Below are positions 1-64,000 of a DNA stretch of 64,000 nucleotides, in pieces; positions within the stretch are counted from its first letter, which is position 1, and the number at the start of each line of letters is the position of its first letter. Source of the stretch: Betaproteobacteria bacterium (GTDB lineage: Bacteria; Pseudomonadota; Gammaproteobacteria; Burkholderiales; Burkholderiaceae_D). The stretch covers positions 62,001 to 126,000 of the forward strand of contig JANYFL010000065.1 of the NCBI GenBank assembly GCA_025362735.1, written 5' to 3'. The notes under the pieces are model-generated. The model was not told where the DNA came from, searched no databases, and saw only the letters and a list, made by a program, of their open reading frames with translations. A program made the position numbers and the translations under genes.

Positions 1-3000
1 GAATTCAGTATCGAATGGTTTGAAGCACTTGCTCAGGAAGGCGGTACCGATGGTTTGATTGCCTTGTCCGGCGCGCAAGGCGGCAATATCGGATTGGCTC
101 TGGTGAACGGTCAGTTTGAACTGGCCGAACAACATGCCAAGCGTTGGGCCCGGCTATTCCCGAATGCTTTTTATATTGAGCTGCAGCGCTACGGACAAAC
201 AGGTGCAGACCAGTACATTAATCGGGCGGTGAAACTCGCAGCCAAACTTGGTTTGCCCGTGGTCGCGACACATCCGGTTCAGTTCCTTGATGCAAGCGAG
301 TTTCGCGCACACGAGGCGCGCGTCTGTATTGCCGAGGGCGAGATTCTGGCGAACCCTCGTCGCAGCAAACGCTTTACGCCAGAACAGTATTTCAAGACCC
401 AGGCCGAGATGGCGGCGTTGTTTGCCGATCTACCCACGGCTTTGCAGAACACGGTGGAAATCGCCAAACGTTGTAACCTGAGCCTGGAGCTGGGCAAGGC
501 CCGCCTGCCCCAGTTCCCGACGCCACATGGGGTATCGCTGAACGACTATCTGGTTCAGCAAGCCGGTGAAGGTCTGGAGCAGCGCCTGCAACAGCTTTAT
601 CCCGATGCCGCAGACCGGGTACAGGAACGGGCGCGTTATCTCGACCGGCTGCAATTCGAGACCGACACTATTATCAAGATGGGCTTCCCGGGCTACTTTC
701 TGATCGTGGCCGACTTCATTAATTGGGCCAAAAACAATGGCGTGCCGGTGGGGCCGGGGCGCGGTTCCGGTGCTGGTTCGCTGGTGGCTTATTCGCTCGG
801 CATTACCGATCTGGATCCGCTTGCTTATGGACTTATCTTCGAGCGCTTTCTGAATCCTGAGCGGGTCTCGATGCCGGACTTCGATATCGACTTCTGTCAG
901 GAGGGCCGCGACCGCGTCATCGACTATGTCAAGAAGAAGTACGGTGCTGAATCCGTTGCACAGATTGCCACTTTCGGCACTATGGCGGCCAAGGCGGCGG
1001 TGCGCGACATTGGCCGCGTGCTTGATCTGCCGTTCAATTTTGTCGATGGCATTGCCAAGCTGATTCCGTTCAAGCCGGGCAAGCTGGTGACGCTGGCCGA
1101 TGCGCGCAAGGAAGAACCGCTGTTGGCCGAGCGCGAGCGAAAGGAAGATGAAGTCCGGGAGTTGATCGAACTGGCTGAACGTGTTGAAGGCCTGACGCGT
1201 AATGTCGGCATGCACGCCGGTGGTGTGCTGATTGCGCCCGGTAAGCTTACCGATTTCAGTCCACTCTATACCCAGCATGGTTCGGACAGCATCGTCAGTC
1301 AGTACGACAAGGACGATGTGGAAGCCGCAGGCTTGGTTAAGTTCGACTTCCTCGGCCTGACCACGCTGACCATTCTAGAGTGGGCCAGTGCCAGCATTCG
1401 CAGACTCTATGAAGACCGGAATGACTTTGCGCTCGAACGCATTGCACTCGACGACAAAGCTGCTTACGAGGTGTTCAAGCGCGCGGATACTGTCGCCGTG
1501 TTCCAGTTTGAAAGTCCCGGTATGCAGCGCATGCTCAAAGACGCCAGGCCCGACCGTTTCGGCGACATCATCGCGCTGGTGGCCTTGTATCGTCCCGGTC
1601 CGATGGACTTGATTCCCGACTTCGTCGCACGCAAAAAAGGTGAGCGTTTCGAGTATCCCGACCCGCGTGTGCAGCCGATTCTGGAAGAGACTTACGGCAT
1701 CATGGTCTATCAAGAACAGGTGATGCGGATGGCCCAAATCATCGGCGGCTATTCGCTCGGCAGTGCCGATCTGTTGCGTAAAGCAATGGGCAAGAAAAAA
1801 GCCGATGAAATGGCCAAGCATCGTGTGATCTTTGGTGAGGGTGCGGCGAAGAATGGCATGTCGCACGCCAAGGCCAACGAAATCTTCGACCTGATGGAGA
1901 AGTTTGCGGGCTACGGCTTCAACAAGTCGCACGCCGCTGCTTACGCATTGCTGGCGTATCACACGGCGTGGCTCAAGGCTCATTATCCGGCTGAATTCAT
2001 GGCGGCCAACTTGTCGGCTGCACTCGATGATACCGACAAGGTCAAGGTGCTGATTGAGGATAGTCGCAAGAGTAATCTGACCATTTTGCCACCAGATATT
2101 AATACTTCAGATTATCGCTTCACACCGGTGCGAACCGATCCAGCAAAACGTGCGATGGCAGTGCGCTACGGACTCGGTGCGATCAAGGGAACCGGCCAAG
2201 CGGCCATCGAACGTATCGTTGCCGCGCGCCAGGAAAAACCGTTTACCGATCTGTTCGATTTCTGCACGCGCGTCGACAAGCGTCTGGTCAATCGTCGTGT
2301 CATCGAAGGGTTGGTGCGTGCCGGTGGCTTCGACACATTGGACGATGACCGTGCGAGTTTGCTGACCACAGTGGGTCGTGCGATGGAAGCGGCAGAACAG
2401 GCCGAGGCCCATGCCAACCAGGTCAGCCTGTTCGATGCAGGGGATGCAGTTGTCTCGCAAAAAGAATGGGTACGCATGCCACGCTGGTCCGAGAAGGACA
2501 AACTCAGCAACGAAAAAATAGCGCTCGGTTTTTATCTGTCCGGCCATTTGTTCAAGGGCAGCGAGGCCGAGGTGCGGCGTTTTGCACGCACACCGTTGGC
2601 GCAAATTCAGCCCTCACGTGAGGTGCAAATCATTGCGGGAATCATTGCCGGGATGCGTACCCAAATGACCCGGCGCGGCAAGATGCTGGTGCTGATACTG
2701 GACGATGGTACGGCTCCGCTCGAGGTCACGGTCTTCAACGAACTTTACGAAGCTAATCGCCAGCGTCTGCGTGAAGATGAACTGGTCATTATTCATGGCA
2801 CCGTGCGCAACGATGATTTCAGCGGCGGTCTGCGTGTGACGGCTGAACGCGTGCTCGACCTGACCATGGCACGTAGCCAGTATGCACGCGCGCTGCGTCT
2901 GTCGATGAATGGGCAATCGGATGCAGCCCGGCTCAAGCAATTACTGGCACCGTACAAGATCAATCAGGAAGGCGTGTCGGGATGCCCAGTCATGATTTGC

Positions 3001-3141
3001 TACCAGACGGGTCATGCGGCTGGCGCATCGCTTTGCGAAATCAGTTTGGGTGAAGACTGGCGCGTCAGGCCGGACGATGGCTTGATCGGCACCTTAAACG
3101 ATTGGTTGACGCCAGCGAATGTAGAGCTCTGCTACAACTAG
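1..3141 (+). CDS. dnaE: DNA polymerase III subunit alpha (5' end cut by window)
   Basis: Catalytic subunit of the replicative polymerase. The reading frame is open from base 1, so the gene starts upstream; 1046 codons are visible against about 1160 for the family, so roughly the first 110 residues (start of the PHP domain) are missing. Visible in order: remainder of the PHP domain, the GPGRGSGAGSLV nucleotide-binding motif, the PDFDIDF motif carrying two catalytic aspartates (bases about 874-894), the helix-hairpin-helix region, and a C-terminal OB fold (about bases 2620-2860). The TTG at base 55 is only an internal codon. It converges on the glycosyltransferase gene 18 bp downstream; I see no clear terminator between them. 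Confidence 0.97.
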   Translation, partial: EFSIEWFEALAQEGGTDGLIALSGAQGGNIGLALVNGQFELAEQHAKRWARLFPNAFYIELQRYGQTGADQYINRAVKLAAKLGLPVVATHPVQFLDASEFRAHEARVCIAEGEILANPRRSKRFTPEQYFKTQAEMAALFADLPTALQNTVEIAKRCNLSLELGKARLPQFPTPHGVSLNDYLVQQAGEGLEQRLQQLYPDAADRVQERARYLDRLQFETDTIIKMGFPGYFLIVADFINWAKNNGVPVGPGRGSGAGSLVAYSLGITDLDPLAYGLIFERFLNPERVSMPDFDIDFCQEGRDRVIDYVKKKYGAESVAQIATFGTMAAKAAVRDIGRVLDLPFNFVDGIAKLIPFKPGKLVTLADARKEEPLLAERERKEDEVRELIELAERVEGLTRNVGMHAGGVLIAPGKLTDFSPLYTQHGSDSIVSQYDKDDVEAAGLVKFDFLGLTTLTILEWASASIRRLYEDRNDFALERIALDDKAAYEVFKRADTVAVFQFESPGMQRMLKDARPDRFGDIIALVALYRPGPMDLIPDFVARKKGERFEYPDPRVQPILEETYGIMVYQEQVMRMAQIIGGYSLGSADLLRKAMGKKKADEMAKHRVIFGEGAAKNGMSHAKANEIFDLMEKFAGYGFNKSHAAAYALLAYHTAWLKAHYPAEFMAANLSAALDDTDKVKVLIEDSRKSNLTILPPDINTSDYRFTPVRTDPAKRAMAVRYGLGAIKGTGQAAIERIVAARQEKPFTDLFDFCTRVDKRLVNRRVIEGLVRAGGFDTLDDDRASLLTTVGRAMEAAEQAEAHANQVSLFDAGDAVVSQKEWVRMPRWSEKDKLSNEKIALGFYLSGHLFKGSEAEVRRFARTPLAQIQPSREVQIIAGIIAGMRTQMTRRGKMLVLILDDGTAPLEVTVFNELYEANRQRLREDELVIIHGTVRNDDFSGGLRVTAERVLDLTMARSQYARALRLSMNGQSDAARLKQLLAPYKINQEGVSGCPVMICYQTGHAAGASLCEISLGEDWRVRPDDGLIGTLNDWLTPANVELCYN

Positions 3142-3159
3142 CCTGATCGCCTGAGCCTA

Positions 3160-4278
3160 TTAAGCGTGCAACCATGTGTCGGGCAGCATCTTCATCACGG
3201 CCTCGATAATGCGTTCAGCGGGAAGTTGCTCGAGGCAGTCACTCTTGCTGTTGATGTGCCGGTCACATCCTTCTTTATGACATGGGACGCAAGGCCCCTC
3301 TCCTTGAATCAGCATGACATTGCCGATATGTTGCCGTTCTGCTTTCATCTGGTAAGGACTTGAGATCGCAGAATTCGCTGCTTTCCAGTGTTGCGGCATG
3401 GGCCCCCAACGCATGGTATTGGTCGGGCCGAACATCGTCACCGTCGGCACGCCCATTCCAGCCGCCATATGCGTCACCGAGGTGTCCGGTCCGACATAGC
3501 AGATCGCATGTTTGAGCAATAACGAGGTTTCCGCCAGACTGAGCTGCCCGCAAAGATTGTCAACAGGGGCGTCAGTATGTTCAAGAATCTGGCGGATGTA
3601 TTCGACTTCATCCTGGTCAGGACTACCGGTCATGACGATTCGTATGTCTTTGCTATGTAGAAACTGAATCAGACTGCGCCAGCCGGACATTGTCCATTTT
3701 TTATATTGAAATTTCGGCGAGCAATGCAATACGACAAAAGGGCGTTCCGTCCAGTCACTCCCCAGTCGTTCACGAATGGCCCGGTCCGAATCGGCCATTG
3801 GCGGAACAAAGGCATTCCGACTGGGAATGCCGAGTGCTTCCGTCAACGCCAGATATTGAAGAATGGTATGTGTGTTTTCGCCAGAAAAATCAACGTGGCG
3901 TTTGAGTAATAAAGCTTTCCACCAACGCTTATCCCGTTCAATGGGCAATATGCCAACCCGAACCTTCGCTGCGAGCAAACCAAGCAAGTGCGGCTTGTCT
4001 CCACTGATGGTGATCACCGCCAGATCGTAGCGGCGAAAAATGCGTTTGAGTAATGCTACGTACTGAGAAAAGTTCGGACGCTCAGCAATCGGAATAATTG
4101 TATTGATGTCTTTGTTACCTTCCAGGGCACTGATCGTATTCTCGAAGACCAAAGCATCGATCTTGGCATTTGGATAAAACGCGCGAATGCTATGAATCAG
4201 CGGGGTCGTGAGCAATACGTCACCGATCCGCCGGGTGATGACCACGAGAATACGGTCAGCGGACAAAGGCTTATTCAT
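3160..4278 (-). CDS. Glycosyltransferase family 9, LPS heptosyltransferase (WaaQ-like)
   Basis: 372 aa. It probably adds a heptose to the LPS inner core on the cytoplasmic face of the inner membrane, from an ADP-heptose donor. The N-terminus (ILVVITRRIGDVLLTTPLIH) is the typical GT9 opening. The C-terminal half has the nucleotide-sugar site VGPDTSVTHMAAGMGVPTV and then a Cys-rich segment (CVPCHKEGCDRH) found in WaaQ-type heptosyltransferases III. It is the last gene of a three-gene minus-strand operon with two GT2 enzymes, only 6 bp after the preceding one. Family assignment is firm; the exact acceptor sugar is inferred. Confidence 0.85.
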   Translation of the reverse strand: MNKPLSADRILVVITRRIGDVLLTTPLIHSIRAFYPNAKIDALVFENTISALEGNKDINTIIPIAERPNFSQYVALLKRIFRRYDLAVITISGDKPHLLGLLAAKVRVGILPIERDKRWWKALLLKRHVDFSGENTHTILQYLALTEALGIPSRNAFVPPMADSDRAIRERLGSDWTERPFVVLHCSPKFQYKKWTMSGWRSLIQFLHSKDIRIVMTGSPDQDEVEYIRQILEHTDAPVDNLCGQLSLAETSLLLKHAICYVGPDTSVTHMAAGMGVPTVTMFGPTNTMRWGPMPQHWKAANSAISSPYQMKAERQHIGNVMLIQGEGPCVPCHKEGCDRHINSKSDCLEQLPAERIIEAVMKMLPDTWLHA

Positions 4279-4284
4279 TGAAAA

Positions 4285-5124
4285 TCAATGTGGGGCCTGC
4301 ATTTCGATCAGGCCCAGTTCAGCGCGTACAGCCTGCGATTGAACGCGTTCAGTCAGACGCGTATCGTTGTCCGATAACTGGGCCCGATCATTTTCCTGAT
4401 GCCAAAGATGAAAGACTTCGGTCGCGAAGGCGCCGTCTTTGCGAGCGAGGCCAAGATTAAAAAGACGCAGACAAAAATCGGCATCTTCACGTCCCCAACC
4501 TGTATACGATGCATCGAAACCATTGACGGCATCAATGTCAGCGCGCCATACCGCCAGATTGCAGGATTTGACGCGGGTCAGATCCTTGCTGGTGAAGCGA
4601 CGAAGATTTCCGAATGATCGACCGTCAGGAAGATTGGGACGGGGCAACTTGTTGATGTGACCCTGCAACCGATATGCCAGCAACTTCAAACTGGATGCAT
4701 GGTTGATTGCCATCCCTTCTGCAATGACGCGTTGTGTAAATGCTTTACTTACTAAAATGCGACTGCCCGTAACAAAGCAATTCGGTTCTGCAAGCCGTAC
4801 GTGTTGCGAGATGAAGTCCGGTTTGGCAATGCAGTCGCCATCCAGAAAAATAATGTAAGCACCTTTTGAGATCAGGAGTCCCCGATTGCGGGCAGCAGCA
4901 GCTCTGAACCCCTTGTCTTCCTGCCAGGCGTGTTTGATCGTTGCCTGATTCAGCTTTTGATATTGCGCAATGACCGATGCCGTTTCAGGACCTGAGCCAT
5001 CGTCAGCAATAATGATTTCATAGTTGGGGTAGTTTTGTTCAATCAACGAACTCAACACCAGGGCCAAAGCATCAGGACGGTTGTACGTGGTGACAATGAC
5101 CGAAACGAGTGGCTCACCGCTCAT
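4285..5124 (-). CDS. Glycosyltransferase family 2 with galactosyltransferase-type C-terminus
   Basis: 279 aa. The N-terminal GT-A fold begins VSVIVTTYNRPDALALVLSS, with an ADDGSG segment and the metal-binding FLDGDC (DxD-like) motif. The C-terminal part has WGREDADFCLRL, typical of the Glyco_transf_7C extension of chondroitin-polymerase-like and LPS glycosyltransferases. Its start overlaps the end of the WaaE-like gene by 11 bp, so the two are translationally coupled. It very probably acts in LPS core or O-chain assembly; the sugar transferred cannot be read from the sequence. Confidence 0.82.
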   Translation of the reverse strand: MSGEPLVSVIVTTYNRPDALALVLSSLIEQNYPNYEIIIADDGSGPETASVIAQYQKLNQATIKHAWQEDKGFRAAAARNRGLLISKGAYIIFLDGDCIAKPDFISQHVRLAEPNCFVTGSRILVSKAFTQRVIAEGMAINHASSLKLLAYRLQGHINKLPRPNLPDGRSFGNLRRFTSKDLTRVKSCNLAVWRADIDAVNGFDASYTGWGREDADFCLRLFNLGLARKDGAFATEVFHLWHQENDRAQLSDNDTRLTERVQSQAVRAELGLIEMQAPH

Positions 5125-5929
5125 TCGTTTCTCCTGAAGGACGAGTCACGCTTTGCTTACCTGTCCCAGCATTTCTCTGTAATAGCCACAATTTCAAATA
5201 GCGGTAATACGTCCCCTCGGCATTACAGATGGCCAGAACGAAACCTTCCTTCCCGTCGAGGAAACCGAGCTGAAAAAAATAAGTCCGCATAAAGGCCCAC
5301 CAGCCATGCAGAACTGCCGAAAGCAATGACGAAGACTTGCCTTTCTCAAGCATCATTTGTGCACCACTCGTTGAGTAGCGATTCATTTTTTGCAGCGATT
5401 GGCTGATGTCTTCAATCGCAATATGAATGATGGGCTTGGAAAACTGACCTTTGCTTCCATTAACAACGACACGTTCATGCACGATGTCATCGGTAAAACG
5501 TCCGGCAGAGCGCCGAAAAAACCGGTCAATTCGGTCCGGCCACCACCCGGAATGCTTCATGAAACGTCCGCAGAATTGTGATGATCGGGGCGACGAGAAA
5601 CAATTGTGCGTGGTGCCGTTGCGCAGGACGCCGCGAATCTCTTCGGCCAGTTCGGGACTGAGCCGCTCATCTGCATCCAGACTGAAGACCCATTCTCCTT
5701 GGGCAGCATTCAGCGCAATATTCTTTTGCGGACCAAAACCCAACCAGTCAGCCTGAATGACCTGTGCTCCCATTGTTTGGCAAATCGAGACGGTATCGTC
5801 GGTACTCCCCGAATCCACCACGATGATTTCATCGGCCAATCCCTTGACCGAATTCAGGCAGTCACCAATATGCCTGGCTTCATTCAGGGTAATCACGATG
5901 ACGCTCAGTTGCTTGGGGACGGTGTTCAA
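5114..5929 (-). CDS. Glycosyltransferase family 2, WaaE/KdtX-like LPS core glucosyltransferase
   Basis: 271 aa. It has the GT2 start LSVIVITLNEARHIGDCLNS, the VVDSGSTDDT nucleotide site and SLDADERLSPEL with the DxD metal motif. The middle part (a KHSGWWPD-like region and the following aromatic residues) is as in WaaE/KdtX, which adds glucose to heptose I of the LPS core. It is the first gene of the minus-strand trio; the 135 bp upstream separate it from divergent waaL and presumably hold promoters for both directions. The subfamily call rests on overall resemblance. Confidence 0.82.
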   Translation of the reverse strand: MNTVPKQLSVIVITLNEARHIGDCLNSVKGLADEIIVVDSGSTDDTVSICQTMGAQVIQADWLGFGPQKNIALNAAQGEWVFSLDADERLSPELAEEIRGVLRNGTTHNCFSSPRSSQFCGRFMKHSGWWPDRIDRFFRRSAGRFTDDIVHERVVVNGSKGQFSKPIIHIAIEDISQSLQKMNRYSTSGAQMMLEKGKSSSLLSAVLHGWWAFMRTYFFQLGFLDGKEGFVLAICNAEGTYYRYLKLWLLQRNAGTGKQSVTRPSGETNER

Positions 5930-6064
5930 AATATCGGGAGTCTGGAAGTGAACTGACCGTATTCTACAATCGGCACGATCTTGCCTCGCTTATAATCAAG
6001 CGCCTCATATAGGGACCACTTATATGGGCCACTTATAAGGACTGCACGTACTTGTCGACTGGTC

Positions 6065-7321
6065 ATGAATCCATTACCTATTAGCAAAGGCCTGGAAACG
6101 GCTGCACGTTGGTCTGCAATCGCACTTTGTTTCGCGATACCAGTCTCGACGCCTGCCACCAGCATACTGCTCGTACTGGCAGTTGTATTTGCCACGCTTT
6201 CGAAAGACTGCTTGAAGCGTTATACGGAAATATTATCCAGACAACCCGCACAGATTTTTCTCGCCCTGTATGTGATGATGCTTTTGGCTGCCACCTACGG
6301 CATGGGGACTACGGACGAAAATCTGAATTATCTGCGCAAGTATCTTGGGCTACTGTTGCTACTGCCACTGATGACCATTTTTCCTGATGTCCGGTCATTG
6401 CGACTGGCACTCACTTCGTTCGGTGCAGCGCTGGTACTGACGCTCATCCTGTCATACCTGTTTTGGTTGAGCATACTTCCTGCGCCCTGGACGGTTGCCG
6501 GTCACGTGTTCGATACCTCGCCGGATAACCCGATTGTGTTTAAGCTTCATATCACCCACGGTTTTTTCATGGCCTTTGGCGTATTTCTGTTCGCGATAGC
6601 GGCAATGCAAGCGAAGCAGCGGTCGGTACAACGCAGCTTGTGGTTGATCACCCTTCTGGCCGCGTTTAATGTTCTTTTTATGGTCAAGGGACGAACCGGC
6701 TATGTGGTCATCATGCTGCTCGCCGTGTATCTGTTTCATTTTCGCTTCGGTCGCAAAGGGCTGTTGATTGGCGCAGTCGCTGTCCTGGTGTTGGCAGGAG
6801 CGGGTTATGAACTTTCAAGTGGATTGCATCAACGCATTGATACCGGCATCACCGAAGCTGAGCATTGGCAATCCGGAAAAGAACGCGTAGATTCCATCGG
6901 TACCCGGCTGGATTTTTATTACACCACGCTGAAGATTATTCGCCAGCACCCCTTGCTGGGAGTGGGCATTGGCGGATTCCCTGCCGCCTACGAAGAAATG
7001 GTCAAGGGCACGCCCGTCATTCCGACAACCAACCCGCACAATCAGTATCTACTGATCGCGGCACAGACAGGCCTGGTGGGACTGGCATTGTTGCTCGCAC
7101 TGCACGTCATCATTTGGGTCAAAGCGGCGAAACTATCTCCACCGTACAATCTGATCGCACGCGGCTTGATCATCGCCTATGTTGTCGGAAATCTGTTTAA
7201 CTCTTTCCTGCTCGACTTTTCAGAGAGAATTTTGTTTGTTGTACTTTGTGCTGCTCTTTTTGGGCCTCTGATGACCAGATCCAATGCAAATGTTTCCTCA
7301 GTGCTTTCGGCATCGCCTTGA
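6065..7321 (+). CDS. waaL: O-antigen ligase family protein
   Basis: 418 aa polytopic inner-membrane protein with about ten to twelve hydrophobic segments and a large periplasmic loop before the last helices. It would transfer undecaprenyl-linked O-polysaccharide to core-lipid A in the periplasm. The Wzy_C hallmarks are visible: an Arg in KGRTGYVVIML, HPLLGVGIGGF in the loop, and NPHNQYLLIAAQTGLVGLAL holding the conserved His. It is followed 26 bp later by msbA and lies next to core glycosyltransferases, which favours ligase over polymerase. WaaL and Wzy are hard to separate by sequence alone. Confidence 0.82.
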   Translation: MNPLPISKGLETAARWSAIALCFAIPVSTPATSILLVLAVVFATLSKDCLKRYTEILSRQPAQIFLALYVMMLLAATYGMGTTDENLNYLRKYLGLLLLLPLMTIFPDVRSLRLALTSFGAALVLTLILSYLFWLSILPAPWTVAGHVFDTSPDNPIVFKLHITHGFFMAFGVFLFAIAAMQAKQRSVQRSLWLITLLAAFNVLFMVKGRTGYVVIMLLAVYLFHFRFGRKGLLIGAVAVLVLAGAGYELSSGLHQRIDTGITEAEHWQSGKERVDSIGTRLDFYYTTLKIIRQHPLLGVGIGGFPAAYEEMVKGTPVIPTTNPHNQYLLIAAQTGLVGLALLLALHVIIWVKAAKLSPPYNLIARGLIIAYVVGNLFNSFLLDFSERILFVVLCAALFGPLMTRSNANVSSVLSASP

Positions 7322-7347
7322 CGGAGCATCGTTTGCCTAACTTTAAA

Positions 7348-9108
7348 ATGCAAACCAGCCGTCAGTTATACAAGCGCTTGCTCAGTTATGCGCTTCCTTA
7401 CAAACTGATCTTCGTCCTCGGCTCACTTTGCTCGATCGTTGCATCGACCACGGATGCCGCATTCGCCGTACTACTTAGACCTCTGACCGACCAGGGGTTT
7501 TCCGGCCAAACTGATCACCCCGTCTGGATTTATCCGCTAGCGATTATTGGCCTGTTCATTGTTCGGGGAATTTTCACTTTTATTAATTCGTACGCGATGG
7601 CCTATATCGGCAATCACGTTCTGAACGAGTTACGTCGCGAAATGTTCGACAAGCTCATCACCTTGCCTACACGGTATTTTGACGATCATAGTTCCAGCAG
7701 CCTGGTCTCGCGTCTCGTGTTCGAGGCCAGCAATGTGATGCAAAGCGGAACCAGCATCATCACTAACGTCATCCGCAATAGCTTTACGATTCTGTGGCTA
7801 TTCATCGGTCTGATCTATATCAACTGGAAGCTCACGCTATTTACGCTGATTTTGCTGCCTGTATTTACGGTAATCGTCAGGGCCTTTTCCAAGCGCATGC
7901 GCCAGCTCTCCCGCGACAACATGCACATGACGAGCGAACTTACGCGTGTTGTGCAGGAGACGATTGATTGCGAGAAGGTTGTAAAAATTTATGGCGGCGA
8001 GGGCGACGCCCGTAGCAGTTTCCGCAAGACCATCGACCGGCTGCGCGGTAACGCCATGCGTATTACGGTGACCAGTTCCGGCACGGTGCCCATTACCCAG
8101 TTGCTGGCTTCGATCGTGTTGGCGCTGGTGATTTATTTTGCGCTGGATCAGGCCCAGCATCGGCACATGACGGCTGGTGATTTCATCGCATTCATTACCG
8201 GCATGTTGATGCTGCTGACGCCGATGAAACAATTGGCCGAAATCAGCGGTCCTTTGGAACGAGGCTTGGCTGCAGCCGAAGGCGTGTTTGAGCTGATTGA
8301 TGAAATCCCTGAAGAGGATCGAGGCACGCATGTATTGCAACGTGCTCAAGGGAATATCGAACTCGTTCAGGTGGGTTTGCAATATGAAGGCACACAGCGT
8401 TCTGCCTTGTCTGAAATCAGTTTATCGATTGCTGCTGGCGAAACGATTGCTTTGGTTGGCCCATCCGGTGGCGGCAAGACTTCGCTGGTCAACATGATTC
8501 CCCGTTTCTATCACGCCACCTCGGGGAAGATCCTGCTGGACAGCATGCCGATTGAGGAGCTGACCATTACCAGCTTGCGTGCGCAGATCGCAATGGTCAG
8601 TCAGGACGTCATCCTGTTCAATGATTCGCTCGCTGCGAATATTGCGTACGGTGGTAAACGGGGCGCGACCGATGCTGAAATTCGTGCTGCCGCTCGTGCT
8701 GCCCATCTGGAAACCTTCATTGACGAATTGCCGGAAGGCTTCAATACCATGATCGGCGAGAACGGGGTACGCCTGTCCGGGGGGCAGCGCCAACGCTTGG
8801 CGATTGCGCGGGCCATTTTGAAAGACGCGCCGATTTTGATTCTGGACGAAGCCACTTCGGCGCTGGACTCGGAATCCGAGCGTCATGTGCAGGCCGCGCT
8901 TGAAGGGTTGATGCAGCATCGCACCACGCTCGTCATTGCACATCGACTATCGACCATCGAGAAAGCCAGCCGCATTGTCGTACTGGAAAAGGGCCATATC
9001 GTCGAGGTGGGCAAGCATGCAGATCTGCTCGCTCGTAACGGTGTCTATGCGAATCTCTATCGCATCCAGTATTCGCTCGATCTTGCCGATCCGCCTTTAC
9101 CGACTTAA
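7348..9108 (+). CDS. msbA: Lipid A export ABC transporter, ATP-binding/permease protein
   Basis: 586 aa from the ATG at 7348. The frame stays open upstream into waaL, but that part is translated from the waaL 3' end and is not MsbA-like. The N-terminal exporter-type membrane domain has about six helices (residues 20-310). The nucleotide-binding domain has Walker A GPSGGGKTS (about 371), the ABC signature LSGGQRQRLAIARA (about 476) and Walker B ILILDEATSALD (about 496). It flips core-lipid A across the inner membrane, which fits its place right after waaL. Confidence 0.93.
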   Translation: MQTSRQLYKRLLSYALPYKLIFVLGSLCSIVASTTDAAFAVLLRPLTDQGFSGQTDHPVWIYPLAIIGLFIVRGIFTFINSYAMAYIGNHVLNELRREMFDKLITLPTRYFDDHSSSSLVSRLVFEASNVMQSGTSIITNVIRNSFTILWLFIGLIYINWKLTLFTLILLPVFTVIVRAFSKRMRQLSRDNMHMTSELTRVVQETIDCEKVVKIYGGEGDARSSFRKTIDRLRGNAMRITVTSSGTVPITQLLASIVLALVIYFALDQAQHRHMTAGDFIAFITGMLMLLTPMKQLAEISGPLERGLAAAEGVFELIDEIPEEDRGTHVLQRAQGNIELVQVGLQYEGTQRSALSEISLSIAAGETIALVGPSGGGKTSLVNMIPRFYHATSGKILLDSMPIEELTITSLRAQIAMVSQDVILFNDSLAANIAYGGKRGATDAEIRAAARAAHLETFIDELPEGFNTMIGENGVRLSGGQRQRLAIARAILKDAPILILDEATSALDSESERHVQAALEGLMQHRTTLVIAHRLSTIEKASRIVVLEKGHIVEVGKHADLLARNGVYANLYRIQYSLDLADPPLPT

Positions 9109-9143
9109 GAAGACGCTGAATAAAGAGTGAGGTGTACGGGCCA

Positions 9144-9258
9144 AACCTCTCAACACAGAGACACAGAGGTCGGAGAGGAACCACAGAGATTCCTTCGGTA
9201 CGCATCGCTCTTGCTTTTCTCTGTGCCCTCGATTGTCTCTGTGTTCTCTGTATCAAGA
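9144..9258. repeat. Dispersed intergenic repeat, family B copy 1 (CTCTGTGT type)
   Basis: Imperfect palindromic element rich in CACAGAGACACAGAGG and its complement. It fills the 198 bp between msbA and rng. The left arm matches, on the opposite strand, the element at 40245-40355: both contain AACCTCTCA-N-CACAGAGACACAGAGG. The RNA could form a long hairpin between the converging genes and may act as a terminator or boundary. No reading frame is supported here. Confidence 0.7.
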
Positions 9259-9306
9259 TTTTTGGTTTTGAATGGACTTAATCAGAGATTCCTTAATTTT
9301 TCGAAC

Positions 9307-10818
9307 TCACATCAGGATGATGTCGTACTGTTCCTGGTGATACATCGTATCGACTTGCAGTGAAATTGGCTTCGCGATGAAGTCGCCAAGCATGGCCAGA
9401 TGTTGCGATTCCTCTTCGAGAAACAGATCAATGACCTGCTGTGAGGCCAGCACGCGGAATTCGCGTGGATTGAACTGACGCGACTCACGCAAGAGCTCGC
9501 GCAGGATTTCGTAGCAGACCGTGCGTGCCGTCTTGATTTCTCCTTTGCCGCTGCAGGTGGGGCAGGGTTCGCAGAGCACATGCGCCAGCGACTCACGCGT
9601 GCGCTTACGTGTCATTTCGACCAGACCCAATTGCGTAAAGCCATTCACGGTCATCTTGGTGTAATCGCGGCCCAGTGCTTTTTTAAGTTCCGTCAACACC
9701 GCGTCCTGGTGTTCAACGCTTTCCATGTCAATGAAATCCAGAATAATGATGCCGCCGAGATTGCGCAGACGGAGTTGACGCGCGATCGCCTGTGCTGCTT
9801 CGAGATTGGTCTTGAAGATGGTGTCGTCGAAAGAACGTCCACCGACGAAGCCACCGGTGTTGACGTCAATCGTTGTCATGGCCTCAGTCTGGTCCAAGAC
9901 TAGATAGCCACCCGATTTTAGATCGACTCGACGACCTAAGGCGCGTTCTATTTCCTCATCCACACTATATAAATCGAACAGAGGACGCTCACCGGTGTAA
10001 TGCAGGATGCGCTGGGTGACGGAGGGCACGAAGCGCTCACCAAACTCCATTAGGCTTTGATAGCCCTCGCGTGAATCAATTTGGATGCTGGCCGTTTCGT
10101 CACTGACAAAATCGCGCAGCACGCGCTGGGCTAGACTCAAATCCTGGTATAGCAAGGTCGGTGTCCCCTGAGTCTGGCTATCCGCTACGATGGTTTGCCA
10201 GAGCTTGCGCAGATAGGCAATGTCGCTGGCCAAGTCTGCATCACTTGCGTCTTCGGCGACAGTACGAACAATAAAGCCGCCCGGCTCATCGGGCGGCAGA
10301 AGTTGCTGCACTTTGCTGCGCAACAACTGACGCTCGGTTTCGTCTTCAATCCGTTGCGAAATGCCGATGTGCCCGACGTGCGTATCCAGCGGCAGATAGA
10401 CCAGCATGCGACCGGCGATGCTGATCTGCGTGGTCAGGCGTGCTCCCTTGGTACCCAGTGGTTCCTTGACAATCTGCACCATCAAAGACTGCCCCTCATG
10501 CAAGAGACGTTCAATTGGAGGGTGACCATTCGAACCGTTTGCCTTACCAGACTCCTGTTCTGCGGGACGCTGCTGACTTCGTTGCAACTCATTGAGCCAG
10601 ATGTCCGCGACATGCAGAAACGCTGCGCGCTCAAGGCCAACATCAATGAAGGCCGATTGCATGCCCGGCAGTACACGCACGACCTTGCCCAGATAAATGT
10701 TGCTGACTAAACCTCGCGAAGCAGTACGTTCTACGTGGAGTTCCTGGACAGCGCCTTGCAGCACGACCGCAACACGGGTTTCTTGTGGGGTGACATTGAT
10801 CAGAATATCTTCGCTCAT
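9307..10818 (-). CDS. rng: Ribonuclease G
   Basis: 503 aa. Single-strand-specific endoribonuclease that matures the 5' end of 16S rRNA and decays mRNA. The start MSEDILINVTPQETRVAVV is canonical. An S1 RNA-binding domain follows (about 37-130, with the SNIYLGKVVRVLPGMQSAF motif). Catalytic Asp residues lie in TIDVNTGG (about 317) and LDFIDME (about 361), and the Zn-link cysteines are in CEPCPTCSGKGE. The length is close to the roughly 490 aa of characterised RNase G, without the long RNase E scaffold. maf lies 9 bp upstream, so they are probably co-transcribed. Confidence 0.95.
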   Translation of the reverse strand: MSEDILINVTPQETRVAVVLQGAVQELHVERTASRGLVSNIYLGKVVRVLPGMQSAFIDVGLERAAFLHVADIWLNELQRSQQRPAEQESGKANGSNGHPPIERLLHEGQSLMVQIVKEPLGTKGARLTTQISIAGRMLVYLPLDTHVGHIGISQRIEDETERQLLRSKVQQLLPPDEPGGFIVRTVAEDASDADLASDIAYLRKLWQTIVADSQTQGTPTLLYQDLSLAQRVLRDFVSDETASIQIDSREGYQSLMEFGERFVPSVTQRILHYTGERPLFDLYSVDEEIERALGRRVDLKSGGYLVLDQTEAMTTIDVNTGGFVGGRSFDDTIFKTNLEAAQAIARQLRLRNLGGIIILDFIDMESVEHQDAVLTELKKALGRDYTKMTVNGFTQLGLVEMTRKRTRESLAHVLCEPCPTCSGKGEIKTARTVCYEILRELLRESRQFNPREFRVLASQQVIDLFLEEESQHLAMLGDFIAKPISLQVDTMYHQEQYDIILM

Positions 10819-10827
10819 GGGCGCATT

Positions 10828-11436
10828 CTAGCCGGATGTTTTAATGCGGTACCTCTGCAACAAGTCAGATGTCTCGAACAAGGGCAGACCAACAATGCCC
10901 GAGTGGCTGCCGGAGATATGAGAAATAAATGCAGAAGCTCGACCTTGAATTGCATAAGAGCCTGCCTTGCCCATCGGTTCACCGGTGGCGACATAAGCTT
11001 TGATTTCGGCAAGCTTCAACAAACGAAACGTCACCCTCGATTCGGAAAAGGCGAGATCCAGTTTCTTGCCATTGGTGACAGCAACTGCAGTCAGTACGCG
11101 ATGGGTCGTGTCGGATAAGCTTTGCAGCATGCTGGCTGCTTCTGCTGAATCGGCAGGCTTACCCAGAATGCGACGTCCAAGTGCTACCGTGGTGTCAGCC
11201 ACAAGAATTGGCGCTTCGACCCACTTGCGCTGGCGTAACCGAAGGACGGCAGCGCCAGCCTTCAACGCCGTGACGCGCTGTACGTAGTGGCGTGGCGACT
11301 CATTCGGCAACATCGTTTCCAGTGCCTCCGCATCTTCATCTGCACCCGCCAGTAGCAATTTGAAAGAGACGCCAATAGACCGCAATAATTCCTGACGCCG
11401 CGGACTTTGCGAGGCAAGGTAGATGAAATCAGGCAC
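10828..11436 (-). CDS. maf: Maf-family nucleotide pyrophosphatase (YhdE-type dTTP/UTP pyrophosphatase)
   Basis: 202 aa. It hydrolyses non-canonical and excess dTTP/UTP nucleotides to monophosphates. Maf signatures: [11 protein letters not shown] at the N-terminus, [16 protein letters not shown], and [11 protein letters not shown]. The C-terminal run [19 protein letters not shown] with GLPLFET is the YhdE subtype rather than YceF. The start overlaps the rlmH 3' end by 8 bp, which points to coupling in the rsfS-rlmH-maf-rng operon. Confidence 0.93.
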
Positions 11437-11899
11437 GATGATAGGGATGATTCTGAGTAATCGACCAAGCGCGATAGAGCTGCTCGGCCAGCAATACGCG
11501 CACCATGCCGTGAGGCAGGGTCAGGCTGGACAGCCTCAAGAGTGTCTTGGCTTCCTTCTTGAGTTGAGGATCAAGACCATCTGCACCACCGATCATCAGT
11601 GCAACATCCTCGCCGCCTTCTCGCCATTGTTGTAACTGATCGGCTAATTGCATCGTGGTCCAATCTTTACCGTGCTCGTCCAGCGCGATGAGAAGACAGC
11701 GTTTCGGGAGTGCCGCACGGATACGTTCGGCTTCGATACCCATGATGATTTCAGCGCTACGCCCACCGGTGCGCGACTCCGGCTTGACCTCGCGCAATTC
11801 GATGCGAAGTTCGGGCGGCATGCGTTTGGCATATTCCGCAAAACCACTATCCACCCAGTCCGGCATACGCTGACCGACTGCAACGATAAGCAGTTGCAT
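11429..11899 (-). CDS. rlmH: 23S rRNA (pseudouridine1915-N3)-methyltransferase
   Basis: 156 aa from the ATG at 11899; the frame extends upstream only through a dispersed repeat, so the longer version is not real. SPOUT-type methyltransferase that modifies helix 69 of the large subunit. It shows [35 protein letters not shown], the knot motif [10 protein letters not shown] and the C-terminal [17 protein letters not shown] with HPYHRA. Length matches the family (155 aa in E. coli). rsfS lies upstream and maf overlaps downstream, a common ribosome-linked order. Confidence 0.95.
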
Positions 11900-11913
11900 G
11901 ATGCGCGCCTTAG

Positions 11914-12054
11914 CAGGGTGTTGAAAAACTACTGCGCGACTGTGATGCGGCGTTGGGCAGTGCTCGAAATCCTCGTGTACACCCACGTACACTCCGGTTT
12001 CTGTGCGCTGTCCGCCTTGCCTCCCAGCCGCTCGCCACGTTTTTCAACACCCTG
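11914..12054. repeat. 141-bp element with perfect 16-bp terminal inverted repeats (family D)
   Basis: Begins CAGGGTGTTGAAAAAC and ends with its exact reverse complement GTTTTTCAACACCCTG. The centre holds a second near-palindrome around GTGTACaccCACGTACAC. It fits tightly between rlmH (start 11899) and rsfS (stop 12060). Elements of this look recur between genes in several beta- and other proteobacteria; I infer a MITE- or REP-like dispersed repeat. It encodes nothing credible, although read-through gives an open frame into rlmH. Confidence 0.75.
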
Positions 12055-12059
12055 TTAGA

Positions 12060-12605
12060 TCACTTTTTGGCGGCTGGCTTGGATTTGGCTGGTGCCTTTT
12101 TTGCAGCGACTTTCTTTGCAGGAGCCTTCTTACTGGCAGCAGTTTTACTCGCCACTTTTTTGGCGGGCGCTTTTTTCGCGACCGTTTTTCTGATGACTGT
12201 CTTGTCGCTAACGGTCTTTTTCGCAGGCGCTTTTTTGGCGGGCTTCGGCGCAAGGTCTTCCTCAATCGATTTCAAACTGACGGGCTTGATTCCCCACAGT
12301 TCTTCGAGGTTGTAATAGTTGCGGATGGTCGGTTGCATGATGTGTACAACGGCGTCACCCAGATCAACCAGTACCCATTCACCGGTGTCTTCGCCTTCAA
12401 CGCTGATGACGTGGCCACCCGCTTCTTTCACCTTGTCGCGCACCGATGCGGCCAGCGCCTTGGTCTGCCGGTTGGAAGTACCGCTGGCAATGACGACGCG
12501 GTCAAACAAGCCGGTTATGCCAACGGTGTTGAACACCTTGATGTCCTGGGCCTTGACGTCTTCAAGAGCGTCAACAATGACGTGTTGCAGTTTGCGGATA
12601 TCCAT
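12060..12605 (-). CDS. rsfS: Ribosome silencing factor with histone H1-like Lys/Ala/Pro tail
   Basis: 181 aa. Residues 1 to about 115 are a standard RsfS/Iojap domain (LQHVIVDALEDVKAQDIKVF, GEDTGEWVLVDLGDAVVHIM, YYNLEELWG) that binds ribosomal protein L14 (bL14/uL14) and blocks subunit joining. From about residue 118 a strongly basic tail follows, built of APAKK/VAKKAPAKK-type repeats much like bacterial H1-like proteins. Most RsfS proteins end near 105-130 aa, so the tail is an addition of about 60 residues. nadD lies 9 bp upstream. Confidence 0.93.
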   Translation of the reverse strand: MDIRKLQHVIVDALEDVKAQDIKVFNTVGITGLFDRVVIASGTSNRQTKALAASVRDKVKEAGGHVISVEGEDTGEWVLVDLGDAVVHIMQPTIRNYYNLEELWGIKPVSLKSIEEDLAPKPAKKAPAKKTVSDKTVIRKTVAKKAPAKKVASKTAASKKAPAKKVAAKKAPAKSKPAAKK

Positions 12606-12614
12606 TAAAACTTT

Positions 12615-13262
12615 CTAATAAAGGTGATGGGTTCGAATATAGTCGAGAACCGGCTTCGGCAACAAGCCATCGCTGGAAGGCGCGTCTTGCTTCAAATCAG
12701 CACGTATGGCCGTGGCAGAAATATCAATGTCCAGATCGCGTAGTAGAAAGGTGTGACCGTGTGGCGTGTTGTGCAAGGTGGCAGGGGGCGCCTCGCGATG
12801 CTGCCATTCCTGCGTGACTTCATCCGGCAACTGATCGACCGCATATCCAGGACGCATTGCGACAGCGATGTGTGAGTAAGCCCAGAGTTCCTGCCAGCGT
12901 CGCCAGGTGTGCAGCTTGAGTAGTTGGTCGGCACCAATCAGCAAGACCAGCGAAATGCCTGGGCCGACTTCGGCGCGCAGATCGATCAACGTATCAATCG
13001 TGTAAGTGGCGCCGCTGCGCTTCAATTCACGTTGATCAATGTCGAACCGGCACGGCTGAGCAGGTAGTCCGGCGATGGCGAGTTGCAGCATTTCCACCCG
13101 CTGAGTCGGGTTCGCGATCAATCCGTCTTTTTGCCAAGGTTGACCGGCGGGCAGAAAACGTACCTCGCCCAGGCTCAGCGTTTTGGCAGAGGCTTGTGCC
13201 AGCGCCAGATGCGCATTGTGAACAGGGTCGAAACTGCCGCCGAAAAGGCCGATGGTATGCAT
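12615..13262 (-). CDS. nadD: Nicotinate-nucleotide adenylyltransferase
   Basis: 215 aa. It joins ATP and nicotinate mononucleotide to give deamido-NAD in NAD synthesis. The nucleotidyltransferase motif GGSFDPVHNAHLALA (with the HxGH-like site) is at the N-terminus. LIGADQLLKLHTWRRWQEL and the C-terminal ISATAIRADL are typical of NadD. It starts the nadD-rsfS-rlmH-maf-rng run; a dispersed repeat separates it from hemF upstream. Confidence 0.95.
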   Translation of the reverse strand: MHTIGLFGGSFDPVHNAHLALAQASAKTLSLGEVRFLPAGQPWQKDGLIANPTQRVEMLQLAIAGLPAQPCRFDIDQRELKRSGATYTIDTLIDLRAEVGPGISLVLLIGADQLLKLHTWRRWQELWAYSHIAVAMRPGYAVDQLPDEVTQEWQHREAPPATLHNTPHGHTFLLRDLDIDISATAIRADLKQDAPSSDGLLPKPVLDYIRTHHLY

Positions 13263-13290
13263 GGGGCCTTAGTAAGGGTTTGGGCCGGTC

Positions 13291-13368
13291 GGCCCCCATC
13301 CCAACCTTCCCCCAAAGGGGGAAGGAGGTAGTTCCCTCCCCCTTTGGGGGAGGGCTAGGGTAGGGGCC
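13291..13368. repeat. Dispersed palindromic repeat, family A copy 1
   Basis: Two GC-rich hairpins in tandem. Each contains CTTCCCCCAAAGGGGGAAG or CTCCCCCTTTGGGGGAG, and the outer ends GGCCCC / GGGGCC pair with each other. It sits between nadD and hemF. Relatives in this window are at 33945-34033, 52964-53058 and 56817-56922. Confidence 0.75.
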
Positions 13369-13390
13369 AGCTGACCACAAAAAACCATTT

Positions 13391-14308
13391 TCAAATCCAA
13401 TCCCGCATCGGCAAAAACCGGTCGAGCAGCGCTGCCTCAGCACTGCCTGCTTCAGGTCGATAGTCATAGCGCCATTTCACCACTGGCGGCAAGGACATCA
13501 GAATCGACTCGGTGCGCCCGCCCGATTGCAGTCCAAAGTGAGTGCCGCGATCAAATACCAGATTGAATTCGACATACCGCCCGCGACGATAGGCTTGCCA
13601 ATCGCGTTCGTGTTCACCATAGGGCATGTCCTTGCGCAGCTTTGCGATGGGAAGATAAGCGTCCAGAAAATGATCGCCGACCGAGCGCAGCATCGCGAAG
13701 CTTTGTTCAAAGCCCAACGCGTGAAAATCATCGAAGAATATTCCGCCGATACCGCGTGCTTCCTTACGATGTTTCAGATAAAAATATTCATCGCACCATT
13801 GCTTGAAGCGAGGATACAGATCGGAACCAAATGGTTCCAGCGCTTGCTTGCAGGTCTGATGAAAGTGGATGACATCTTCTTCAAACCCATAGTAAGGCGT
13901 GAGGTCCATGCCGCCACCGATCCACCAGATCGGCGCCCCGTTTTCTTTGGCTGAAGGGGCGATGAAAAAGCGGACGTTCATATGCACTGTGGGTACATAG
14001 GGGTTGCGTGGATGCAGTACCAGTGACACGCCCATCGCTTCAAAACCACGTCCGGCGAGTTCCGGACGATTTTGAGTCGCTGAAGGTGGCATGTTTTGAC
14101 CGGTGACATGTGAAAACCCGACACCAGCACGTTCGAAAAAATTGCCTTCTTCAATGATGCGCGTAATACCTGAGCCACCCAAGGATTCGCCCGGCGCTTT
14201 TGCCCATGCGTCGGTCAGGAAGGCTTGGCCGTCGAGTTCTTCCAGTCCACTGACGATACGTTGCTGGAGACCCAGGAGATAAGTTTTGACGGCGGCGGAA
14301 TTAATCAC
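13391..14308 (-). CDS. hemF: Oxygen-dependent coproporphyrinogen III oxidase
   Basis: 305 aa, normal for HemF. It decarboxylates coproporphyrinogen III to protoporphyrinogen IX with O2 in haem synthesis. Typical segments: [52 protein letters not shown] with [10 protein letters not shown], and [20 protein letters not shown] near the C-terminus. It lies 11 bp after purD on the same strand. The aerobic enzyme fits an oxygen-respiring organism. Confidence 0.97.
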
Positions 14309-14319
14309 GGGCGTGGCGC

Positions 14320-15627
14320 TTAATGCTTGCGCGCCTTGTTTTCAATCGCACGCCAGCCGATATCGCGGCGGAATTGCATGCCATCGAACTGGATGGGCTC
14401 AGCCACTTCGTAGGCGCGTTTCTGCGCCATGCGCACGCTGTCGCCGAGCGCCGTCACACACAGTACACGGCCACCAGCAGTGACCACCTGTTTGTCGGCT
14501 AGATTCGTCCCCGCATGGAAGACCACCGCATCTTCAACTTCTTCCAGGGTCTTTTTGGGCAGGCCCGTAATGACATCGCCTTTGCGTGGGCTGTCTGGAT
14601 AGCCCTGGCTGGCCAGCACGACCGTTAGCGCGGTGCGCCGGTCCCAGTCGAGTTCAATTTGATCAAGCCTGCCTGCAACTGCGGCTTGAAGCACGGGTAC
14701 CAGATCGTCCTTGAGACGCATCATGATGGGCTGGGTTTCAGGATCACCCATGCGTGCATTGAATTCGACTACGCGTGCGGTTTGTGTTCCATTGTCATCC
14801 GTGTCGATCATCAAGCCGACGTAGAGAAAGCCGACAAAGGGGCGCCCCTCTGCCGCCATGCCTGCAATCGTTGGCTTGACGATCTGCTGCATGATGCGTG
14901 CGTGCAGCGTGGGCGTGACGATGGGCGCAGGCGAGTAGGCACCCATTCCACCGGTGTTTGGTCCTTGATCGCCGTCGAGCAGACGTTTGTGGTCTTGCGC
15001 AGTCGAGAACGACAGTGCGTATTGGCCGTCGCACAGGACGAAGAAACTCGCTTCTTCACCGGTCATGAATTCTTCAATCACCACACGGGCACCAGCCGCT
15101 CCAAACTTCTGATTGCCCATGATCATGTCGATGGCTGCATGGGCCTCTTCCAGCGTCATTGCGACGACCACGCCTTTACCCGCAGCCAGGCCATCGGCCT
15201 TGATCACGATCGGGGCTCCTTGCAAATCGACAAAAGCATGCGCTGATGTAGCATCGGTACAGGTTTGATAGCGCGCGGTCGTAATGTTGTGACGCTGCAT
15301 GAAGGCCTTGGCAAAATCCTTCGACCATTCCAGTTCTGCAGCCGCTTTGGTCGGGCCAAATATTTTCAGACCCTTGGACTGGAACAAATCGACGATGCCA
15401 TCCGCCAAGGCGGCATCCGGGCCGACGACGGTGAGTTCGATTTTCTCGCGTTCAGCAAAAGCGACCAGCACGCGAGGATCGGTAATCGGAATGTTTTTGA
15501 GACGCTTGTCGAGCGCGGTTCCGGCATTGCCGGGCGCAACGTAAACAATCTGGATTTTGTCCGACTGAGCCAGTTTCCAAGCTAAGGCATGCTCGCGACC
15601 ACCCGAGCCGATGACCAGTATCTTCAT
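14320..15627 (-). CDS. purD: Phosphoribosylamine--glycine ligase
   Basis: 435 aa. Second step of purine synthesis: ATP-dependent joining of glycine and phosphoribosylamine. The N-terminal [19 protein letters not shown] and PGNAGTA motifs start the preATP-grasp domain. The ATP-grasp domain has [32 protein letters not shown] and [13 protein letters not shown]. The C-terminal AIRS-like domain is complete. It forms a probable unit yebC-purD-hemF, with yebC 10 bp upstream. Confidence 0.97.
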
Positions 15628-15637
15628 GATGATGCGT

Positions 15638-16372
15638 TCATTCTTGCGCTTCTTGAATCACGGCTGACGTATAAACTTCCTGCACGTCATCCAGGGATTC
15701 AAACGCATCCAGCAGTTTTTGCATTTTGACGGCGTCATCACCGGTGAAGACTACTTCATTGAGCGGCTTCATCACGATCTCGGCAAGGTCGGCTTTCAGA
15801 CCGGCTGCTTCCAGAGCTTTTTTCACGGCTTCAAAATCATGTGGTGCACAGAGGACTTCGATGCCGCCTTCTTCATCCGAGAGAATGTCTTCAGCACCCG
15901 CCTCCAGTGCGGCTTCCATCACTTTGTCTTCCGACGTGCCCGGTGCAAACAGGAGCTGACCGCAATGTTTGAACAGAAAAGCGACCGAGCCATCGGTACC
16001 GAGGTTGCCGCCAAACTTTGCAAACGCATGGCGCACTTCGGCCACGGTGCGCGTGCGGTTATCGGTCATTGTATCGACGATGACCGCGGCGCCATTGATG
16101 CCATAACCTTCGTAGCGGATTTCCTCGTAGTTCACGCCTTCGAGATTGCCGGTGGCTTTGTCTACGGCGCGTTTGATGGTGTCGGCCGGCATGTTCTGCT
16201 CTTTGCCTTTTTCAATGGCCAGACGCAAACGCGGGTTGGTGCTGATATCGCCACCACCGATACGCGCAGCGACCGCAATTTCACGGATCAGGCGCGTCCA
16301 GATCTTGCCGCGCTTTTCATCCTGGCGGCCTTTGCGATGCTGAATGTTGGCCCATTTCGAATGTCCTGCCAT
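15638..16372 (-). CDS. yebC: YebC/PmpR-family protein (translation or transcription factor)
   Basis: 244 aa. The start [20 protein letters not shown] is diagnostic of the YebC/TACO1 family. Later come [35 protein letters not shown] and [11 protein letters not shown]. Family members have been described as DNA-binding regulators and, more recently, as ribosome-associated factors easing polyproline translation; the sequence does not decide between these. It is the first gene of the minus-strand run; the 152 bp divergent gap to yjgR holds its promoter. Confidence 0.93.
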
Positions 16373-16524
16373 GATTCCCTTCGTTTCCTTTGCAATATTT
16401 TGCGTATACGTCTGGCATAGGCCTTAAAATTGAAGGCGGATTTTAACACGCGGCACCTGTTCAACGTTTGCTTGACCGGGTGCGTCATTTTTGAAAAATA
16501 CCGGTATAAAACAAGGCTCTGATC

Positions 16525-18063
16525 ATGCTCGAACCTCTCAAAATCGCACGTGTCACGGACAGTAAAGTAGAGCTGCCCATCCTGCCCGCACTGGCTAATC
16601 GTCATGGCTTGATTACCGGCGCGACCGGAACCGGTAAAACCGTCACGTTGCAGGTCATGGCCGAGCAATTCAGCCGTATCGGCGTGCCAGTGTTCATGGC
16701 CGACGTAAAGGGCGATCTGACCGGCATCTCGAACGCGGGCAGTCTTTCACCCAAGTTCAAGGAGCGCTTGCAGAAGCTGGAACTGGACGAACCAGCCTTC
16801 GGCGCCTGCCCGGTCACGATCTGGGATATGTTCGGCGAAAAAGGCCATCCCGTGCGCGCCACTGTTTCCGACATGGGCCCGCTACTTCTGGCGCGCATGC
16901 TGAATTTGAATGACACGCAGGAAGGTGTGCTCAATCTGGTCTTCAAGATCGCCGATGATAATGGTCTGTTGCTGCTCGACAGCAAAGACCTGCGCGCCAT
17001 GCTGCAATACATTGGCGACAACGCCAAAAATTTTACGACTGAATACGGCAACATCTCTGCGGCTTCCATTGGTGCAATCCAGCGTGGCTTGATGACGCTG
17101 GAGCAGCAGGGCGCTGACCGGTTTTTCGGCGAGCCGATGCTGAACATTGATGATCTGATGCAGACCGACTCGAAAGGCAAGGGTATCGTCAATGTCCTGG
17201 CTGCCGACAAACTGATGAATTCTCCTCAGCTCTACGCCTGCTTCTTGCTTTGGATGCTGGCCGAATTTTTCGAACGGTTGCCGGAAGTCGGCGATCTCGA
17301 TAAACCCAAACTGGTTTTTTTCTTCGACGAAGCGCATCTGCTGTTCAACGACGCGCCCAAGGCCCTGCTCGACAAGATCGAACAAGTCGTGCGCCTGATT
17401 CGCTCCAAAGGGATCGGTGTCTACTTCGTCACGCAAAACCCGCTCGATATTCCCGAAACCGTACTTGGCCAACTCGGCAATCGCGTTCAGCATGCTTTGC
17501 GTGCCTTCACCCCGCGTGACCAGAAGGCGGTCAAGTCTGCTGCCGAAACGATGCGTCCGAACCCCAAGCTCAGTATTGAAGTCGCAATTACCGAACTCGG
17601 CGTTGGCGAAGCCTTGATTTCCTTTCTTGATGAAAAAGGACGTCCCAACGTCACTGAGCGTGCTTATGTTCTGCCGCCAGGTAGCCAGATCGGCCCGATC
17701 AGCGATGCCGAACGCAAGATACTGATCGCTAATTCCATCGTGGCTGGGGTTTACGAAAAAACTGAAGACCGCGAATCGGCCTATGAAAAACTCAAAGGTG
17801 CTCCCGCGGCAACCGGACAATCCGCACCTGCGGGCAAAACACCTTCCATGCCTGCACCTGCTGGAACCAGTGCGCCTGCTGGCGGTGGAATATGGGGCGG
17901 TGTCAGCGACATCTTGTTTGGTTCCACGGGTCCGCGCGGTGGGCGTCGTGAAGGCATGGTCGATGCCCTCGCAAAAAGCGCCGCGCGCACCGTTGGTTCA
18001 CAAGTGGCACGTGAAATTGCCCGAGGGGTGCTGGGATCGATTCTTGGCGGGCGCAGACGTTAA
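16525..18063 (+). CDS. yjgR: HerA-like/DUF853 ATPase (YjgR family)
   Basis: 512 aa. It has Walker [10 protein letters not shown] (31-39), KGDLTGIS just after it, and Walker [13 protein letters not shown] (about 265-276). [18 protein letters not shown] is the sensor-like region of HerA/FtsK-type motors. The cellular role of YjgR is not established. Residues about 430-460 form a Pro/Ala/Gly-rich linker ([17 protein letters not shown]), and the last 25 residues are basic ([15 protein letters not shown]). Confidence 0.88.
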
Positions 18064-18111
18064 TTTGTAGCCTTACCAAATCTGACAAGACTATTCAAAG
18101 GGGGGAAAACA

Positions 18112-18396
18112 ATGGTGCATGTGATGGCAGTGATTCGGTTGCAAGCCGAACATATTGAAAAAGCAGTTGTGGCAATGGCAGAACTGGCCGTTCAATCGCG
18201 GGCCGAGCAAGGATGCTTGCGCTATGAGGTTTTTCGACAAGAGGGCGAAGCGGTGTTGGTCACACAGGAGACTTGGGCAGATGCCTCTGCTGAAGCAGCT
18301 CATATGTCAGGTCCGAATGTGGCACAAGCCTTCGCCAAAGTTGGGCAGTTTCTGGCCGCGCCTCCTGATATTCGCCATTACACTCAAATTGCCTGA
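18112..18396 (+). CDS. Antibiotic biosynthesis monooxygenase (ABM)-fold protein, YgiN-like
   Basis: 94 aa, single ABM/dimeric alpha-beta barrel domain. The pattern is VMAVIRLQAEHIEKAVVAM, then QSRAEQGCLRYEVFRQ and QETWADASAEAAHMSGP, as in YgiN-type quinol monooxygenases. GGGGAAAA at 18102-18109 is a close purine-rich ribosome binding site. It follows yjgR by 48 bp. A substrate cannot be assigned. Confidence 0.8.
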   Translation: MVHVMAVIRLQAEHIEKAVVAMAELAVQSRAEQGCLRYEVFRQEGEAVLVTQETWADASAEAAHMSGPNVAQAFAKVGQFLAAPPDIRHYTQIA

Positions 18397-18418
18397 ACGA
18401 ATTCGAATACCGCCTGAT

Positions 18419-19429
18419 TCAAGAATACTTGTAGTAGCTCTTGAACCAGTCAGCGAATTTTCTTAGTCCATCTTCAAGCGGTGTCGCCGGAGCGAAGTCT
18501 GCAATCTCTTGCAAGCGTCCGATGTCTGCATAGGTTTCTTTGACATCGCCGTCCTGCATGGGCTTCATGATTTTCGTCGTGGTCTTGCCAAGTACGCGTT
18601 CAAGCGTGGCGATGTATTCGAGTAGTTGTACCGGCTGATGATTGCCGATGTTACAGACACGCCAAGGTGCGCTGCTGGTCGAAGCATCGGGATTGAGGGA
18701 ATCGTAATCTGGATTGGCTACAGGTGGGGCGTCCAGGGTGCGCACGACGCCTTCGACGATATCGTCCACATAGGTAAAGTCACGCGACATGTCGCCGTGG
18801 TTGAAGACTTCAATCGGGCGGCCTTCCGTGATGGCGCTGGCGAACAGCATCGGGCTCATGTCGGGGCGGCCCCACGGGCCGTAAACCGTAAAAAAGCGCA
18901 GGGACGTTGTTGGCAAGCCGAACAAATGGCTGTAGCTGTGTGCCATCAACTCATTGGCCTTTTTTGTGGCAGCGTAAAAGCTGACGGGATGATCAACCGA
19001 ATCGGTCTCGGTGAACGGTAGTTTGCGGTTGCCACCATAAACGCTCGACGAACTTGCATAAACCAGATGCCGGACTTTGGCGGCACGGCAGCCTTCGAGC
19101 ACGTTAGTAAAGCCCACCAGATTGCTTTGGGCATAGGCCAATGGGTTCTTGAGTGAGTAGCGCACGCCAGCCTGCGCGGCGAGATGAATGACACCGTCAA
19201 ATTCATTTGTAGCAAACAACTGGTTCATACCCTCGGTATTAGCAATATCCAATTCTTCAAACTTGAAATTTGGGTTTGGCGTGAGCTGGGCGAGTCGGTC
19301 GCGCTTGAGTTGCACCGCGTAGTAGTCATTCATGTTGTCGATACCAACAACATGATGACCTTCTTGCAATAAGCGCTGAGCCGTGAAGAATCCGATGAAG
19401 CCAGCGCAGCCAGTAACCAGTATGCTCAT
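18419..19429 (-). CDS. NAD-dependent epimerase, UDP-glucuronate 4-epimerase type
   Basis: 336 aa from the ATG at 19429, where the Rossmann motif follows at once (MSILVTGCAGFIGFFTAQRL); the upstream extension is non-conserved. Extended SDR features: GxxGxxG, the catalytic region YASSSSVYGGN and YAATKKANE (YxxxK). VYGPWGRPDMSPMLFA is typical of UDP-glucuronate 4-epimerases, which supply UDP-galacturonate for surface polysaccharides. It is divergent from waaC, which supports an envelope role. Substrate specificity is inferred from subfamily resemblance. Confidence 0.85.
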   Translation of the reverse strand: MSILVTGCAGFIGFFTAQRLLQEGHHVVGIDNMNDYYAVQLKRDRLAQLTPNPNFKFEELDIANTEGMNQLFATNEFDGVIHLAAQAGVRYSLKNPLAYAQSNLVGFTNVLEGCRAAKVRHLVYASSSSVYGGNRKLPFTETDSVDHPVSFYAATKKANELMAHSYSHLFGLPTTSLRFFTVYGPWGRPDMSPMLFASAITEGRPIEVFNHGDMSRDFTYVDDIVEGVVRTLDAPPVANPDYDSLNPDASTSSAPWRVCNIGNHQPVQLLEYIATLERVLGKTTTKIMKPMQDGDVKETYADIGRLQEIADFAPATPLEDGLRKFADWFKSYYKYS

Positions 19430-19596
19430 GATTTGTTTTGCGAATTGTTGGGTGCTACAAAATGGCACTCAAAGAGGATTAAGTCTGAATGCGGAAGAAA
19501 AGAAATGGGACTGGACATCGGTCTATTAGAATACGGCTTGCAATCACGCCGCGTAATTGTACGTGACAATAAATCAGGGACTGTTCCAGAATAAAC

Positions 19597-20610
19597 ATGC
19601 CACGCGTTCTTATCATCAAGACCAGTTCGCTGGGTGACGTCATCCACAATTTGCCTATTGTTCACGATCTGCATCATGCCGTTCCGGGGCTGACCATCGA
19701 CTGGGTGGTTGAAGAAGGATATGTCGATTTATTGCGTTTGCATCCTGGCATTGCACGCATTCTTCCTGTGGCCTTGCGGCGCTGGCGCATGAACTGGACA
19801 AGCGCTTCAACACGTCATGAACGCGCCCACTTTCGTCGGGAGCTGCGTGAACAGACCTATGATTTTGTGCTCGACACCCAGGGACTGATCAAAAGCGCTC
19901 TGATTGCTCGTATGGCGCGACTAAGCCCGAATGGCAAGCGTATCGGTTATTCGTTTCGCAGCGCACGGGAAACCCTGGCTAGTCTTTTTTATCAGCGCCG
20001 CTACAGCATCAACGAGCGCTCGCACGCCGTGGAACGTTTGCGCTCCCTGGCTGCGCAGGCTTTTGGATACACCGCCCAACCCAAACCTGAGTTCGGATTG
20101 CGCGTTCTGCATCACAACTTCAACTGGTTGAATCTTTCTCACGGTCAAACTTATGCCGTGATGCTGCATGCGACGTCGCGTCCAGAAAAAGCCTGGCCCG
20201 ATCAAGACTGGATGATGCTCGCAACGCAACTCGCCAAGGCGAACATTACGGCGGTTTTTCCCTGGGGCAATGAAACCGAACATGCTCGTGCCCAGTTGAT
20301 TGTGCAGAGTGCTACCGGATGTGTGGCTCCAAGGCTGAGTCTTGCCGAGATGGCTGCCTTGCTTGCGGGAGCCGCGTGCGTCGTCGGCGTCGATACCGGT
20401 CTCACGCATTTGGCAGCAGCGTTAGAGGTTCCCACTGTTGGCATTTTCGGGGCCACGCCGCGTTGGCGTTATGCCCCTTACTGGACGCCACGCGCGATCA
20501 ATCTCGGCCACGATGATCGACCCGGTGTGCAACCGGCTTGCGATGAAGTGATCGACTCACTGAATCTGCTCGGCATTCGAGTGCCCGCGGCCAGCATCAT
20601 TCTGAAGTGA
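19597..20610 (+). CDS. waaC: LPS heptosyltransferase I
   Basis: 337 aa GT9 enzyme adding the first heptose to Kdo2-lipid A. It starts MPRVLIIKTSSLGDVIHNLP with the DWVVEEGYVDLLRLHPGI segment characteristic of WaaC. The C-terminal part has VVGVDTGLTHLAAALEVPTV and GIFGATPRWRYAP. The stop TGA shares a base with the ATG of waaA, so the two are coupled in the order of the pathway's substrates. Confidence 0.94.
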   Translation: MPRVLIIKTSSLGDVIHNLPIVHDLHHAVPGLTIDWVVEEGYVDLLRLHPGIARILPVALRRWRMNWTSASTRHERAHFRRELREQTYDFVLDTQGLIKSALIARMARLSPNGKRIGYSFRSARETLASLFYQRRYSINERSHAVERLRSLAAQAFGYTAQPKPEFGLRVLHHNFNWLNLSHGQTYAVMLHATSRPEKAWPDQDWMMLATQLAKANITAVFPWGNETEHARAQLIVQSATGCVAPRLSLAEMAALLAGAACVVGVDTGLTHLAAALEVPTVGIFGATPRWRYAPYWTPRAINLGHDDRPGVQPACDEVIDSLNLLGIRVPAASIILK

Positions 20611-21911
20611 TGGCACGTATCCTTTATTCCCTAGCCTGGTGGTTTGCAACGCCGTTCGTATTGGTTTATCTCTTGTGGCGGTCGCGCAAGCAGCCCGAAT
20701 ATCGTCAACACCTGAGCGAGCGCTTCGGTTTCAACTACCCGCCGCGACTTGAAGGACGTTTGATCTGGATTCATGCCGTTTCGCTGGGAGAAACGCGTGC
20801 TACCCAATCGCTGGTTGCAGCCCTGCGTCGGAGCAGACCGGACTGCTCCATATTGATGACGCACATGACGCCAACGGGTCGGGCCGCTTCAAACGAACTG
20901 TATGGAGACAGCATGACGCGCTGTTATGTGCCCTACGAGTATGGCTTTGCCATTCGTCGTTTTATTCGGCATTTCAAACCTGCGCTTTGCCTATTGATGG
21001 AGACCGAACTTTGGCCCAATCTCGTGGCTGAATGTCAGCAAGCCCGCATACCCATGGTGCTGGTCAATGCGCGTCTTTCACAAAAATCTTTGCTCAAAGC
21101 CCAACGCCGGTCGGCACTGATTCAACCCGCAGTACAAGCATTGACCAAAATACTCGCGCAGACCAAAGCAGACGCCGAGCGACTGCTTGAGGCCGGAGCA
21201 ACGCCCGCGCAACTTCAAGTGACGGGCAATCTCAAGTTTGATGTCAGCATTCCACCGGCACAGCTCGAGCTTGGGCAAAGTTTTAAACAAAGTATCGGAA
21301 CGCGTCCGGTACTGCTGGCTGCAAGTACGCGCGAAGGCGAGGAAGTTTTATTGCTCGATGCGTTCAAGTCCGCCGTGCTTCCGGGAGGAGTGCTACCGGC
21401 CAACACCTTGTTGTGGCTGGTGCCACGACACCCTCAGCGTTTTGATGCAGTGGCCGAAATGATTTCAGCGCATGGCTTGAGCATGCAGCGCCGCAGCAGC
21501 GGTCAGCAGGTTGCTAGTGAAACGCAGGTCTGGCTGGGTGATAGCATGGGCGAATTGCTCGCTTGTTATGCCGCTGCCGATCTTGCTTTTATCGGCGGCA
21601 GTCTCTTGCCACTGGGTGGGCAGAATCTGATCGAGGCCTGTGCGGTGGGTTGCCCAGTATTGGTTGGTCCACATACCTTCAATTTTTCCCAAGCTACAGA
21701 TGATGCGGTCGAAGTCGGTGCGGCAGTGCGCGTAACCGATGCGGATCAACTAATGCAACAGAGTGCAGCTTTATTACAGGATCCAACTCGACTCAAACAA
21801 ATGGTCGCCGTTGCCAAACAGTTTTCCGAAAGTCATCGTGGCGCGACGGAACGAACGATGACGATATTGAATGTTTATCTTGATGAAAATGCTATTCGGC
21901 GAGTTCAATAA
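20610..21911 (+). CDS. waaA: 3-deoxy-D-manno-octulosonic acid (Kdo) transferase
   Basis: 433 aa from the ATG at 20610; a GTG one codon earlier is also possible. GT30 enzyme transferring Kdo from CMP-Kdo to lipid IVA at the inner membrane. It has an N-terminal membrane anchor (ILYSLAWWFATPFVLVYLLW). The family motifs are WIHAVSLGETRATQSLV, METELWPNLV, NLKFD and FIGGSLLPLGGQNLIEACA. Overlap with the waaC stop indicates an operon. Both are essential early LPS genes. Confidence 0.95.
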   Translation: MARILYSLAWWFATPFVLVYLLWRSRKQPEYRQHLSERFGFNYPPRLEGRLIWIHAVSLGETRATQSLVAALRRSRPDCSILMTHMTPTGRAASNELYGDSMTRCYVPYEYGFAIRRFIRHFKPALCLLMETELWPNLVAECQQARIPMVLVNARLSQKSLLKAQRRSALIQPAVQALTKILAQTKADAERLLEAGATPAQLQVTGNLKFDVSIPPAQLELGQSFKQSIGTRPVLLAASTREGEEVLLLDAFKSAVLPGGVLPANTLLWLVPRHPQRFDAVAEMISAHGLSMQRRSSGQQVASETQVWLGDSMGELLACYAAADLAFIGGSLLPLGGQNLIEACAVGCPVLVGPHTFNFSQATDDAVEVGAAVRVTDADQLMQQSAALLQDPTRLKQMVAVAKQFSESHRGATERTMTILNVYLDENAIRRVQ

Positions 21912-21932
21912 ATAGAGCCCACCTTTTGCAGA

Positions 21933-21975
21933 CAATCGGCGCATCGGACGGTAATCCCGTGTGATGCGCCGATTG
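21933..21975. terminator. Strong hairpin downstream of waaA
   Basis: Perfect 13-bp arms CAATCGGCGCATC and GATGCGCCGATTG with a 17-nt loop, 22 bases after the waaA stop and before the end of the convergent tannase-type gene. There is no T-tract directly after it on either strand, so intrinsic termination is uncertain. It may be an mRNA 3'-end stabiliser or a bidirectional boundary. Confidence 0.5.
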
Positions 21976-22010
21976 CAACTGTCGGATCAGTGTGAGCTCA
22001 AGACAACCGC

Positions 22011-23588
22011 TTAACGACTGGTGCTCGTAAAGTTGGCCGCATCGGTGGGATTGCCGCTGCCCTTGTACTTGGTCTTTGCCGGATACGGATAGTAAGGCCG
22101 CGAAAATTCCACCTTCTCTGGAGGAACCGGAAAGAACATGGAACGCTGTCCATTGGGTTCTGGTTTTGCATGCACGCCAATCATGACATCCGGTGCCTGG
22201 CCTTTTTCCACCCATTTTTCAAGGTAGGTCAAATAGTCCACGGAGTCGGCACCCACACCGCCCAGGCAATGATTCATACCAGGAACCATGAACAAGCGGA
22301 AAAAATCCAGAGTCTGAGCAGGGCCACCCATGGTGCGCGTCGCGGTCTCGTAATAATCCACATAATTCAGCGGAACAATGGATTGGTCATCCCATCCTTG
22401 ATAACCGATGAGCTTGCCACCGCGTGCCTTGAACTTGCGCAGATCCGGGTTCGAGCCGGTGAGTAGGGGTTCCACCAGACCGAGGCGTTTGTAATCCTTG
22501 TCAAAGTCGAATTGGGCTGGGTCCCAGTTCGGGCCCATCGCCGGGCTGAAACCAGCGAACTGCCATTGATTGCCAATGAAGCCGGCATAGACCGCAGGCT
22601 TGCCATTGATGCCGATATAAGGCGCAAGCCAGTTCAGTTCGGAACCCGGTTGAACACTGCCGGTATAGGTGGGTTTGCCATCAGAGGTATGCGGGCCCGA
22701 ATAGAGTTTACGAACCGCCTCGACCTGGTCCGCATTCAAGCAGCCACTCGCATTTCCGGCCTTGCATTGGAGTTCTGCAGGATCGAACTTGCAGTCGCGC
22801 GGATCGGTGATGATGCCATCCTTCAAACCATCAATCGCATCGCACTTTTCCATGACTTTGGTGTGAAGGAATCGAACATCGGCTTCTTCCAGAATCTTGC
22901 TGCCATCCTTGCGACGATTGGCCATCACGTTCCACCACAAGCCCATCCCCGCGCCGGTCCAATTAATAGCAGGAGCGCCCGCTACGATGCCATCAAAGTC
23001 CCATGGAAAGGTTTGTACTGCAACCAGGGCCTGACGTCCGCCCGTCGAGCATCCCATGAAGTACGAATACTTGGGAGCGCTGTTATAGAAGGCCTCAACG
23101 ATGGCCTTGCCTGCAAGCGTCGCGCGATGCGTCGCGCGAAAGCCAAAATCAGCCATTGCCTGAAGATTGTTGTCCGCCCAGGTCCAGTCGAGTCCGGCGC
23201 TGGTATGTCCCATGTCGGTCGAGAGACAGGTGTAGCCACGCTTAAGCGGTTCTTCACACCAGGTCAGGCGTGAGCTGCCGCAAGAGCCACCGCATCCACC
23301 CTGAAAGAATTTGCCATTCCATCCGGTCAGGGGCAGTGCCATCCGAATCCCGATATTGGGGGCGATATAACCTTCGACCATACAGGTCTCGGGCGAATCG
23401 GGCGTCAGCTTGGCAACCTCGGTTTTCAGCAACTGCGTCGTTGCATCCTGCACCTTGGTGAAGTCCGTCGACAGAAGCGCAGCACAGCGGGCCTGCGGTG
23501 TCATCTCTTTGTCTGCTGCACTTGCCCCGCCAACACTGAACACACTGAATATTGCAAAAAAGAAAAGTACAAAAATTCGTTTCATCAT
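22011..23588 (-). CDS. Tannase/feruloyl esterase family hydrolase, secreted
   Basis: 525 aa with a signal peptide (about residues 1-24, cleavage after GGASA). Alpha/beta hydrolase of the tannase/feruloyl esterase B/MHETase group. The CS-D-HC motif is present: nucleophile in GCSTGGRQ (about 179), Asp in GWDDQSIVP (about 399), His in PGMNHCLGG (about 440), with the neighbouring Cys residues expected to form the disulfide. The large lid insert lies between the Ser and the Asp. It probably cleaves aromatic-acid esters (gallate, ferulate or related) in the periplasm or outside the cell. A cupin, an MFS exporter and a LysR gene lie upstream. Substrate is not determined. Confidence 0.88.
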   Translation of the reverse strand: MMKRIFVLFFFAIFSVFSVGGASAADKEMTPQARCAALLSTDFTKVQDATTQLLKTEVAKLTPDSPETCMVEGYIAPNIGIRMALPLTGWNGKFFQGGCGGSCGSSRLTWCEEPLKRGYTCLSTDMGHTSAGLDWTWADNNLQAMADFGFRATHRATLAGKAIVEAFYNSAPKYSYFMGCSTGGRQALVAVQTFPWDFDGIVAGAPAINWTGAGMGLWWNVMANRRKDGSKILEEADVRFLHTKVMEKCDAIDGLKDGIITDPRDCKFDPAELQCKAGNASGCLNADQVEAVRKLYSGPHTSDGKPTYTGSVQPGSELNWLAPYIGINGKPAVYAGFIGNQWQFAGFSPAMGPNWDPAQFDFDKDYKRLGLVEPLLTGSNPDLRKFKARGGKLIGYQGWDDQSIVPLNYVDYYETATRTMGGPAQTLDFFRLFMVPGMNHCLGGVGADSVDYLTYLEKWVEKGQAPDVMIGVHAKPEPNGQRSMFFPVPPEKVEFSRPYYPYPAKTKYKGSGNPTDAANFTSTSR

Positions 23589-23722
23589 GTCCTCGCAATC
23601 GCTGTGAATGTTTAAACCGCCGACGTTGATTAACTGTCTCCCTGCAAAGATGCCGTCGGATTATTGCACGCTCACGGGCTTGAATTCACTCTTACAAGAG
23701 CGATTAATTGCGCGCCAATTTA

Positions 23723-24247
23723 TTACTCGCCATCCCAGTAGTCAATGTCGTGCGCCTTGCGCGCGATGTGCCGAAATATTTTAGGTTTGTCGTCTGTGGG
23801 ACCGGCGAAATTGGCAAATACCGCAAACTTGTCGGAGTCCGGGTAATCGCAAATCTCCGGTGAAAGTGTGGTGCTGACGGCCAGATAGCGCAGCTCTGTC
23901 GTGCCGGTATTCGCGATCTGATGCGCAAGCTCCGGGCCGCCCGCAGGACAAGCCACGAAGTCACCTGGCTTGAGCGGATAAACGTCAGACCCGATGCGGA
24001 CTTCACCTGTACCTTCGAGTACAAAAAACATTTCCTCGTTGACGCGGTGACTATGGACCGGATAACCCCGCTTGCCCGGAGGCACGGCCGTGATGTTGTA
24101 GCCCAGTTGTTTGGCGCCAATGCGCGGGCCAATACGCGCTGTTTTGACGTCGAAGCGTTCTGCTGCCGGACCGGTCGGTGCGAACGGGGCAACGCGTGGC
24201 ATGAACTCGACTTCATCAATGTTGACGACGGGTTTGGTCATGGACAT
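23723..24247 (-). CDS. Cupin domain protein
   Basis: 174 aa single-cupin protein. Motif 1 is visible as HSHRVNEEMFFVLEGTGEVRIG (shown here with its key residues HxH..E..G) and motif 2 as PAGGPELAHQIANTG. The cupin fold with a metal site is plain; the reaction is unknown. It lies 39 bp after the MFS gene and 134 bp before the tannase-type gene, so it may act on small aromatic or sugar compounds handled by that set. Residues 120-174 are specific to this subfamily, with an acidic, aromatic end (IDYWDGE). Confidence 0.8.
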   Translation of the reverse strand: MSMTKPVVNIDEVEFMPRVAPFAPTGPAAERFDVKTARIGPRIGAKQLGYNITAVPPGKRGYPVHSHRVNEEMFFVLEGTGEVRIGSDVYPLKPGDFVACPAGGPELAHQIANTGTTELRYLAVSTTLSPEICDYPDSDKFAVFANFAGPTDDKPKIFRHIARKAHDIDYWDGE

Positions 24248-24286
24248 TCTCCTTGGTGTGAGCGATTGATATTGTTTGGTCGATTA

Positions 24287-25723
24287 TTACACCTCAACGG
24301 GAATGGCGGAGGAGCCTCGACGTCCGTGCCCGCTCAGTTCTGCGCCCGCATCAGGAGCGAGACGGCTCAGCGGTAACAATGCAAACAGGCTGATGGCCGC
24401 CACCAGCACCAAGGCAACGCGGCAATCGTCCGCATTCAGTGAGGCAGCGGCGCCACGAGTCTGCATCGCGAAGCCAATCAAGATGACCGTCAATGAAGTG
24501 CCGATCGCCTGACTCAGCTGCACCATGACCTGACTAAAGGTGGTTGCGCCCGTCAAACCGTCCGGCGGAATTTCTGCATAGGACAGGGTACCGATACCGG
24601 ACAACAGAACGGAGCGGAAGCAACCGCTCGCAAAAAGAAGCGCCATGATGGTAATCGCTGGCGTCTGAGGCGTGAGTAATGCGCAAGCGGCAATCGACGC
24701 TGCGAACGCCACGACATTGACGGTCATGGCCCTTCGATAACCAAACTGTCTGAAGATGCGGGCTGTAAAAAGCTTCATCACCAGATCGCCCAGCGTGTGA
24801 CCCAGAAACAGCATCCCGGACATGAATGCCGTCATACCAAACCCCACTTGAAGCATGATGGGTAGCGCAAATGGCAATGCTGCGATCGGCAAGCGCATGA
24901 AGGGCATGCCCAGAATCGATGTGAGTCTGAATGTGGAGTAGCGCGCCGCGTCGAGCGATAGCAGTGGATGACTGATGCGTCGTGCGTGCCGGATGGCAAT
25001 GAAGCTCAACGCAATACCGAGAAACAGAAACAAGGCTGCCGCGCTTTTGGGAAGACTTCCACTGCCCAATTCGTCAAAGCCATAAATGAGTAAACCGAGC
25101 GCTGAAGCATTCAAGAGAAACCCGACGTGGTCAAAAGGACGGCGCGCCTGAGGCTGGTCAGGAATAAAGCGCAGCACCAGCAAGACGCCTGCAATACCGA
25201 TGGGAACATTCAGATAGAAAATCCATTTCCAGTTGAGAAAGGTCGTGATCAATCCGCCGATGGGCGGGCCGAGCACCGGTGCAATCAGCATAGGGGCACT
25301 AAAAATATTGACCATCCGTATGAAGTCGCGCTTGTCGAAAATTCGCATCACAATCAAGCCACCGAGTGGTCCCAACACCGCACCGGCAAAACCCTGCAGC
25401 ACGCGCGCCGCAATGAACTGCGGCAAGGTCTGGCTTAAGCCGCAAAGGATAGAGGCCGCCGTGAACGCAAGGATGGCCATCACAAACAGCCGCTTCGCGC
25501 CGATTTGATCGGCAAGCCAGCCCGTCGCAGGAAGCAGGATGGCCGTAGCCATCACATACGCCGTAATGCTCACCCCGAGTGCAAGTGGACTGACCATAAA
25601 GCTTTGAGCCATCTGGGGAATGGCCATCACAAGAACTGAGGCGTCGAGCATCTGCATGAATGCGGGCACGGCAACAATCAGTACGAGCAGGGTGGCATGA
25701 CGCTGGGTATATTTTGTTTGCAT
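24287..25723 (-). CDS. MFS transporter, DHA2 (EmrB/QacA-like) family
   Basis: 478 aa from the ATG at 25723 (MQTKYTQRH); another start lies four codons upstream. About 14 hydrophobic helices are seen. Motif A-like GWLADQIGAKRLFV follows helix 2, and motif C-like GPLGGLIVMRIF and GPPIGGLITT follow, as in drug/H+ antiporters. It is divergent from a LysR gene 148 bp away, a classic regulator-exporter layout, and continues into the cupin and tannase-type genes. It probably exports a small organic compound. Confidence 0.87.
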   Translation of the reverse strand: MQTKYTQRHATLLVLIVAVPAFMQMLDASVLVMAIPQMAQSFMVSPLALGVSITAYVMATAILLPATGWLADQIGAKRLFVMAILAFTAASILCGLSQTLPQFIAARVLQGFAGAVLGPLGGLIVMRIFDKRDFIRMVNIFSAPMLIAPVLGPPIGGLITTFLNWKWIFYLNVPIGIAGVLLVLRFIPDQPQARRPFDHVGFLLNASALGLLIYGFDELGSGSLPKSAAALFLFLGIALSFIAIRHARRISHPLLSLDAARYSTFRLTSILGMPFMRLPIAALPFALPIMLQVGFGMTAFMSGMLFLGHTLGDLVMKLFTARIFRQFGYRRAMTVNVVAFAASIAACALLTPQTPAITIMALLFASGCFRSVLLSGIGTLSYAEIPPDGLTGATTFSQVMVQLSQAIGTSLTVILIGFAMQTRGAAASLNADDCRVALVLVAAISLFALLPLSRLAPDAGAELSGHGRRGSSAIPVEV

Positions 25724-25871
25724 CTTGATGCGCAATGACTGGAAAGGTGGCTGAGGGTTTGGTCACAACTGACGTCGCTCAATGTAGTTGTTCTGCACTC
25801 AATCCAGAAGGCATCAAAACGGATAACATTGTTCCATTCAAAGAAATAATCGAGCTGCCTGGATACATCCC

Positions 25872-26855
25872 ATGAACCTTGAACCAAACGATCTGCTGCT
25901 ATTTGCCCATGTCGTCAACACGGGCAGCTTCAGTCGTGCCGCTGAACGCGCAGGTCTGCCGAAATCCACCGTCTCCCGGCGCATCACTGCGCTCGAAGCT
26001 CTGCTGGGCGAACGGCTGCTGTTGCGTACAACCCGCAAACTGACTGTCACCGATTTTGGCCACAGCGTGTTGGTTCATGCGCATCAGGTTGCGAATGGAA
26101 TCGAGGCCACGGCTGCACTTGCACAGCATCGACAAGCGGAACCCAGCGGACGCTTGCGGGTTTCGATGCCCAACGATTTCGCCAGCGTGATACTCGTTTC
26201 ATTGTTGTCGAAGTACATTGCGCAATACCCGGCCATCTCGCTCGAAGTTGATTTGTCACCAAGGCGCGTTGATCTGATCGGTGAAAACTTTGACCTCGCC
26301 ATTCGCATGGGCGTGCTGCCGGACGATGCGTCGCTCGCCGCGCGCCGGATCGCTGTTTTTACAAGTGGTCTGTATGCCTCGTCCGCGTATCTGAAACGTC
26401 GTGGAATTCCATCTGAACCGGAAGCACTGATGGAACACGATGCGCTCCGTTTATTGTCGCGCAGCGGAGAGCCTGTCCCTTGGGTACTCAAACGTGGCGA
26501 AGCCCACTGGGAAGGTATCCCACCCGGGCGTGCGATCGCCAATGCGCCTGAGTTGTTGATTCAACTGGCCCGCTCGGGTGCTGGCATCACCAGCGTCAAC
26601 GACCATTTCGTACAGCCCTATGTGCTGAGCGGCGAGCTTGTACCCGTGCTATCCGACTGGAGCTTGCCCACCACAACTGCCTGGGCTGTCTTCCCCGGTC
26701 GTCGCTTGATGCCGGCCCGCACGCGTGTTTTTCTCGATGCTCTGGAAAAAGAGTTCACCGGACCGAAGTGCCAGGAGCAAGAAGAAAAAATGGAGATAAA
26801 GAAACGCACACAGCGTGGCAAGGCGGATTTATCAGTGCGCAGGGTGCGTACTTAA
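25872..26855 (+). CDS. LysR-family transcriptional regulator
   Basis: 327 aa. The N-terminal winged helix-turn-helix is typical (FAHVVNTGSFSRAAERAGLP, then STVSRRITALEALLGERLLL, residues about 10-60). The effector domain follows to about residue 293. The last 30 or so residues (from KCQEQEEKMEIKK) are charged, not part of the usual domain, and look like a read-on tail. It is divergent from the MFS gene and probably controls that exporter-cupin-tannase set. The stop codon overlaps, tail to tail, that of the hemoglobin gene in a TTAA. Confidence 0.88.
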   Translation: MNLEPNDLLLFAHVVNTGSFSRAAERAGLPKSTVSRRITALEALLGERLLLRTTRKLTVTDFGHSVLVHAHQVANGIEATAALAQHRQAEPSGRLRVSMPNDFASVILVSLLSKYIAQYPAISLEVDLSPRRVDLIGENFDLAIRMGVLPDDASLAARRIAVFTSGLYASSAYLKRRGIPSEPEALMEHDALRLLSRSGEPVPWVLKRGEAHWEGIPPGRAIANAPELLIQLARSGAGITSVNDHFVQPYVLSGELVPVLSDWSLPTTTAWAVFPGRRLMPARTRVFLDALEKEFTGPKCQEQEEKMEIKKRTQRGKADLSVRRVRT

Positions 26856-27322
26856 GCTTTATAAGGTCCTTTGACCTCTCCCCAACCCCACTTCGGCATG
26901 GGGGCATGGTGATCAACGACAGCGCCGGGTTGGGAATTAATCACTGCCAACCGTGAACCCCATTCCAGATAACCAACGAGTGCGGATCGGAACTCGGGGT
27001 CATCGGGCATATTCAGTTCATCTGCAGTGTCGAGCAATAAACTGACCCAACGGCGCCGTTGATCTTGCGAAAGGTGACGGTTGAGGTGCTGCTGAATCAT
27101 GTGCGGATGACCGCCATGCTGCTCTGAGTAGGCTTTGGGGCCTCCAAGAACTTCTGCGAGAAACGCGGCAACGTGGCCTGGATGATCAGCACCCATATGG
27201 GCGAAGACCGGAGCAAGTAGCTCATCATTTTTGACGTGCTCATAAAACCGCGTCGTCAGGCGATTTAATTCATCAATACCACCGAGCCATTCGTAGAGTG
27301 TGGGGATGCCTTGATTGACCAT
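26852..27322 (-). CDS. Group II truncated hemoglobin
   Basis: 156 aa from the ATG at 27322 (MVNQGIPTLYEWLGG); the open frame upstream is unrelated and is rejected. The 2-on-2 globin fold of the trHbO class is seen: TLYEWLGGIDELNRLTTRFYEHV, then HPGHVAAFLAEVLGGPKAYS, the proximal-His region HPHMIQQHL, and WVSLLLDTADELNMP. The usual role is O2/NO/peroxide handling. It has a C-terminal extension of about 25 residues rich in His, Pro and Trp. Convergent with LysR; no operon partner is evident. Confidence 0.85.
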   Translation of the reverse strand: MVNQGIPTLYEWLGGIDELNRLTTRFYEHVKNDELLAPVFAHMGADHPGHVAAFLAEVLGGPKAYSEQHGGHPHMIQQHLNRHLSQDQRRRWVSLLLDTADELNMPDDPEFRSALVGYLEWGSRLAVINSQPGAVVDHHAPMPKWGWGEVKGPYKA

Positions 27323-27458
27323 GGCTGTAGATAGTTGAGTATGGGAACGATGTAATAAGCATAGCGCACTACATTGGCATCCCGTTGAATCCGGGCAATG
27401 CCTTCCGGTTACAGTACCTACGTGTGCTAAGCGAAGTCGCGAAGGGTTCAGCAGCCCG

Positions 27459-28319
27459 TCAGGCAGGTAACGTGAGGCTGATGACGCCGACAACGATGAG
27501 CCCCGCGCCGACGATGCGCCAGGGTCCCGAATCTTCGCGCAGCAGGCACGAACCGAACCACGCACCAACCAGCGTCGACAGCTCGCGCGCTGGCGCAACG
27601 TGACTCACCGGGGCCATGCGCATCGCGAACAACACCAGAATGTATCCAAGTGGCCCCAGTATGCTCACAACGATGACAGGCTTCCGATACGTGCGCGCCT
27701 CAAGCGCCACTCGCGCCCGATCCTGCCAGGCGCGCGGCGCGAGCACTACCGTGCGAAACAGGTTGCCGGTGAAGTCAATCAGGAAAGGCGAAATCAGCAA
27801 GACCTTCACCGCCCACCCGTCATTGAGCGTGTAGGCAGAGATCAGGGTACCAGTCAGCAAACCATAAAACACCCCGATGCGAGGTGCGCGCCGATGGTGA
27901 CCGATCAGACCCGCAACCAACAGAATGCCACCGACAATCAGCAGCATGCCGACGATGGACTGCAACGTCAGCGCCTCACCTAACAACATTCCGGCGCCGA
28001 TAAACGAGAGTAGAGGACCGGTGCCGCGCGCGATGGGATACACGACTGACATATCGGAATGGCGATATCCGGTCTGCAGGCTCAGCGAATACAGTAGATG
28101 CAGGACCGATGTGGCGATCAACGCAAGCCAGTGACGCATTTCGAACACGGGCCGCTCCACGAAGAGCACGGCAATGACTACGGGCCCGTAGATCAGCACC
28201 GACCCTGCTGAATAGAGCCAGACGAAGTGACGCGATTGCGCGGCGAACTTGGCGCAGATATTCCAGCTCGCGTGGGTCAACGCGGCCAGCAACACGAGAC
28301 TCAGAGCGGCGAGCGTCAT
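27459..28319 (-). CDS. EamA/DMT-family transporter
   Basis: 286 aa. About ten hydrophobic segments arranged as two EamA repeats (residues about 5-135 and 145-285), starting TLAALSLVLLAALTHASWNI. YPIARGTGPLLSFIGAGMLLGE and the matching APARELSTLVGAWFG in the second half are the repeat cores. It would be a drug/metabolite exporter of unknown substrate in the inner membrane. It stands alone on the minus strand, with 96 bp to the DUF1801 gene upstream. Confidence 0.85.
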   Translation of the reverse strand: MTLAALSLVLLAALTHASWNICAKFAAQSRHFVWLYSAGSVLIYGPVVIAVLFVERPVFEMRHWLALIATSVLHLLYSLSLQTGYRHSDMSVVYPIARGTGPLLSFIGAGMLLGEALTLQSIVGMLLIVGGILLVAGLIGHHRRAPRIGVFYGLLTGTLISAYTLNDGWAVKVLLISPFLIDFTGNLFRTVVLAPRAWQDRARVALEARTYRKPVIVVSILGPLGYILVLFAMRMAPVSHVAPARELSTLVGAWFGSCLLREDSGPWRIVGAGLIVVGVISLTLPA

Positions 28320-28415
28320 TCAATGAATAGTTTCATACGCAGTGCGTATTTACTGAATGTCGTCATGGGCCTCTCAATTCCGGCATGGTCTCAATAATAT
28401 TAGGACTGAACATAA

Positions 28416-28850
28416 TCAAGACTTTGCTTTCTTCAAAGGTTTCGACTTGCTGGCACTGTTGAGTGCGACCGCTTCGCGAATGAGGGCCTTGAAGGCAGAC
28501 GCGTCGACGTCTTCGCCTTCGTGAATGTCAATCGCGCGGCGTACGTTGCCGTCGAGACTCGAGTTGAAGAGGCCGGCCGGGTCATTCAGCGACGCGCCCT
28601 TGGCGAAGGTCAGCTTCACCTTGTCTTTGTAGGTTTCGCCCGTGCAGATGATGCCGTCGTGCGACCAGACCGGCGTACCGGGGTGAGTGGGTTTAACCCA
28701 CTTCCACTCTTCGATGACATCCGGGTCGGCGGCCTGAATGAGCTTGCGCATTCTGCTGAGGGATGTGCCGCGCCAGTCACCAAGCCCGGCGATTTTTTCT
28801 GAAATGAGTTCTGATGCCGACTGGTCTTCGCTTGCTTCAGACTTTTTCAT
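28416..28850 (-). CDS. DUF1801 domain protein
   Basis: 144 aa. The core has the DUF1801 (YdhG-like) pattern: LSRMRKLIQAADPDVIEEWKW, WSHDGIICTGETYKDKVKLT and FAKGASLNDPAGLFNSSL. The C-terminal 12 residues are Lys/Ser-rich. The fold resembles small ligand-binding proteins, but the biochemical role is unknown. It sits among single accessory genes with no obvious partner. Confidence 0.75.
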   Translation of the reverse strand: MKKSEASEDQSASELISEKIAGLGDWRGTSLSRMRKLIQAADPDVIEEWKWVKPTHPGTPVWSHDGIICTGETYKDKVKLTFAKGASLNDPAGLFNSSLDGNVRRAIDIHEGEDVDASAFKALIREAVALNSASKSKPLKKAKS

Positions 28851-28922
28851 GTTGTCATCCCGGAAGCTTCAGATAAAAGAAAATTAAAGGGGCAAGCCCA
28901 CACATCTTTTCCGATCGAGAGG

Positions 28923-29348
28923 CTAGGCGTCTGTATCTTGAGGTGGGTTTTCTTTGAACCAATCCACGATACTTGGCATGTGCGGCTCGAACGCGCCGGG
29001 AACTGAAAAATTGAGGATGCCTGCACGCAGCTTGCTTCGATTTTCAAAGTCATGGATAACGCCACCCGGCACCAGAACAAATGAGCCCCTTGGCGCATCA
29101 GTCCACTCGTTACCGACAAACAAACTCATTGTGCCTTCGATGACATAAAAAAGATCATCCTCAGCGTGCGAGTGTGGGCCAGGGCCCTTGGTATGGGGAT
29201 CAAGCCACCACTCGGAAACAGAGTAACGAGATTCGGTTTCCAGTCCATCGGCTTTAAAGATGGCAGCAATACGCCCCATCGAATAAAGACGACCTTCACC
29301 CGGGCCTAGAACAACCGGTTTTCGCAGAGTGTCTTTTGTGTCGGTCAT
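28923..29348 (-). CDS. Cupin domain protein, coupled to HigA-like antitoxin gene
   Basis: 141 aa from the ATG at 29348. That ATG overlaps the antitoxin stop as ATGA, so translation is coupled; the longer upstream frame is only antisense-phase read-through of the antitoxin gene. Cupin motif 1 is GPGPHSHAEDDLFYVIEG, motif 2 is FVLVPGGVIHDFENRS. The opening (VVLGPGEGRLYSMG) resembles cupins of small-molecule binding or isomerase type. The function is unknown. Its place as third gene of a HigBA operon is unusual. Confidence 0.8.
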   Translation of the reverse strand: MTDTKDTLRKPVVLGPGEGRLYSMGRIAAIFKADGLETESRYSVSEWWLDPHTKGPGPHSHAEDDLFYVIEGTMSLFVGNEWTDAPRGSFVLVPGGVIHDFENRSKLRAGILNFSVPGAFEPHMPSIVDWFKENPPQDTDA

Positions 29349-29659
29349 TTGGCAGCGACCGCGAGTACAGCCTTGGGATTTGTACTGGCAATGGCCAGAA
29401 GCGTACGAGCTGCGCCGCTTGGCTGCTTGCGACCTTGCTCCCACCCTTGCAAGGTGCGTACGGAAACTCCCATAAGCGCCGCGAACTGAGATTGCGACAG
29501 GCCGGTTTTCTTGCGTGCTTCAATGACAGGTGATGAGACAACATGCAGTTGCCCGGCCTTCATTTCACGCACTGCCTGAAGCAGATCGGCGGCGAGGTCA
29601 CGCTCCGCCTCGTAAGCAGCAAGCTCTTTGTCTGTGAGGGGTTTACTCTTCGAGGGCAC
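29345..29659 (-). CDS. HigA/NadS-like helix-turn-helix antitoxin
   Basis: 104 aa. The XRE-type HTH is at about 54-75 (LSQSQFAALMGVSVRTLQGW) with EQGRKQPSGAARTLL after it, as in NadS/HigA antitoxins. The N-terminal 45 residues would wrap the toxin. It overlaps the toxin gene by 17 bp, in the toxin-first order of higBA. It very likely represses the operon by binding the palindrome at 29961-29983. Confidence 0.85.
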   Translation of the reverse strand: MPSKSKPLTDKELAAYEAERDLAADLLQAVREMKAGQLHVVSSPVIEARKKTGLSQSQFAALMGVSVRTLQGWEQGRKQPSGAARTLLAIASTNPKAVLAVAAK

Positions 29660-29954
29660 GGCGAATCTCCTTTAACTTTGCGCCTGTGATGTTGTCGGTT
29701 TTGGCCTTGGCATACAACGTCAGCAGAACAACTTTACCTTCAGAAGTGCGTGTGAAATAAATCACGCGCACGCCACCGGACTTGCCCGATCCAGCACGAG
29801 ACCAACGCACCTTGCGGATGCCACCGGACTCGGGCACAACGTCTCCGGCTGTTGAGTATTCTGCGATATAGGCAGCGAAAGCACCTCTTTCTTCTTCTGT
29901 CCAGTAGATCGGCCATTGCCGCTGGAAGAGAAGAGTTTCGACGACTGTAAGCAT
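29643..29954 (-). CDS. RelE/HigB-type toxin
   Basis: 103 aa. The RelE-fold pattern is clear: FQRQWPIYWTEEERGAFAAY, GGIRKVRWSRAGSGKSGGVRV, IYFTRTSEGKVVLLTLYAK and KLKEIRRALEE. Such toxins cleave mRNA on the ribosome. The basic residues in RKVRW and GKSGGVRV fit the RNA-cutting site. Its start lies 6 bp downstream of a perfect palindrome, and the antitoxin gene overlaps its 3' end. Confidence 0.87.
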   Translation of the reverse strand: MLTVVETLLFQRQWPIYWTEEERGAFAAYIAEYSTAGDVVPESGGIRKVRWSRAGSGKSGGVRVIYFTRTSEGKVVLLTLYAKAKTDNITGAKLKEIRRALEE

Positions 29955-29960
29955 GTCATA

Positions 29961-29983
29961 ACTATGCGCCTAAGGCGCATAGT
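29961..29983. promoter_or_regulatory. Operator palindrome of the HigBA-like operon
   Basis: Perfect 11-bp arms ACTATGCGCCT and AGGCGCATAGT around one central base, ending 6 bp before the toxin start codon. The position and symmetry fit binding of the HTH antitoxin dimer and autorepression. Confidence 0.7.
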
Positions 29984-30035
29984 CGTCAAGGGGGGTGTTA
30001 GGTTGCTGCTCTAAGGCCTGCAAGCGACTGGACAC

Positions 30036-31269
30036 TCAGTTTCCTGTAGTTCCATATTCAAGTTCGAGTCGACGCGCCGCAACTGCCGCACCGTCTCGAC
30101 GGACCTGTCCTGCCAGTGTGCGCGCCCGCTCCTGCACAGTCGGATCGAGCGCTTCTCGAAGTGACGCAGTCAGAGACTCCTCGGTCATGGTTATGTGCGG
30201 GGTCGTGGTACCCAGCCCGAGTTCGACGACACGGTTGGCCCAATAGAACTGGTCGCTGAACATCGGTGTAATGACTTGGGGGACGCCAGCGCGAGCGGCA
30301 GCGGCAGTCGTGCCTGCGCCGCCGTGGTGGACGAATGCTGCAACCCGTGGAAGCAGCAGGTCGTGGTTCACATCGCCCACGGCAATGCAGTCGGGCGCAT
30401 CGTCGATGAGTTCCAGATCCGCCCAACCTCTTGAGACGATGAGCCTGCGGCCCACAGCACGGGCAGTGCCGACCAAGCGACGACTCATCTCACCTGCGGC
30501 GGGCATGCTGCCGAAGCCGACAAGAATGGGTGGCTCTCCGCTATCGAGGAATGCTTCGACATGCTCAGGCAGGGGGCATGTCATCGGCGAGCACCCACGC
30601 ACCCGTCTGGAAGATTTTCCGACCGGGCGTAGTGGGCACCGGAGCGAGCACGGCATCGGCAGCAAGCCAGGTATGGTTCGTCAGGACATGGTCGAGCACA
30701 TCCTCAATCGGCGCCAGGCCAAGCCGGTCGCGATTGCGGTTGATGCGCTCCAAGGCGCGCTCGTTCCAGGCCTTGGCGGTGTTGCGCCACTGCTCCTCAA
30801 TGCTCGCGCGCGAGTTCGCGTCCGCAGCTTGACCCGGTGTCGGCGGCGGTGCAAGATCAGGTGTGGGCAGAGCGACCGGGGCGTAGGCCGCCGTCACGCA
30901 ACCAATACCCGCGTACTCGGCGATCGACGGCACTGCGTACTGGTGTGCGTTGGCGCTGACGATCACATCGCAGCCATCCACAGCCTTAGCTATGGTCTCG
31001 AACTGGTCGGTAATCAGGTCGGGCATTGATTCGCGCAGCCGACGCAGTTGCTCGGGAGAGAGCTGAGGTGGAGTGCCCGAGCTTTTGGCGGGCATACGCA
31101 TCTCGATTCCCATCGGTACCGCCTCAAGTCCGAGTCGCTTTGCCCAGTCGACGAAATTCGGCGATATGCAAAGTCGCACCGCATGCCCGAGTTTCCGCAG
31201 CTCAAGTGCCAAGGCAAGTGCAGGCTGCACATCTCCCCGTGTTCCGACAGCTGCCAACAGTGCGCGCAT
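30036..31269 (-). pseudogene. UDP-glycosyltransferase (GT1, MGT-like), split by a frameshift
   Basis: Two adjoining frames make one GT1 protein. The N-terminal part (31269 to about 30577) has ALLAAVGTRGDVQPALALAL and ends ...GAWVLADDM. The C-terminal part (about 30572 to 30036) resumes at LPEHVEAFLDSGEPPILVGF and carries the sugar-nucleotide site AFVHHGGAGTTAAAARAGV. The break lies in a run of five G (plus strand 30572-30576); four G would restore one frame of about 410 aa. Similar enzymes glycosylate sterols, macrolides or lipids. It is either a recent inactivation or a sequencing error in a homopolymer. No LPS gene is adjacent. Confidence 0.8.
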
Positions 31270-31335
31270 CGGCTTCTCCTTAATTCAGTTGAAAATTAAA
31301 GCGTGACGAACGGTGTACGCGTCAGACGAAGGCCT

Positions 31336-31788
31336 TCAATCTTGTGGCTCGCACTCGATTGTGGCTCTAATGGTGAGCGGTACTCCGTTTCTCAGTGAAG
31401 CGACTCCTATGACGGACCTGGCATGCAGACCGGCTGGTCCGAACACTTCCAAGAGAAGATCAGAAGCTCCGTCCAGAACTTTGGCGTGATCCTCAAACTC
31501 TGGTGTGGTGTTCAACGATCCGTGCACTTCAAGAACACGCACCACCTTATCAAGACTGCCCAGCGTATTGCGCACCGTTGCCAGCAGGTCCATGCAGGCT
31601 GAGCGTGCGAGCGCATAGCCTTCCTCTGCGGAGTACTCCTTACCGAGGCGTCCCCGGGGCTTGACGTCGTTCACTGGAAGAGGAGCTTTCCCGGACAAGA
31701 ACAAGAAGCTTCCGGAGTGAACCGCCGGAGCGTAATTACCTGCAGGGAGTTTAATGCCGAGTTGAAGTAGGCGCTGTTCTGGACTCAT
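31336..31788 (-). CDS. RidA/YjgF-family protein
   Basis: 150 aa. It has the RidA fold pattern: LPAGNYAPAVHSGSFLFLSG, GYALARSACMDLLATVRNTL, and VVRVLEVHGSLNTTPEFEDH. The C-terminal region has GLHARSVIGVASLRNGVPLT, where the Arg is the usual carboxylate-binding residue. RidA proteins remove reactive enamine/imine intermediates, but this longer YjgH-like subgroup is less well defined. It is monocistronic by position. Confidence 0.82.
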   Translation of the reverse strand: MSPEQRLLQLGIKLPAGNYAPAVHSGSFLFLSGKAPLPVNDVKPRGRLGKEYSAEEGYALARSACMDLLATVRNTLGSLDKVVRVLEVHGSLNTTPEFEDHAKVLDGASDLLLEVFGPAGLHARSVIGVASLRNGVPLTIRATIECEPQD

Positions 31789-31882
31789 GATGTAGGTCTC
31801 CTTGGCCTAATTTTTTAGTAGAGAAAGTGAGACTGGCCCCATTAATTTTGTTGGGCCTCAGTGCAATACGCCCCAGCGCTGA

Positions 31883-32485
31883 TTATGTAGTTTTTGAGGC
31901 CTGACGATTTTGCTTAAGTAGTGCTGCGCTTGAAGGAATTTCGTAAAACTCGTGAATCAAGAGACGCGCGAACTCAAGAACTTGATGCGCGGATTCCCTA
32001 TTCGCGTTCACCAATTGATCATCGTCGGGATGTGCCCCTAAGTTCCCGTATTGTCGAATCTCATTGGCTAATGGATGGAACGCTTTGCACAGCACTGAGT
32101 CTTTCACTGCTGCGTCAATCGCATCGACCAGTTTGTGCTGTGTGCATCCTTGATCTGTAAGGCAACGCTGGAGGACTCGCCTACTCATGACTAGTGAAGC
32201 TTTGAAGCATCCCGCTCCTAGACACAGACCAGCTTCTCGAAAGTCATCGCGTATTGGCTGGGGTACCGTAGCCTTGGGGTCAAGCTGATATTGAGTAAAT
32301 GGGAAAATCTGTCGGACTTGGCCGATGTTTGACGCTTCAACAAGAATCAATCTTTGGCATTCCGGGTTCTGGCAACGCTCGAGGTGCCAAAGGATGCCAC
32401 CATCGCGGCTGCACAGTACCTCCACGAACCGAGCAGTCGTTTGTACTGATCTTACGCCGCAGTGCGGGCATTGGTCGAGAATCAT
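31883..32485 (-). CDS. DUF4145 protein with N-terminal zinc ribbon
   Basis: 200 aa. A zinc-ribbon pair is visible at the N-terminus (CPHCGVRS and CQNPECQRL). The DUF4145 helical domain follows, with AGLCLGAGCFKASLVMSRRV, HKLVDAIDAA and IRQYGNLGAHPDDD. DUF4145 proteins often occur with restriction or phage-defence genes. Here the neighbours are RidA and TolC, so no role is assigned. The start lies 11 bp downstream of the TolC-type gene's minus-strand stop, in reverse order: this gene is transcribed first and tolC follows. Confidence 0.75.
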   Translation of the reverse strand: MILDQCPHCGVRSVQTTARFVEVLCSRDGGILWHLERCQNPECQRLILVEASNIGQVRQIFPFTQYQLDPKATVPQPIRDDFREAGLCLGAGCFKASLVMSRRVLQRCLTDQGCTQHKLVDAIDAAVKDSVLCKAFHPLANEIRQYGNLGAHPDDDQLVNANRESAHQVLEFARLLIHEFYEIPSSAALLKQNRQASKTT

Positions 32486-32496
32486 GGCGTGGATCC

Positions 32497-33834
32497 TTAA
32501 CGCTGCAACAACGCATTCACTGCCTGCAAATCTTCTTCTTTCAACGTTCCTGCTGCGGACTTGAGTTTCAGACCATTCACAATCGTGTCGTAACGGGCTT
32601 GAGCCAAATTCTTCAGGGTCGAATACAACTGCTGTTCGGCATTGAGCACGTCGATGTTGATGCGCACACCCACTTGATAGCCGAGTTTGTTTGAATCCAG
32701 CGCGCTGCGGCTGGAGACCTCGGCGGCTTCGTAGGCTTTGACTTGAGCGAGGCCGCTGGTGACGCCGAAGTAGGCCTGACGCGCGCTTTGTGCGGCGGTG
32801 CGTTTGGTGAATTCGAGATCGCTTTCGGCTTTGTCACGCAAGGCAATCGCTTCGCGGACTTTGCTGGAGGTGAAGCCACCGGAATAGATCGGGACGCTGA
32901 GTTGCACGCCGACGTTGGTGGAGGTGGTGGAGTCAGTCAGGGTGTTCGGCGCGAAGCCTTTATTGAGATTGCGGCTGGCCACCAGATCGAGCGTGGGGTA
33001 GTGGCCCGCACGATTGACTTCGACTTGACGCTTGGCAATTTCATACGAGGCCTGGAACTGCGCCACGCTGTAGTTCTGGGTCTCCGCGCTGGCGACCCAG
33101 GGTTCCATCTGAGTGGGCTCGGGACCATTCAGCGCCACACCGGGTTTCAACGGTGCCAATGCACCGGGTGTTTTGCCAATAATTTGTTCGAGAGCGGCGC
33201 GGGCAATGTCGAGATTACTACGTGCCTGAATCTCCTGCGCCACAGCGAGGTCATAGCCGGCCTGCGCTTCGTTGGTGTCCGTGATGGTCGAGGTGCCGAC
33301 TTGGAAGTTGCGCTTGGCTGACGCCAGTTGTTCTGAAATGGCAGCCTTGTTGGCCACGATGTAATTGATGTTGTCTTCGGCGGCCAATACATTGAAGTAG
33401 GCCTGCGCCACACGCGTGATCAGGTCGAGCTGGGCCTGGGCATACTGCGCCTCAGACAAAGCCACGGATAGCTTGCCTTGTTGGTATTGCTGGAAATTGG
33501 ACCAGCGAAACAGCGGTTGCGACAGCGTGAGATTGAGTACCTTGCTGGTGTAGTGGCTGTTAATGGTGCCCAAGGGCGGCAGTTGCGTAATTTCGGAATT
33601 AACTTTGGTGGCGGTTCCGAGCAAGTTGACTTGGGGCAACAGTCCTGAAAGCCCTTGCGAGGATTTCTCCTGTCCTGCAAGCAAGCTGGCGCGAGCCGAT
33701 GCGAATTGCGCATCATTGCTGGCGGCTTCACGATAGATTTCGATCAGGTCGGAGACTGCCCAAGCGGATTGGGTCATCAATCCAGTTCCGAGCAGCAGCC
33801 CGGCAATGAGATTGGAGAGAATGTTTTTGCGCAT
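32497..33834 (-). CDS. TolC-family outer-membrane efflux protein
   Basis: 445 aa from the ATG at 33834, where a signal peptide begins (NILSNLIAGLLLGTGLMTQS, cleavage after AWA); the longer upstream frame is non-conserved. The two OEP repeats are seen (about 28-215 and 240-430), with coiled coil and LSQPLFRWSNFQQY and LSVPIYSGGFTSSKVREA as the paired strand-turn motifs. It forms the trimeric outer-membrane channel for type I secretion or RND efflux. It is co-oriented with the RND operon 1.3 kb upstream, which lacks its own outer-membrane gene, so it is the likely partner. Confidence 0.9.
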   Translation of the reverse strand: MRKNILSNLIAGLLLGTGLMTQSAWAVSDLIEIYREAASNDAQFASARASLLAGQEKSSQGLSGLLPQVNLLGTATKVNSEITQLPPLGTINSHYTSKVLNLTLSQPLFRWSNFQQYQQGKLSVALSEAQYAQAQLDLITRVAQAYFNVLAAEDNINYIVANKAAISEQLASAKRNFQVGTSTITDTNEAQAGYDLAVAQEIQARSNLDIARAALEQIIGKTPGALAPLKPGVALNGPEPTQMEPWVASAETQNYSVAQFQASYEIAKRQVEVNRAGHYPTLDLVASRNLNKGFAPNTLTDSTTSTNVGVQLSVPIYSGGFTSSKVREAIALRDKAESDLEFTKRTAAQSARQAYFGVTSGLAQVKAYEAAEVSSRSALDSNKLGYQVGVRINIDVLNAEQQLYSTLKNLAQARYDTIVNGLKLKSAAGTLKEEDLQAVNALLQR

Positions 33835-33944
33835 GGAACGGCGTGCTCCGGGAAAGATGGGTCGGGAAAGATTGTGTGTGAGATGAAATCTATTGACGGT
33901 TCCACTCATGATGAATGAGAGGTCGTGAATCTTCTTTAAAAATG

Positions 33945-34033
33945 CCCCTCACCCTAACCCTCTCCCCGTGATCGGGGAGAGGGAACAAAGAAACTCCCTC
34001 GCCCACATCAGTGGGAGAGGGTTGGGGTGAGGG
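33945..34033. repeat. Dispersed palindromic repeat, family A copy 2
   Basis: Outer arms CCCCTCACCCTAACCCTCTC and GAGAGGGTTGGGGTGAGGG surround an inner hairpin CTCCCCGTGATCGGGGAG and an inner CCCACATCAGTGGG. It fills most of the 218 bp between the rhodanese gene and the TolC-type gene. It could form a strong structure in the mRNA. Confidence 0.75.
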
Positions 34034-34052
34034 AAGAGTTTTGGCATGTAAA

Positions 34053-34379
34053 TCAATAAGCCGGAAACGTTGGATCAACCTGGCGTGTCCAGGCATCCAT
34101 CCCGCCGCTCAAGTTATAAATTTCACCGCCTTGCTGCTTGTCCAGAAACAGGGCGACCTGCATGCTGCGCGCACCGTGATGACAGATGCAGACGATGGGT
34201 TGTTCACTATCCACTTCTTGCTGACGGGCTGGAATGTCGCGCATCGGAATATGTTGCACGCCGTCGAGACGGCACTTGTCGAGTTCCCAAGCTTCGCGCA
34301 CGTCCAGCAGGGTTGGCTTTGGTCGTGACGGATCGTCCAGCCAGGCTTTGAGTTCGGGCGCGGAGAGGGGTTTGATCAT
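34053..34379 (-). CDS. Rhodanese-domain protein (GlpE-like)
   Basis: 108 aa from the ATG at 34379. Single rhodanese domain: TLLDVREAWELDKCRLDGV, HIPMRDIPAR and the active-site loop VCICHHGARSMQVA. The catalytic Cys is in CICHHGARS. It would transfer sulfane sulfur to a nucleophilic acceptor in the cytoplasm. The gene begins 2 bp after pcm ends, so both are in one transcript. Confidence 0.9.
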   Translation of the reverse strand: MIKPLSAPELKAWLDDPSRPKPTLLDVREAWELDKCRLDGVQHIPMRDIPARQQEVDSEQPIVCICHHGARSMQVALFLDKQQGGEIYNLSGGMDAWTRQVDPTFPAY

Positions 34380-34381
34380 GC

Positions 34382-35062
34382 TCAGAATTTGAAGCGCGGA
34401 GGATGCGGCGCATTGCTTAAAGGTTTGACGCAGGTCTCGAACAGCTTCACGGTTTCCCATGCAGTTGCGGAAACACGTGTGATGATTTGTGCGGTCATTA
34501 CGGGGGCATCACCAACAATCGCAGCGAGGCGGCCACCGATCTTGAGTTGCTTCAACAGGTTCTCAGCCAGCATCGGAACCGAACCCGAGATCACGATCAC
34601 ATCGACTTCGCCAGCAGCACTCCAGCCTGAAGCGCCATCGCCCAATTTGACCTTGACGTTGCGGATGCCCGCTTTGGTCAGATTGCTTTCAGCCAGTGCT
34701 TTCAGTTGCGTCTGGATTTCAACCGTCGTGACACGCTGCGCCTTATGCGCGAGCAAGGCGGCCATATAACCCGAACCGGTGCCAATTTCAAGCGCCGATT
34801 CCTGTCTTTGCACATTAAGTTCCTGTAGCAGGCGTGCTTCAACCTTGGGGGCCAACATCCGTTCTTCACCATCTGCGCCGCTGTCCTTGCCGTCAATCAG
34901 CAGAGGGATCTCCATATCGACGAAAGCGAGGGCGCGATAGGCGGCAGGCACAAACTCCTCGCGCTTGACCACGGAGAGCAAATCCAGAACGCTTTGATCC
35001 AATACCTCCCAGGTGCGGATCTGTTGTTCGATCATGTTGAAGCGGGCTTGTTCGATATTCAT
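34382..35062 (-). CDS. pcm: Protein-L-isoaspartate O-methyltransferase family
   Basis: 226 aa. SAM-dependent enzyme: motif I is ALEIGTGSGYMAALLA, followed by VTTVEIQTQLKALAESNL. The N-terminal MIEQQIRTWEVLDQ and VKREEFVPAAYRALAFVD regions match the Pcm/PIMT family, which repairs isoaspartyl residues. The distal half is weaker, so it could be a Pcm-like paralogue. It is followed by the rhodanese gene at 2 bp; this pair lies between the RND and tolC genes. Confidence 0.87.
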   Translation of the reverse strand: MNIEQARFNMIEQQIRTWEVLDQSVLDLLSVVKREEFVPAAYRALAFVDMEIPLLIDGKDSGADGEERMLAPKVEARLLQELNVQRQESALEIGTGSGYMAALLAHKAQRVTTVEIQTQLKALAESNLTKAGIRNVKVKLGDGASGWSAAGEVDVIVISGSVPMLAENLLKQLKIGGRLAAIVGDAPVMTAQIITRVSATAWETVKLFETCVKPLSNAPHPPRFKF

Positions 35063-35173
35063 TATTTTGGCTCCGGGCTTGGCGAGGGGATCAGCATCAG
35101 ACTTTATGGTTCAGCCTTTTATTGGCGTAAATCTGGGTGTCAAATCTGTACAACCTGCAAATTCTAACAAAGC

Positions 35174-38100
35174 CTAAACCGTATTCGTTATCTCTTGTGA
35201 CGGATTGTGGCTTTTGTTTTTGTTACCACGCGTTTTGACCCAGACGGCGAAGTCATCCAGATAGGTGTACATCACCGGAACGACGACCAGTGTCAGTAGC
35301 GAGGAAGTGATTACGCCGCCGATGATGGACTGCCCCAGGGGGGCGCGTTGTTCCGATCCTTCGGTCAGCGCCAGAGCCAGCGGCAGCATGCCGAAAATCA
35401 TCGCCAGAGTGGTCATCAGAATCGGACGCAGGCGCACGCGGGCAGCGGCCAGCAGGGCGTCGGCACGTTCCAGCGGCTGGCCATGTTCCCCGTCGTGATC
35501 ACCCCGCCGTGCCTGATTGGCGAAGTCGATCAGCAGAATCGCGTTCTTGGTCACCAGTCCCATCAGCATGATGATGCCGATCATCGTGAACAGATTGATC
35601 GTGCTGCCAAACAACAGCAAGGCCAGCAAAACGCCAATCAATGTCAGCGGCAGGGCGGTCATGATGGCGATGGGCTGCAGGAAGCTGTGGAACTGCGAGG
35701 CGAGGATCATGTAAATGAAAATCACCGCGAGCATCAGGGCAGAGATGGCATAGCCAAATGATTCTTTCAGGCTCTTGGTGGAGCCGCCCATTTTGTAGCG
35801 ATATCCCGGCGGGTAATCCAACGTCTTGAGCACTTTTTCCATATCGGCGCTGACGTTGCCCGCTGCGCGGCCATAGACGTTGGCATCAAGTGAAACCTCG
35901 CGCGCCAGATCGCTACGGTTGATCTGACTCGCGCCGGTCGAAGGCGTGATGGTCGCGACCTGACGCAGCGGCACCATTTTCGGTGAGCCATCCGGATTGA
36001 GTTGCGTGCTGGCCAGCATCAGACGATTCAGGTCATCGAAACTGTTACGTGCATCAGGGGTAAGACGCACGGTGACGCTGTAATTCTCGTCATCCGGTCC
36101 GCGCCAGGTCGAAGCATCTTCTCCGGCCAACAAGGGACGCAAGGCGTTGCCGATCTGCGCGACGCCAATACCCAGATCCGACGCGAGTTCGCGGTTGATC
36201 TGGATGGCAACGGTGGGCTTCGGCTCCTTGAGGCTGGAGTCGAGGTCAACCAGCCCAGGAATTTTGCGCAGCTTTTCCTGCGCATCCAGTGACAGTCGTT
36301 CCAGTTCTTTCAGGTTGGTTCCTTGCAGGCTGACCTGCAAAGTTTTTCCACCGGGTCCGCCGTTGGCAGGCGGAGAGACCTGCGTGACCGTCACGCCCGC
36401 GATGCGCGACAGGCGGGCCCGAATCGGTTGGGTCAGTTGATCCTGCGAACGTTTGCGGTCTTTTCGTTCCGTGAGCCGTACGTAAATCGTTGCGTAATTT
36501 TTGCCCTGCACGGCGCCTGTGTTGATGGTGGTGTAGGTGTATTTCACTTCCGGAAATTCATGCAGGGCGGCGTTGACTTGCTGGGCTTTGGCTTCGGTGA
36601 GTTCCAGTGATGAGCCCACCGGCGTATTGAAGCTGATCGACGTTTCGGAATAATCCCCTGCAGGGACAAACTCGCTTCCAACCAGTGGCGCGAGCATCAG
36701 GCTGCCGATAAAGACAGCCAGTGCTAATAGAAGGGTCCGGCCACGATGTTTGAGGGCCCAGCCGAGTATGTCCTGATACCAGTGACTTAGACCCTGCACG
36801 CGGCGATCAAAAAAAGCGAGGAAACGACCGAGCCAGGTGCGTGGCTGATAACCCGGTTCGCGATGCGCATCAGGGTCGGGCCAGACCGATGACAGCATCG
36901 GGTCCAGCGTGAAACTGACGAACATCGAGATCAATACCGCTGCGACCACCGTGATGCCGAACTGGTGAAAAAAACGCCCGATGATGCCGCCCATGAATCC
37001 GACCGGCATGAACACCGCCACGATGGAAAAAGTGGTCGCGAGCACAGCCAGACCAATTTCCTTGGTGCCATCCAGCGCGGCTTGTCGGTGATTTTTGTAC
37101 ACGCCTTTTATCTTCATGCCGGCGTGACGTACGATGTTTTCGCGCACGACAATCGCATCATCGATCAGCAGTCCCACACACAGCGACAGCGCCATCAAGG
37201 TCAGACTATTGATGGTGAAATTCGAAATGTACATAAACAGAAACGTCCCGATCAACGCAATCGGCAAGGTCAGCCCGGTAATGACGGTGCTGCGCCAACT
37301 GTTGAGGAACAGGAACACAATCAGAATGGTGAGTGCTGCACCTTCAATGATGCTTTCCTTGACGCCTGCCACGCTGTTGCGAATGGCAATCGAGGAATCA
37401 CGTACCGTCTGGACTTGTACGCCTCGTGGCATTGAAGGTTTCAGCGTCGCAAGGGCTTCACTGAGGCCATCGACGACCTGAATCGTGTTTTCGCCCTGCG
37501 CTTTCAACACTTGCAGTGCAAGCGTCGGCTGATCGTTGAACAGCGCCAGATTGTCACGTTCCTCCTGGCCATCGATGACGGTCGCAACTTGTTCCAGCGT
37601 CACCGGTTGCAAGGCCGTGCCACTGCCACGGCGTGCGACGATGATGCGCCTGAAGTCTTCAGGATTCTTGATGCGGCCTTCGACCTGTACGATTTTTTCG
37701 TTTTCGAGTGAACGGATTGCGCCGGTTGGCAACTCCTGATTTTCATTCCGAATGGCATTGAGCACTTGATCAACACTGACCGACAGTGCTTCCATCTGAT
37801 CCGGTTTCAGATAGATCTGCACTTCGCGCTTGACGCCGCCGACAATCGTGACCGAACCGACGCCGCGCACATTTTCCAGTCGCTTCTTGATGACCTGATC
37901 GGCATAGGTCGTCAGGTCGCGCAACGACATGGCGTTATTTCCAGGGGCGCTGACCGAATAAGAAATGATCGGCGTATCAGCCGGGTCGTAACGCGTCACG
38001 CGCGGCTCGTCGATTTCCTTGCGGAAGGTGCTGCGCACAGCCGCCACTTTTTCACGCACGTCTTGTGCGGCCAATGCCGCATTGACAGCGAGATTGAACT

Positions 38101-38380
38101 GAATGATGACAACCGACACGCCTTCATACGAGCGCGAGGTCAGGGTGTCGATGCCGTTGACTGAATTGACGGCCTCTTCAATGGGGCGCGTGACGTCCGA
38201 TTCGACGTTTTCCGGCGAAGCGCCGGGATAGGTCGTCTGCACCACCACCACCGGAAAACTCACATCCGGCAGAGCTTCGATGGCCATGCGCTGATAGGAG
38301 AACAGGCCCAGCACCAGCAAGGCCAGCATCATCATGGTGGCCAGCACAGGGTTCTGAATACTGATGCGAGTGAACCACAT
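35174..38380 (-). CDS. RND efflux permease (HAE1 family)
   Basis: 1068 aa inner-membrane antiporter with 12 helices and two large periplasmic loops. It starts [20 protein letters not shown]. The proton-relay aspartates are in [15 protein letters not shown] (about 405-406), and [15 protein letters not shown] precedes helix 4. The second half has [19 protein letters not shown]. It belongs to a subgroup closer to MdtB/MexF-like pumps than AcrB. The adaptor gene is 5 bp upstream, so a tripartite pump is expected with the TolC-type protein. Substrates are unknown. Confidence 0.93.
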
Positions 38381-38385
38381 GGCGC

Positions 38386-39525
38386 TTAGCTCCCGGCTTT
38401 CGGACTGGCATCTGCCGCAACAGTTTTGATCTTGACCGCGCCTTCGCTTAACTGGCCCAGATTGACTCGTACGACAGGCGTTCCTTCTGCAACACCGTTT
38501 TCCAGTTCAATCCAGCCATCACTACTCGCAAAGCCCGCTTTAACTTTTTTCAGGACAAGTTTTCCGCCTTCCAACGCATAAAGATGATCACCGTCCTGAG
38601 TCGTACGTATGGCAGCTTGTGGCGCAGCCAGGACCTGAAGCTTTTGTGTAACCGTGATGGCAGCCTGGGCAAAGAGTCCGGCGCGCAGTCGCGCTTCGGC
38701 TTGTTCAATTTTTGCGTATACCAAATAGGAACGTGAGCCGGATTGATTAGCCGGACTGATGCGCGTGATGTGGCCCATTAGCGGTTTATCAAAACCTTCC
38801 GGACGAATCTCCACTTCCTGTCCGATTTGCACTTGGGCAATGTCAGCCGCAGGCACGGACGCTTCGAGTTCGAGTGCCGACAAATCGACAATGTCCAGAA
38901 GCTTGGCGTCGACAGAGACTTTCTCGCCGGGTTCAACATTGCGTGCGGCAATAATGCCATTCATCGGCGCGCGCACCTGGGTATCACTCAATGATTTTTG
39001 TGCCAATGACAAAGCCGCCTGATTGGCCGCAACATTGGCTTGCGCAGTATTGAACTGACCCTGCGAATTTTCCAGTGCCGTTGCCGAGATGAAGCCTTGC
39101 TGCAAGAGCGCCTGATTGTTGTTCAGCGTGCGCTTGGCGATATCAAGTTGGCCTTGCGCAGCCATGACATTCTCACGTGCCTGCTTGACGCGCCAGTCGT
39201 ATTCAATCGGGTCAATGCGCGCGATGAGTTGCCCCGCTTTGACGCTATCCCCTTCACGCACCAGAACCTCTTTAACTTCGCCCGCGACTTTGGCCTTGAC
39301 GCTGCTTTGATTGATGGCGCGCAAGCTGCCATTAGATTGAATGACTTGTTTGAGATCACGCTTTTCGACGGTGACCAGTTCGTTGCTGGACAACTCCAAT
39401 ACAGTGGCCACAGCGGTTACCGGCTGCTGCGCCTTGCTGCGGCTGATCATGCGGACACCAACGAGCAAAATCACCAGCAGGATGACCAGTGCAATCCAGA
39501 ACAGCGGACGTTTGATAAGTTTCAT
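38386..39525 (-). CDS. RND efflux periplasmic adaptor (membrane fusion protein)
   Basis: 379 aa. It starts with a basic residue cluster and an N-terminal membrane anchor (LFWIALVILLVILLVGVRMI). A biotinyl/lipoyl-like half (VKAKVAGEVKEVLVREGDSV, then the second half NGIIAARNVEPGEKVSVDA) encloses an alpha-helical hairpin (about 110-195). A beta-barrel follows. It would bridge the RND pump and the TolC-type channel. The TetR gene is 4 bp upstream. Confidence 0.92.
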   Translation of the reverse strand: MKLIKRPLFWIALVILLVILLVGVRMISRSKAQQPVTAVATVLELSSNELVTVEKRDLKQVIQSNGSLRAINQSSVKAKVAGEVKEVLVREGDSVKAGQLIARIDPIEYDWRVKQARENVMAAQGQLDIAKRTLNNNQALLQQGFISATALENSQGQFNTAQANVAANQAALSLAQKSLSDTQVRAPMNGIIAARNVEPGEKVSVDAKLLDIVDLSALELEASVPAADIAQVQIGQEVEIRPEGFDKPLMGHITRISPANQSGSRSYLVYAKIEQAEARLRAGLFAQAAITVTQKLQVLAAPQAAIRTTQDGDHLYALEGGKLVLKKVKAGFASSDGWIELENGVAEGTPVVRVNLGQLSEGAVKIKTVAADASPKAGS

Positions 39526-39529
39526 GTGT

Positions 39530-40228
39530 TTATTTTTTTGAAGTTTTTTTGTTCGGTGTTGAAGCTGAAACTGAAGCTGCCGGCGTCAGCATTCCATTGA
39601 GTGCAAAATCGATGAAGCTTTCCAGATATTTTTTTGGGTCAATGACTTCCCGGTTGAACGTACCCTGGCAGTGCCGTGTCATCATCATTAACATCACCGG
39701 CGCGACCACAATCGTGCGCATGAGGGTGACGTCCATTTCGCGAAACTCGCCGCGTTTAATGCCTCGTCGCAGCAGGCTTTCAATCAAGGCCTGATTGCGC
39801 TGAATGACTTCCTCGAAATAAAACGCGGCAATCTCGGGAAAATTGCCCGACTCGGACATCACCAGCTTGCTGATCCCGGCCAGTTTGTGATTACCGATGT
39901 TGCGGAACCATCCCTGTATGAATTCGTGAAACAGATCCTTGCTGTGGCCGGTATATTCTTCGACCAGTCTTTCCGCTTGCCCGATCACCGGCACGACACC
40001 TTCGCGCACAACCGCCTTGAACAACTCCTGTTTGTTATCAAAGTAGAGATAGAGCGTCCCTTTTGAAACACCTGCGCGAGCGGCCACATCTTCCAGCCGT
40101 GTGGCCGCAAATCCTTTTTCGACGAACAAATCCAGCGCCGCTTCGAGCAGCTCCTGGGGACGGGCATCCTTGCGCCGTTCCCAGCGTGGCTCAGATTTGG
40201 CGGGCACAGCTGTGTTGTCGCTCATCAT
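39530..40228 (-). CDS. TetR-family regulator of the RND efflux operon
   Basis: 232 aa. The HTH at about 43-64 (TRLEDVAARAGVSKGTLYLY) follows the usual N-terminal helix. The ligand-binding part fits AcrR-type repressors; the tail (ASVSASTPNKKTSKK) is low in complexity. It is the first gene of the TetR-adaptor-pump run, so it probably represses its own operon. A candidate operator lies at 40860-40873, upstream of the DUF2214 gene. Confidence 0.88.
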   Translation of the reverse strand: MMSDNTAVPAKSEPRWERRKDARPQELLEAALDLFVEKGFAATRLEDVAARAGVSKGTLYLYFDNKQELFKAVVREGVVPVIGQAERLVEEYTGHSKDLFHEFIQGWFRNIGNHKLAGISKLVMSESGNFPEIAAFYFEEVIQRNQALIESLLRRGIKRGEFREMDVTLMRTIVVAPVMLMMMTRHCQGTFNREVIDPKKYLESFIDFALNGMLTPAASVSASTPNKKTSKK

Positions 40229-40244
40229 GGGAAAGTTTCAATAA

Positions 40245-40355
40245 AACCTGAACGGCATACACAGAGGACACAGAGAAAAGAACAACAAGGACGAGAACAC
40301 GGAGAGACCTCCTGATGTTCTCCGTGCCTCTGTGTCTCTGTGGTGAGAGGTTTTC
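40245..40355. repeat. Dispersed intergenic repeat, family B copy 2
   Basis: Inverted arms rich in ACACAGAGGACACAGAGA and GCCTCTGTGTCTCTGTGG. It matches the copy at 9144-9258 in the opposite orientation. It takes up nearly all of the 145 bp between the DUF2214 gene and tetR, which may weaken or attenuate read-through. Confidence 0.7.
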
Positions 40356-40373
40356 TCATTGAACAGGGCACTC

Positions 40374-40835
40374 TCAATGAACAATCCGCCCAAACCCACG
40401 CGCCATAAGACTCGCAACCAGTGGAATCAATAAAACGACCGTCAATTCGGCATGAATCCAGATTTTGGTTCGAGTAATTTCTGCTGCCGTCGGGAGAAAT
40501 GCAGGATTGGCTTGTAGCGCCTTGCGCCAGCGCATGAAACTGAATGTCGGCACAATTGAAAGCAAGCCAACCAGAACGAACAGGGTCATCTTGAGGTGGA
40601 ACAGCCAGGTTCCCAAATAAAATGCGCCACCCTTGATGCCGAGAAACATGCGCCCCAGACCGCTTGCGAGAACCAGTATCGCAAGAATTACATAGACCAG
40701 ATCGATTTTTGGCAGGCGCAGCAGGGTTTCAGTCCGGTCGCAATAGCGCAAAGACACCAGTTCTACCGTCAACACCGAAATCAAGGCAAAAATGAGCGCA
40801 AAGTGTAGCCAGGCCAGAATGGCATCGGTCAACAT
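40374..40835 (-). CDS. DUF2214-family membrane protein
   Basis: 153 aa, four hydrophobic helices (about 8-28, 47-68, 80-101, 131-150) with KGGAFYLGTWLFHLKMTLFV in the middle. This is the DUF2214 pattern; no activity is known. It is co-directional with TetR-adaptor-pump downstream and may be the first gene of that transcript. CATGGGAG overlaps its start, and a TetR-like palindrome is 24 bp upstream. Confidence 0.78.
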   Translation of the reverse strand: MLTDAILAWLHFALIFALISVLTVELVSLRYCDRTETLLRLPKIDLVYVILAILVLASGLGRMFLGIKGGAFYLGTWLFHLKMTLFVLVGLLSIVPTFSFMRWRKALQANPAFLPTAAEITRTKIWIHAELTVVLLIPLVASLMARGFGRIVH

Positions 40836-40859
40836 GGGAGCTCCCAGAGAAAATAAATA

Positions 40860-40873
40860 ACTAACCGGTCAGT
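40860..40873. promoter_or_regulatory. Candidate TetR-type operator upstream of the DUF2214-efflux genes
   Basis: ACTAACCGGTCAGT is a 14-bp near-palindrome (12 of 14 positions symmetric) with an ACCGGT core. It lies 24 bp before the DUF2214 start. The centre and spacing fit an AcrR-like repressor site; the link to the TetR gene here is inference. Confidence 0.4.
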
Positions 40874-40997
40874 AATGTATGTGTTTGCGCAGAGCCGGTC
40901 AATCCGGTTGTGATGAATTGTGTTGTTTGATTTTCAGGGTGACTGAAACGGCTTTTGGCTTGCAAATGCCCGCTTGAAGGGGTACCTTTCAGGCCAT

Positions 40998-43070
<2,073 letters not shown>

Positions 43071-43254
43071 TCGTAACGAGTCGTCAGAGAAAATTCTGAT
43101 CACTCGACTAATGACCGTTCGTCCTGAGTAGCCTGCGTTGTTTGCTGGCCGCATTGAAATAAATGCGGAAGGATAGCCGCAGACTGCGATGCCTTGCTAA
43201 GCAACATCCATCTGGCGTCAGAAAGCTTGATTTGTACTGGCTACCGATTGATTC

Positions 43255-43761
43255 CTACCCAACTCTTTCCACAACAAGCCCTGCCACCGTTTTTTGAATG
43301 CCGTCTTCAGTAAAACGGAAATCGGCATCGTTTTCAGTCACCAGAATTGCCGTTGGATTAAAGTCCAGGCAACTCGCGGCGATGAACGCGTCTGGCAATT
43401 TGAGTTTTCCACCATCGGGGCCAGCCGGAACATTGCCGGGGATGGCCGCACGACGAAGGACATCTGCTCTGAGACTGGCAGCAAGGTCGGCTAACTCTTT
43501 TGAAATTTCAATAATGATCAGTTGCGGGTTCTCGAACTCAGAGACGAATGCTGCTTCTGCTGCAGCCCGTTCCGTTGGATCAAGTAAGCGGCGAGCTGCA
43601 ACAAAACATTCAGCCACGCAAACACGGCTGGTCGCACGTGCGGCACCGGGATACTTCAATAACAAAGCATCCAAGTCGGCTTGTACTTTTAAGCGCCTGC
43701 TTTGTTCCCCTAAAACTAAATGACTCCATACATTGGTATCGAGCAATAGCACATCACTCAT
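43255..43761 (-). CDS. PIN-domain nuclease (VapC-like)
   Basis: 168 aa. All PIN acidic positions are present: D8 in LLLDTNVWSHL, E51 in VCVAECFVAARR, D124 in KLPDAFIAAS and D145/D147 in TENDADF, so the protein should be active as a Mg2+-dependent RNase. No antitoxin gene precedes it. Instead its start overlaps the stop of the large restriction-methylase gene by 4 bp, in the same operon. It may be an effector of that system or a captured toxin. Confidence 0.82.
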   Translation of the reverse strand: MSDVLLLDTNVWSHLVLGEQSRRLKVQADLDALLLKYPGAARATSRVCVAECFVAARRLLDPTERAAAEAAFVSEFENPQLIIIEISKELADLAASLRADVLRRAAIPGNVPAGPDGGKLKLPDAFIAASCLDFNPTAILVTENDADFRFTEDGIQKTVAGLVVERVG

Positions 43762-46700
43762 TTGTTACTTCCGCCTGAAAGTAACTCGCGCTCACTCCAG
43801 CGGGTTCGTTCTGTGCGCAAAAACTCGCTCAGTTCATTTGAATTTGGTGCTTTGATCGCGGCGCCAGATTCGTGAGTCAAACGTGCCCAGTCTGCGGATT
43901 GTTCCTGCAGGTCTCGACCGGTTGAAATGGCCTCGACCAATACGTCAATCTGACTCATCACATCGGCGAGTTCACGGCGAATACTGCTGCGTAAACGTCC
44001 CAAGGCGCGTGGAGCCAACTCCAAGTCTTGCTGACTACCCAGAATGTTTTGCACGGTTTGAGCGGCGCTTTGGCCTAAAGCAACTAGCCGCCGGTGCGAG
44101 GGGCGATTGGGTGAAAAGTCAGGCCAAGAGATATCTAATATTTTTTTCGAGACATGGCGAGGCCCAAATAGGCCTCTTGCTGGGAATTCTTTGATTCCTA
44201 CATTTGCATACTGGCTGTTAAGAAAAGCTTCGACATAGCGGGCCTCAACTTCTGTTCGAGTGAAGCAAACATACATGGTGTAGTCCACCATAAATCGTGG
44301 CGAAAAAGAAGTTACATCTAACACACACGCTGATGCATCACTAGCTGACGCTGTATACATTACTGCCCATTTGGCATCGACCGGTTGGCCGGTCAACTTG
44401 CCTTGCCAATCCAACCAGTCCGTCATGCTTGACTTCTGCTTCTTAGCACTGTCACTACGCCGCTCATCCCAAAGCCGCTCGCATTGCCCAAACCAGCGGG
44501 CAGCTTCCAGATCACCCCGTGCCGTCAGATCGGCTGCATCCAGCAAACGCCAATGCAACTTACCGGGGAAGGGCTTGCCTCCAGTATTGACCTCATCCTC
44601 TTTCACCAGTGGCAAGGCTACCAGCGGTGGATTGACCAGGGCAAAGGGCAGCACGTTGCGCGCTAAGGCGGTGCGAAACAGGTACTTGCCTTGTATTGAG
44701 CCGCTGAGGGAAATGCCGTCCCAGGGTTTCTTGGCCCCTTCTAAAGCCAAAGGGTGAGTACGGAAGTTCACCACACGATCAGCCAAGTCCGTCATGCCAT
44801 CAAGTGATACCCCTTGGGGTTGCACAAAATAAAAAGCACGCGGCACGATAGTGGCACCTTGCCTGAAGCGCGGCGCATAGGCATTACCACCGCTCGCACC
44901 TTGCAGGCGTGTTTCAACCAGCGCCGAACGCTTCTTCTTGCTCTGCCCGTTCCCCAGCTCCTGAAAATACCAGCGCGTGTTGTCTTCTTTAATGTAAGCC
45001 TGTGCTTCGCTCCAGTGCATGTGAGGTCTGGGCAGTTTGCCATGCAGCACGCGTCCGACCAGGCCGTTGCGCGGTAGAGCGCGTTGACGCTGGCTGTCTA
45101 TACCTTCGGCATGTGAGGCCGTTGCCATCAGCACGCAGGCTGGTACGTTAAACAAGGGTGAAACGCCCTTGAGGTCCCAAACCTCAGTGAGTTTGAAACC
45201 GCGTGCTTCGCCATTGCGAGCGTTTTGATGCTGGTCTGCACTTAAAAATGATCTAGGCAACACAAAAGCAAGCTGTGCACCATCGGAGGCAAGGTACTTG
45301 CCACAGTGCGATAAAAAAACAGCAGCCAAATCAATGTGCGGATTGTTGGCTTTGGAGCTGGGCATCAGGCCGTAATACTTTGCCAGCGCTCGCACGTCGG
45401 TTTGGTAGTCGCCGCTGGTGATGTCAGCGTAAGTGAGCCATGGTGGGTTGGCAACCACGACATCAAACATCCGATGCATGAAGACGGGTTGATATAGATT
45501 TTGCAGCACGAACCGCCAGATGCTGTCGCGATTGTTGAGCTTAGCCTCTCGCATTGCCTGGTAGATTGCATAAAGCTCGCTCACATTCTGGACCGCCAGG
45601 CTAACGTCAGGCACACGATTGCGCAGTGCTTTCTCAAAGATTGCAGGGCTCTGCTCAACCTTGATCTGATCGTCAATAAAATGTTGCGCCAAATCAATGG
45701 CCTTGGCAAAGCTGTCTGGTTGTCCAATAAACGGCCCCATATCGAGGCCCAGGCGCTTATCGTCAACACGTACAGAAAAATGATGACCAGAAGAAAAGAG
45801 TGTCTTTTTAGCTTCGTCGGAAGAGAGAAACAGCGTATTGGCTAAGTAAACATTCAGCACGACTGGTGCACGGGCTCTGGCAACTTCCTCACCCAAGGCC
45901 AGCAACATGGTGGTCTTGGCAATTTGTACTGACAAAGGATGAACATCCACGCCTTTAATTTGATTGGCAATTTGTTGTGGGGGCATGTCGGGCCACTCCC
46001 GACGGTAGCGCGCGACTAAGGCGCGTAAAAAAGAGCCAGAACCACAGGCCGGGTCAAGCGCAAAAAACCCACGCTCAAGGTGCAAGTCGTCTACAACCCG
46101 TTCACACAGCCAATCAGGGGTGTAGTACTCGCCCAGGGCATGGCGAGTATCAATATCTATTAGCTCTTGGTAGACCCCTTTCAAGATGTCTTCTTCAACA
46201 TCGGTAAAATCGTACTCCGAGATCTGGTTATACAGTTCTCGCAGGGTAGGAGCCAGTTGTTGGAAAAACTCTGGTGTGCTTACCCAATAAAAAAAATCAC
46301 CTTCAACAAAATTTTCGACATTCAGTGCGGTAAACGCTTCCCCTGACAAGATGTGCCTTAGTACATCATCGCTTGGGTATGCGGCGGGTTTGAGAACTGC
46401 ATAAGCCAGCAACTTAGCAAACACGCTCAAGTAGGTATGAACGAGGTAAACCGAATTACCCAAGTCAAATTTTCCATAGGCCAATTGCAAAAAACGCTGC
46501 CACTGCTCGAATGCAACATGTACTGCTGATGATGGATTTTGAACAGGCATGACGCGCTGCATTGCTTGCACCGCGTTGATAAAGATGCGTGAGGTATCTC
46601 CAAAGTCGAGCTGTATGGCATCAAGAGTTGCGCGCTGCTTGGTAGTGCGGAAAAGGATTCGGTCAAGGAAAAAGAAAAATTTGTCCTCGTTATCTTTTTT

Positions 46701-47162
46701 GACCTCGAAATCTTCTACTTTTCGTAGCGCGGAGCGATTGGGTGTCTCTTGTCCAAGCAGCACTTCTAGATTAGGCGCATACGTTCGCCAGACACGGCCA
46801 TCTGTTGCGATCAATATGTAGTCGTATCGGTCTCCACTATGCCACCGACCGGCAAGGTACTCGGCTAATTGATCTTCGGCATGCCTACCTGTTTTGGCTA
46901 AATCTTTTTCCCATTCAATAATGACGTTGCTATAGGCAATGTCTGCATACCCTGTCTTTGGAACACCTGGACGAGGTATGTTAAAAATAGTTTTCTCGCC
47001 CCCTTGCGCCAATTCATTGACGACGTCTTTCGCGGCCTGACTATCTTGAAAGAGTCGGGTGAGGAGGTTCTGAAAACGCAGCTTTTTCGCCTCTTCGCTA
47101 TTGGCGAGGCGCAAACCACTTAGATAGTCTGAAACTTCTTCTTGAACTTTGTGTACTGCCAT
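43758..47162 (-). CDS. Eco57I/type IIG-like restriction enzyme with N6-adenine methylase
   Basis: 1134 aa. The N-terminal part has a nuclease-like stretch, GYADIAYSNVIIEWEKDLAK (about 70-90), resembling but not exactly matching the PD-(D/E)xK signature. The methylase core has motif I LDPACGSGSFLRALVARY (about 370) and motif IV VVANPPWLTY (about 571), split by a helical insert, with YYTPDWLCERVV just before motif I. The C-terminal half should hold a target-recognition domain. A single polypeptide with nuclease and methylase fits type IIG. No separate S or R gene is present; a PIN gene follows with a 4-bp overlap. Confidence 0.85.
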   Translation of the reverse strand: MAVHKVQEEVSDYLSGLRLANSEEAKKLRFQNLLTRLFQDSQAAKDVVNELAQGGEKTIFNIPRPGVPKTGYADIAYSNVIIEWEKDLAKTGRHAEDQLAEYLAGRWHSGDRYDYILIATDGRVWRTYAPNLEVLLGQETPNRSALRKVEDFEVKKDNEDKFFFFLDRILFRTTKQRATLDAIQLDFGDTSRIFINAVQAMQRVMPVQNPSSAVHVAFEQWQRFLQLAYGKFDLGNSVYLVHTYLSVFAKLLAYAVLKPAAYPSDDVLRHILSGEAFTALNVENFVEGDFFYWVSTPEFFQQLAPTLRELYNQISEYDFTDVEEDILKGVYQELIDIDTRHALGEYYTPDWLCERVVDDLHLERGFFALDPACGSGSFLRALVARYRREWPDMPPQQIANQIKGVDVHPLSVQIAKTTMLLALGEEVARARAPVVLNVYLANTLFLSSDEAKKTLFSSGHHFSVRVDDKRLGLDMGPFIGQPDSFAKAIDLAQHFIDDQIKVEQSPAIFEKALRNRVPDVSLAVQNVSELYAIYQAMREAKLNNRDSIWRFVLQNLYQPVFMHRMFDVVVANPPWLTYADITSGDYQTDVRALAKYYGLMPSSKANNPHIDLAAVFLSHCGKYLASDGAQLAFVLPRSFLSADQHQNARNGEARGFKLTEVWDLKGVSPLFNVPACVLMATASHAEGIDSQRQRALPRNGLVGRVLHGKLPRPHMHWSEAQAYIKEDNTRWYFQELGNGQSKKKRSALVETRLQGASGGNAYAPRFRQGATIVPRAFYFVQPQGVSLDGMTDLADRVVNFRTHPLALEGAKKPWDGISLSGSIQGKYLFRTALARNVLPFALVNPPLVALPLVKEDEVNTGGKPFPGKLHWRLLDAADLTARGDLEAARWFGQCERLWDERRSDSAKKQKSSMTDWLDWQGKLTGQPVDAKWAVMYTASASDASACVLDVTSFSPRFMVDYTMYVCFTRTEVEARYVEAFLNSQYANVGIKEFPARGLFGPRHVSKKILDISWPDFSPNRPSHRRLVALGQSAAQTVQNILGSQQDLELAPRALGRLRSSIRRELADVMSQIDVLVEAISTGRDLQEQSADWARLTHESGAAIKAPNSNELSEFLRTERTRWSERELLSGGSNK

Positions 47163-47264
47163 TTTTTAACTTCCGGATGGATGTTGTATGACTGATTGCT
47201 TAATAATTTTAGAAGCTTACACCGCCCATGCAAACATTACGTTTTGCCGCCATTATTTCTACTC

Positions 47265-47305
47265 TTGACCTGTTCTGAGATAGGTGCTACTTTTGTGGCA
47301 CCTAT
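47265..47305 (+). promoter_or_regulatory. Promoter with overlapping operator for the RHH/ParE toxin-antitoxin pair
   Basis: A -35-like TTGACC (47265-47270), 17-bp spacer and -10-like TACTTT (47288-47293) precede the antitoxin ATG at 47330. The inverted repeat ATAGGTGCTAC / GTGGCACCTAT (47280-47305, one mismatch) overlaps the -10. This fits autorepression by the RHH antitoxin. Confidence 0.55.
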
Positions 47306-47329
47306 CGTTATGCACTTCAGGACATTGCT

Positions 47330-47611
47330 ATGCAGGCAACAACTACACTGAAACTTTCCGGCGAACTGAAAGAACGCGTTACCTTGGCTGCAAGTGCTTC
47401 CGGCAAAACTGCGCATGCCTGGATGGTCGAGGCGATTGAAGCGCAAACGGCGTTGGCGGAGCGTCGCAAGGCATTTGTTGCCTCGGCATTGAAGGCCGAG
47501 CAGGAAGTAGCTCAGTATGGGCTGGTTTACGACGCTGATGAGGTGTTCAGTTATATCAAGGCCAAGATGGATGGTCAGACGGCGAGGCGCCCGAAGGCAC
47601 GCAAGCTTTAG
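47330..47611 (+). CDS. Ribbon-helix-helix antitoxin (ParD/CopG-like)
   Basis: 93 aa. The N-terminus TTLKLSGELKERVTLAASAS fits an RHH beta-strand and helix, followed by GKTAHAWMVEAIEAQTALAE. The C-terminal helix and basic tail (QTARRPKARKL) would bind the toxin. The ParE-like gene starts 20 bp later on the same strand. It is divergent from the restriction enzyme operon. Confidence 0.83.
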   Translation: MQATTTLKLSGELKERVTLAASASGKTAHAWMVEAIEAQTALAERRKAFVASALKAEQEVAQYGLVYDADEVFSYIKAKMDGQTARRPKARKL

Positions 47612-47631
47612 GCTGTATTGGGCTCTTCTCC

Positions 47632-47928
47632 ATGACAAGACTTCTGCTCGCACCAAGAGCGCTTGAGGATATTGAGAGATTGACCGAATTTCTGCAAAAT
47701 TGCGGCGATCCGGGTGCAGTTGAAATTGCCGCAATTCTGATGGATGGGTTGAGCTTGCTAAAGCAGCATCCCATGATTGGCCGACAGGCTGAAGATGGTT
47801 TACGGGAACTGGTTATTTCGCGTGGACGTAGTGGTTATGTCGCCTTGTATCGTTACGATGTCATTTCAGATACAGCGCTTATCTTGGCAGTCAAACATCA
47901 ACGAGAAGGCGGTTACGAGCAAGTCTGA
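47632..47928 (+). CDS. RelE/ParE-family toxin
   Basis: 98 aa. ParE/RelE fold: ALEDIERLTEFLQNCGDPGA, LLKQHPMIGRQAEDGLREL, GYVALYRYDVISDTALILAV and KHQREGGYEQV. ParE toxins poison gyrase and RelE ones cut mRNA; the sequence fits either. It pairs with the RHH antitoxin just upstream, as usual for parDE. Confidence 0.85.
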   Translation: MTRLLLAPRALEDIERLTEFLQNCGDPGAVEIAAILMDGLSLLKQHPMIGRQAEDGLRELVISRGRSGYVALYRYDVISDTALILAVKHQREGGYEQV

Positions 47929-47961
47929 CTTTTTCTCACTCAGTGCAATTCATTATTCATC

Positions 47962-49170
47962 ATGATCGAATCGCAACTTGAAAGATGGGTACTTTCACAA
48001 GCCGGAAGTAATGTGCCGGTTGCACTGGTGTTGCCATCAGGTCGACGCGTGGCCTTGAGTGCGGAACCGAAGGTGACGCTGACCTTGAAAGACCTTGTGG
48101 CGGTGCGCTATTTGCTGCGACCTACACTGGCGAATCTGGGTACGGCTTATGTCGAAGGCAAGATGGATATCGATGGCACGCTTGATGACATTATCGAGGT
48201 TGCCATGGGACTGTCGCAGTTGAGCGGTGGCGAGAATTTCGAACCGGGCAAGCAGGGCTGGCTGAATCGCGTGCGCGCGCATACGCGTTCGCGGGATCGC
48301 GCGGCCATCGAGTATCACTACGATGTCTCGAATGCGTTTTACCAATTGTTCCTCGATACCAACATGGTGTATTCCTGCGCCTATTTTCGTGACGCCAATG
48401 AAACGCTGGAACAGGCGCAACTTAATAAGCTCGACCACATACTCAACAAGCTGCAAGTGCAGGCCGGAGACACTTTCCTCGATGTGGGTTGTGGTTGGGG
48501 TGCACTCGTCATTCGTGCGGCCCAGCGCGGGGCGAAAGCAGTGGGGGTAACCCTTTCACAAAACCAGCACGATCTGGCTGCGGAACGCATTCGCGAACTG
48601 GGCTTGGCTGATCGATGCGAAGTACGTTTGCAGGACTATCGCGATATTCCTGAAATTGGCGGTTATAACAAAATTGCCAGTGTGGGCATGTTCGAACATG
48701 TCGGGCGCAAGAATCTGCCGGGCTATTTTGAACAGATGCAGCGCCTGCTCAAGGATGGCGGTGCGATGTTGATGCACGGGATTACCGCGACGCATCCGGC
48801 CAGTCTTGAGGTCGGGCGAGGTGCGGGCGAGTTCATCGACAAGTATGTCTTTCCTGATGGCGAACTGCTGCACGTCAGTCATGTAATGCGCACGATGGCC
48901 GAAGCGGGACTCGAAGTAGTTGATGCCGAATCCCTGCGTCGTCACTATGCCCTGACGTTGCGGCACTGGGCCGAGCGGCTGGAGACGAATGCAGTCAAGG
49001 CGCTCGAATCGGCGGGTGAAAAACGCTATCGCATCTGGCGCGTTTATCTGGCCGGTTGCGCGCATGGCTTTGCCGACAACTGGATGAACATCTACCAGCT
49101 ATTGGCTTGCAAGCTGGGTGCGCCGAGTATGAACTCATTCCCGATGACGCGGGAATGGATGTATCGGTGA
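47962..49170 (+). CDS. cfa: Cyclopropane-fatty-acyl-phospholipid synthase
   Basis: 402 aa. SAM-dependent enzyme adding a methylene bridge to unsaturated acyl chains of membrane phospholipids. Motif I LDVGCGWGALVIRAAQRGA (about 173), VTLSQNQHDLAAERI, SVGMFEHVGRKNLPGYF and the late catalytic block YFDNWMNIYQLL-like (FADNWMNIYQLL) are all present. It starts with an N-terminal lipid-binding domain. It lies 33 bp after the ParE-like toxin but is functionally separate. Confidence 0.94.
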   Translation: MIESQLERWVLSQAGSNVPVALVLPSGRRVALSAEPKVTLTLKDLVAVRYLLRPTLANLGTAYVEGKMDIDGTLDDIIEVAMGLSQLSGGENFEPGKQGWLNRVRAHTRSRDRAAIEYHYDVSNAFYQLFLDTNMVYSCAYFRDANETLEQAQLNKLDHILNKLQVQAGDTFLDVGCGWGALVIRAAQRGAKAVGVTLSQNQHDLAAERIRELGLADRCEVRLQDYRDIPEIGGYNKIASVGMFEHVGRKNLPGYFEQMQRLLKDGGAMLMHGITATHPASLEVGRGAGEFIDKYVFPDGELLHVSHVMRTMAEAGLEVVDAESLRRHYALTLRHWAERLETNAVKALESAGEKRYRIWRVYLAGCAHGFADNWMNIYQLLACKLGAPSMNSFPMTREWMYR

Positions 49171-49174
49171 CGCT

Positions 49175-49267
49175 TGTCATCCTGAGCGCAGCGAAGGATC
49201 TCAGGTTTTGCAATAGCCACCGGTAGCGCATGACCAACTGAGATTCTTCGAGTGCGCTCAGAATGAC
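49175..49267. repeat. Dispersed repeat, family C copy 1 (TGTCATCCTGAGCGCAGCGA type)
   Basis: Begins TGTCATCCTGAGCGCAGCGA and ends GCTCAGAATGACA in inverted orientation, with GGATCTCAG and GAGATTCTTCG inside. It fills the whole space between the convergent cfa and doxX stops. The second copy is at 51487-51594. Elements of this kind are common in unrelated bacterial genomes. Confidence 0.8.
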
Positions 49268-49268
49268 A

Positions 49269-49745
49269 TCAGATTTGAGGCCGCGCAGGAGCGAGTCCCA
49301 GCCGCTTCAAAATAAAGTGATCGACTGAAATTTTTCCGGGTCCGAACACGACCAGTAAGGCAATCAGGCTGCCCCAGAAGAAGTGTGACTGGATCGCGGC
49401 TGGGCACTCGAACTCGAAGAGTTGCGGATAAGAAAGTACAGCCATCAGGTTCACGACAAACAGACCTGCAGCCCCGAAGCGGCCAGCCAATCCCAACACC
49501 AGCAAGATCGGGAAAAACAATTCACCTCCTGCACCCATGACTGCAGCGACGGCAGGTGGCAAGACCGGGACTTTGTATTCATCGGTAAACAAGGCAAGTG
49601 TATTGCTCCAGTCTTGAATCTTGGTCAGGCCGGATTTGAAAAAGACATCTGCCAGATAAAGCCGCATGGCCAGTAAGGCGAGTGATTGCAGCCAGTTGAC
49701 CCAGCTCGTCACGATCATGCTTTTTTGTATGAAGTTTTTGAACAT
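49269..49745 (-). CDS. DoxX-family membrane protein of the bufferin cluster
   Basis: 158 aa, four hydrophobic helices. It shows LLAMRLYLADVFFKSGLTKI with the following KIQDWSNTLALF, and PVLPPAVAAVMGAGGELFFP typical of DoxX. It would sit in the inner membrane. In bufferin-type clusters a DoxX protein usually follows DUF2063, as it does here 76 bp downstream. Its role in export, folding or redox of the peptide is not established. Confidence 0.83.
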   Translation of the reverse strand: MFKNFIQKSMIVTSWVNWLQSLALLAMRLYLADVFFKSGLTKIQDWSNTLALFTDEYKVPVLPPAVAAVMGAGGELFFPILLVLGLAGRFGAAGLFVVNLMAVLSYPQLFEFECPAAIQSHFFWGSLIALLVVFGPGKISVDHFILKRLGLAPARPQI

Positions 49746-49821
49746 GAAGTTCTCCCTGAATTTAGATACCGGACTAGTCGTTTGAGTACGGCGATTCTTA
49801 CACGGAATTTTTTACAAGAAG

Positions 49822-50592
49822 TCAGACACGGCAATCGCAAATCCAGCCGGATTGAATCCAATGGGCGAGCGCCGACTGAATGTCGAACTTATTGTCTATG
49901 GCATAAGCCGCTTCCAGCGCGTTGAAGAGCGTTTCACCGGACAAGAGTGAATCGAGTGCTGCGGCGTTACCCTGATCAAGCTGTTCGACGTGAACCTGCA
50001 TGCCCTCGCGAATGACCCAGGCGGCTTCTGGGATATCCCATTCGACCTGGAATGAACCTGCGTAATCTTTCTGATGAATCGACCAGATCTGTACGATGGG
50101 ATAAGTCGATTTGATCAGAGTCGTTCCTGGCGCAAAATCAAAGCGCACCTGGTCTTGCTGCGTATCAGGAATTTGTAGAAGTCGAGATGGATCGAAGGGC
50201 TTTGGATCGGCAAGACTTGCGGCACAAAAGACCGCCCATTCCAGCCGCGCCAGATCGGGCAGGTAGGGATATTCACGGGTGTGGGGAAACTCGGCCACGA
50301 ACTCAGAAAAGCTCGCTCCGAACTCGTGCAAATTGCCACTGGTCGAAGGCGTTTGTTGCCAGTAGGCCCGTGCAAGTCCGTCAAAAAATTCTTCGCCCAA
50401 CACTTGCTGGATAACGGGATAAGTGATTGCCAGTGTTTTGGTGATTGAGGTCACGACATTGCCGCGATAAATGGCGAGTCGTCGTTGTACGACAGCATCA
50501 TCAGCTGTGAAATGTGCAGCGACTTGCAATGTTTTGACTGGGTCGCGTATCGCTTGTACGAACTGGTTTTGAAGCGTGTGGAGTTCAGGCAT
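49822..50592 (-). CDS. bufC: DUF2063 (BufC/HvfC-type) putative partner of DUF692 enzyme
   Basis: 256 aa from the ATG at 50592; longer frames run into the DUF692 gene. The DUF2063 N-terminal domain is plain: LQNQFVQAIRDP, RLAIYRGNVVTSITKTLAIT, YPVIQQVLGEEFFDGLARAY. In related systems it binds the precursor peptide and delivers it to the DUF692 enzyme. Its start overlaps the DUF692 stop by 8 bp, so the two are coupled. Function is inferred from family members. Confidence 0.85.
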   Translation of the reverse strand: MPELHTLQNQFVQAIRDPVKTLQVAAHFTADDAVVQRRLAIYRGNVVTSITKTLAITYPVIQQVLGEEFFDGLARAYWQQTPSTSGNLHEFGASFSEFVAEFPHTREYPYLPDLARLEWAVFCAASLADPKPFDPSRLLQIPDTQQDQVRFDFAPGTTLIKSTYPIVQIWSIHQKDYAGSFQVEWDIPEAAWVIREGMQVHVEQLDQGNAAALDSLLSGETLFNALEAAYAIDNKFDIQSALAHWIQSGWICDCRV

Positions 50593-51451
50593 CGACTGCC
50601 TCACTGCGAAAATCGTTGAGGTGCGAGCGTGCGATCTGTGCTTCGTCCAGCAGGACTGCGAGGTCGGGAACATCTGTGTCCCACTCGATCAATGTTGGCT
50701 TGGGGCCGATGGTGGCGAGCGTGTGACGATAGAGTTCCCACACAGCCAGGATGACACGTGAACCGTGGTCGTCGATCAGGCATTCATCCGTATTCAGGTG
50801 TCCTGCCAAATGAATTTCACCGACCGCGTCGGCCGGTAATTCATCGATCAATGGCAAAGGATCGAAGCCGAAGTTGACGGCGTTGACATACAGATTATTG
50901 ACATCAAACAGAATGCCGCATCCAGTTCGACGAGACAGTTCGGCCATAAAAGCAGTTTCACTCATGGTGCTGCTGCGATAGGCAAGATAAGCCGAAATGT
51001 TCTCGACCAGAATCGGACGTTTGAGGGTGTCCTGTACGCGTTCCACCCGTGCGCTGATCAAGTCCAGCGCTTCTTCGCTATACGGGATGGGCAACAGATC
51101 ATTGAGATGCTGGCCGTTGATGCTGCCCCAGCAAAGGTGTTCTGATACCAAAGTGGGTTCGACGAATTCAACCAGACGTTTGAGTTTGTTCAAATGCCTT
51201 TGCGCCGCTTCGTCCTGATTGGCATCAGCAGAACCGAGTGACAGTCCAACGCCATGCAGGCTGATGGGATATTGTTCGCGCGCTTGTTGCAATATGCGCA
51301 GAGCTGCACCGCCATCGGCAAAAAAATTCTCGCTATGGACTTCCAGAAAAGCGGGAGCGTCATCAGCTCCTGCATCACGCTCATTAAGCAGCGTGCGGTA
51401 ATGCGGTTGACGCAGGCCGATGCCGACAGCGTTGCCGGACAGGGTCTTCAT
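50585..51451 (-). CDS. bufB: DUF692 multinuclear iron enzyme (BufB/HvfB/MbnB-type)
   Basis: 288 aa, a length normal for the family. A TIM-barrel enzyme with a two- or three-iron site that modifies Cys or other residues in precursor peptides (as MbnB does in methanobactin). Ligand motifs are visible in order: EVHSENFF, ISLHGVGLSLG, VSEHLCW, ILVENIS, GILFDVNNLYVNAVN, EIHLAGH and DHGSRV. It is coupled to bufC and follows the DUF2282 gene by 179 bp, which hold a dispersed repeat. Confidence 0.87.
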   Translation of the reverse strand: MKTLSGNAVGIGLRQPHYRTLLNERDAGADDAPAFLEVHSENFFADGGAALRILQQAREQYPISLHGVGLSLGSADANQDEAAQRHLNKLKRLVEFVEPTLVSEHLCWGSINGQHLNDLLPIPYSEEALDLISARVERVQDTLKRPILVENISAYLAYRSSTMSETAFMAELSRRTGCGILFDVNNLYVNAVNFGFDPLPLIDELPADAVGEIHLAGHLNTDECLIDDHGSRVILAVWELYRHTLATIGPKPTLIEWDTDVPDLAVLLDEAQIARSHLNDFRSEAVDA

Positions 51452-51486
51452 GGATGCGTAAATACGGAAGCGATGTACAGTTTGAT

Positions 51487-51594
51487 TGTCATTCTGAACG
51501 CAGTGAAGAATCTCAAGTGTTTCAGCGAGTACCGGCTGGAAAGGTCTGATGGTAATTGGTCTACCTGAGATTCTTCGCGTTGCTCAGAATGACA
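51487..51594. repeat. Dispersed repeat, family C copy 2, inside the bufferin operon
   Basis: Begins TGTCATTCTGAACGCAGTGA and ends GCTCAGAATGACA; matches the copy at 49175-49267. It lies between the precursor gene and bufB, on the transcribed path. The ends pair, so the RNA would form a long hairpin that could lower expression of the enzymes relative to the precursor. Confidence 0.75.
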
Positions 51595-51630
51595 AAGATT
51601 CGCGGTGCTCTGACCAGAGCTACAGCTTGC

Positions 51631-51909
51631 TCAGCCTTTTTTCATGGGCTCAGCAGTCAGCTTGCCACCCATTTTTTCGCAGGTTCCCTTGGCGACGTAC
51701 TTCCAGTCACCGGGAGCGTTATCAACTTTTGCGGCACCAGCGCAGGCATGGGTACCGGTGGCGCTGGCGCAGTCATTGGCACCGGCCTTGGCGACGCCGA
51801 AACATTTGTCTTTGGTCGCATCGGGTGCAACCGGCGCGGCATGTGCAGAAACTGCGGCAAAGGCGATGGCGGAAGCGAGTGCGGAACGAATGATGGTTTG
51901 CTTGTTCAT
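51631..51909 (-). CDS. bufA1: DUF2282 bufferin-type precursor peptide with signal sequence
   Basis: 92 aa. Signal peptide about 1-24 ([15 protein letters not shown]), then a core of 68 residues with four Cys at 36, 47, 56 and 77, in [19 protein letters not shown] and KGTCEKMGG. That spacing and the [17 protein letters not shown] ending are the DUF2282 pattern of bufferin precursors, where Cys are modified by the DUF692 enzyme and the product binds copper in the periplasm. AGGAGA is a strong ribosome binding site, at 51916-51921. The peptide is the first gene of the cluster. Copper binding is family knowledge, not shown here. Confidence 0.88.
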
Positions 51910-51976
51910 GTCAAATCTCCTGATCTAAAGGTGGTTGGTGGCTAAGTTACGAGTTACGGGAATACTTCCCAAGCGT

Positions 51977-52089
51977 CTGTCGCGGCTTGTGGAGCTTCCT
52001 TACAGAATTTTGCGCGTTTATTTTGACGAGGTCATGAAAAGTTTGAATTTTTAAGCAGGACTGTCGGAAATTCCAGAAACCTTACAGAA
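51977..52089 (-). promoter_or_regulatory. Two direct copies of TTCTGTAAGG upstream of bufA1 (candidate ECF promoter)
   Basis: On the minus strand TTCTGTAAGG occurs at 52089-52080 and at 52007-51998. Each is followed by CGACAG (52066-52061 and 51982-51977) after 13 and 15 bases. The nearer copy lies about 68 bases before the bufA1 start. The layout resembles a promoter for an ECF-type sigma factor; different spacing of the two copies suggests that only one is used. No anti-sigma or ECF gene is in the window. Confidence 0.35.
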
Positions 52090-52136
52090 AGCTTTAAGCG
52101 ACTGCGCTATGCTCTCGACTTTTGTTGCGAGGCACC

Positions 52137-52961
52137 ATGGACATTCTTCTGTTGATAAAGGCCGCCATTCTTGGCATTGTCGAAGGCCTGACCGAATTCC
52201 TTCCCATATCCAGTACCGGCCATTTGATTGTTGCCGGTAGTCTGCTCGATTTTGTCGGCGAAAAAGCGCAGGCTTTCGAAATCATTATTCAGGCTGGCGC
52301 CATTCTCGCCGTGTGCTGGGAATACCGGCAACGCATTGCGGATGTGGTCAGTGGCTTTTCCACGGATCCCAAAGCACGACGCCTTGTACTTAACCTGCTG
52401 ATCGCCTTTCTGCCCGCCGCATTGCTGGGTCTGATGTTTAGCAAAATGATCAAGGCGCATTTGTTTGCACCGGTGCCGGTTGCGCTGGCATTCATCATCG
52501 GCGGTCTGATTATTCTTTGGGTGGAGCGGCGTCAGCGCGTTGCCGTGCGTATCGATTCAGTCGATGACATGACTCCCATGGACGCGCTCAAGATAGGTCT
52601 CGCACAGAGTCTTGCGCTAATTCCCGGAACCTCACGCTCCGGCGCCACCATTATTGGCGCGATGTTGTTCGGCTTTTCGCGCAAGGCAGCCACGGAGTTC
52701 TCGTTTTTTCTGGCGATACCCACCTTGTTCGCTGCAACTTTTTATTCTGCTTACAAAGCGCGTGCGTTATTCGTTGCTGCCGATCTCCCGGTTTTCGGTA
52801 TTGGTTTTATTTTCGCATTCGTCAGCGCATTCCTATGCGTACGTTGGTTGCTGCGCTTTATCAGTACGCACGATTTCCGTGGTTTTGGCTGGTACCGGAT
52901 CGTATTTGGATTGGTAATATTGGTGACGTTCTTTACTGATCTGATTCCCTGGAAAGAGTAA
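52137..52961 (+). CDS. uppP: Undecaprenyl-diphosphatase
   Basis: 274 aa from the ATG at 52137; the alternative five codons upstream add nothing conserved. Integral membrane enzyme that dephosphorylates undecaprenyl pyrophosphate to recycle the carrier of peptidoglycan and O-antigen. Catalytic motifs: [15 protein letters not shown] (about 16-30) and [10 protein letters not shown] (about 162-171). Seven or eight hydrophobic helices are seen. A family A repeat follows 2 bp after the stop, then recQ. Confidence 0.95.
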
Positions 52962-52963
52962 GA

Positions 52964-53058
52964 CTCCCTCCCCTTCAAGGGGAGGGTTGGGGTGGGGATG
53001 GGTCATCTCTGACCATTGAACCCATCCCCCACCTAAACTCCCCCTTGAAGGGGGAGGA
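52964..53058. repeat. Dispersed palindromic repeat, family A copy 3
   Basis: Outer arms CTCCCTCCCCTTCAAGGGGA and CTCCCCCTTGAAGGGGGAGG, with inner pair GGGGATGGGTCA / TGAACCCATCCCC. It fills the space between uppP and recQ. The purine-rich end (GGGGAGGAAC, 53051-53060) lies 23 bases before the recQ GTG. Confidence 0.78.
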
Positions 53059-53082
53059 ACATAAAACAGAGCAGCGCTCATC

Positions 53083-54933
53083 GTGGAATCTTCAATCGGC
53101 ACCGTTCCTCAACAACAGGCCATCGACCTCTTGCGCCGCATCTTTGGTTATTCCGAATTTCGTGGCGCGCAGGCGGAGATTGTTGATCACGTCAGCAATG
53201 GAGGTGATGCGCTGGTGCTGATGCCGACCGGCGCAGGTAAATCACTCTGCTATCAGATTCCGGCATTGCTACGGCGTGGTGTGGGTGTGGTGGTATCCCC
53301 CTTGATTGCACTGATGCAAGATCAGGTCGATGCCTTGGCGGAACTGGGTGTGCGTGCAGCCTTTCTCAATTCCACTTTGAGTGGTGTGGAAGCAGCATCG
53401 GTGGAGCGGCAGGTGCGCGCGGGGGAACTGGACCTGCTCTATGTTGCGCCTGAGCGCTTGCTGAGCGAGCGTTGCCTGAACCTGCTCGAGCAAAGTCGCG
53501 TCGCTTTGTTCGCCATCGATGAAGCCCACTGCGTGGCGCAGTGGGGCCATGATTTCCGGCCTGAATACATCCAGCTTTCGATCCTGCACGAGCGATTTCC
53601 CGATGTACCGCGTATTGCACTGACTGCTACCGCCGATGCGCAGACTCGCGCCGAAATTGTTGAGCGTCTGCAGTTGCACGGTGCTCGCGTATACGTGTCA
53701 AGTTTTGATCGGCCCAATATCCGTTATCAGATCGTCGAGAAGCTCAACGCGCGCAAGCAACTGCTTGACTTCATTCGTGCCGAGCATGATGGTGAATGCG
53801 GCATCGTCTATTGCCTGTCGCGCAAGAAGGTTGAAGAGACTGCGGCCTTCCTGATGGAGAACGGCATTGATGCTTTGCCCTATCACGCCGGCATGGACAG
53901 CATCACACGGCAAAAACATCAAGCACGTTTTTTGCGCGCCGATGGACTGGTGATGGTTGCGACGATTGCTTTCGGCATGGGCATTGATAAACCGGACGTG
54001 CGCTTTGTCGCGCATCTCGATTTACCGAAAAGTATCGAAGGCTATTATCAGGAAACCGGTCGTGCCGGGCGCGATGGCATGCCCGCCGATGCCTGGATGA
54101 CTTATGGTTTGCAGGATGTAGTGCAACTGCGCCGCATGATTGCGGAATCGGAAGCGGATGAAACCTTCAAGCGCGTTTCCAGCGTCAAGCTTGATGCCAT
54201 GCTGGGTCTGTGTGAAAGCGCTGACTGTCGTCGCAAGCGCCTGCTGAATTATTTTGATGAAAGCACAGCATCGGATTATCGCTGTGGCTATTGCGATACT
54301 TGTTTGAGTCCGCCCGCTTCATTCGATGCTACGGTCGCTGTGCAAAAACTGCTGTCATGCATCTACCGCACTGGCCAGCGTTTTGGTGCGGTGCATGTCA
54401 TGGCAGTGCTGCGCGGTGATGTGGGTGGTCAAAGCGGCGAGCGTATCAAGCAGTGGCAGCACGACCAACTGAGTGTCTTTGGTGTTGGACACGAATACAG
54501 CGAAACCGAATGGCGTGCGTTGATCCGGCAGTGTCTGGCGCTGGGCGTGATCGACGTCGATCACGACGCCTATGGCGCGATCAAGCTGACCGATGACAGT
54601 CGCGCTGTATTGAAGGGTGAACGCAAGGTCATGCTCAGGGAACTGCGTAAACCAGTGCGCACTGTTAAATCCAGCCGCAAGACTTTTGATAGCGAACTTA
54701 ATTCAGTTCAGCAGCGTTGCTTTGATTCTTTACGTGACTGGCGACTCGGCGCGGCGCGTCAACACAATGTTCCCGCCTATGTCATTTTTCACGATGGCAC
54801 GTTGCGTGAGATCGCGTTACGTCAACCTGACTCGCTGGAAGCCTTGCAAGCCATCTCTGGTATTGGTGCGAAGAAGCTGGAGGCCTATGGACTGGAACTA
54901 TTGAAAGTGATTCAGGTGTCCGAAACGATTTGA
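53083..54933 (+). CDS. recQ: ATP-dependent DNA helicase RecQ
   Basis: 616 aa from GTG at 53083 (no ATG upstream in frame). Helicase of 3'-5' polarity in recombination repair. Motif 0 [10 protein letters not shown], Walker A MPTGAGKS (47-54), DEAHC box (about 146), [14 protein letters not shown] and [10 protein letters not shown] are visible. The RecQ-Ct zinc site has CESADCRRK and CGYCDTC (about 376-406). The HRDC domain ends the protein (about 545-610). Family A repeat lies just upstream. Confidence 0.95.
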
Positions 54934-54950
54934 TGCTGTTTGTATAAAGA

Positions 54951-54980
54951 AAAAAGGCAGCATTGCTGCTGCCCTTTTTA
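54951..54980. terminator. Bidirectional rho-independent terminator between recQ and the CsgG-like gene
   Basis: Stem GGCAGCA (54956-54962) / TGCTGCC (54967-54973) with a 4-nt loop. It is preceded by a run of A and followed by CTTTTT, so it can end transcripts from both converging genes. Confidence 0.88.
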
Positions 54981-54995
54981 ATTGCATCGAAAAGT

Positions 54996-55931
54996 TTATT
55001 TGGTCGTAGTCGTCGTTGTTGCGGCTGGCTTTGCTGCTGCAGGCTTGGCGGCAGGCTTTGTAGCCGCAGGTTTCGCCGCAGGTGCTGGATTGAGTTTCTG
55101 ACTGGCAGGTGTGGTGCCTCCATCGACACCCAGTGCGCCACCAGCACCAAGACCGCCTTCAACTGTTTGCGCACGATAGTTGCGCACCGATTTGACCAGC
55201 TGGTTATAAGAATCCATGAAGGCCGCAACGATGATCTTGCCTTCGGGCGTACTGGTATAACCACCAAGGCCACCGCCCACACCGCCACCAAACAGGCCAC
55301 CGGCAAAGTTGAAGTCCATGTTCTTGGCGCTGCCTTCTGCTGCTGCCAATTGCACGCCGGAGCGATTGTCGATCATCAGCAGCATGGTTGAAGCTTCATT
55401 GGACTTCAGTCCGCCCGCGACTGCACCGACAACACCCAATGCGCCACTGAATCCACCCAGCGCACCGCCAATACCACCTGTCCCCTTCTGACTGAAAGTG
55501 ATCGTCGGTTTCATCGTGTAATCCGCCGCGACCATCTGACCCTTGCCCATGTTGCTGTTGGCTCGGGCCTCGCCCGATGCTGCCAGAGCGCGTTCCTGCA
55601 TCATGTTGTTCATAGCCGAGCCGCGTTCGACGACGACGAAGCAGTTGGACTGTTGCACGATCATCCGCAGAACCGGCACCGTGGAATTAAGGTTGTAACG
55701 ACGCAAGGTTTGATACCAGGGTTCGTTCTGATTTTCCTCAACGGCCAGGGTACCGAGGGTCTTGTCGCAATGCTCCAATTGGGAATTGGCGTTCGTGGAT
55801 GTGGCGCCACCGGCTGAGCCGCTGGCAACCGTCTTTGCACCCGAATCGCCCATCGTTGGCGCCGTGCCACCGCAGGCCGAAAGGATGAATACAGAAATGA
55901 TGGCGCATGCACCGGAAAGATATTTATACAT
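54996..55931 (-). CDS. CsgG-like lipoprotein with Ala/Pro/Lys-rich tail
   Basis: 311 aa. The signal sequence has a lipobox (IISVFILSACGG), so the mature N-terminus is a lipidated Cys at about 20. The middle has VLRMIVQQSNCFVVVERGSA, NNMMQERALAASGEA and YTMKPTITFSQ, as in CsgG/HfaB-type outer-membrane proteins. A Gly-rich stretch (GGIGGALGGFSGALG) follows. The end is repetitive (AKPAATKPAAKPAAAKPAAT) and closes with six Thr and Lys. A pore or envelope-anchoring role is plausible, but no curli genes are nearby. Confidence 0.78.
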   Translation of the reverse strand: MYKYLSGACAIISVFILSACGGTAPTMGDSGAKTVASGSAGGATSTNANSQLEHCDKTLGTLAVEENQNEPWYQTLRRYNLNSTVPVLRMIVQQSNCFVVVERGSAMNNMMQERALAASGEARANSNMGKGQMVAADYTMKPTITFSQKGTGGIGGALGGFSGALGVVGAVAGGLKSNEASTMLLMIDNRSGVQLAAAEGSAKNMDFNFAGGLFGGGVGGGLGGYTSTPEGKIIVAAFMDSYNQLVKSVRNYRAQTVEGGLGAGGALGVDGGTTPASQKLNPAPAAKPAATKPAAKPAAAKPAATTTTTTK

Positions 55932-56124
55932 AGAGACTCCCTAGAAAAATTGTGAGCGGACGAATGGGCTAGCCTGAAAACGACCGGAGATTTTATTTTT
56001 GGCTGGATTGATTCTGGCAGAGCCTACGTTGAAACTCAAGAGCACCTACAGTGCCGGTAAGAATAATTTTTATTCGCTTGTTCCAGATGGGTGAATTGCG
56101 CCAGAAGCCGGGGCAAGATATTTT

Positions 56125-56811
56125 TTAGCGACGCAGAAAAACAAGATCCCAGACCCCATGACCGAGCCGTAAACCGCGCCGCTCAAACTTAGTCTGTGGA
56201 CGACTGGTGAGTGGATTGTCTGGCGTGCTGTATTGATCACAGTGATTGACCAGCAGCGGTTCATTGGTCAGGACTTCCAGCATTTGCAAGGCATAGTCTT
56301 CCCAGTCTGTCGCGCAATGCAAATAGCCCCCGGGCGCAAGACGCGCCGCAAGCTGCCTGACAAATTCAGGCTGAATCAGTCGGCGTTTGTTGTGACGTGC
56401 CTTGTGCCACGGGTCGGGAAAGTAGACGTGAATACCGGCTAATGAAGCCAGTGGGATCATGTTTTCGATGACTTCAACGGCATCATGCTGAATCACACGC
56501 AGATTCTTCAGATTACGTTCTTCGATTAGTTTCAGAAGTGCGCCGACACCGGGGGTATGGACTTCGATACCGATGAACTGCACATCCGGCCTTTGCGCTG
56601 CAATCTCGGCGGTCGGCTCGCCCATGCCGAAGCCGATTTCAAGCACGGTGGGTGGCGTGATCGCTAGTGAAGAGGGCGCATAGGGAATGCCATGGCGCGG
56701 CATGATCTCATCCAGCGCACGCTGCTGTGCCGCCGAGATGCGGCCAGCGCGAGTGACGTAGCTGCGGATGCGGCGATGATGATTGGAGATCGGCGCGTCG
56801 TTTATGCTCAA
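56125..56811 (-). CDS. trmB: tRNA (guanine-N7-)-methyltransferase
   Basis: 228 aa if started at the TTG at 56811; the frame stays open upstream only through the family A repeat, whose translation ([12 protein letters not shown]) is not conserved. TrmB methylates G46 of tRNA. The SAM motif is [20 protein letters not shown], followed by [31 protein letters not shown] and the C-terminal [13 protein letters not shown]. Length is near the 239 aa of E. coli. The true start is uncertain because the repeat may supply the ribosome binding site. Confidence 0.92.
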
Positions 56812-56816
56812 CAGCG

Positions 56817-56922
56817 GCCCCCATCCCAACCTTCCCCCAAAAGGGGAAGGAGCATCCAAAGGAAATTTATCGTGGCTATTGTTTTGGCCCCTTCCCCCTT
56901 TGGGGGAAGGTTGGGATCGGGG
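56817..56922. repeat. Dispersed palindromic repeat, family A copy 4
   Basis: Arms GGCCCCCATCCCAACCTTCC and CTTCCCCCTTTGGGGGAAGG, with GGTTGGGATCGGGGCG at the right end. It lies just upstream of the trmB start and resembles the 13291-13368 copy most. Confidence 0.75.
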
Positions 56923-56977
56923 CGCAGCGTCATCCAGATATCAGCTGCCACAACTTTAGAGCAGAGAAAAATGGACC

Positions 56978-57778
56978 TCATGCTTTTGTCACACTACCGA
57001 TGACCCCAACCGTTGGCGAAGACGGCGTCGCACTATAAAGTTTTTTCGGCATACGGCCCGCAAGAAAGGCTTCGCGTCCGGCTTGCACCGCTTTGTTCAT
57101 CGCTGAAGCCATCAGCACTGGATTCTTGGCCGCAGCAACGGCGGTGTTCATCAGTACGCCATCACATCCCAACTCCATCGCGATGGCCGCATCGGAGGTG
57201 GTGCCAACACCGGCATCGACGATGACCGGCACATTGGCCTTTTCCAGAATCAGTTGCAGATTCCAGGGATTAAGAATGCCCATGCCGGAGCCGATCAACG
57301 AAGCTAGCGGCATCACGGCGACACAGCCCAAGTCTTCGAGAATCTTGGCCTGAATCGGATCGTCGCTGCAGTAGACCATGACTTCAAAGCCTTCTTTCAC
57401 CAGCGTTTCTGCTGCCTTCAAGGTTTCGGGCATATTGGGAAACAGCGTGTGAACATCGCCGAGCACTTCCAGCTTGACCAGCGTGTGGTCGTCGAGCAAC
57501 TCACGAGCAAGACGCAAGGTACGCACGGCGTCATCGGCGCTGTAGCAGCCTGCCGTGTTGGGCAAGAGTGTGAACTGCGACGGCGGCAGCACATCCAGCA
57601 GACTGGCTTCGTTCGGATTCTGGCCGATATTGGTACGGCGAATGGCGACAGTAATGATCTCGGCGCCACTCGCATCGACCGCTGCGCGTGTTTCGGAAAA
57701 ATCCTTGTATTTGCCGGTGCCGAGTAGCAGGCGTGAACTGAATGTACGCTTACCGATCTTGAAAGTATCTTGAGTCAT
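56978..57778 (-). CDS. thiG: Thiazole synthase
   Basis: 266 aa from the ATG at 57778. It makes the thiazole phosphate of thiamine from DXP, iminoglycine and ThiS-thiocarboxylate. TIM-barrel motifs are [38 protein letters not shown]-like [31 protein letters not shown] and [20 protein letters not shown]. The Lys of the imine is in VKLEVLGD. thiS lies 53 bp upstream on the same strand, so the two are a unit. Confidence 0.95.
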
Positions 57779-57831
57779 GTTTTTTGTTTGGAGTAAAACT
57801 TTGGAGCCATACATAGATACGGAGAAACACT

Positions 57832-58059
57832 TCAGCCGCCACCGACAGCGACAACGATTTCCAGACGATCATCCGGTTGAATGAACGTCGTGGCATGCTG
57901 ACTTTTTGGAACAATGCTGCCGTTCCGTTCAACGGCCAGACGTTTGCCGGTCAACTGACGGTCTTGCAGGAGTTGGGCAATGCTACATGGAGCGTGCTCG
58001 ACGTATTCGCCATTGACCGTAAGGCTGATCGAATTGGAAAGGGGCTGAATTGCAGACAT
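57832..58059 (-). CDS. thiS: Sulfur carrier protein ThiS
   Basis: 75 aa, slightly longer than usual (about 66). Ubiquitin-like fold: [40 protein letters not shown], and [14 protein letters not shown] ending in the Gly-Gly tail to be activated to a thiocarboxylate. It precedes thiG in the same direction. I found no TPP riboswitch motif in the 176 bp upstream, unlike thiC. Confidence 0.9.
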
Positions 58060-58182
58060 GGGCGGATTTTACCTGCTAGCCAAATCATTTCCTGAGCGTT
58101 CCCCAGACGTTTCTTACCTGGGAGCTTTGAAATCCTGAAATATCTGGATAGAAGCAAATGAATCCATTAGAATCTTTAATGT

Positions 58183-58210
58183 TTGATATATTCCATAATC
58201 AAAATAGATT
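58183..58210 (+). promoter_or_regulatory. Candidate sigma70 promoter of tRNA-Gly
   Basis: TTGATA (58183-58188), 16-bp AT-rich spacer, TAGATT (58205-58210). The tRNA 5' end is 26 bases further. The AT-rich upstream stretch is consistent with an UP element. Confidence 0.5.
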
Positions 58211-58235
58211 TGAGACAAGTCCAATAGGACACAAA

Positions 58236-58310
58236 GCGGGCGTCGTATAACGGCTATTACCCTTGCTTCCCAAGCAAGAGACGAGGGTTCGACTCCCTTC
58301 GCCCGCTCCA
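58236..58310 (+). tRNA. tRNA-Gly (anticodon CCC)
   Basis: 75 nt with encoded CCA. Acceptor GCGGGCG pairs with CGCCCGC. The anticodon stem CTTGC/GCAAG holds loop TTCCCAA, giving CCC (reads GGG). The T arm has GAGGGTTCGACTCCC. The D arm contains TCGTATAACGG. fcs starts 47 bp downstream. Confidence 0.97.
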
Positions 58311-58326
58311 ATTTATAGAAGCCAAC

Positions 58327-58342
58327 CGCAGCATCAGCTGCG
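58327..58342 (+). other. Hairpin between tRNA-Gly and fcs
   Basis: CGCAGC and GCTGCG with loop ATCA, 17 bp after the tRNA 3' end. There is no T-tract, so it is unlikely to stop all transcription. It may help 3' processing of the tRNA or shield fcs mRNA. Confidence 0.4.
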
Positions 58343-58357
58343 TAATCAGGAGACATC

Positions 58358-60265
58358 ATGGCTACGAAGTCGCCCGCTCATTTGTCCACTCAGTTGGCTT
58401 ATCGGCATATCAATCTGACCCAGGCAAAGCCAATTATTGAGCAGAATGCCCAGGGTCATTTAATCGTTCGATCCAGTGAGGCATTGCAGGAATATCCCGA
58501 GCGTATGCTGGACCGTTTGATTCATTGGGCCGCAGTTGCGCCGGAACGGACATTCATGGCCAAACGCGTCAATGGCGACAATCGTGGCGGGGATTGGCGG
58601 CATGTGACGTATCAGCAGGCGCTTGATGCGGCGCGACGTATCGGCCAGTACTTGCACGATCAAGGCGCATCGGTTGAACGTCCGGTTGCGATCCTGTCTG
58701 ATAACGATCTTGAACACGCATTGATTGCTTTGGGTGCGCAATATGCCGGTGTGCCGTTCGCCCCGATTTCGCCCGCGTATTCACTGGTTTCGCAAGACTA
58801 CGAGAAGCTCCGGCATGTGTTCAATGTGCTGACCCCCAGCATTATTTTTGCGGCAGACGGTTGCGTCTATGCCAAAGCGATCAGTGCCGTAGCGGCTTCG
58901 GATACCCAGATCATCGTGACTCGGAATCCCTCGCCAGATCAAAGTAACAAGACCATATTATTCGCCGATGTTCTTGCGACTGTCGCGACGCCCGCAATCG
59001 ATGCGGTCTACAAAACAACCGGCCCCGACACCATCGCCAAATTTCTGTTTACTTCGGGGTCGACCAAACTGCCCAAGGCGGTGATCAATACGCAGCGCAT
59101 GCTTTGCTGCAACATGCAGCAGTTCTATCAGGCCTATCCCTTTCTTGGAGAGGAGCCGCCGGTATTGGTCGACTGGTTGCCCTGGAACCATACTTTCGGT
59201 GGGAACCAGATTGTCGGCATCATTGTTTATTTCGGTGGGACGCTTTATATCGATGAAGGCAAGCCGACCCCCAAGGGCATGGCCGAAACACTGCGCAACC
59301 TGCGCGAAATTTCACCGACGGTTTATTTCAATGTACCCAAGGGCTTTGAGGAGGTTGCGCTTGCCTTGCGGCGCGAACCCGAACTGGCCAAAAAACTCCT
59401 GGGCAAGCTCAAGATGTTTTATTACGCCGGAGCATCGCTGTCGCAGCCGGTCTGGGATAGCCTTTTTCAGACCGCCGAAGAGTTATATGGTGAGCGGGTT
59501 GGCATGCTGACTGGACTGGGTATGACCGAGACGGCACCCTCTGCATTGATTGTCAACCGGGTCGATTGTCGTGCCGGCATGATCGGCATCCCTGTGCCGG
59601 GACTGAAACTCAAACTGATCCAGGATGGCGACAAGTTGGAAGCGCGTTATCGGGGCCCGAATATCACGCCCGGCTATTGGCGTGCACCGAATGAGACACG
59701 AGAAAGTTTCGATGAAGACGGTTTCTTCATCACCGGCGACGCCATCAAATATATCGACCCGACTCATCCTGAACTCGGCTTCATGTTTGATGGCCGTATT
59801 GCCGAAGACTTCAAGCTCGACACGGGCACCTGGGTTAGTGTCGGCCCGCTGCGTGGCAAGGTGATCGCGTCGGGTGCACCCTATGTGCAGGATGTGGTCG
59901 TAACGGGGCACGACCGTGGCGACCTGGGTATTCTCATATTCCCGCACATCGAGTCCTGTCGTCAGCTTTGTGGACTGGATGTCGATGCGAGCGTCACCCA
60001 AGTGCTTGCGCACCCGAATGTTTGGGCTGAATTTGAACGGGTCGTTAACGATGCCTGGAAAACGGGCACGGGCAGTGCCAACCGGATTGCCCGTGCGATG
60101 GTGCTGGTTGAGCCACCCTCTCTCGACAAAGGAGAGATTACCGACAAAGGTTCGATCAACCAGCGAGCAGTTCTAAAACAACGTGCCATTTTGATAGAAC
60201 AGCTATATGCCGCGCAGTCCTCTAGCGATATCATTCGGCCCAAGGGGGAAAGAACGGCCGCATGA
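58358..60265 (+). CDS. fcs: Feruloyl-CoA synthetase
   Basis: 635 aa, long as in bacterial Fcs (about 590-630). It activates ferulate and related hydroxycinnamates to CoA thioesters with ATP. The AMP-binding motif is FLFTSGSTKLPKAV (about 228). DWLPWNHTFGGN, MFYYAGASLSQPVWDSL, GLGMTETAPSA and FDGRIAEDFKLDTGTWVSVG are characteristic of this subgroup. A strong RBS (CAGGAGA, 58347-58353) precedes the ATG. A MarR gene follows 39 bp later and ech is 2.2 kb further. Ferulate specificity rests on the combination with ech. Confidence 0.9.
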   Translation: MATKSPAHLSTQLAYRHINLTQAKPIIEQNAQGHLIVRSSEALQEYPERMLDRLIHWAAVAPERTFMAKRVNGDNRGGDWRHVTYQQALDAARRIGQYLHDQGASVERPVAILSDNDLEHALIALGAQYAGVPFAPISPAYSLVSQDYEKLRHVFNVLTPSIIFAADGCVYAKAISAVAASDTQIIVTRNPSPDQSNKTILFADVLATVATPAIDAVYKTTGPDTIAKFLFTSGSTKLPKAVINTQRMLCCNMQQFYQAYPFLGEEPPVLVDWLPWNHTFGGNQIVGIIVYFGGTLYIDEGKPTPKGMAETLRNLREISPTVYFNVPKGFEEVALALRREPELAKKLLGKLKMFYYAGASLSQPVWDSLFQTAEELYGERVGMLTGLGMTETAPSALIVNRVDCRAGMIGIPVPGLKLKLIQDGDKLEARYRGPNITPGYWRAPNETRESFDEDGFFITGDAIKYIDPTHPELGFMFDGRIAEDFKLDTGTWVSVGPLRGKVIASGAPYVQDVVVTGHDRGDLGILIFPHIESCRQLCGLDVDASVTQVLAHPNVWAEFERVVNDAWKTGTGSANRIARAMVLVEPPSLDKGEITDKGSINQRAVLKQRAILIEQLYAAQSSSDIIRPKGERTAA

Positions 60266-60304
60266 AGGTCGTGCAGTTGATTCAGAACCAGGATTAATCT
60301 CAAT

Positions 60305-60823
60305 ATGGCCACCAGCAAAGTCATTTCCATTGAACCGAATCGCGGCACTCGGAATGCACGTTCCGCTGAGCGCTCGCTTGACCAAAGTGTGCTGCGTAAT
60401 CTGATTGGCTATAACCTGCGGCGTGCGGATTTGCTGATGCGTCAGCATCTGGTCAGCACGTTGTCTGATTGGGGGTTGCGTCCCGCTGAATATTCGGCTC
60501 TGGTGCTGATTGCCAACAACAATGAAGTTACACCCGGTGACCTCGGCTTGGCCCTCGATATCAAGCGGCCTAACATGGTGACACTCGTAACCCGGCTCGA
60601 ACGCCGCGATCTGATCAAACGGGAAGTCCATCATCAGGATCGGCGTAGTCAGATTCTGACCTTGACTCCAAAGGGTGAGGCCATGCTCGCCGATGTCGAA
60701 GAGCTCGTGTTCAAGTCAGATCAGGTCAACACGGGTTGCTGGAGCAAGACGGAACGCGAAGAATTTATTCGCTTGCTACAAATGCTGATTGACGGCCGGT
60801 GGGATAACAAGTCAAAAATTTGA
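60305..60823 (+). CDS. MarR-family regulator (FerR-like)
   Basis: 172 aa. The winged HTH is clear: GLRPAEYSALVLIANNNEVT, GDLGLALDIKRPNMVTLVTR, LERRDLIKREVHHQDRRSQI and TPKGEAMLADV. Placed between fcs and ech, it most likely represses the ferulate genes and is released by a hydroxycinnamoyl-CoA, as in known FerR/CouR/HcaR systems. Those ligands are inferred. A short stem with a T-run follows at 60895-60917. Confidence 0.87.
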   Translation: MATSKVISIEPNRGTRNARSAERSLDQSVLRNLIGYNLRRADLLMRQHLVSTLSDWGLRPAEYSALVLIANNNEVTPGDLGLALDIKRPNMVTLVTRLERRDLIKREVHHQDRRSQILTLTPKGEAMLADVEELVFKSDQVNTGCWSKTEREEFIRLLQMLIDGRWDNKSKI

Positions 60824-60894
60824 TGACAAGCTGTCAGGCCAGCTGGTCAGCGTAAAAGTCGCTCTATCTGTTACACACGCAATTCCCCTTAAGG

Positions 60895-60917
60895 GCATCC
60901 TGAGATGCTTTTTTTTT
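60895..60917 (+). terminator. Rho-independent terminator after the MarR gene
   Basis: GCATC (60895-60899) / GATGC (60904-60908) with a CTGA loop, then nine T. The stem is short (5 bp), but the U-tract is long. Confidence 0.65.
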
Positions 60918-61038
60918 GAAATATTTTTTGCTTTGATGTCGATTCGGGCTGATCTCAGGCATCTATTGATCAGGCCAGAGACTTATCTGGCTGCATCCTG
61001 CCATTCGGCAGGGCTGAATCTTCCTTCAAGGAGTAATC

Positions 61039-61273
61039 ATGGAGTACATGCTGATTTTTACCGAGACCGCGGAAGATTTTTCTGTCCGCAATGAACCCAG
61101 CAAAGGCACCGGCATATGGGGCGGTCCGGGCTCATTTGCTCGGACAAAGCCCAAACGTCGCTGAGTGGCACAAGTCTGTTCTGGCCTATGATCGCGCCAT
61201 CGGTCTGACCGAATCGCTTGCGGTACGTGCGGATTTGATCCGCAGACGCCATAAAATAGCGAGCCGGATTTAA
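61039..61273 (+). pseudogene. Remnant of a YCII/DGPF gene joined to the 3' end of an ECF sigma gene
   Basis: AAGGAG then an ATG at 61039 open MEYMLIFTETAEDFSVRNEP, the standard start of DGPF/YCII-type proteins. The next stretch reads best only with two small frame changes (PAKAPAY in one frame, WGG in the other), and stop TGA is at 61162. In a neighbouring frame 61163-61273 ends LAYDRAIGLTESLAVRADLI and RRRHKIASRI, very like the C-terminus of ECF42-type sigma factors. Such YCII and ECF genes are neighbours in many genomes. A deletion likely removed the bulk of both. The region 60918-61038 and 61274-61438 holds no other supported gene. Confidence 0.5.
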
Positions 61274-61438
61274 AAGAGTTGGTTGGAACCTCAGGAGCTT
61301 GAGCCTGTCGTATGCTCGGTTCCCCATGAAGCACACCTGGTCTGGCATGACTGGACGTGTCTTCCTCAGACGATACCCAGCCGTTAAGCACTTTGACATG
61401 CCGCTATAAGTGCTCGTTTCAACGGCATTTTTTGATCA

Positions 61439-62311
61439 ATGCAAGTAAAAACAACCCCAGTACGACGCTATCTGCTTGCTCCCTGGGAGCGGGATACGCT
61501 CGATATGCAAGTACGAGAGCGACGCAGCATCCGGCTGGGACTGCTGGTTTCGTTACTGGTGCATGTTCTGGTTTTGATCATCGCAGTTCATCAAAACATG
61601 AATCCCACATCCAATAACAATTCTCCTGAACCCATTGCGGTTCGGCTGGAATCCAGTCCGGCCCCCGCCAAATCGGCTCCCAAGAACATACCGAAAACCA
61701 AACCGGTACCGCGCGACCGGATCATTGCGCTTTCCAAGCCTTCATCGAAGGGGCCAAGGATTCCCCCACAGTCCACTGTCCCTGAAACACCGCAGGAAAC
61801 GACGCCCGATCCGAATGCGCCTCCGGTCGACATGATGGCGATGGTCAATGCCGCGCGCGCGCGTCGCAATGCGCAGGAAGCCAACGCAGCGCGTGAGAAT
61901 GCAGAAGCCCGGGCCAATGGTCAGGGGCCTTCGGAAAATGATATTGCCATGGGCAATATCAACCGCAATCTTCAGCGCGGCCAGGGCGGTGGGACCGGCG
62001 GTGTTTTCGAGATATTGAACAAAGGGACGCGCGTGGGGCAATTTGCTTTCAATGGCTGGACAACCGGAGTACGTAGTAACTGGCGCGAGGTGATTGATGT
62101 CGATGCCGGTGTGGGGGGCGATATTGAACTGGCGATCGTGCGCCGCATGATTGAGTTGATCCGCACCCACTACTCAGGCGATTTCAACTGGGATTCGCAC
62201 CGGCTCGGACGGGTTGTCGTGATGTCGGCCCGACCCCAGGATACGGCTGAACTGGAAGCTTTCATGATGCATGAATTCTTCGATGTTCGAAATAATCCAC
62301 GCGTGCATTAG
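61439..62311 (+). CDS. Membrane-anchored proline-rich protein of unknown function (TonB-like topology)
   Basis: 290 aa. I do not recognise a named family. A single helix is at about 32-49 (LGLLVSLLVHVLVLIIAV) after a basic cytoplasmic start. A Pro/Lys/Ser-rich periplasmic stretch (about 60-125) follows, as in TonB or TolA, then an Ala/Arg/Asn-rich part likely helical (NAARARRNAQEANAARENAE). The C-terminal domain (about 185-290) has FEILNKGTRVGQFAFNGWTT and WREVIDVDAGVGGDIELAIV, with no TonB-C motif. It lies between the MarR remnant region and ech. Confidence 0.65.
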   Translation: MQVKTTPVRRYLLAPWERDTLDMQVRERRSIRLGLLVSLLVHVLVLIIAVHQNMNPTSNNNSPEPIAVRLESSPAPAKSAPKNIPKTKPVPRDRIIALSKPSSKGPRIPPQSTVPETPQETTPDPNAPPVDMMAMVNAARARRNAQEANAARENAEARANGQGPSENDIAMGNINRNLQRGQGGGTGGVFEILNKGTRVGQFAFNGWTTGVRSNWREVIDVDAGVGGDIELAIVRRMIELIRTHYSGDFNWDSHRLGRVVVMSARPQDTAELEAFMMHEFFDVRNNPRVH

Positions 62312-62378
62312 ATGGCCCAGATTCAAGCCCAGAATAAAAGTCAGCCTTAAGCGAAATAATGGCTTGCAGTTTCAAATA

Positions 62379-62389
62379 ATAACAGTTAT
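62379..62389. promoter_or_regulatory. Candidate operator upstream of ech
   Basis: ATAACAGTTAT is a perfect 11-bp palindrome in an AT-rich stretch 60 bp before the ech ATG. It is a candidate site for the MarR regulator; short symmetry alone makes this weak. Confidence 0.3.
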
Positions 62390-62448
62390 ATTTTATTACT
62401 AGTTGGTGTGGGCACGATCGCCCGATATAACTTGTAAGGAATAAAACC

Positions 62449-63291
62449 ATGACTATTGATCCCGCAGAACTCGCAACGGTCGCGTATGAAGTGAAAGACG
62501 GCATCGCCTGGGTGAAATTCAATCGCCCCGAGAAGCGCAACTGCATGTCCCCGCGTTTGAACCGCCAAATGATGCGCGTGCTGGATGAACTGGAGCACCG
62601 CGAAGATGTGGGCGTTCTGGTGCTGGGTGGTGAAGGCACATCCTGGTCTGCGGGCATGGACCTGAAGGAATATTTCCGCGAGAACGAGGCCAAGGGACTG
62701 GGTGCTACGCGGCAAGCGCAGCGCGAAAGTTATGGCTGGTGGCGCCGTTTGCGCTGGTATCAGAAGCCGACCATTGCGATGGTGCAGGGCTGGTGTTTTG
62801 GCGGTGCCTATGGCCCCTTGTTTGCCTGCGATCTGGCTTTCTGTGCCGATGAAGCGACATTCGGATTGTCAGAAATCAACTGGGGCATTCTGCCCGGCGG
62901 CGGAGCGACGAAGATCGGCGTTGAGCTGATGTCGTTCCGCAACGCGATGTACCACGCATTGATGGGCGAAAATTTGACCGGCCCGCAGGCAGCCGCTCAA
63001 GGCCTGGTCAACGAGTCGATGCCGCTGGCTAAGCTTGAGGCGCGTGTGACAGAAGTGGCGAAGGTACTACTCACCAAGAATCCGGTTGCACTCAAAGGAA
63101 CCAAGGATGCAATCCGCCGGGCTTCGGAAATGACGTATGACAATGCCGAGGATTACTTGATCCGTGCGCAGGAAGCGGCCAACAGTTACGACAACACGGG
63201 TCGCAAAGAAGGCATCAAGCAGTTCATTGACGACAAAACCTATAAGCCGGGTCTGGGTGCTTACGACAAAAGTAAAGCTGCAAAGAAATAA
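62449..63291 (+). CDS. ech: Feruloyl-CoA hydratase-lyase (p-hydroxycinnamoyl-CoA hydratase/lyase)
   Basis: 280 aa, crotonase family. It hydrates feruloyl-CoA and cleaves it to vanillin and acetyl-CoA. Family-specific features: FNRPEKRNCMSPRLNRQMM, SWSAGMDLKEYFRE, AQRESYGWWRRLRWYQKPTI (the hydroxycinnamoyl pocket), and WCFGGAYGPLFACDLAF with LSEINWGILPGGGATK. Those match HCHL closely. It forms the catabolic pair with fcs, 2.2 kb upstream. No vanillin dehydrogenase gene is in this window. Confidence 0.94.
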   Translation: MTIDPAELATVAYEVKDGIAWVKFNRPEKRNCMSPRLNRQMMRVLDELEHREDVGVLVLGGEGTSWSAGMDLKEYFRENEAKGLGATRQAQRESYGWWRRLRWYQKPTIAMVQGWCFGGAYGPLFACDLAFCADEATFGLSEINWGILPGGGATKIGVELMSFRNAMYHALMGENLTGPQAAAQGLVNESMPLAKLEARVTEVAKVLLTKNPVALKGTKDAIRRASEMTYDNAEDYLIRAQEAANSYDNTGRKEGIKQFIDDKTYKPGLGAYDKSKAAKK

Positions 63292-63318
63292 TCTGCTTTT
63301 ACTTCGCTTTGATTTTTT

Positions 63319-63358
63319 TGACGCGTGGCTGGATTACCGGTCACGCGTTATTTTTTTG
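63319..63358 (+). terminator. Rho-independent terminator after ech
   Basis: ACGCGTG (63321-63327) / CACGCGT (63342-63348) with T-runs on both sides. It can work in both directions. A second hairpin CGTAGCC/GGCTACG follows at 63367-63385. Confidence 0.8.
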
Positions 63359-63427
63359 TTTTGCGCGTAGCCGGTTCGGCTACGAAATCGATGCAATAAG
63401 GTTACACTTCAACCTGTTGCCTTTGAT

Positions 63428-63514
63428 GGTGCCCAGAAGAGGACTCGAACCTCCACAGTGTTGCCACCGCTAGGACCTGAACCTAGTGCGTCTACCAATT
63501 TCGCCATCTGGGCA
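63428..63514 (-). tRNA. tRNA-Leu (anticodon CAG)
   Basis: 87 nt with encoded CCA. Acceptor GCCCAGA/TCTGGGC. Anticodon stem CTAGG/CCTAG with loop TTCAGGT gives CAG (reads CUG). The long variable arm typical of tRNA-Leu (CGGTGGCAACACTG) and the T arm GGAGGTTCGAGTCC are present. Confidence 0.97.
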
Positions 63515-63560
63515 CGATGGGCGCAAAAATAATCTGCGCGAGACTTGAAACGAGTCGCGC

Positions 63561-63589
63561 ATTGTATCGGCATCCCTCTTATTTATCAA
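63561..63589 (-). promoter_or_regulatory. Promoter of tRNA-Leu
   Basis: Minus-strand TTGATA (63589-63584), 17-bp spacer and TACAAT (63566-63561), both near consensus. A GC-rich discriminator (GCGCGAC) follows, as in stringently controlled stable-RNA promoters. The tRNA 5' end is 46 bases downstream. Confidence 0.7.
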
Positions 63590-63650
63590 CCGCGCAAGTC
63601 AATCGTAGTCAGCCCGGTCAAACCGGGTAAAAAATTTCCCCTTAAAAAGA

Positions 63651-64000
63651 ATGCAAAGAAAAAAACAATCAGAAACGTCCGCTTCCTCATCCCTTGGACG
63701 TTTTGAATACGAAGTCCCTAGCCGCGAAGACATTTTGCTTGAGCTGCGTACCGCTGAAAAGCCGCTGGCGCCGCAGGAGCTGGCGCAGCGTCTCGGCATC
63801 AAAACGAATGAGATGGAAGGTTTCGACCGTCGCTTGGCGGCAATGGAGCGTGATGGCCAGCTCATGCCGAACCGCAAGGGCGTACTGTTACTGGCGACCA
63901 AGCTCGATTTCGTCGCAGGCCGCGTAGTCGGTCATCGCGATGGTTATGGCTTTTTGATTCGTGATGAAGGCGGGCCGGATCTCTGGCTTGCGCCCAAGGA
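63651..64000 (+). CDS. rnr: Ribonuclease R, N-terminal part (3' end cut by window)
   Basis: 116 codons visible of about 750-850. 3'-5' exoribonuclease for structured RNA. The opening has a short Lys-rich start, YEVPSREDILLELRTAEKPL and LAQRLGIKTNEMEGFDRRLA (HTH_12 winged helix), then ATKLDFVAGRVVGHRDGYGF, the first cold-shock OB domain. A small hairpin CCCGGT/ACCGGG (63613-63627) lies 23 bases before the ATG. The gene continues past the window end. Confidence 0.93.
   Translation, partial: MQRKKQSETSASSSLGRFEYEVPSREDILLELRTAEKPLAPQELAQRLGIKTNEMEGFDRRLAAMERDGQLMPNRKGVLLLATKLDFVAGRVVGHRDGYGFLIRDEGGPDLWLAPK

Follow-up and report, generated by a model that had tools for sequence, protein, structure and literature searches.

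The Buf1 bufferin operon described here is probably run by a stress ECF sigma factor, the likely candidate being L209, which would itself be held in check through a feedback promoter lying inside its own gene. The operon is found on the minus strand of the window, that is, the whole stretch of 64,000 nucleotides that was analysed. The cluster is an ordinary operon and represents one further bufferin producer, and its control region is the notable part. Gene content, protein families, conservation, promoter-like sites and codon constraint were computed in this work, and the features are the following:

51979-52004, minus strand: predicted ECF promoter of bufA, TGTAAG-N16-CGAC, starting 95 nt and ending 69 nt before the ATG
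51631-51909, minus strand: bufA, Buf1/DUF2282 bufferin precursor of 92 aa with four Cys (PF10048)
51486-51595, no strand: dispersed palindromic (REP/BIME-like) element of 110 bp between bufA and bufB, with a strong predicted RNA hairpin
50585-51451, minus strand: bufB, MNIO bufferin maturase of 288 aa (PF05114 and NF050167)
49822-50592, minus strand: bufC, DUF2063-type MNIO partner protein of 256 aa (PF09836)
49777-49802, minus strand: predicted ECF promoter of doxX, TGTAAG-N16-CGAC, ending 31 nt before the ATG
49269-49745, minus strand: doxX, DoxX-family membrane protein of 158 aa (PF07681)
49174-49268, no strand: second, less complete copy of the element, directly after doxX

Family models, gene order and literature all give good support for assigning bufA-bufB-bufC-doxX as a complete Buf1 bufferin cluster of the published kind. 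The four reading frames are all open, and in profile searches BufA scored 82.3 bits against PF10048 (cut-off 22.4), BufB 334.6 bits against PF05114 (cut-off 25), BufC 85.2 bits against PF09836 (cut-off 27.2) and DoxX 61 bits against PF07681 (cut-off 23.6). Among the NCBIfam models, BufB exceeded the bufferin-maturase cut-off of NF050167 MNIO_BufB (353.5 bits, cut-off 310), BufC and DoxX stayed below those of NF050145 (HvfC; 61.8, cut-off 142) and NF050144 (HvfX; 57.7, cut-off 80), and BufA had no match. Of 60 order-level loci, 57 have bufA, bufB and bufC together and 42 have all four genes, as do 56 of 80 named-genome loci; because the set recurs across loci, chance grouping is excluded. In the genome (3.01 Mb, 93.6% complete) bufA is the sole DUF2282 gene and bufB the sole MNIO gene found. 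The first-pass annotation had recognised a complete bufferin-type cluster with a DoxX gene and with a DUF2063 gene overlapping the DUF692 gene by 8 bp, and had proposed a profile search with the DUF2282, DUF692 and DUF2063 models; these searches bear it out, and the overlap of bufC with bufB is indeed 8 bp when the bufC start is taken as 50592. The same annotation carried neither the two promoter-like sites, nor the element at 51486-51595, nor the single-copy status of the DUF2282 and MNIO genes.

In BufB, residues H66, H105, E150, D183, N186, H214, D227, H229, E256 and D258 are invariant in 21 sequences and N185 is nearly invariant. The iron-site residues are present, D227, H229, D258 and N185 being assigned by correspondence to characterised enzymes and H66, H105, E150, H214 and E256 being taken to have a role there too, and the metal-ligand motifs earlier seen in the DUF692 enzyme are confirmed. 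Through alignment to 3bww, D227 and H229 appear to correspond to D242 and H244 of HvfB, D258 to D249 of FonB, and N185 to N175 of HvfB. The peptide chemistry and the copper role are known from published work on relatives (PMC12452194, PMC12668002); in particular, the characterised members with a DUF2063-type partner that are covered in the consulted parts of PMC12668002 install thiooxazoles and generally bind copper. There is thus good support for the predicted kind of product, a peptide of the periplasm that binds copper and has Cys modified by the MNIO. BufA would be synthesised with a Sec signal peptide and presented by BufC to BufB, whose iron cluster, together with oxygen, would convert both central Cys to 5-thiooxazoles; the modified peptide would then be exported, its outer Cys would be joined by a disulfide, and the mature form would bind excess periplasmic copper.

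The Cys residues of BufA (Cys36, Cys47, Cys56 and Cys77) align with those of 32 relatives. Of the secreted 68-residue core with four Cys described earlier, the Cys stand, and the length holds if cleavage occurs after AHA24, the end of a candidate Sec signal peptide recognised by eye. The bufferin class likewise stands, but not the special character given to the Phe directly after the first Cys (KCFG): this residue is present in BufA and is also common, since 16 of 66 BufA-like proteins have it in one set and 22 of 77 in another, including those of the two loci whose BufB scored highest in the named-genome scan (L113, L114), and it was rejected as a distinctive trait. In bufferins the central Cys are modified and a disulfide joins the first and last ones, according to the consulted parts of PMC12452194; the outer pair forming a disulfide, Cys1 is therefore not expected among the modified residues. 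As far as chemistry goes, the remark on how few members have been studied is justified, but thousands of bufferins are catalogued according to the same source. The structure model of BufA is weak (mean pLDDT 68.9), and a fold search with it gave nothing at E up to 0.001; solved structures searched by sequence up to E 1 included no relative of BufA or BufC.

The two predicted promoters are correctly oriented and lie in intergenic regions of 227 nt before bufA and 76 nt before doxX, and a third genomic copy of the motif ends 27 nt before msrP. MsrP repairs oxidised periplasmic methionines. In relatives, the motif is found upstream of bufA in 39 of 148 regions (38 of 146 distinct ones; shuffle mean 0.2, maximum 1 in 50 rounds) and is missing from the other 109; upstream of doxX it is found in 6 of 102 regions (shuffle mean 0.0), and it does not occur upstream of bufB (0/139) or bufC (0/137). 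In the genome itself the exact motif has 12 copies versus 20 for the reversed control, six of the 12 being within or across longer ORFs unrelated to the regulon and two further ones preceding no clear gene; since the motif is not enriched genome-wide relative to this control, its position alone supports the promoter reading. The sites agree with the sigmaE consensus of Neisseria, GTMAGBWTT, 12-13 nt, CGTCTAAH, with a spacer of 12 on the published count, and the sigmaE targets given in the consulted parts of that paper are a DoxX-containing operon and msrA/B (PMC2893595). A literature search returned no paper linking TGTAAG to DoxX and a sigma factor, which is not proof of novelty.

L209 is likely the sigma factor that reads the bufA and doxX sites. 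Its protein scored 254 bits against TIGR02943 (cut-off 162.2), and the gene behind it encodes a small anti-sigma factor of the zinc type (P0006; zf-HC2 family, with Hx3Cx2C seen) that scored 62 bits against NF052368 antisigmaE (cut-off 50). The pair sits elsewhere in the genome, no sigma gene being near this buf cluster. When all seven sigma proteins of the genome were used as queries on 140 buf loci, ORFs in 24 loci had L209 as their best match, with 34-59% identity; another 18 ORFs near buf in relatives were closest to one of the remaining six, two of them at 44% identity and most at 25-32%. The sigma is present in 67 of 96 genomes with buf versus 62 of 204 others (p 2e-10). The motif is found at bufA in 3 of 20 order genomes without the sigma (p 0.02 versus the sigma-bearing ones), and it is absent from the bufA locus in 20 of the 38 sigma-bearing order genomes whose bufA locus was fetched. 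The buf genes would accordingly be switched on by an ECF sigma of the Neisseria sigmaE/Haemophilus RpoE2 kind, starting one transcript at bufA, a second at doxX and probably another at msrP.

The same promoter sequence is found within the sigma gene, upstream of the anti-sigma gene. This in-gene site occurs in the sigma genes of 57 of 130 relatives and is missing from 73, against a mean of 6.4 and a maximum of 13 in 200 rounds of synonymous-codon shuffling. An anti-sigma-like ORF lies behind all 70 sigma genes examined, with or without the site. Codon choice shows the constraint: Cys-Lys pairs have the less used Cys codon TGT, followed by AAG, in 59 of 63 cases, and Cys is encoded by TGC in 25 of 30 cases in which the next residue is other than Lys, Gln or Asn. 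Sigma region-4 domains read -35 elements. The data suggest a feedback promoter hidden in the coding sequence, and it is somewhat probable that in many bacteria of the order the sigma's own promoter lies inside its region-4 codons. The active sigma would then make more of its inhibitor, the anti-sigma, rather than more of itself.

The in-gene constraint on TGT...CG could instead stem from something else at the DNA or RNA level, for example an mRNA structure, a small RNA or translational coupling. This is rather unlikely; the promoter reading draws only on codon statistics, and a second synonymous constraint occurs at codon 73 of the sigma gene, where the third-base bias is almost as strong (z 9.1), but the bases under constraint coincide with the promoter that was found independently, the N16 spacing holds in 57 of 57 sites, and in 39 of 39 members of the first set the sigma gene ends 102-141 nt after the start of the site. 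It is improbable that housekeeping or other metal control governs the cluster, still taken as a bufferin one, and that its TGTAAG-N16-CGAC sites are coincidental. The chance-level frequency of the motif in the genome and its absence from most bufA regions of relatives agree with coincidence, as does the failure to find NrsF (PF06532), the anti-sigma of the Caulobacter system, in a genome 93.6% complete and with a positive Caulobacter control; against it, two of the 12 genomic sites fall, in the right orientation, in the short gaps ahead of bufA and doxX, and relatives show enrichment at the same positions, with none before bufB and bufC. The predicted co-regulation of buf with msrP would fit an MNIO that installs another modification, or a peptide that binds another metal or handles oxidants, as would the response of such operons to hypochlorite in relatives (PMC7907618) and of GIG operons to gold (PMC5413113), each as given in the parts of these papers drawn on. 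Such a product is quite improbable, BufB being above the bufferin-maturase cut-off and the characterised members with such a partner making thiooxazoles and generally binding copper (PMC12668002).

The palindromic element between bufA and bufB could equally well be neutral or affect expression. Its family is scattered, with 50 arms in the genome, and because of this its insertion at bufA-bufB needs no function; moreover, the bufA-bufB gap, 203 on the measure applied, comes close to the median of 77 when the 110 nt are subtracted. On the other side, its predicted RNA fold is strong (-44.7 kcal/mol, z -4.8). Hairpins of this kind can alter mRNA decay, and the 110-bp insert may allow more bufA than bufBC to be made. 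Mobilisation by the one Y1_Tnp gene of the genome was considered but is not supported, since the 3.3 kb around that gene (L112) contain no arm even when 6 mismatches are allowed, and a literature search for a name of the element, made with five short motifs, gave no paper in which two of these occur.

The control region offers a lead to what switches on bufferin clusters in this order. The candidate sigma is of the same kind as the responder to oxidative damage in Haemophilus and the controller of methionine sulfoxide reductase in Neisseria, and this lead would link copper-binding peptides to methionine repair. The in-gene promoter, if true, would be a compact feedback device in which the same bases serve as protein code and promoter.

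Buf1 clusters such as that of Caulobacter vibrioides share with the present one the precursor family, the four Cys, the MNIO, the DUF2063 partner, DoxX and an ECF-type promoter. In contrast to Caulobacter, here NrsF was not found, no sigma gene lies near the cluster, doxX has its own predicted promoter, a dispersed element separates bufA and bufB, and the promoter is of the TGTAAG...CGAC kind instead of the GTAACC-N16-CGAA given in the consulted parts of PMC3511200. The GIG operons of Cupriavidus metallidurans and Legionella pneumophila have the same four domains, and their regulator is unsettled in the parts of PMC5413113 drawn on. In the portions of the published accounts used, the Neisseria sigmaE-MseR and Haemophilus RpoE2-HrsE systems likewise pair an ECF sigma with a small anti-sigma and control a DoxX-containing operon and a methionine sulfoxide reductase, and the Neisseria consensus matches the sites found here; unlike in those regulons, a DUF2282 bufferin is the target here and MsrP the predicted reductase; an in-gene promoter, proposed here, is not mentioned for either system in those portions. 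The oxazolin/captophorin clusters (HvfABC, FonABC), as far as the consulted sources describe them, share the MNIO with its DUF2063 partner and, as predicted for the present cluster, the thiooxazole and copper; their precursors carry EGKCG repeats, whereas the precursor described here has a DUF2282 core.

The four genes of the bufferin operon, a Buf1 cluster, are read in the following order:

51631-51909, minus strand, bufA, first in transcription order, Pfam DUF2282 (precursor)
50585-51451, minus strand, bufB, second, Pfam MbnB_TglH_ChrH (MNIO enzyme)
49822-50592, minus strand, bufC, third, Pfam DUF2063 (partner protein)
49269-49745, minus strand, doxX, fourth, Pfam DoxX

All four domains pass their Pfam cut-offs, in agreement with the first-pass annotation, which had described a complete cluster, and the 8-bp overlap of bufC and bufB that it reported is present. 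BufB is a bufferin maturase by NCBIfam (353.5 against a cut-off of 310); BufC and DoxX show partial likeness to the HvfC and HvfX models, both below cut-off, and BufA has no NCBIfam match. A single DUF2282 gene and a single MNIO gene were found in the whole genome (71 contigs totalling 3.01 Mb, 93.6% complete). The observation is right and the cluster itself ordinary. Among sampled genomes, DUF2282 occurs in 96 of 300 for the order and 80 of 145 for the family, both counts including the own genome. Among 60 order-level DUF2282 loci, each taken with 5 kb on either side, bufA, bufB and bufC occur together in 57, a doxX-like gene in 43 and all four genes in 42. A scan of named genomes with a BufB alignment gave at least 584 places; in the best 80 of the 584 confirmed, all four genes are found in 56, doxX is missing in 18, only bufA and bufB are present in 2 and no bufA is recognised in 4, some of the contigs stopping close to the buf locus. 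The two sets overlap (the upstream sequence of order-level locus L069 is that of named-genome locus L157) and are pooled only where stated. In five relatives (L041, L047, L048, L061, L073) the bufB and bufC matches share one open frame, which suggests naturally occurring BufB-BufC fusions.

The phenylalanine after the first cysteine of BufA (KCFG), presented earlier as a special trait, is common in relatives. This position holds Y 37, F 16, A 7, W 3 and L 3 times in 66 BufA-like proteins of the 60 order-level loci, and Y 46, F 22, G 5, A 2, S 1 and W 1 times in 77 of the named set (best 80 of 584 places), from which 6 more sequences that misfit the pattern were left out; F is also found in the two loci with the top-scoring BufB, those of Scleromatobacter humisilvae and a Rhodocyclales bacterium. 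In Buf1, according to the available part of PMC12452194, the central cysteines are modified while the first and last are joined in a disulfide; since F is frequent and modification concerns the central residues, the F variant is unremarkable, and no modified cysteine is expected beside it. The Cys-flanking residues are fairly conserved in the sets used here, contrary to the statement, in the portion of PMC12668002 consulted, that DUF2282 sequences conserve them little.

In a comparison of 21 BufB sequences, the others being 39-57% identical to that of the window, H66, H105, E150, D183, N186, H214, D227, H229, E256 and D258 never vary, and N185 hardly does. The accessible sections of the literature report that HvfB activity requires N175, D242 and H244 (PMC13419390) and propose D249 as the base of FonB (PMC12668002). 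By alignment through 3bww these four residues would correspond to BufB N185, D227, H229 and D258, respectively. The remaining invariant residues presumably have iron roles.

The value of the locus lies in its control. Predicted ECF promoters are present at two places, a palindrome is inserted, the probable sigma factor would also act in oxidative repair, and a putative promoter, open to testing, is hidden within the sigma gene. Between the stop codon of bufA and the point where the HMM match to bufB begins, the gap measures 203 nt; the median of 57 relatives is 77, and L049 has a longer gap (309). In the window this gap contains the first of two copies of a dispersed element:

51486-51595, two-armed palindrome of 110 bp, inside the bufA-bufB gap
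49174-49268, second, less complete copy, after doxX

The arms form a dispersed family with 50 members in the genome at up to 3 mismatches (none for a reversed control pattern), and the element is found in only 2 of 145 family genomes at up to 2 mismatches, own genome being one. Across 38 arms, taken from 22 places in the own genome, one inner base pair is C-G 22, T-A 15 and G-C 1 times. Such covariation suggests that every arm is maintained as a small hairpin, in resemblance to REP elements rather than as an assignment to them. The predicted RNA fold of the insert with short flanks has -44.7 kcal/mol versus a shuffle mean of -27.3; no arm was found, at up to 6 mismatches, in the 3.3 kb around the sole Y1_Tnp gene of the genome. 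Other features of the window are:

43758-47162, minus strand, gene with N6_Mtase and Eco57I domains, adjoining the ParE pair
47330-47611 and 47632-47928, plus strand, small gene without Pfam match and, behind it, a ParE toxin gene (PF05016), likely a type II toxin-antitoxin pair
52965-53058, imperfect G/C-rich inverted repeat between uppP and recQ, perhaps another dispersed element

Upstream of bufA (148 regions, order-level and named sets pooled, own included; 146 distinct), the most enriched 7-mers include GTGTAAG and TGTAAGG, alongside start-codon and ribosome-site words, and TGTAA[GC]-N16/17-CG[AT]C is found in 39 (38 of the distinct regions) against a shuffle mean of 0.2. Counted on a slightly different upstream region, spacers of 16 and 17 occur in 19 and 21 regions, those of 10, 11, 13 and 14 in 1 or 2 each and others within 10-21 in none. 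The motif is absent upstream of bufB (0/139) and bufC (0/137), and precedes doxX in 6 of 102 regions. In the window, TGTAAG-N16-CGAC starts 95 nt and ends 69 nt upstream of the bufA ATG, and a second copy ends 31 nt upstream of doxX. Genome-wide, 12 exact matches versus 20 for the reversed control make motif frequency uninformative, so that the weight rests on two of the 12 falling in the short bufA and doxX intergenic regions. Of the others, six overlap other ORFs wholly or in part, two have no clear gene after them and there is one at each of these own-genome genes:

L195 1554-2519, msrP (MsrP 491 bits, cut-off 207), site ending 27 nt upstream
L209 1102-1704 (G000:C45), ECF sigma gene fitting TIGR02943, followed by a gene for a 61-residue zinc anti-sigma factor, site within the gene

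L209 is one of seven own-genome proteins exceeding the Sigma70_r4_2 cut-off and is the likely but unproven reader of the predicted buf promoters, because of its best matches near buf, its co-occurrence with DUF2282 and a loose association with the motif. With all seven as queries against 140 buf loci, it is the best match in 24 loci, for one ORF each, at 34-59% identity and 107-235 bits; the other six together are best for 18 ORFs (mostly 25-32%, two at 44%). Similar sigma genes (E <= 1e-25) occur in 129 of 300 order genomes, namely in 67 of 96 with DUF2282 versus 62 of 204 without (p 2e-10), and the bufA motif in 18 of 38 genomes with the sigma and 3 of 20 without (p 0.02).

The site within L209 covers the region 4 codons for C-K-E-L-G-I-S-T-S and ends 98 nt before the anti-sigma gene. 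In 130 sigma genes (30 loci, then the next 40 and 60 by score, the weakest listed places left out), a sense site is found in 57 (39 among the first 70 and 18 among the 60 that follow), whereas 200 rounds of synonymous codon shuffling within each gene yield 6.4 on average and 13 at most; all 57 have an N16 spacer (TGTAAG-N16-CGWC), and Cys-Lys is written TGT AAG 59 times and TGC AAG 4 times. Across 172 columns of the first 70 genes, the two strongest third-base enrichments are the T of TGT (z 9.8) and, seven codons further along, the G of an NCG codon (z 9.4), while the G of the AAG adjoining TGT reaches z 5.8; TGT is used at this Cys in 57 of 69 cases versus 52 of 216 at other Cys of the same genes. 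Third-base C is also favoured at the conserved Leu of codon 73 (42/70, expected 13.2, z 9.1), and codons 67 and 75 show a milder bias. As control, in-gene sites occur in 2 of 139 bufB genes and in 0 of 137 bufC genes. On this codon evidence the site is judged to be under selection at the DNA level, and its presence needs at least 23 changes on a sigma protein tree built without the site columns, and hence it did not descend as a single block. Whether or not they have the site, all of the first 70 genes have an anti-sigma-like ORF (E up to 0.01) behind them. The earliest possible start of this ORF falls between 52 nt upstream and 44 nt downstream of the sigma stop in 68 genes; in the other two it is 114 and 132 nt downstream. 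The site is most simply read as a putative promoter of the anti-sigma gene, a proposal rather than a demonstrated function. In some sigma genes (such as L268, L271, L272, L279 and L280) the site reads TGT CAG, TGT being kept in 20 of 21 Cys-Gln pairs; this is perhaps a lineage-specific weaker promoter.

The motif agrees with the consensus of Neisseria sigmaE, GTMAGBWTT and CGTCTAAH spaced by 12-13 nt, whose reported targets are msrA/B and a DoxX-containing operon (PMC2893595, PMC3240639), and Haemophilus RpoE2 is reported, in the part of PMC7907618 consulted, to control msrAB and an operon with COG3220, DUF2063 and DoxX genes.
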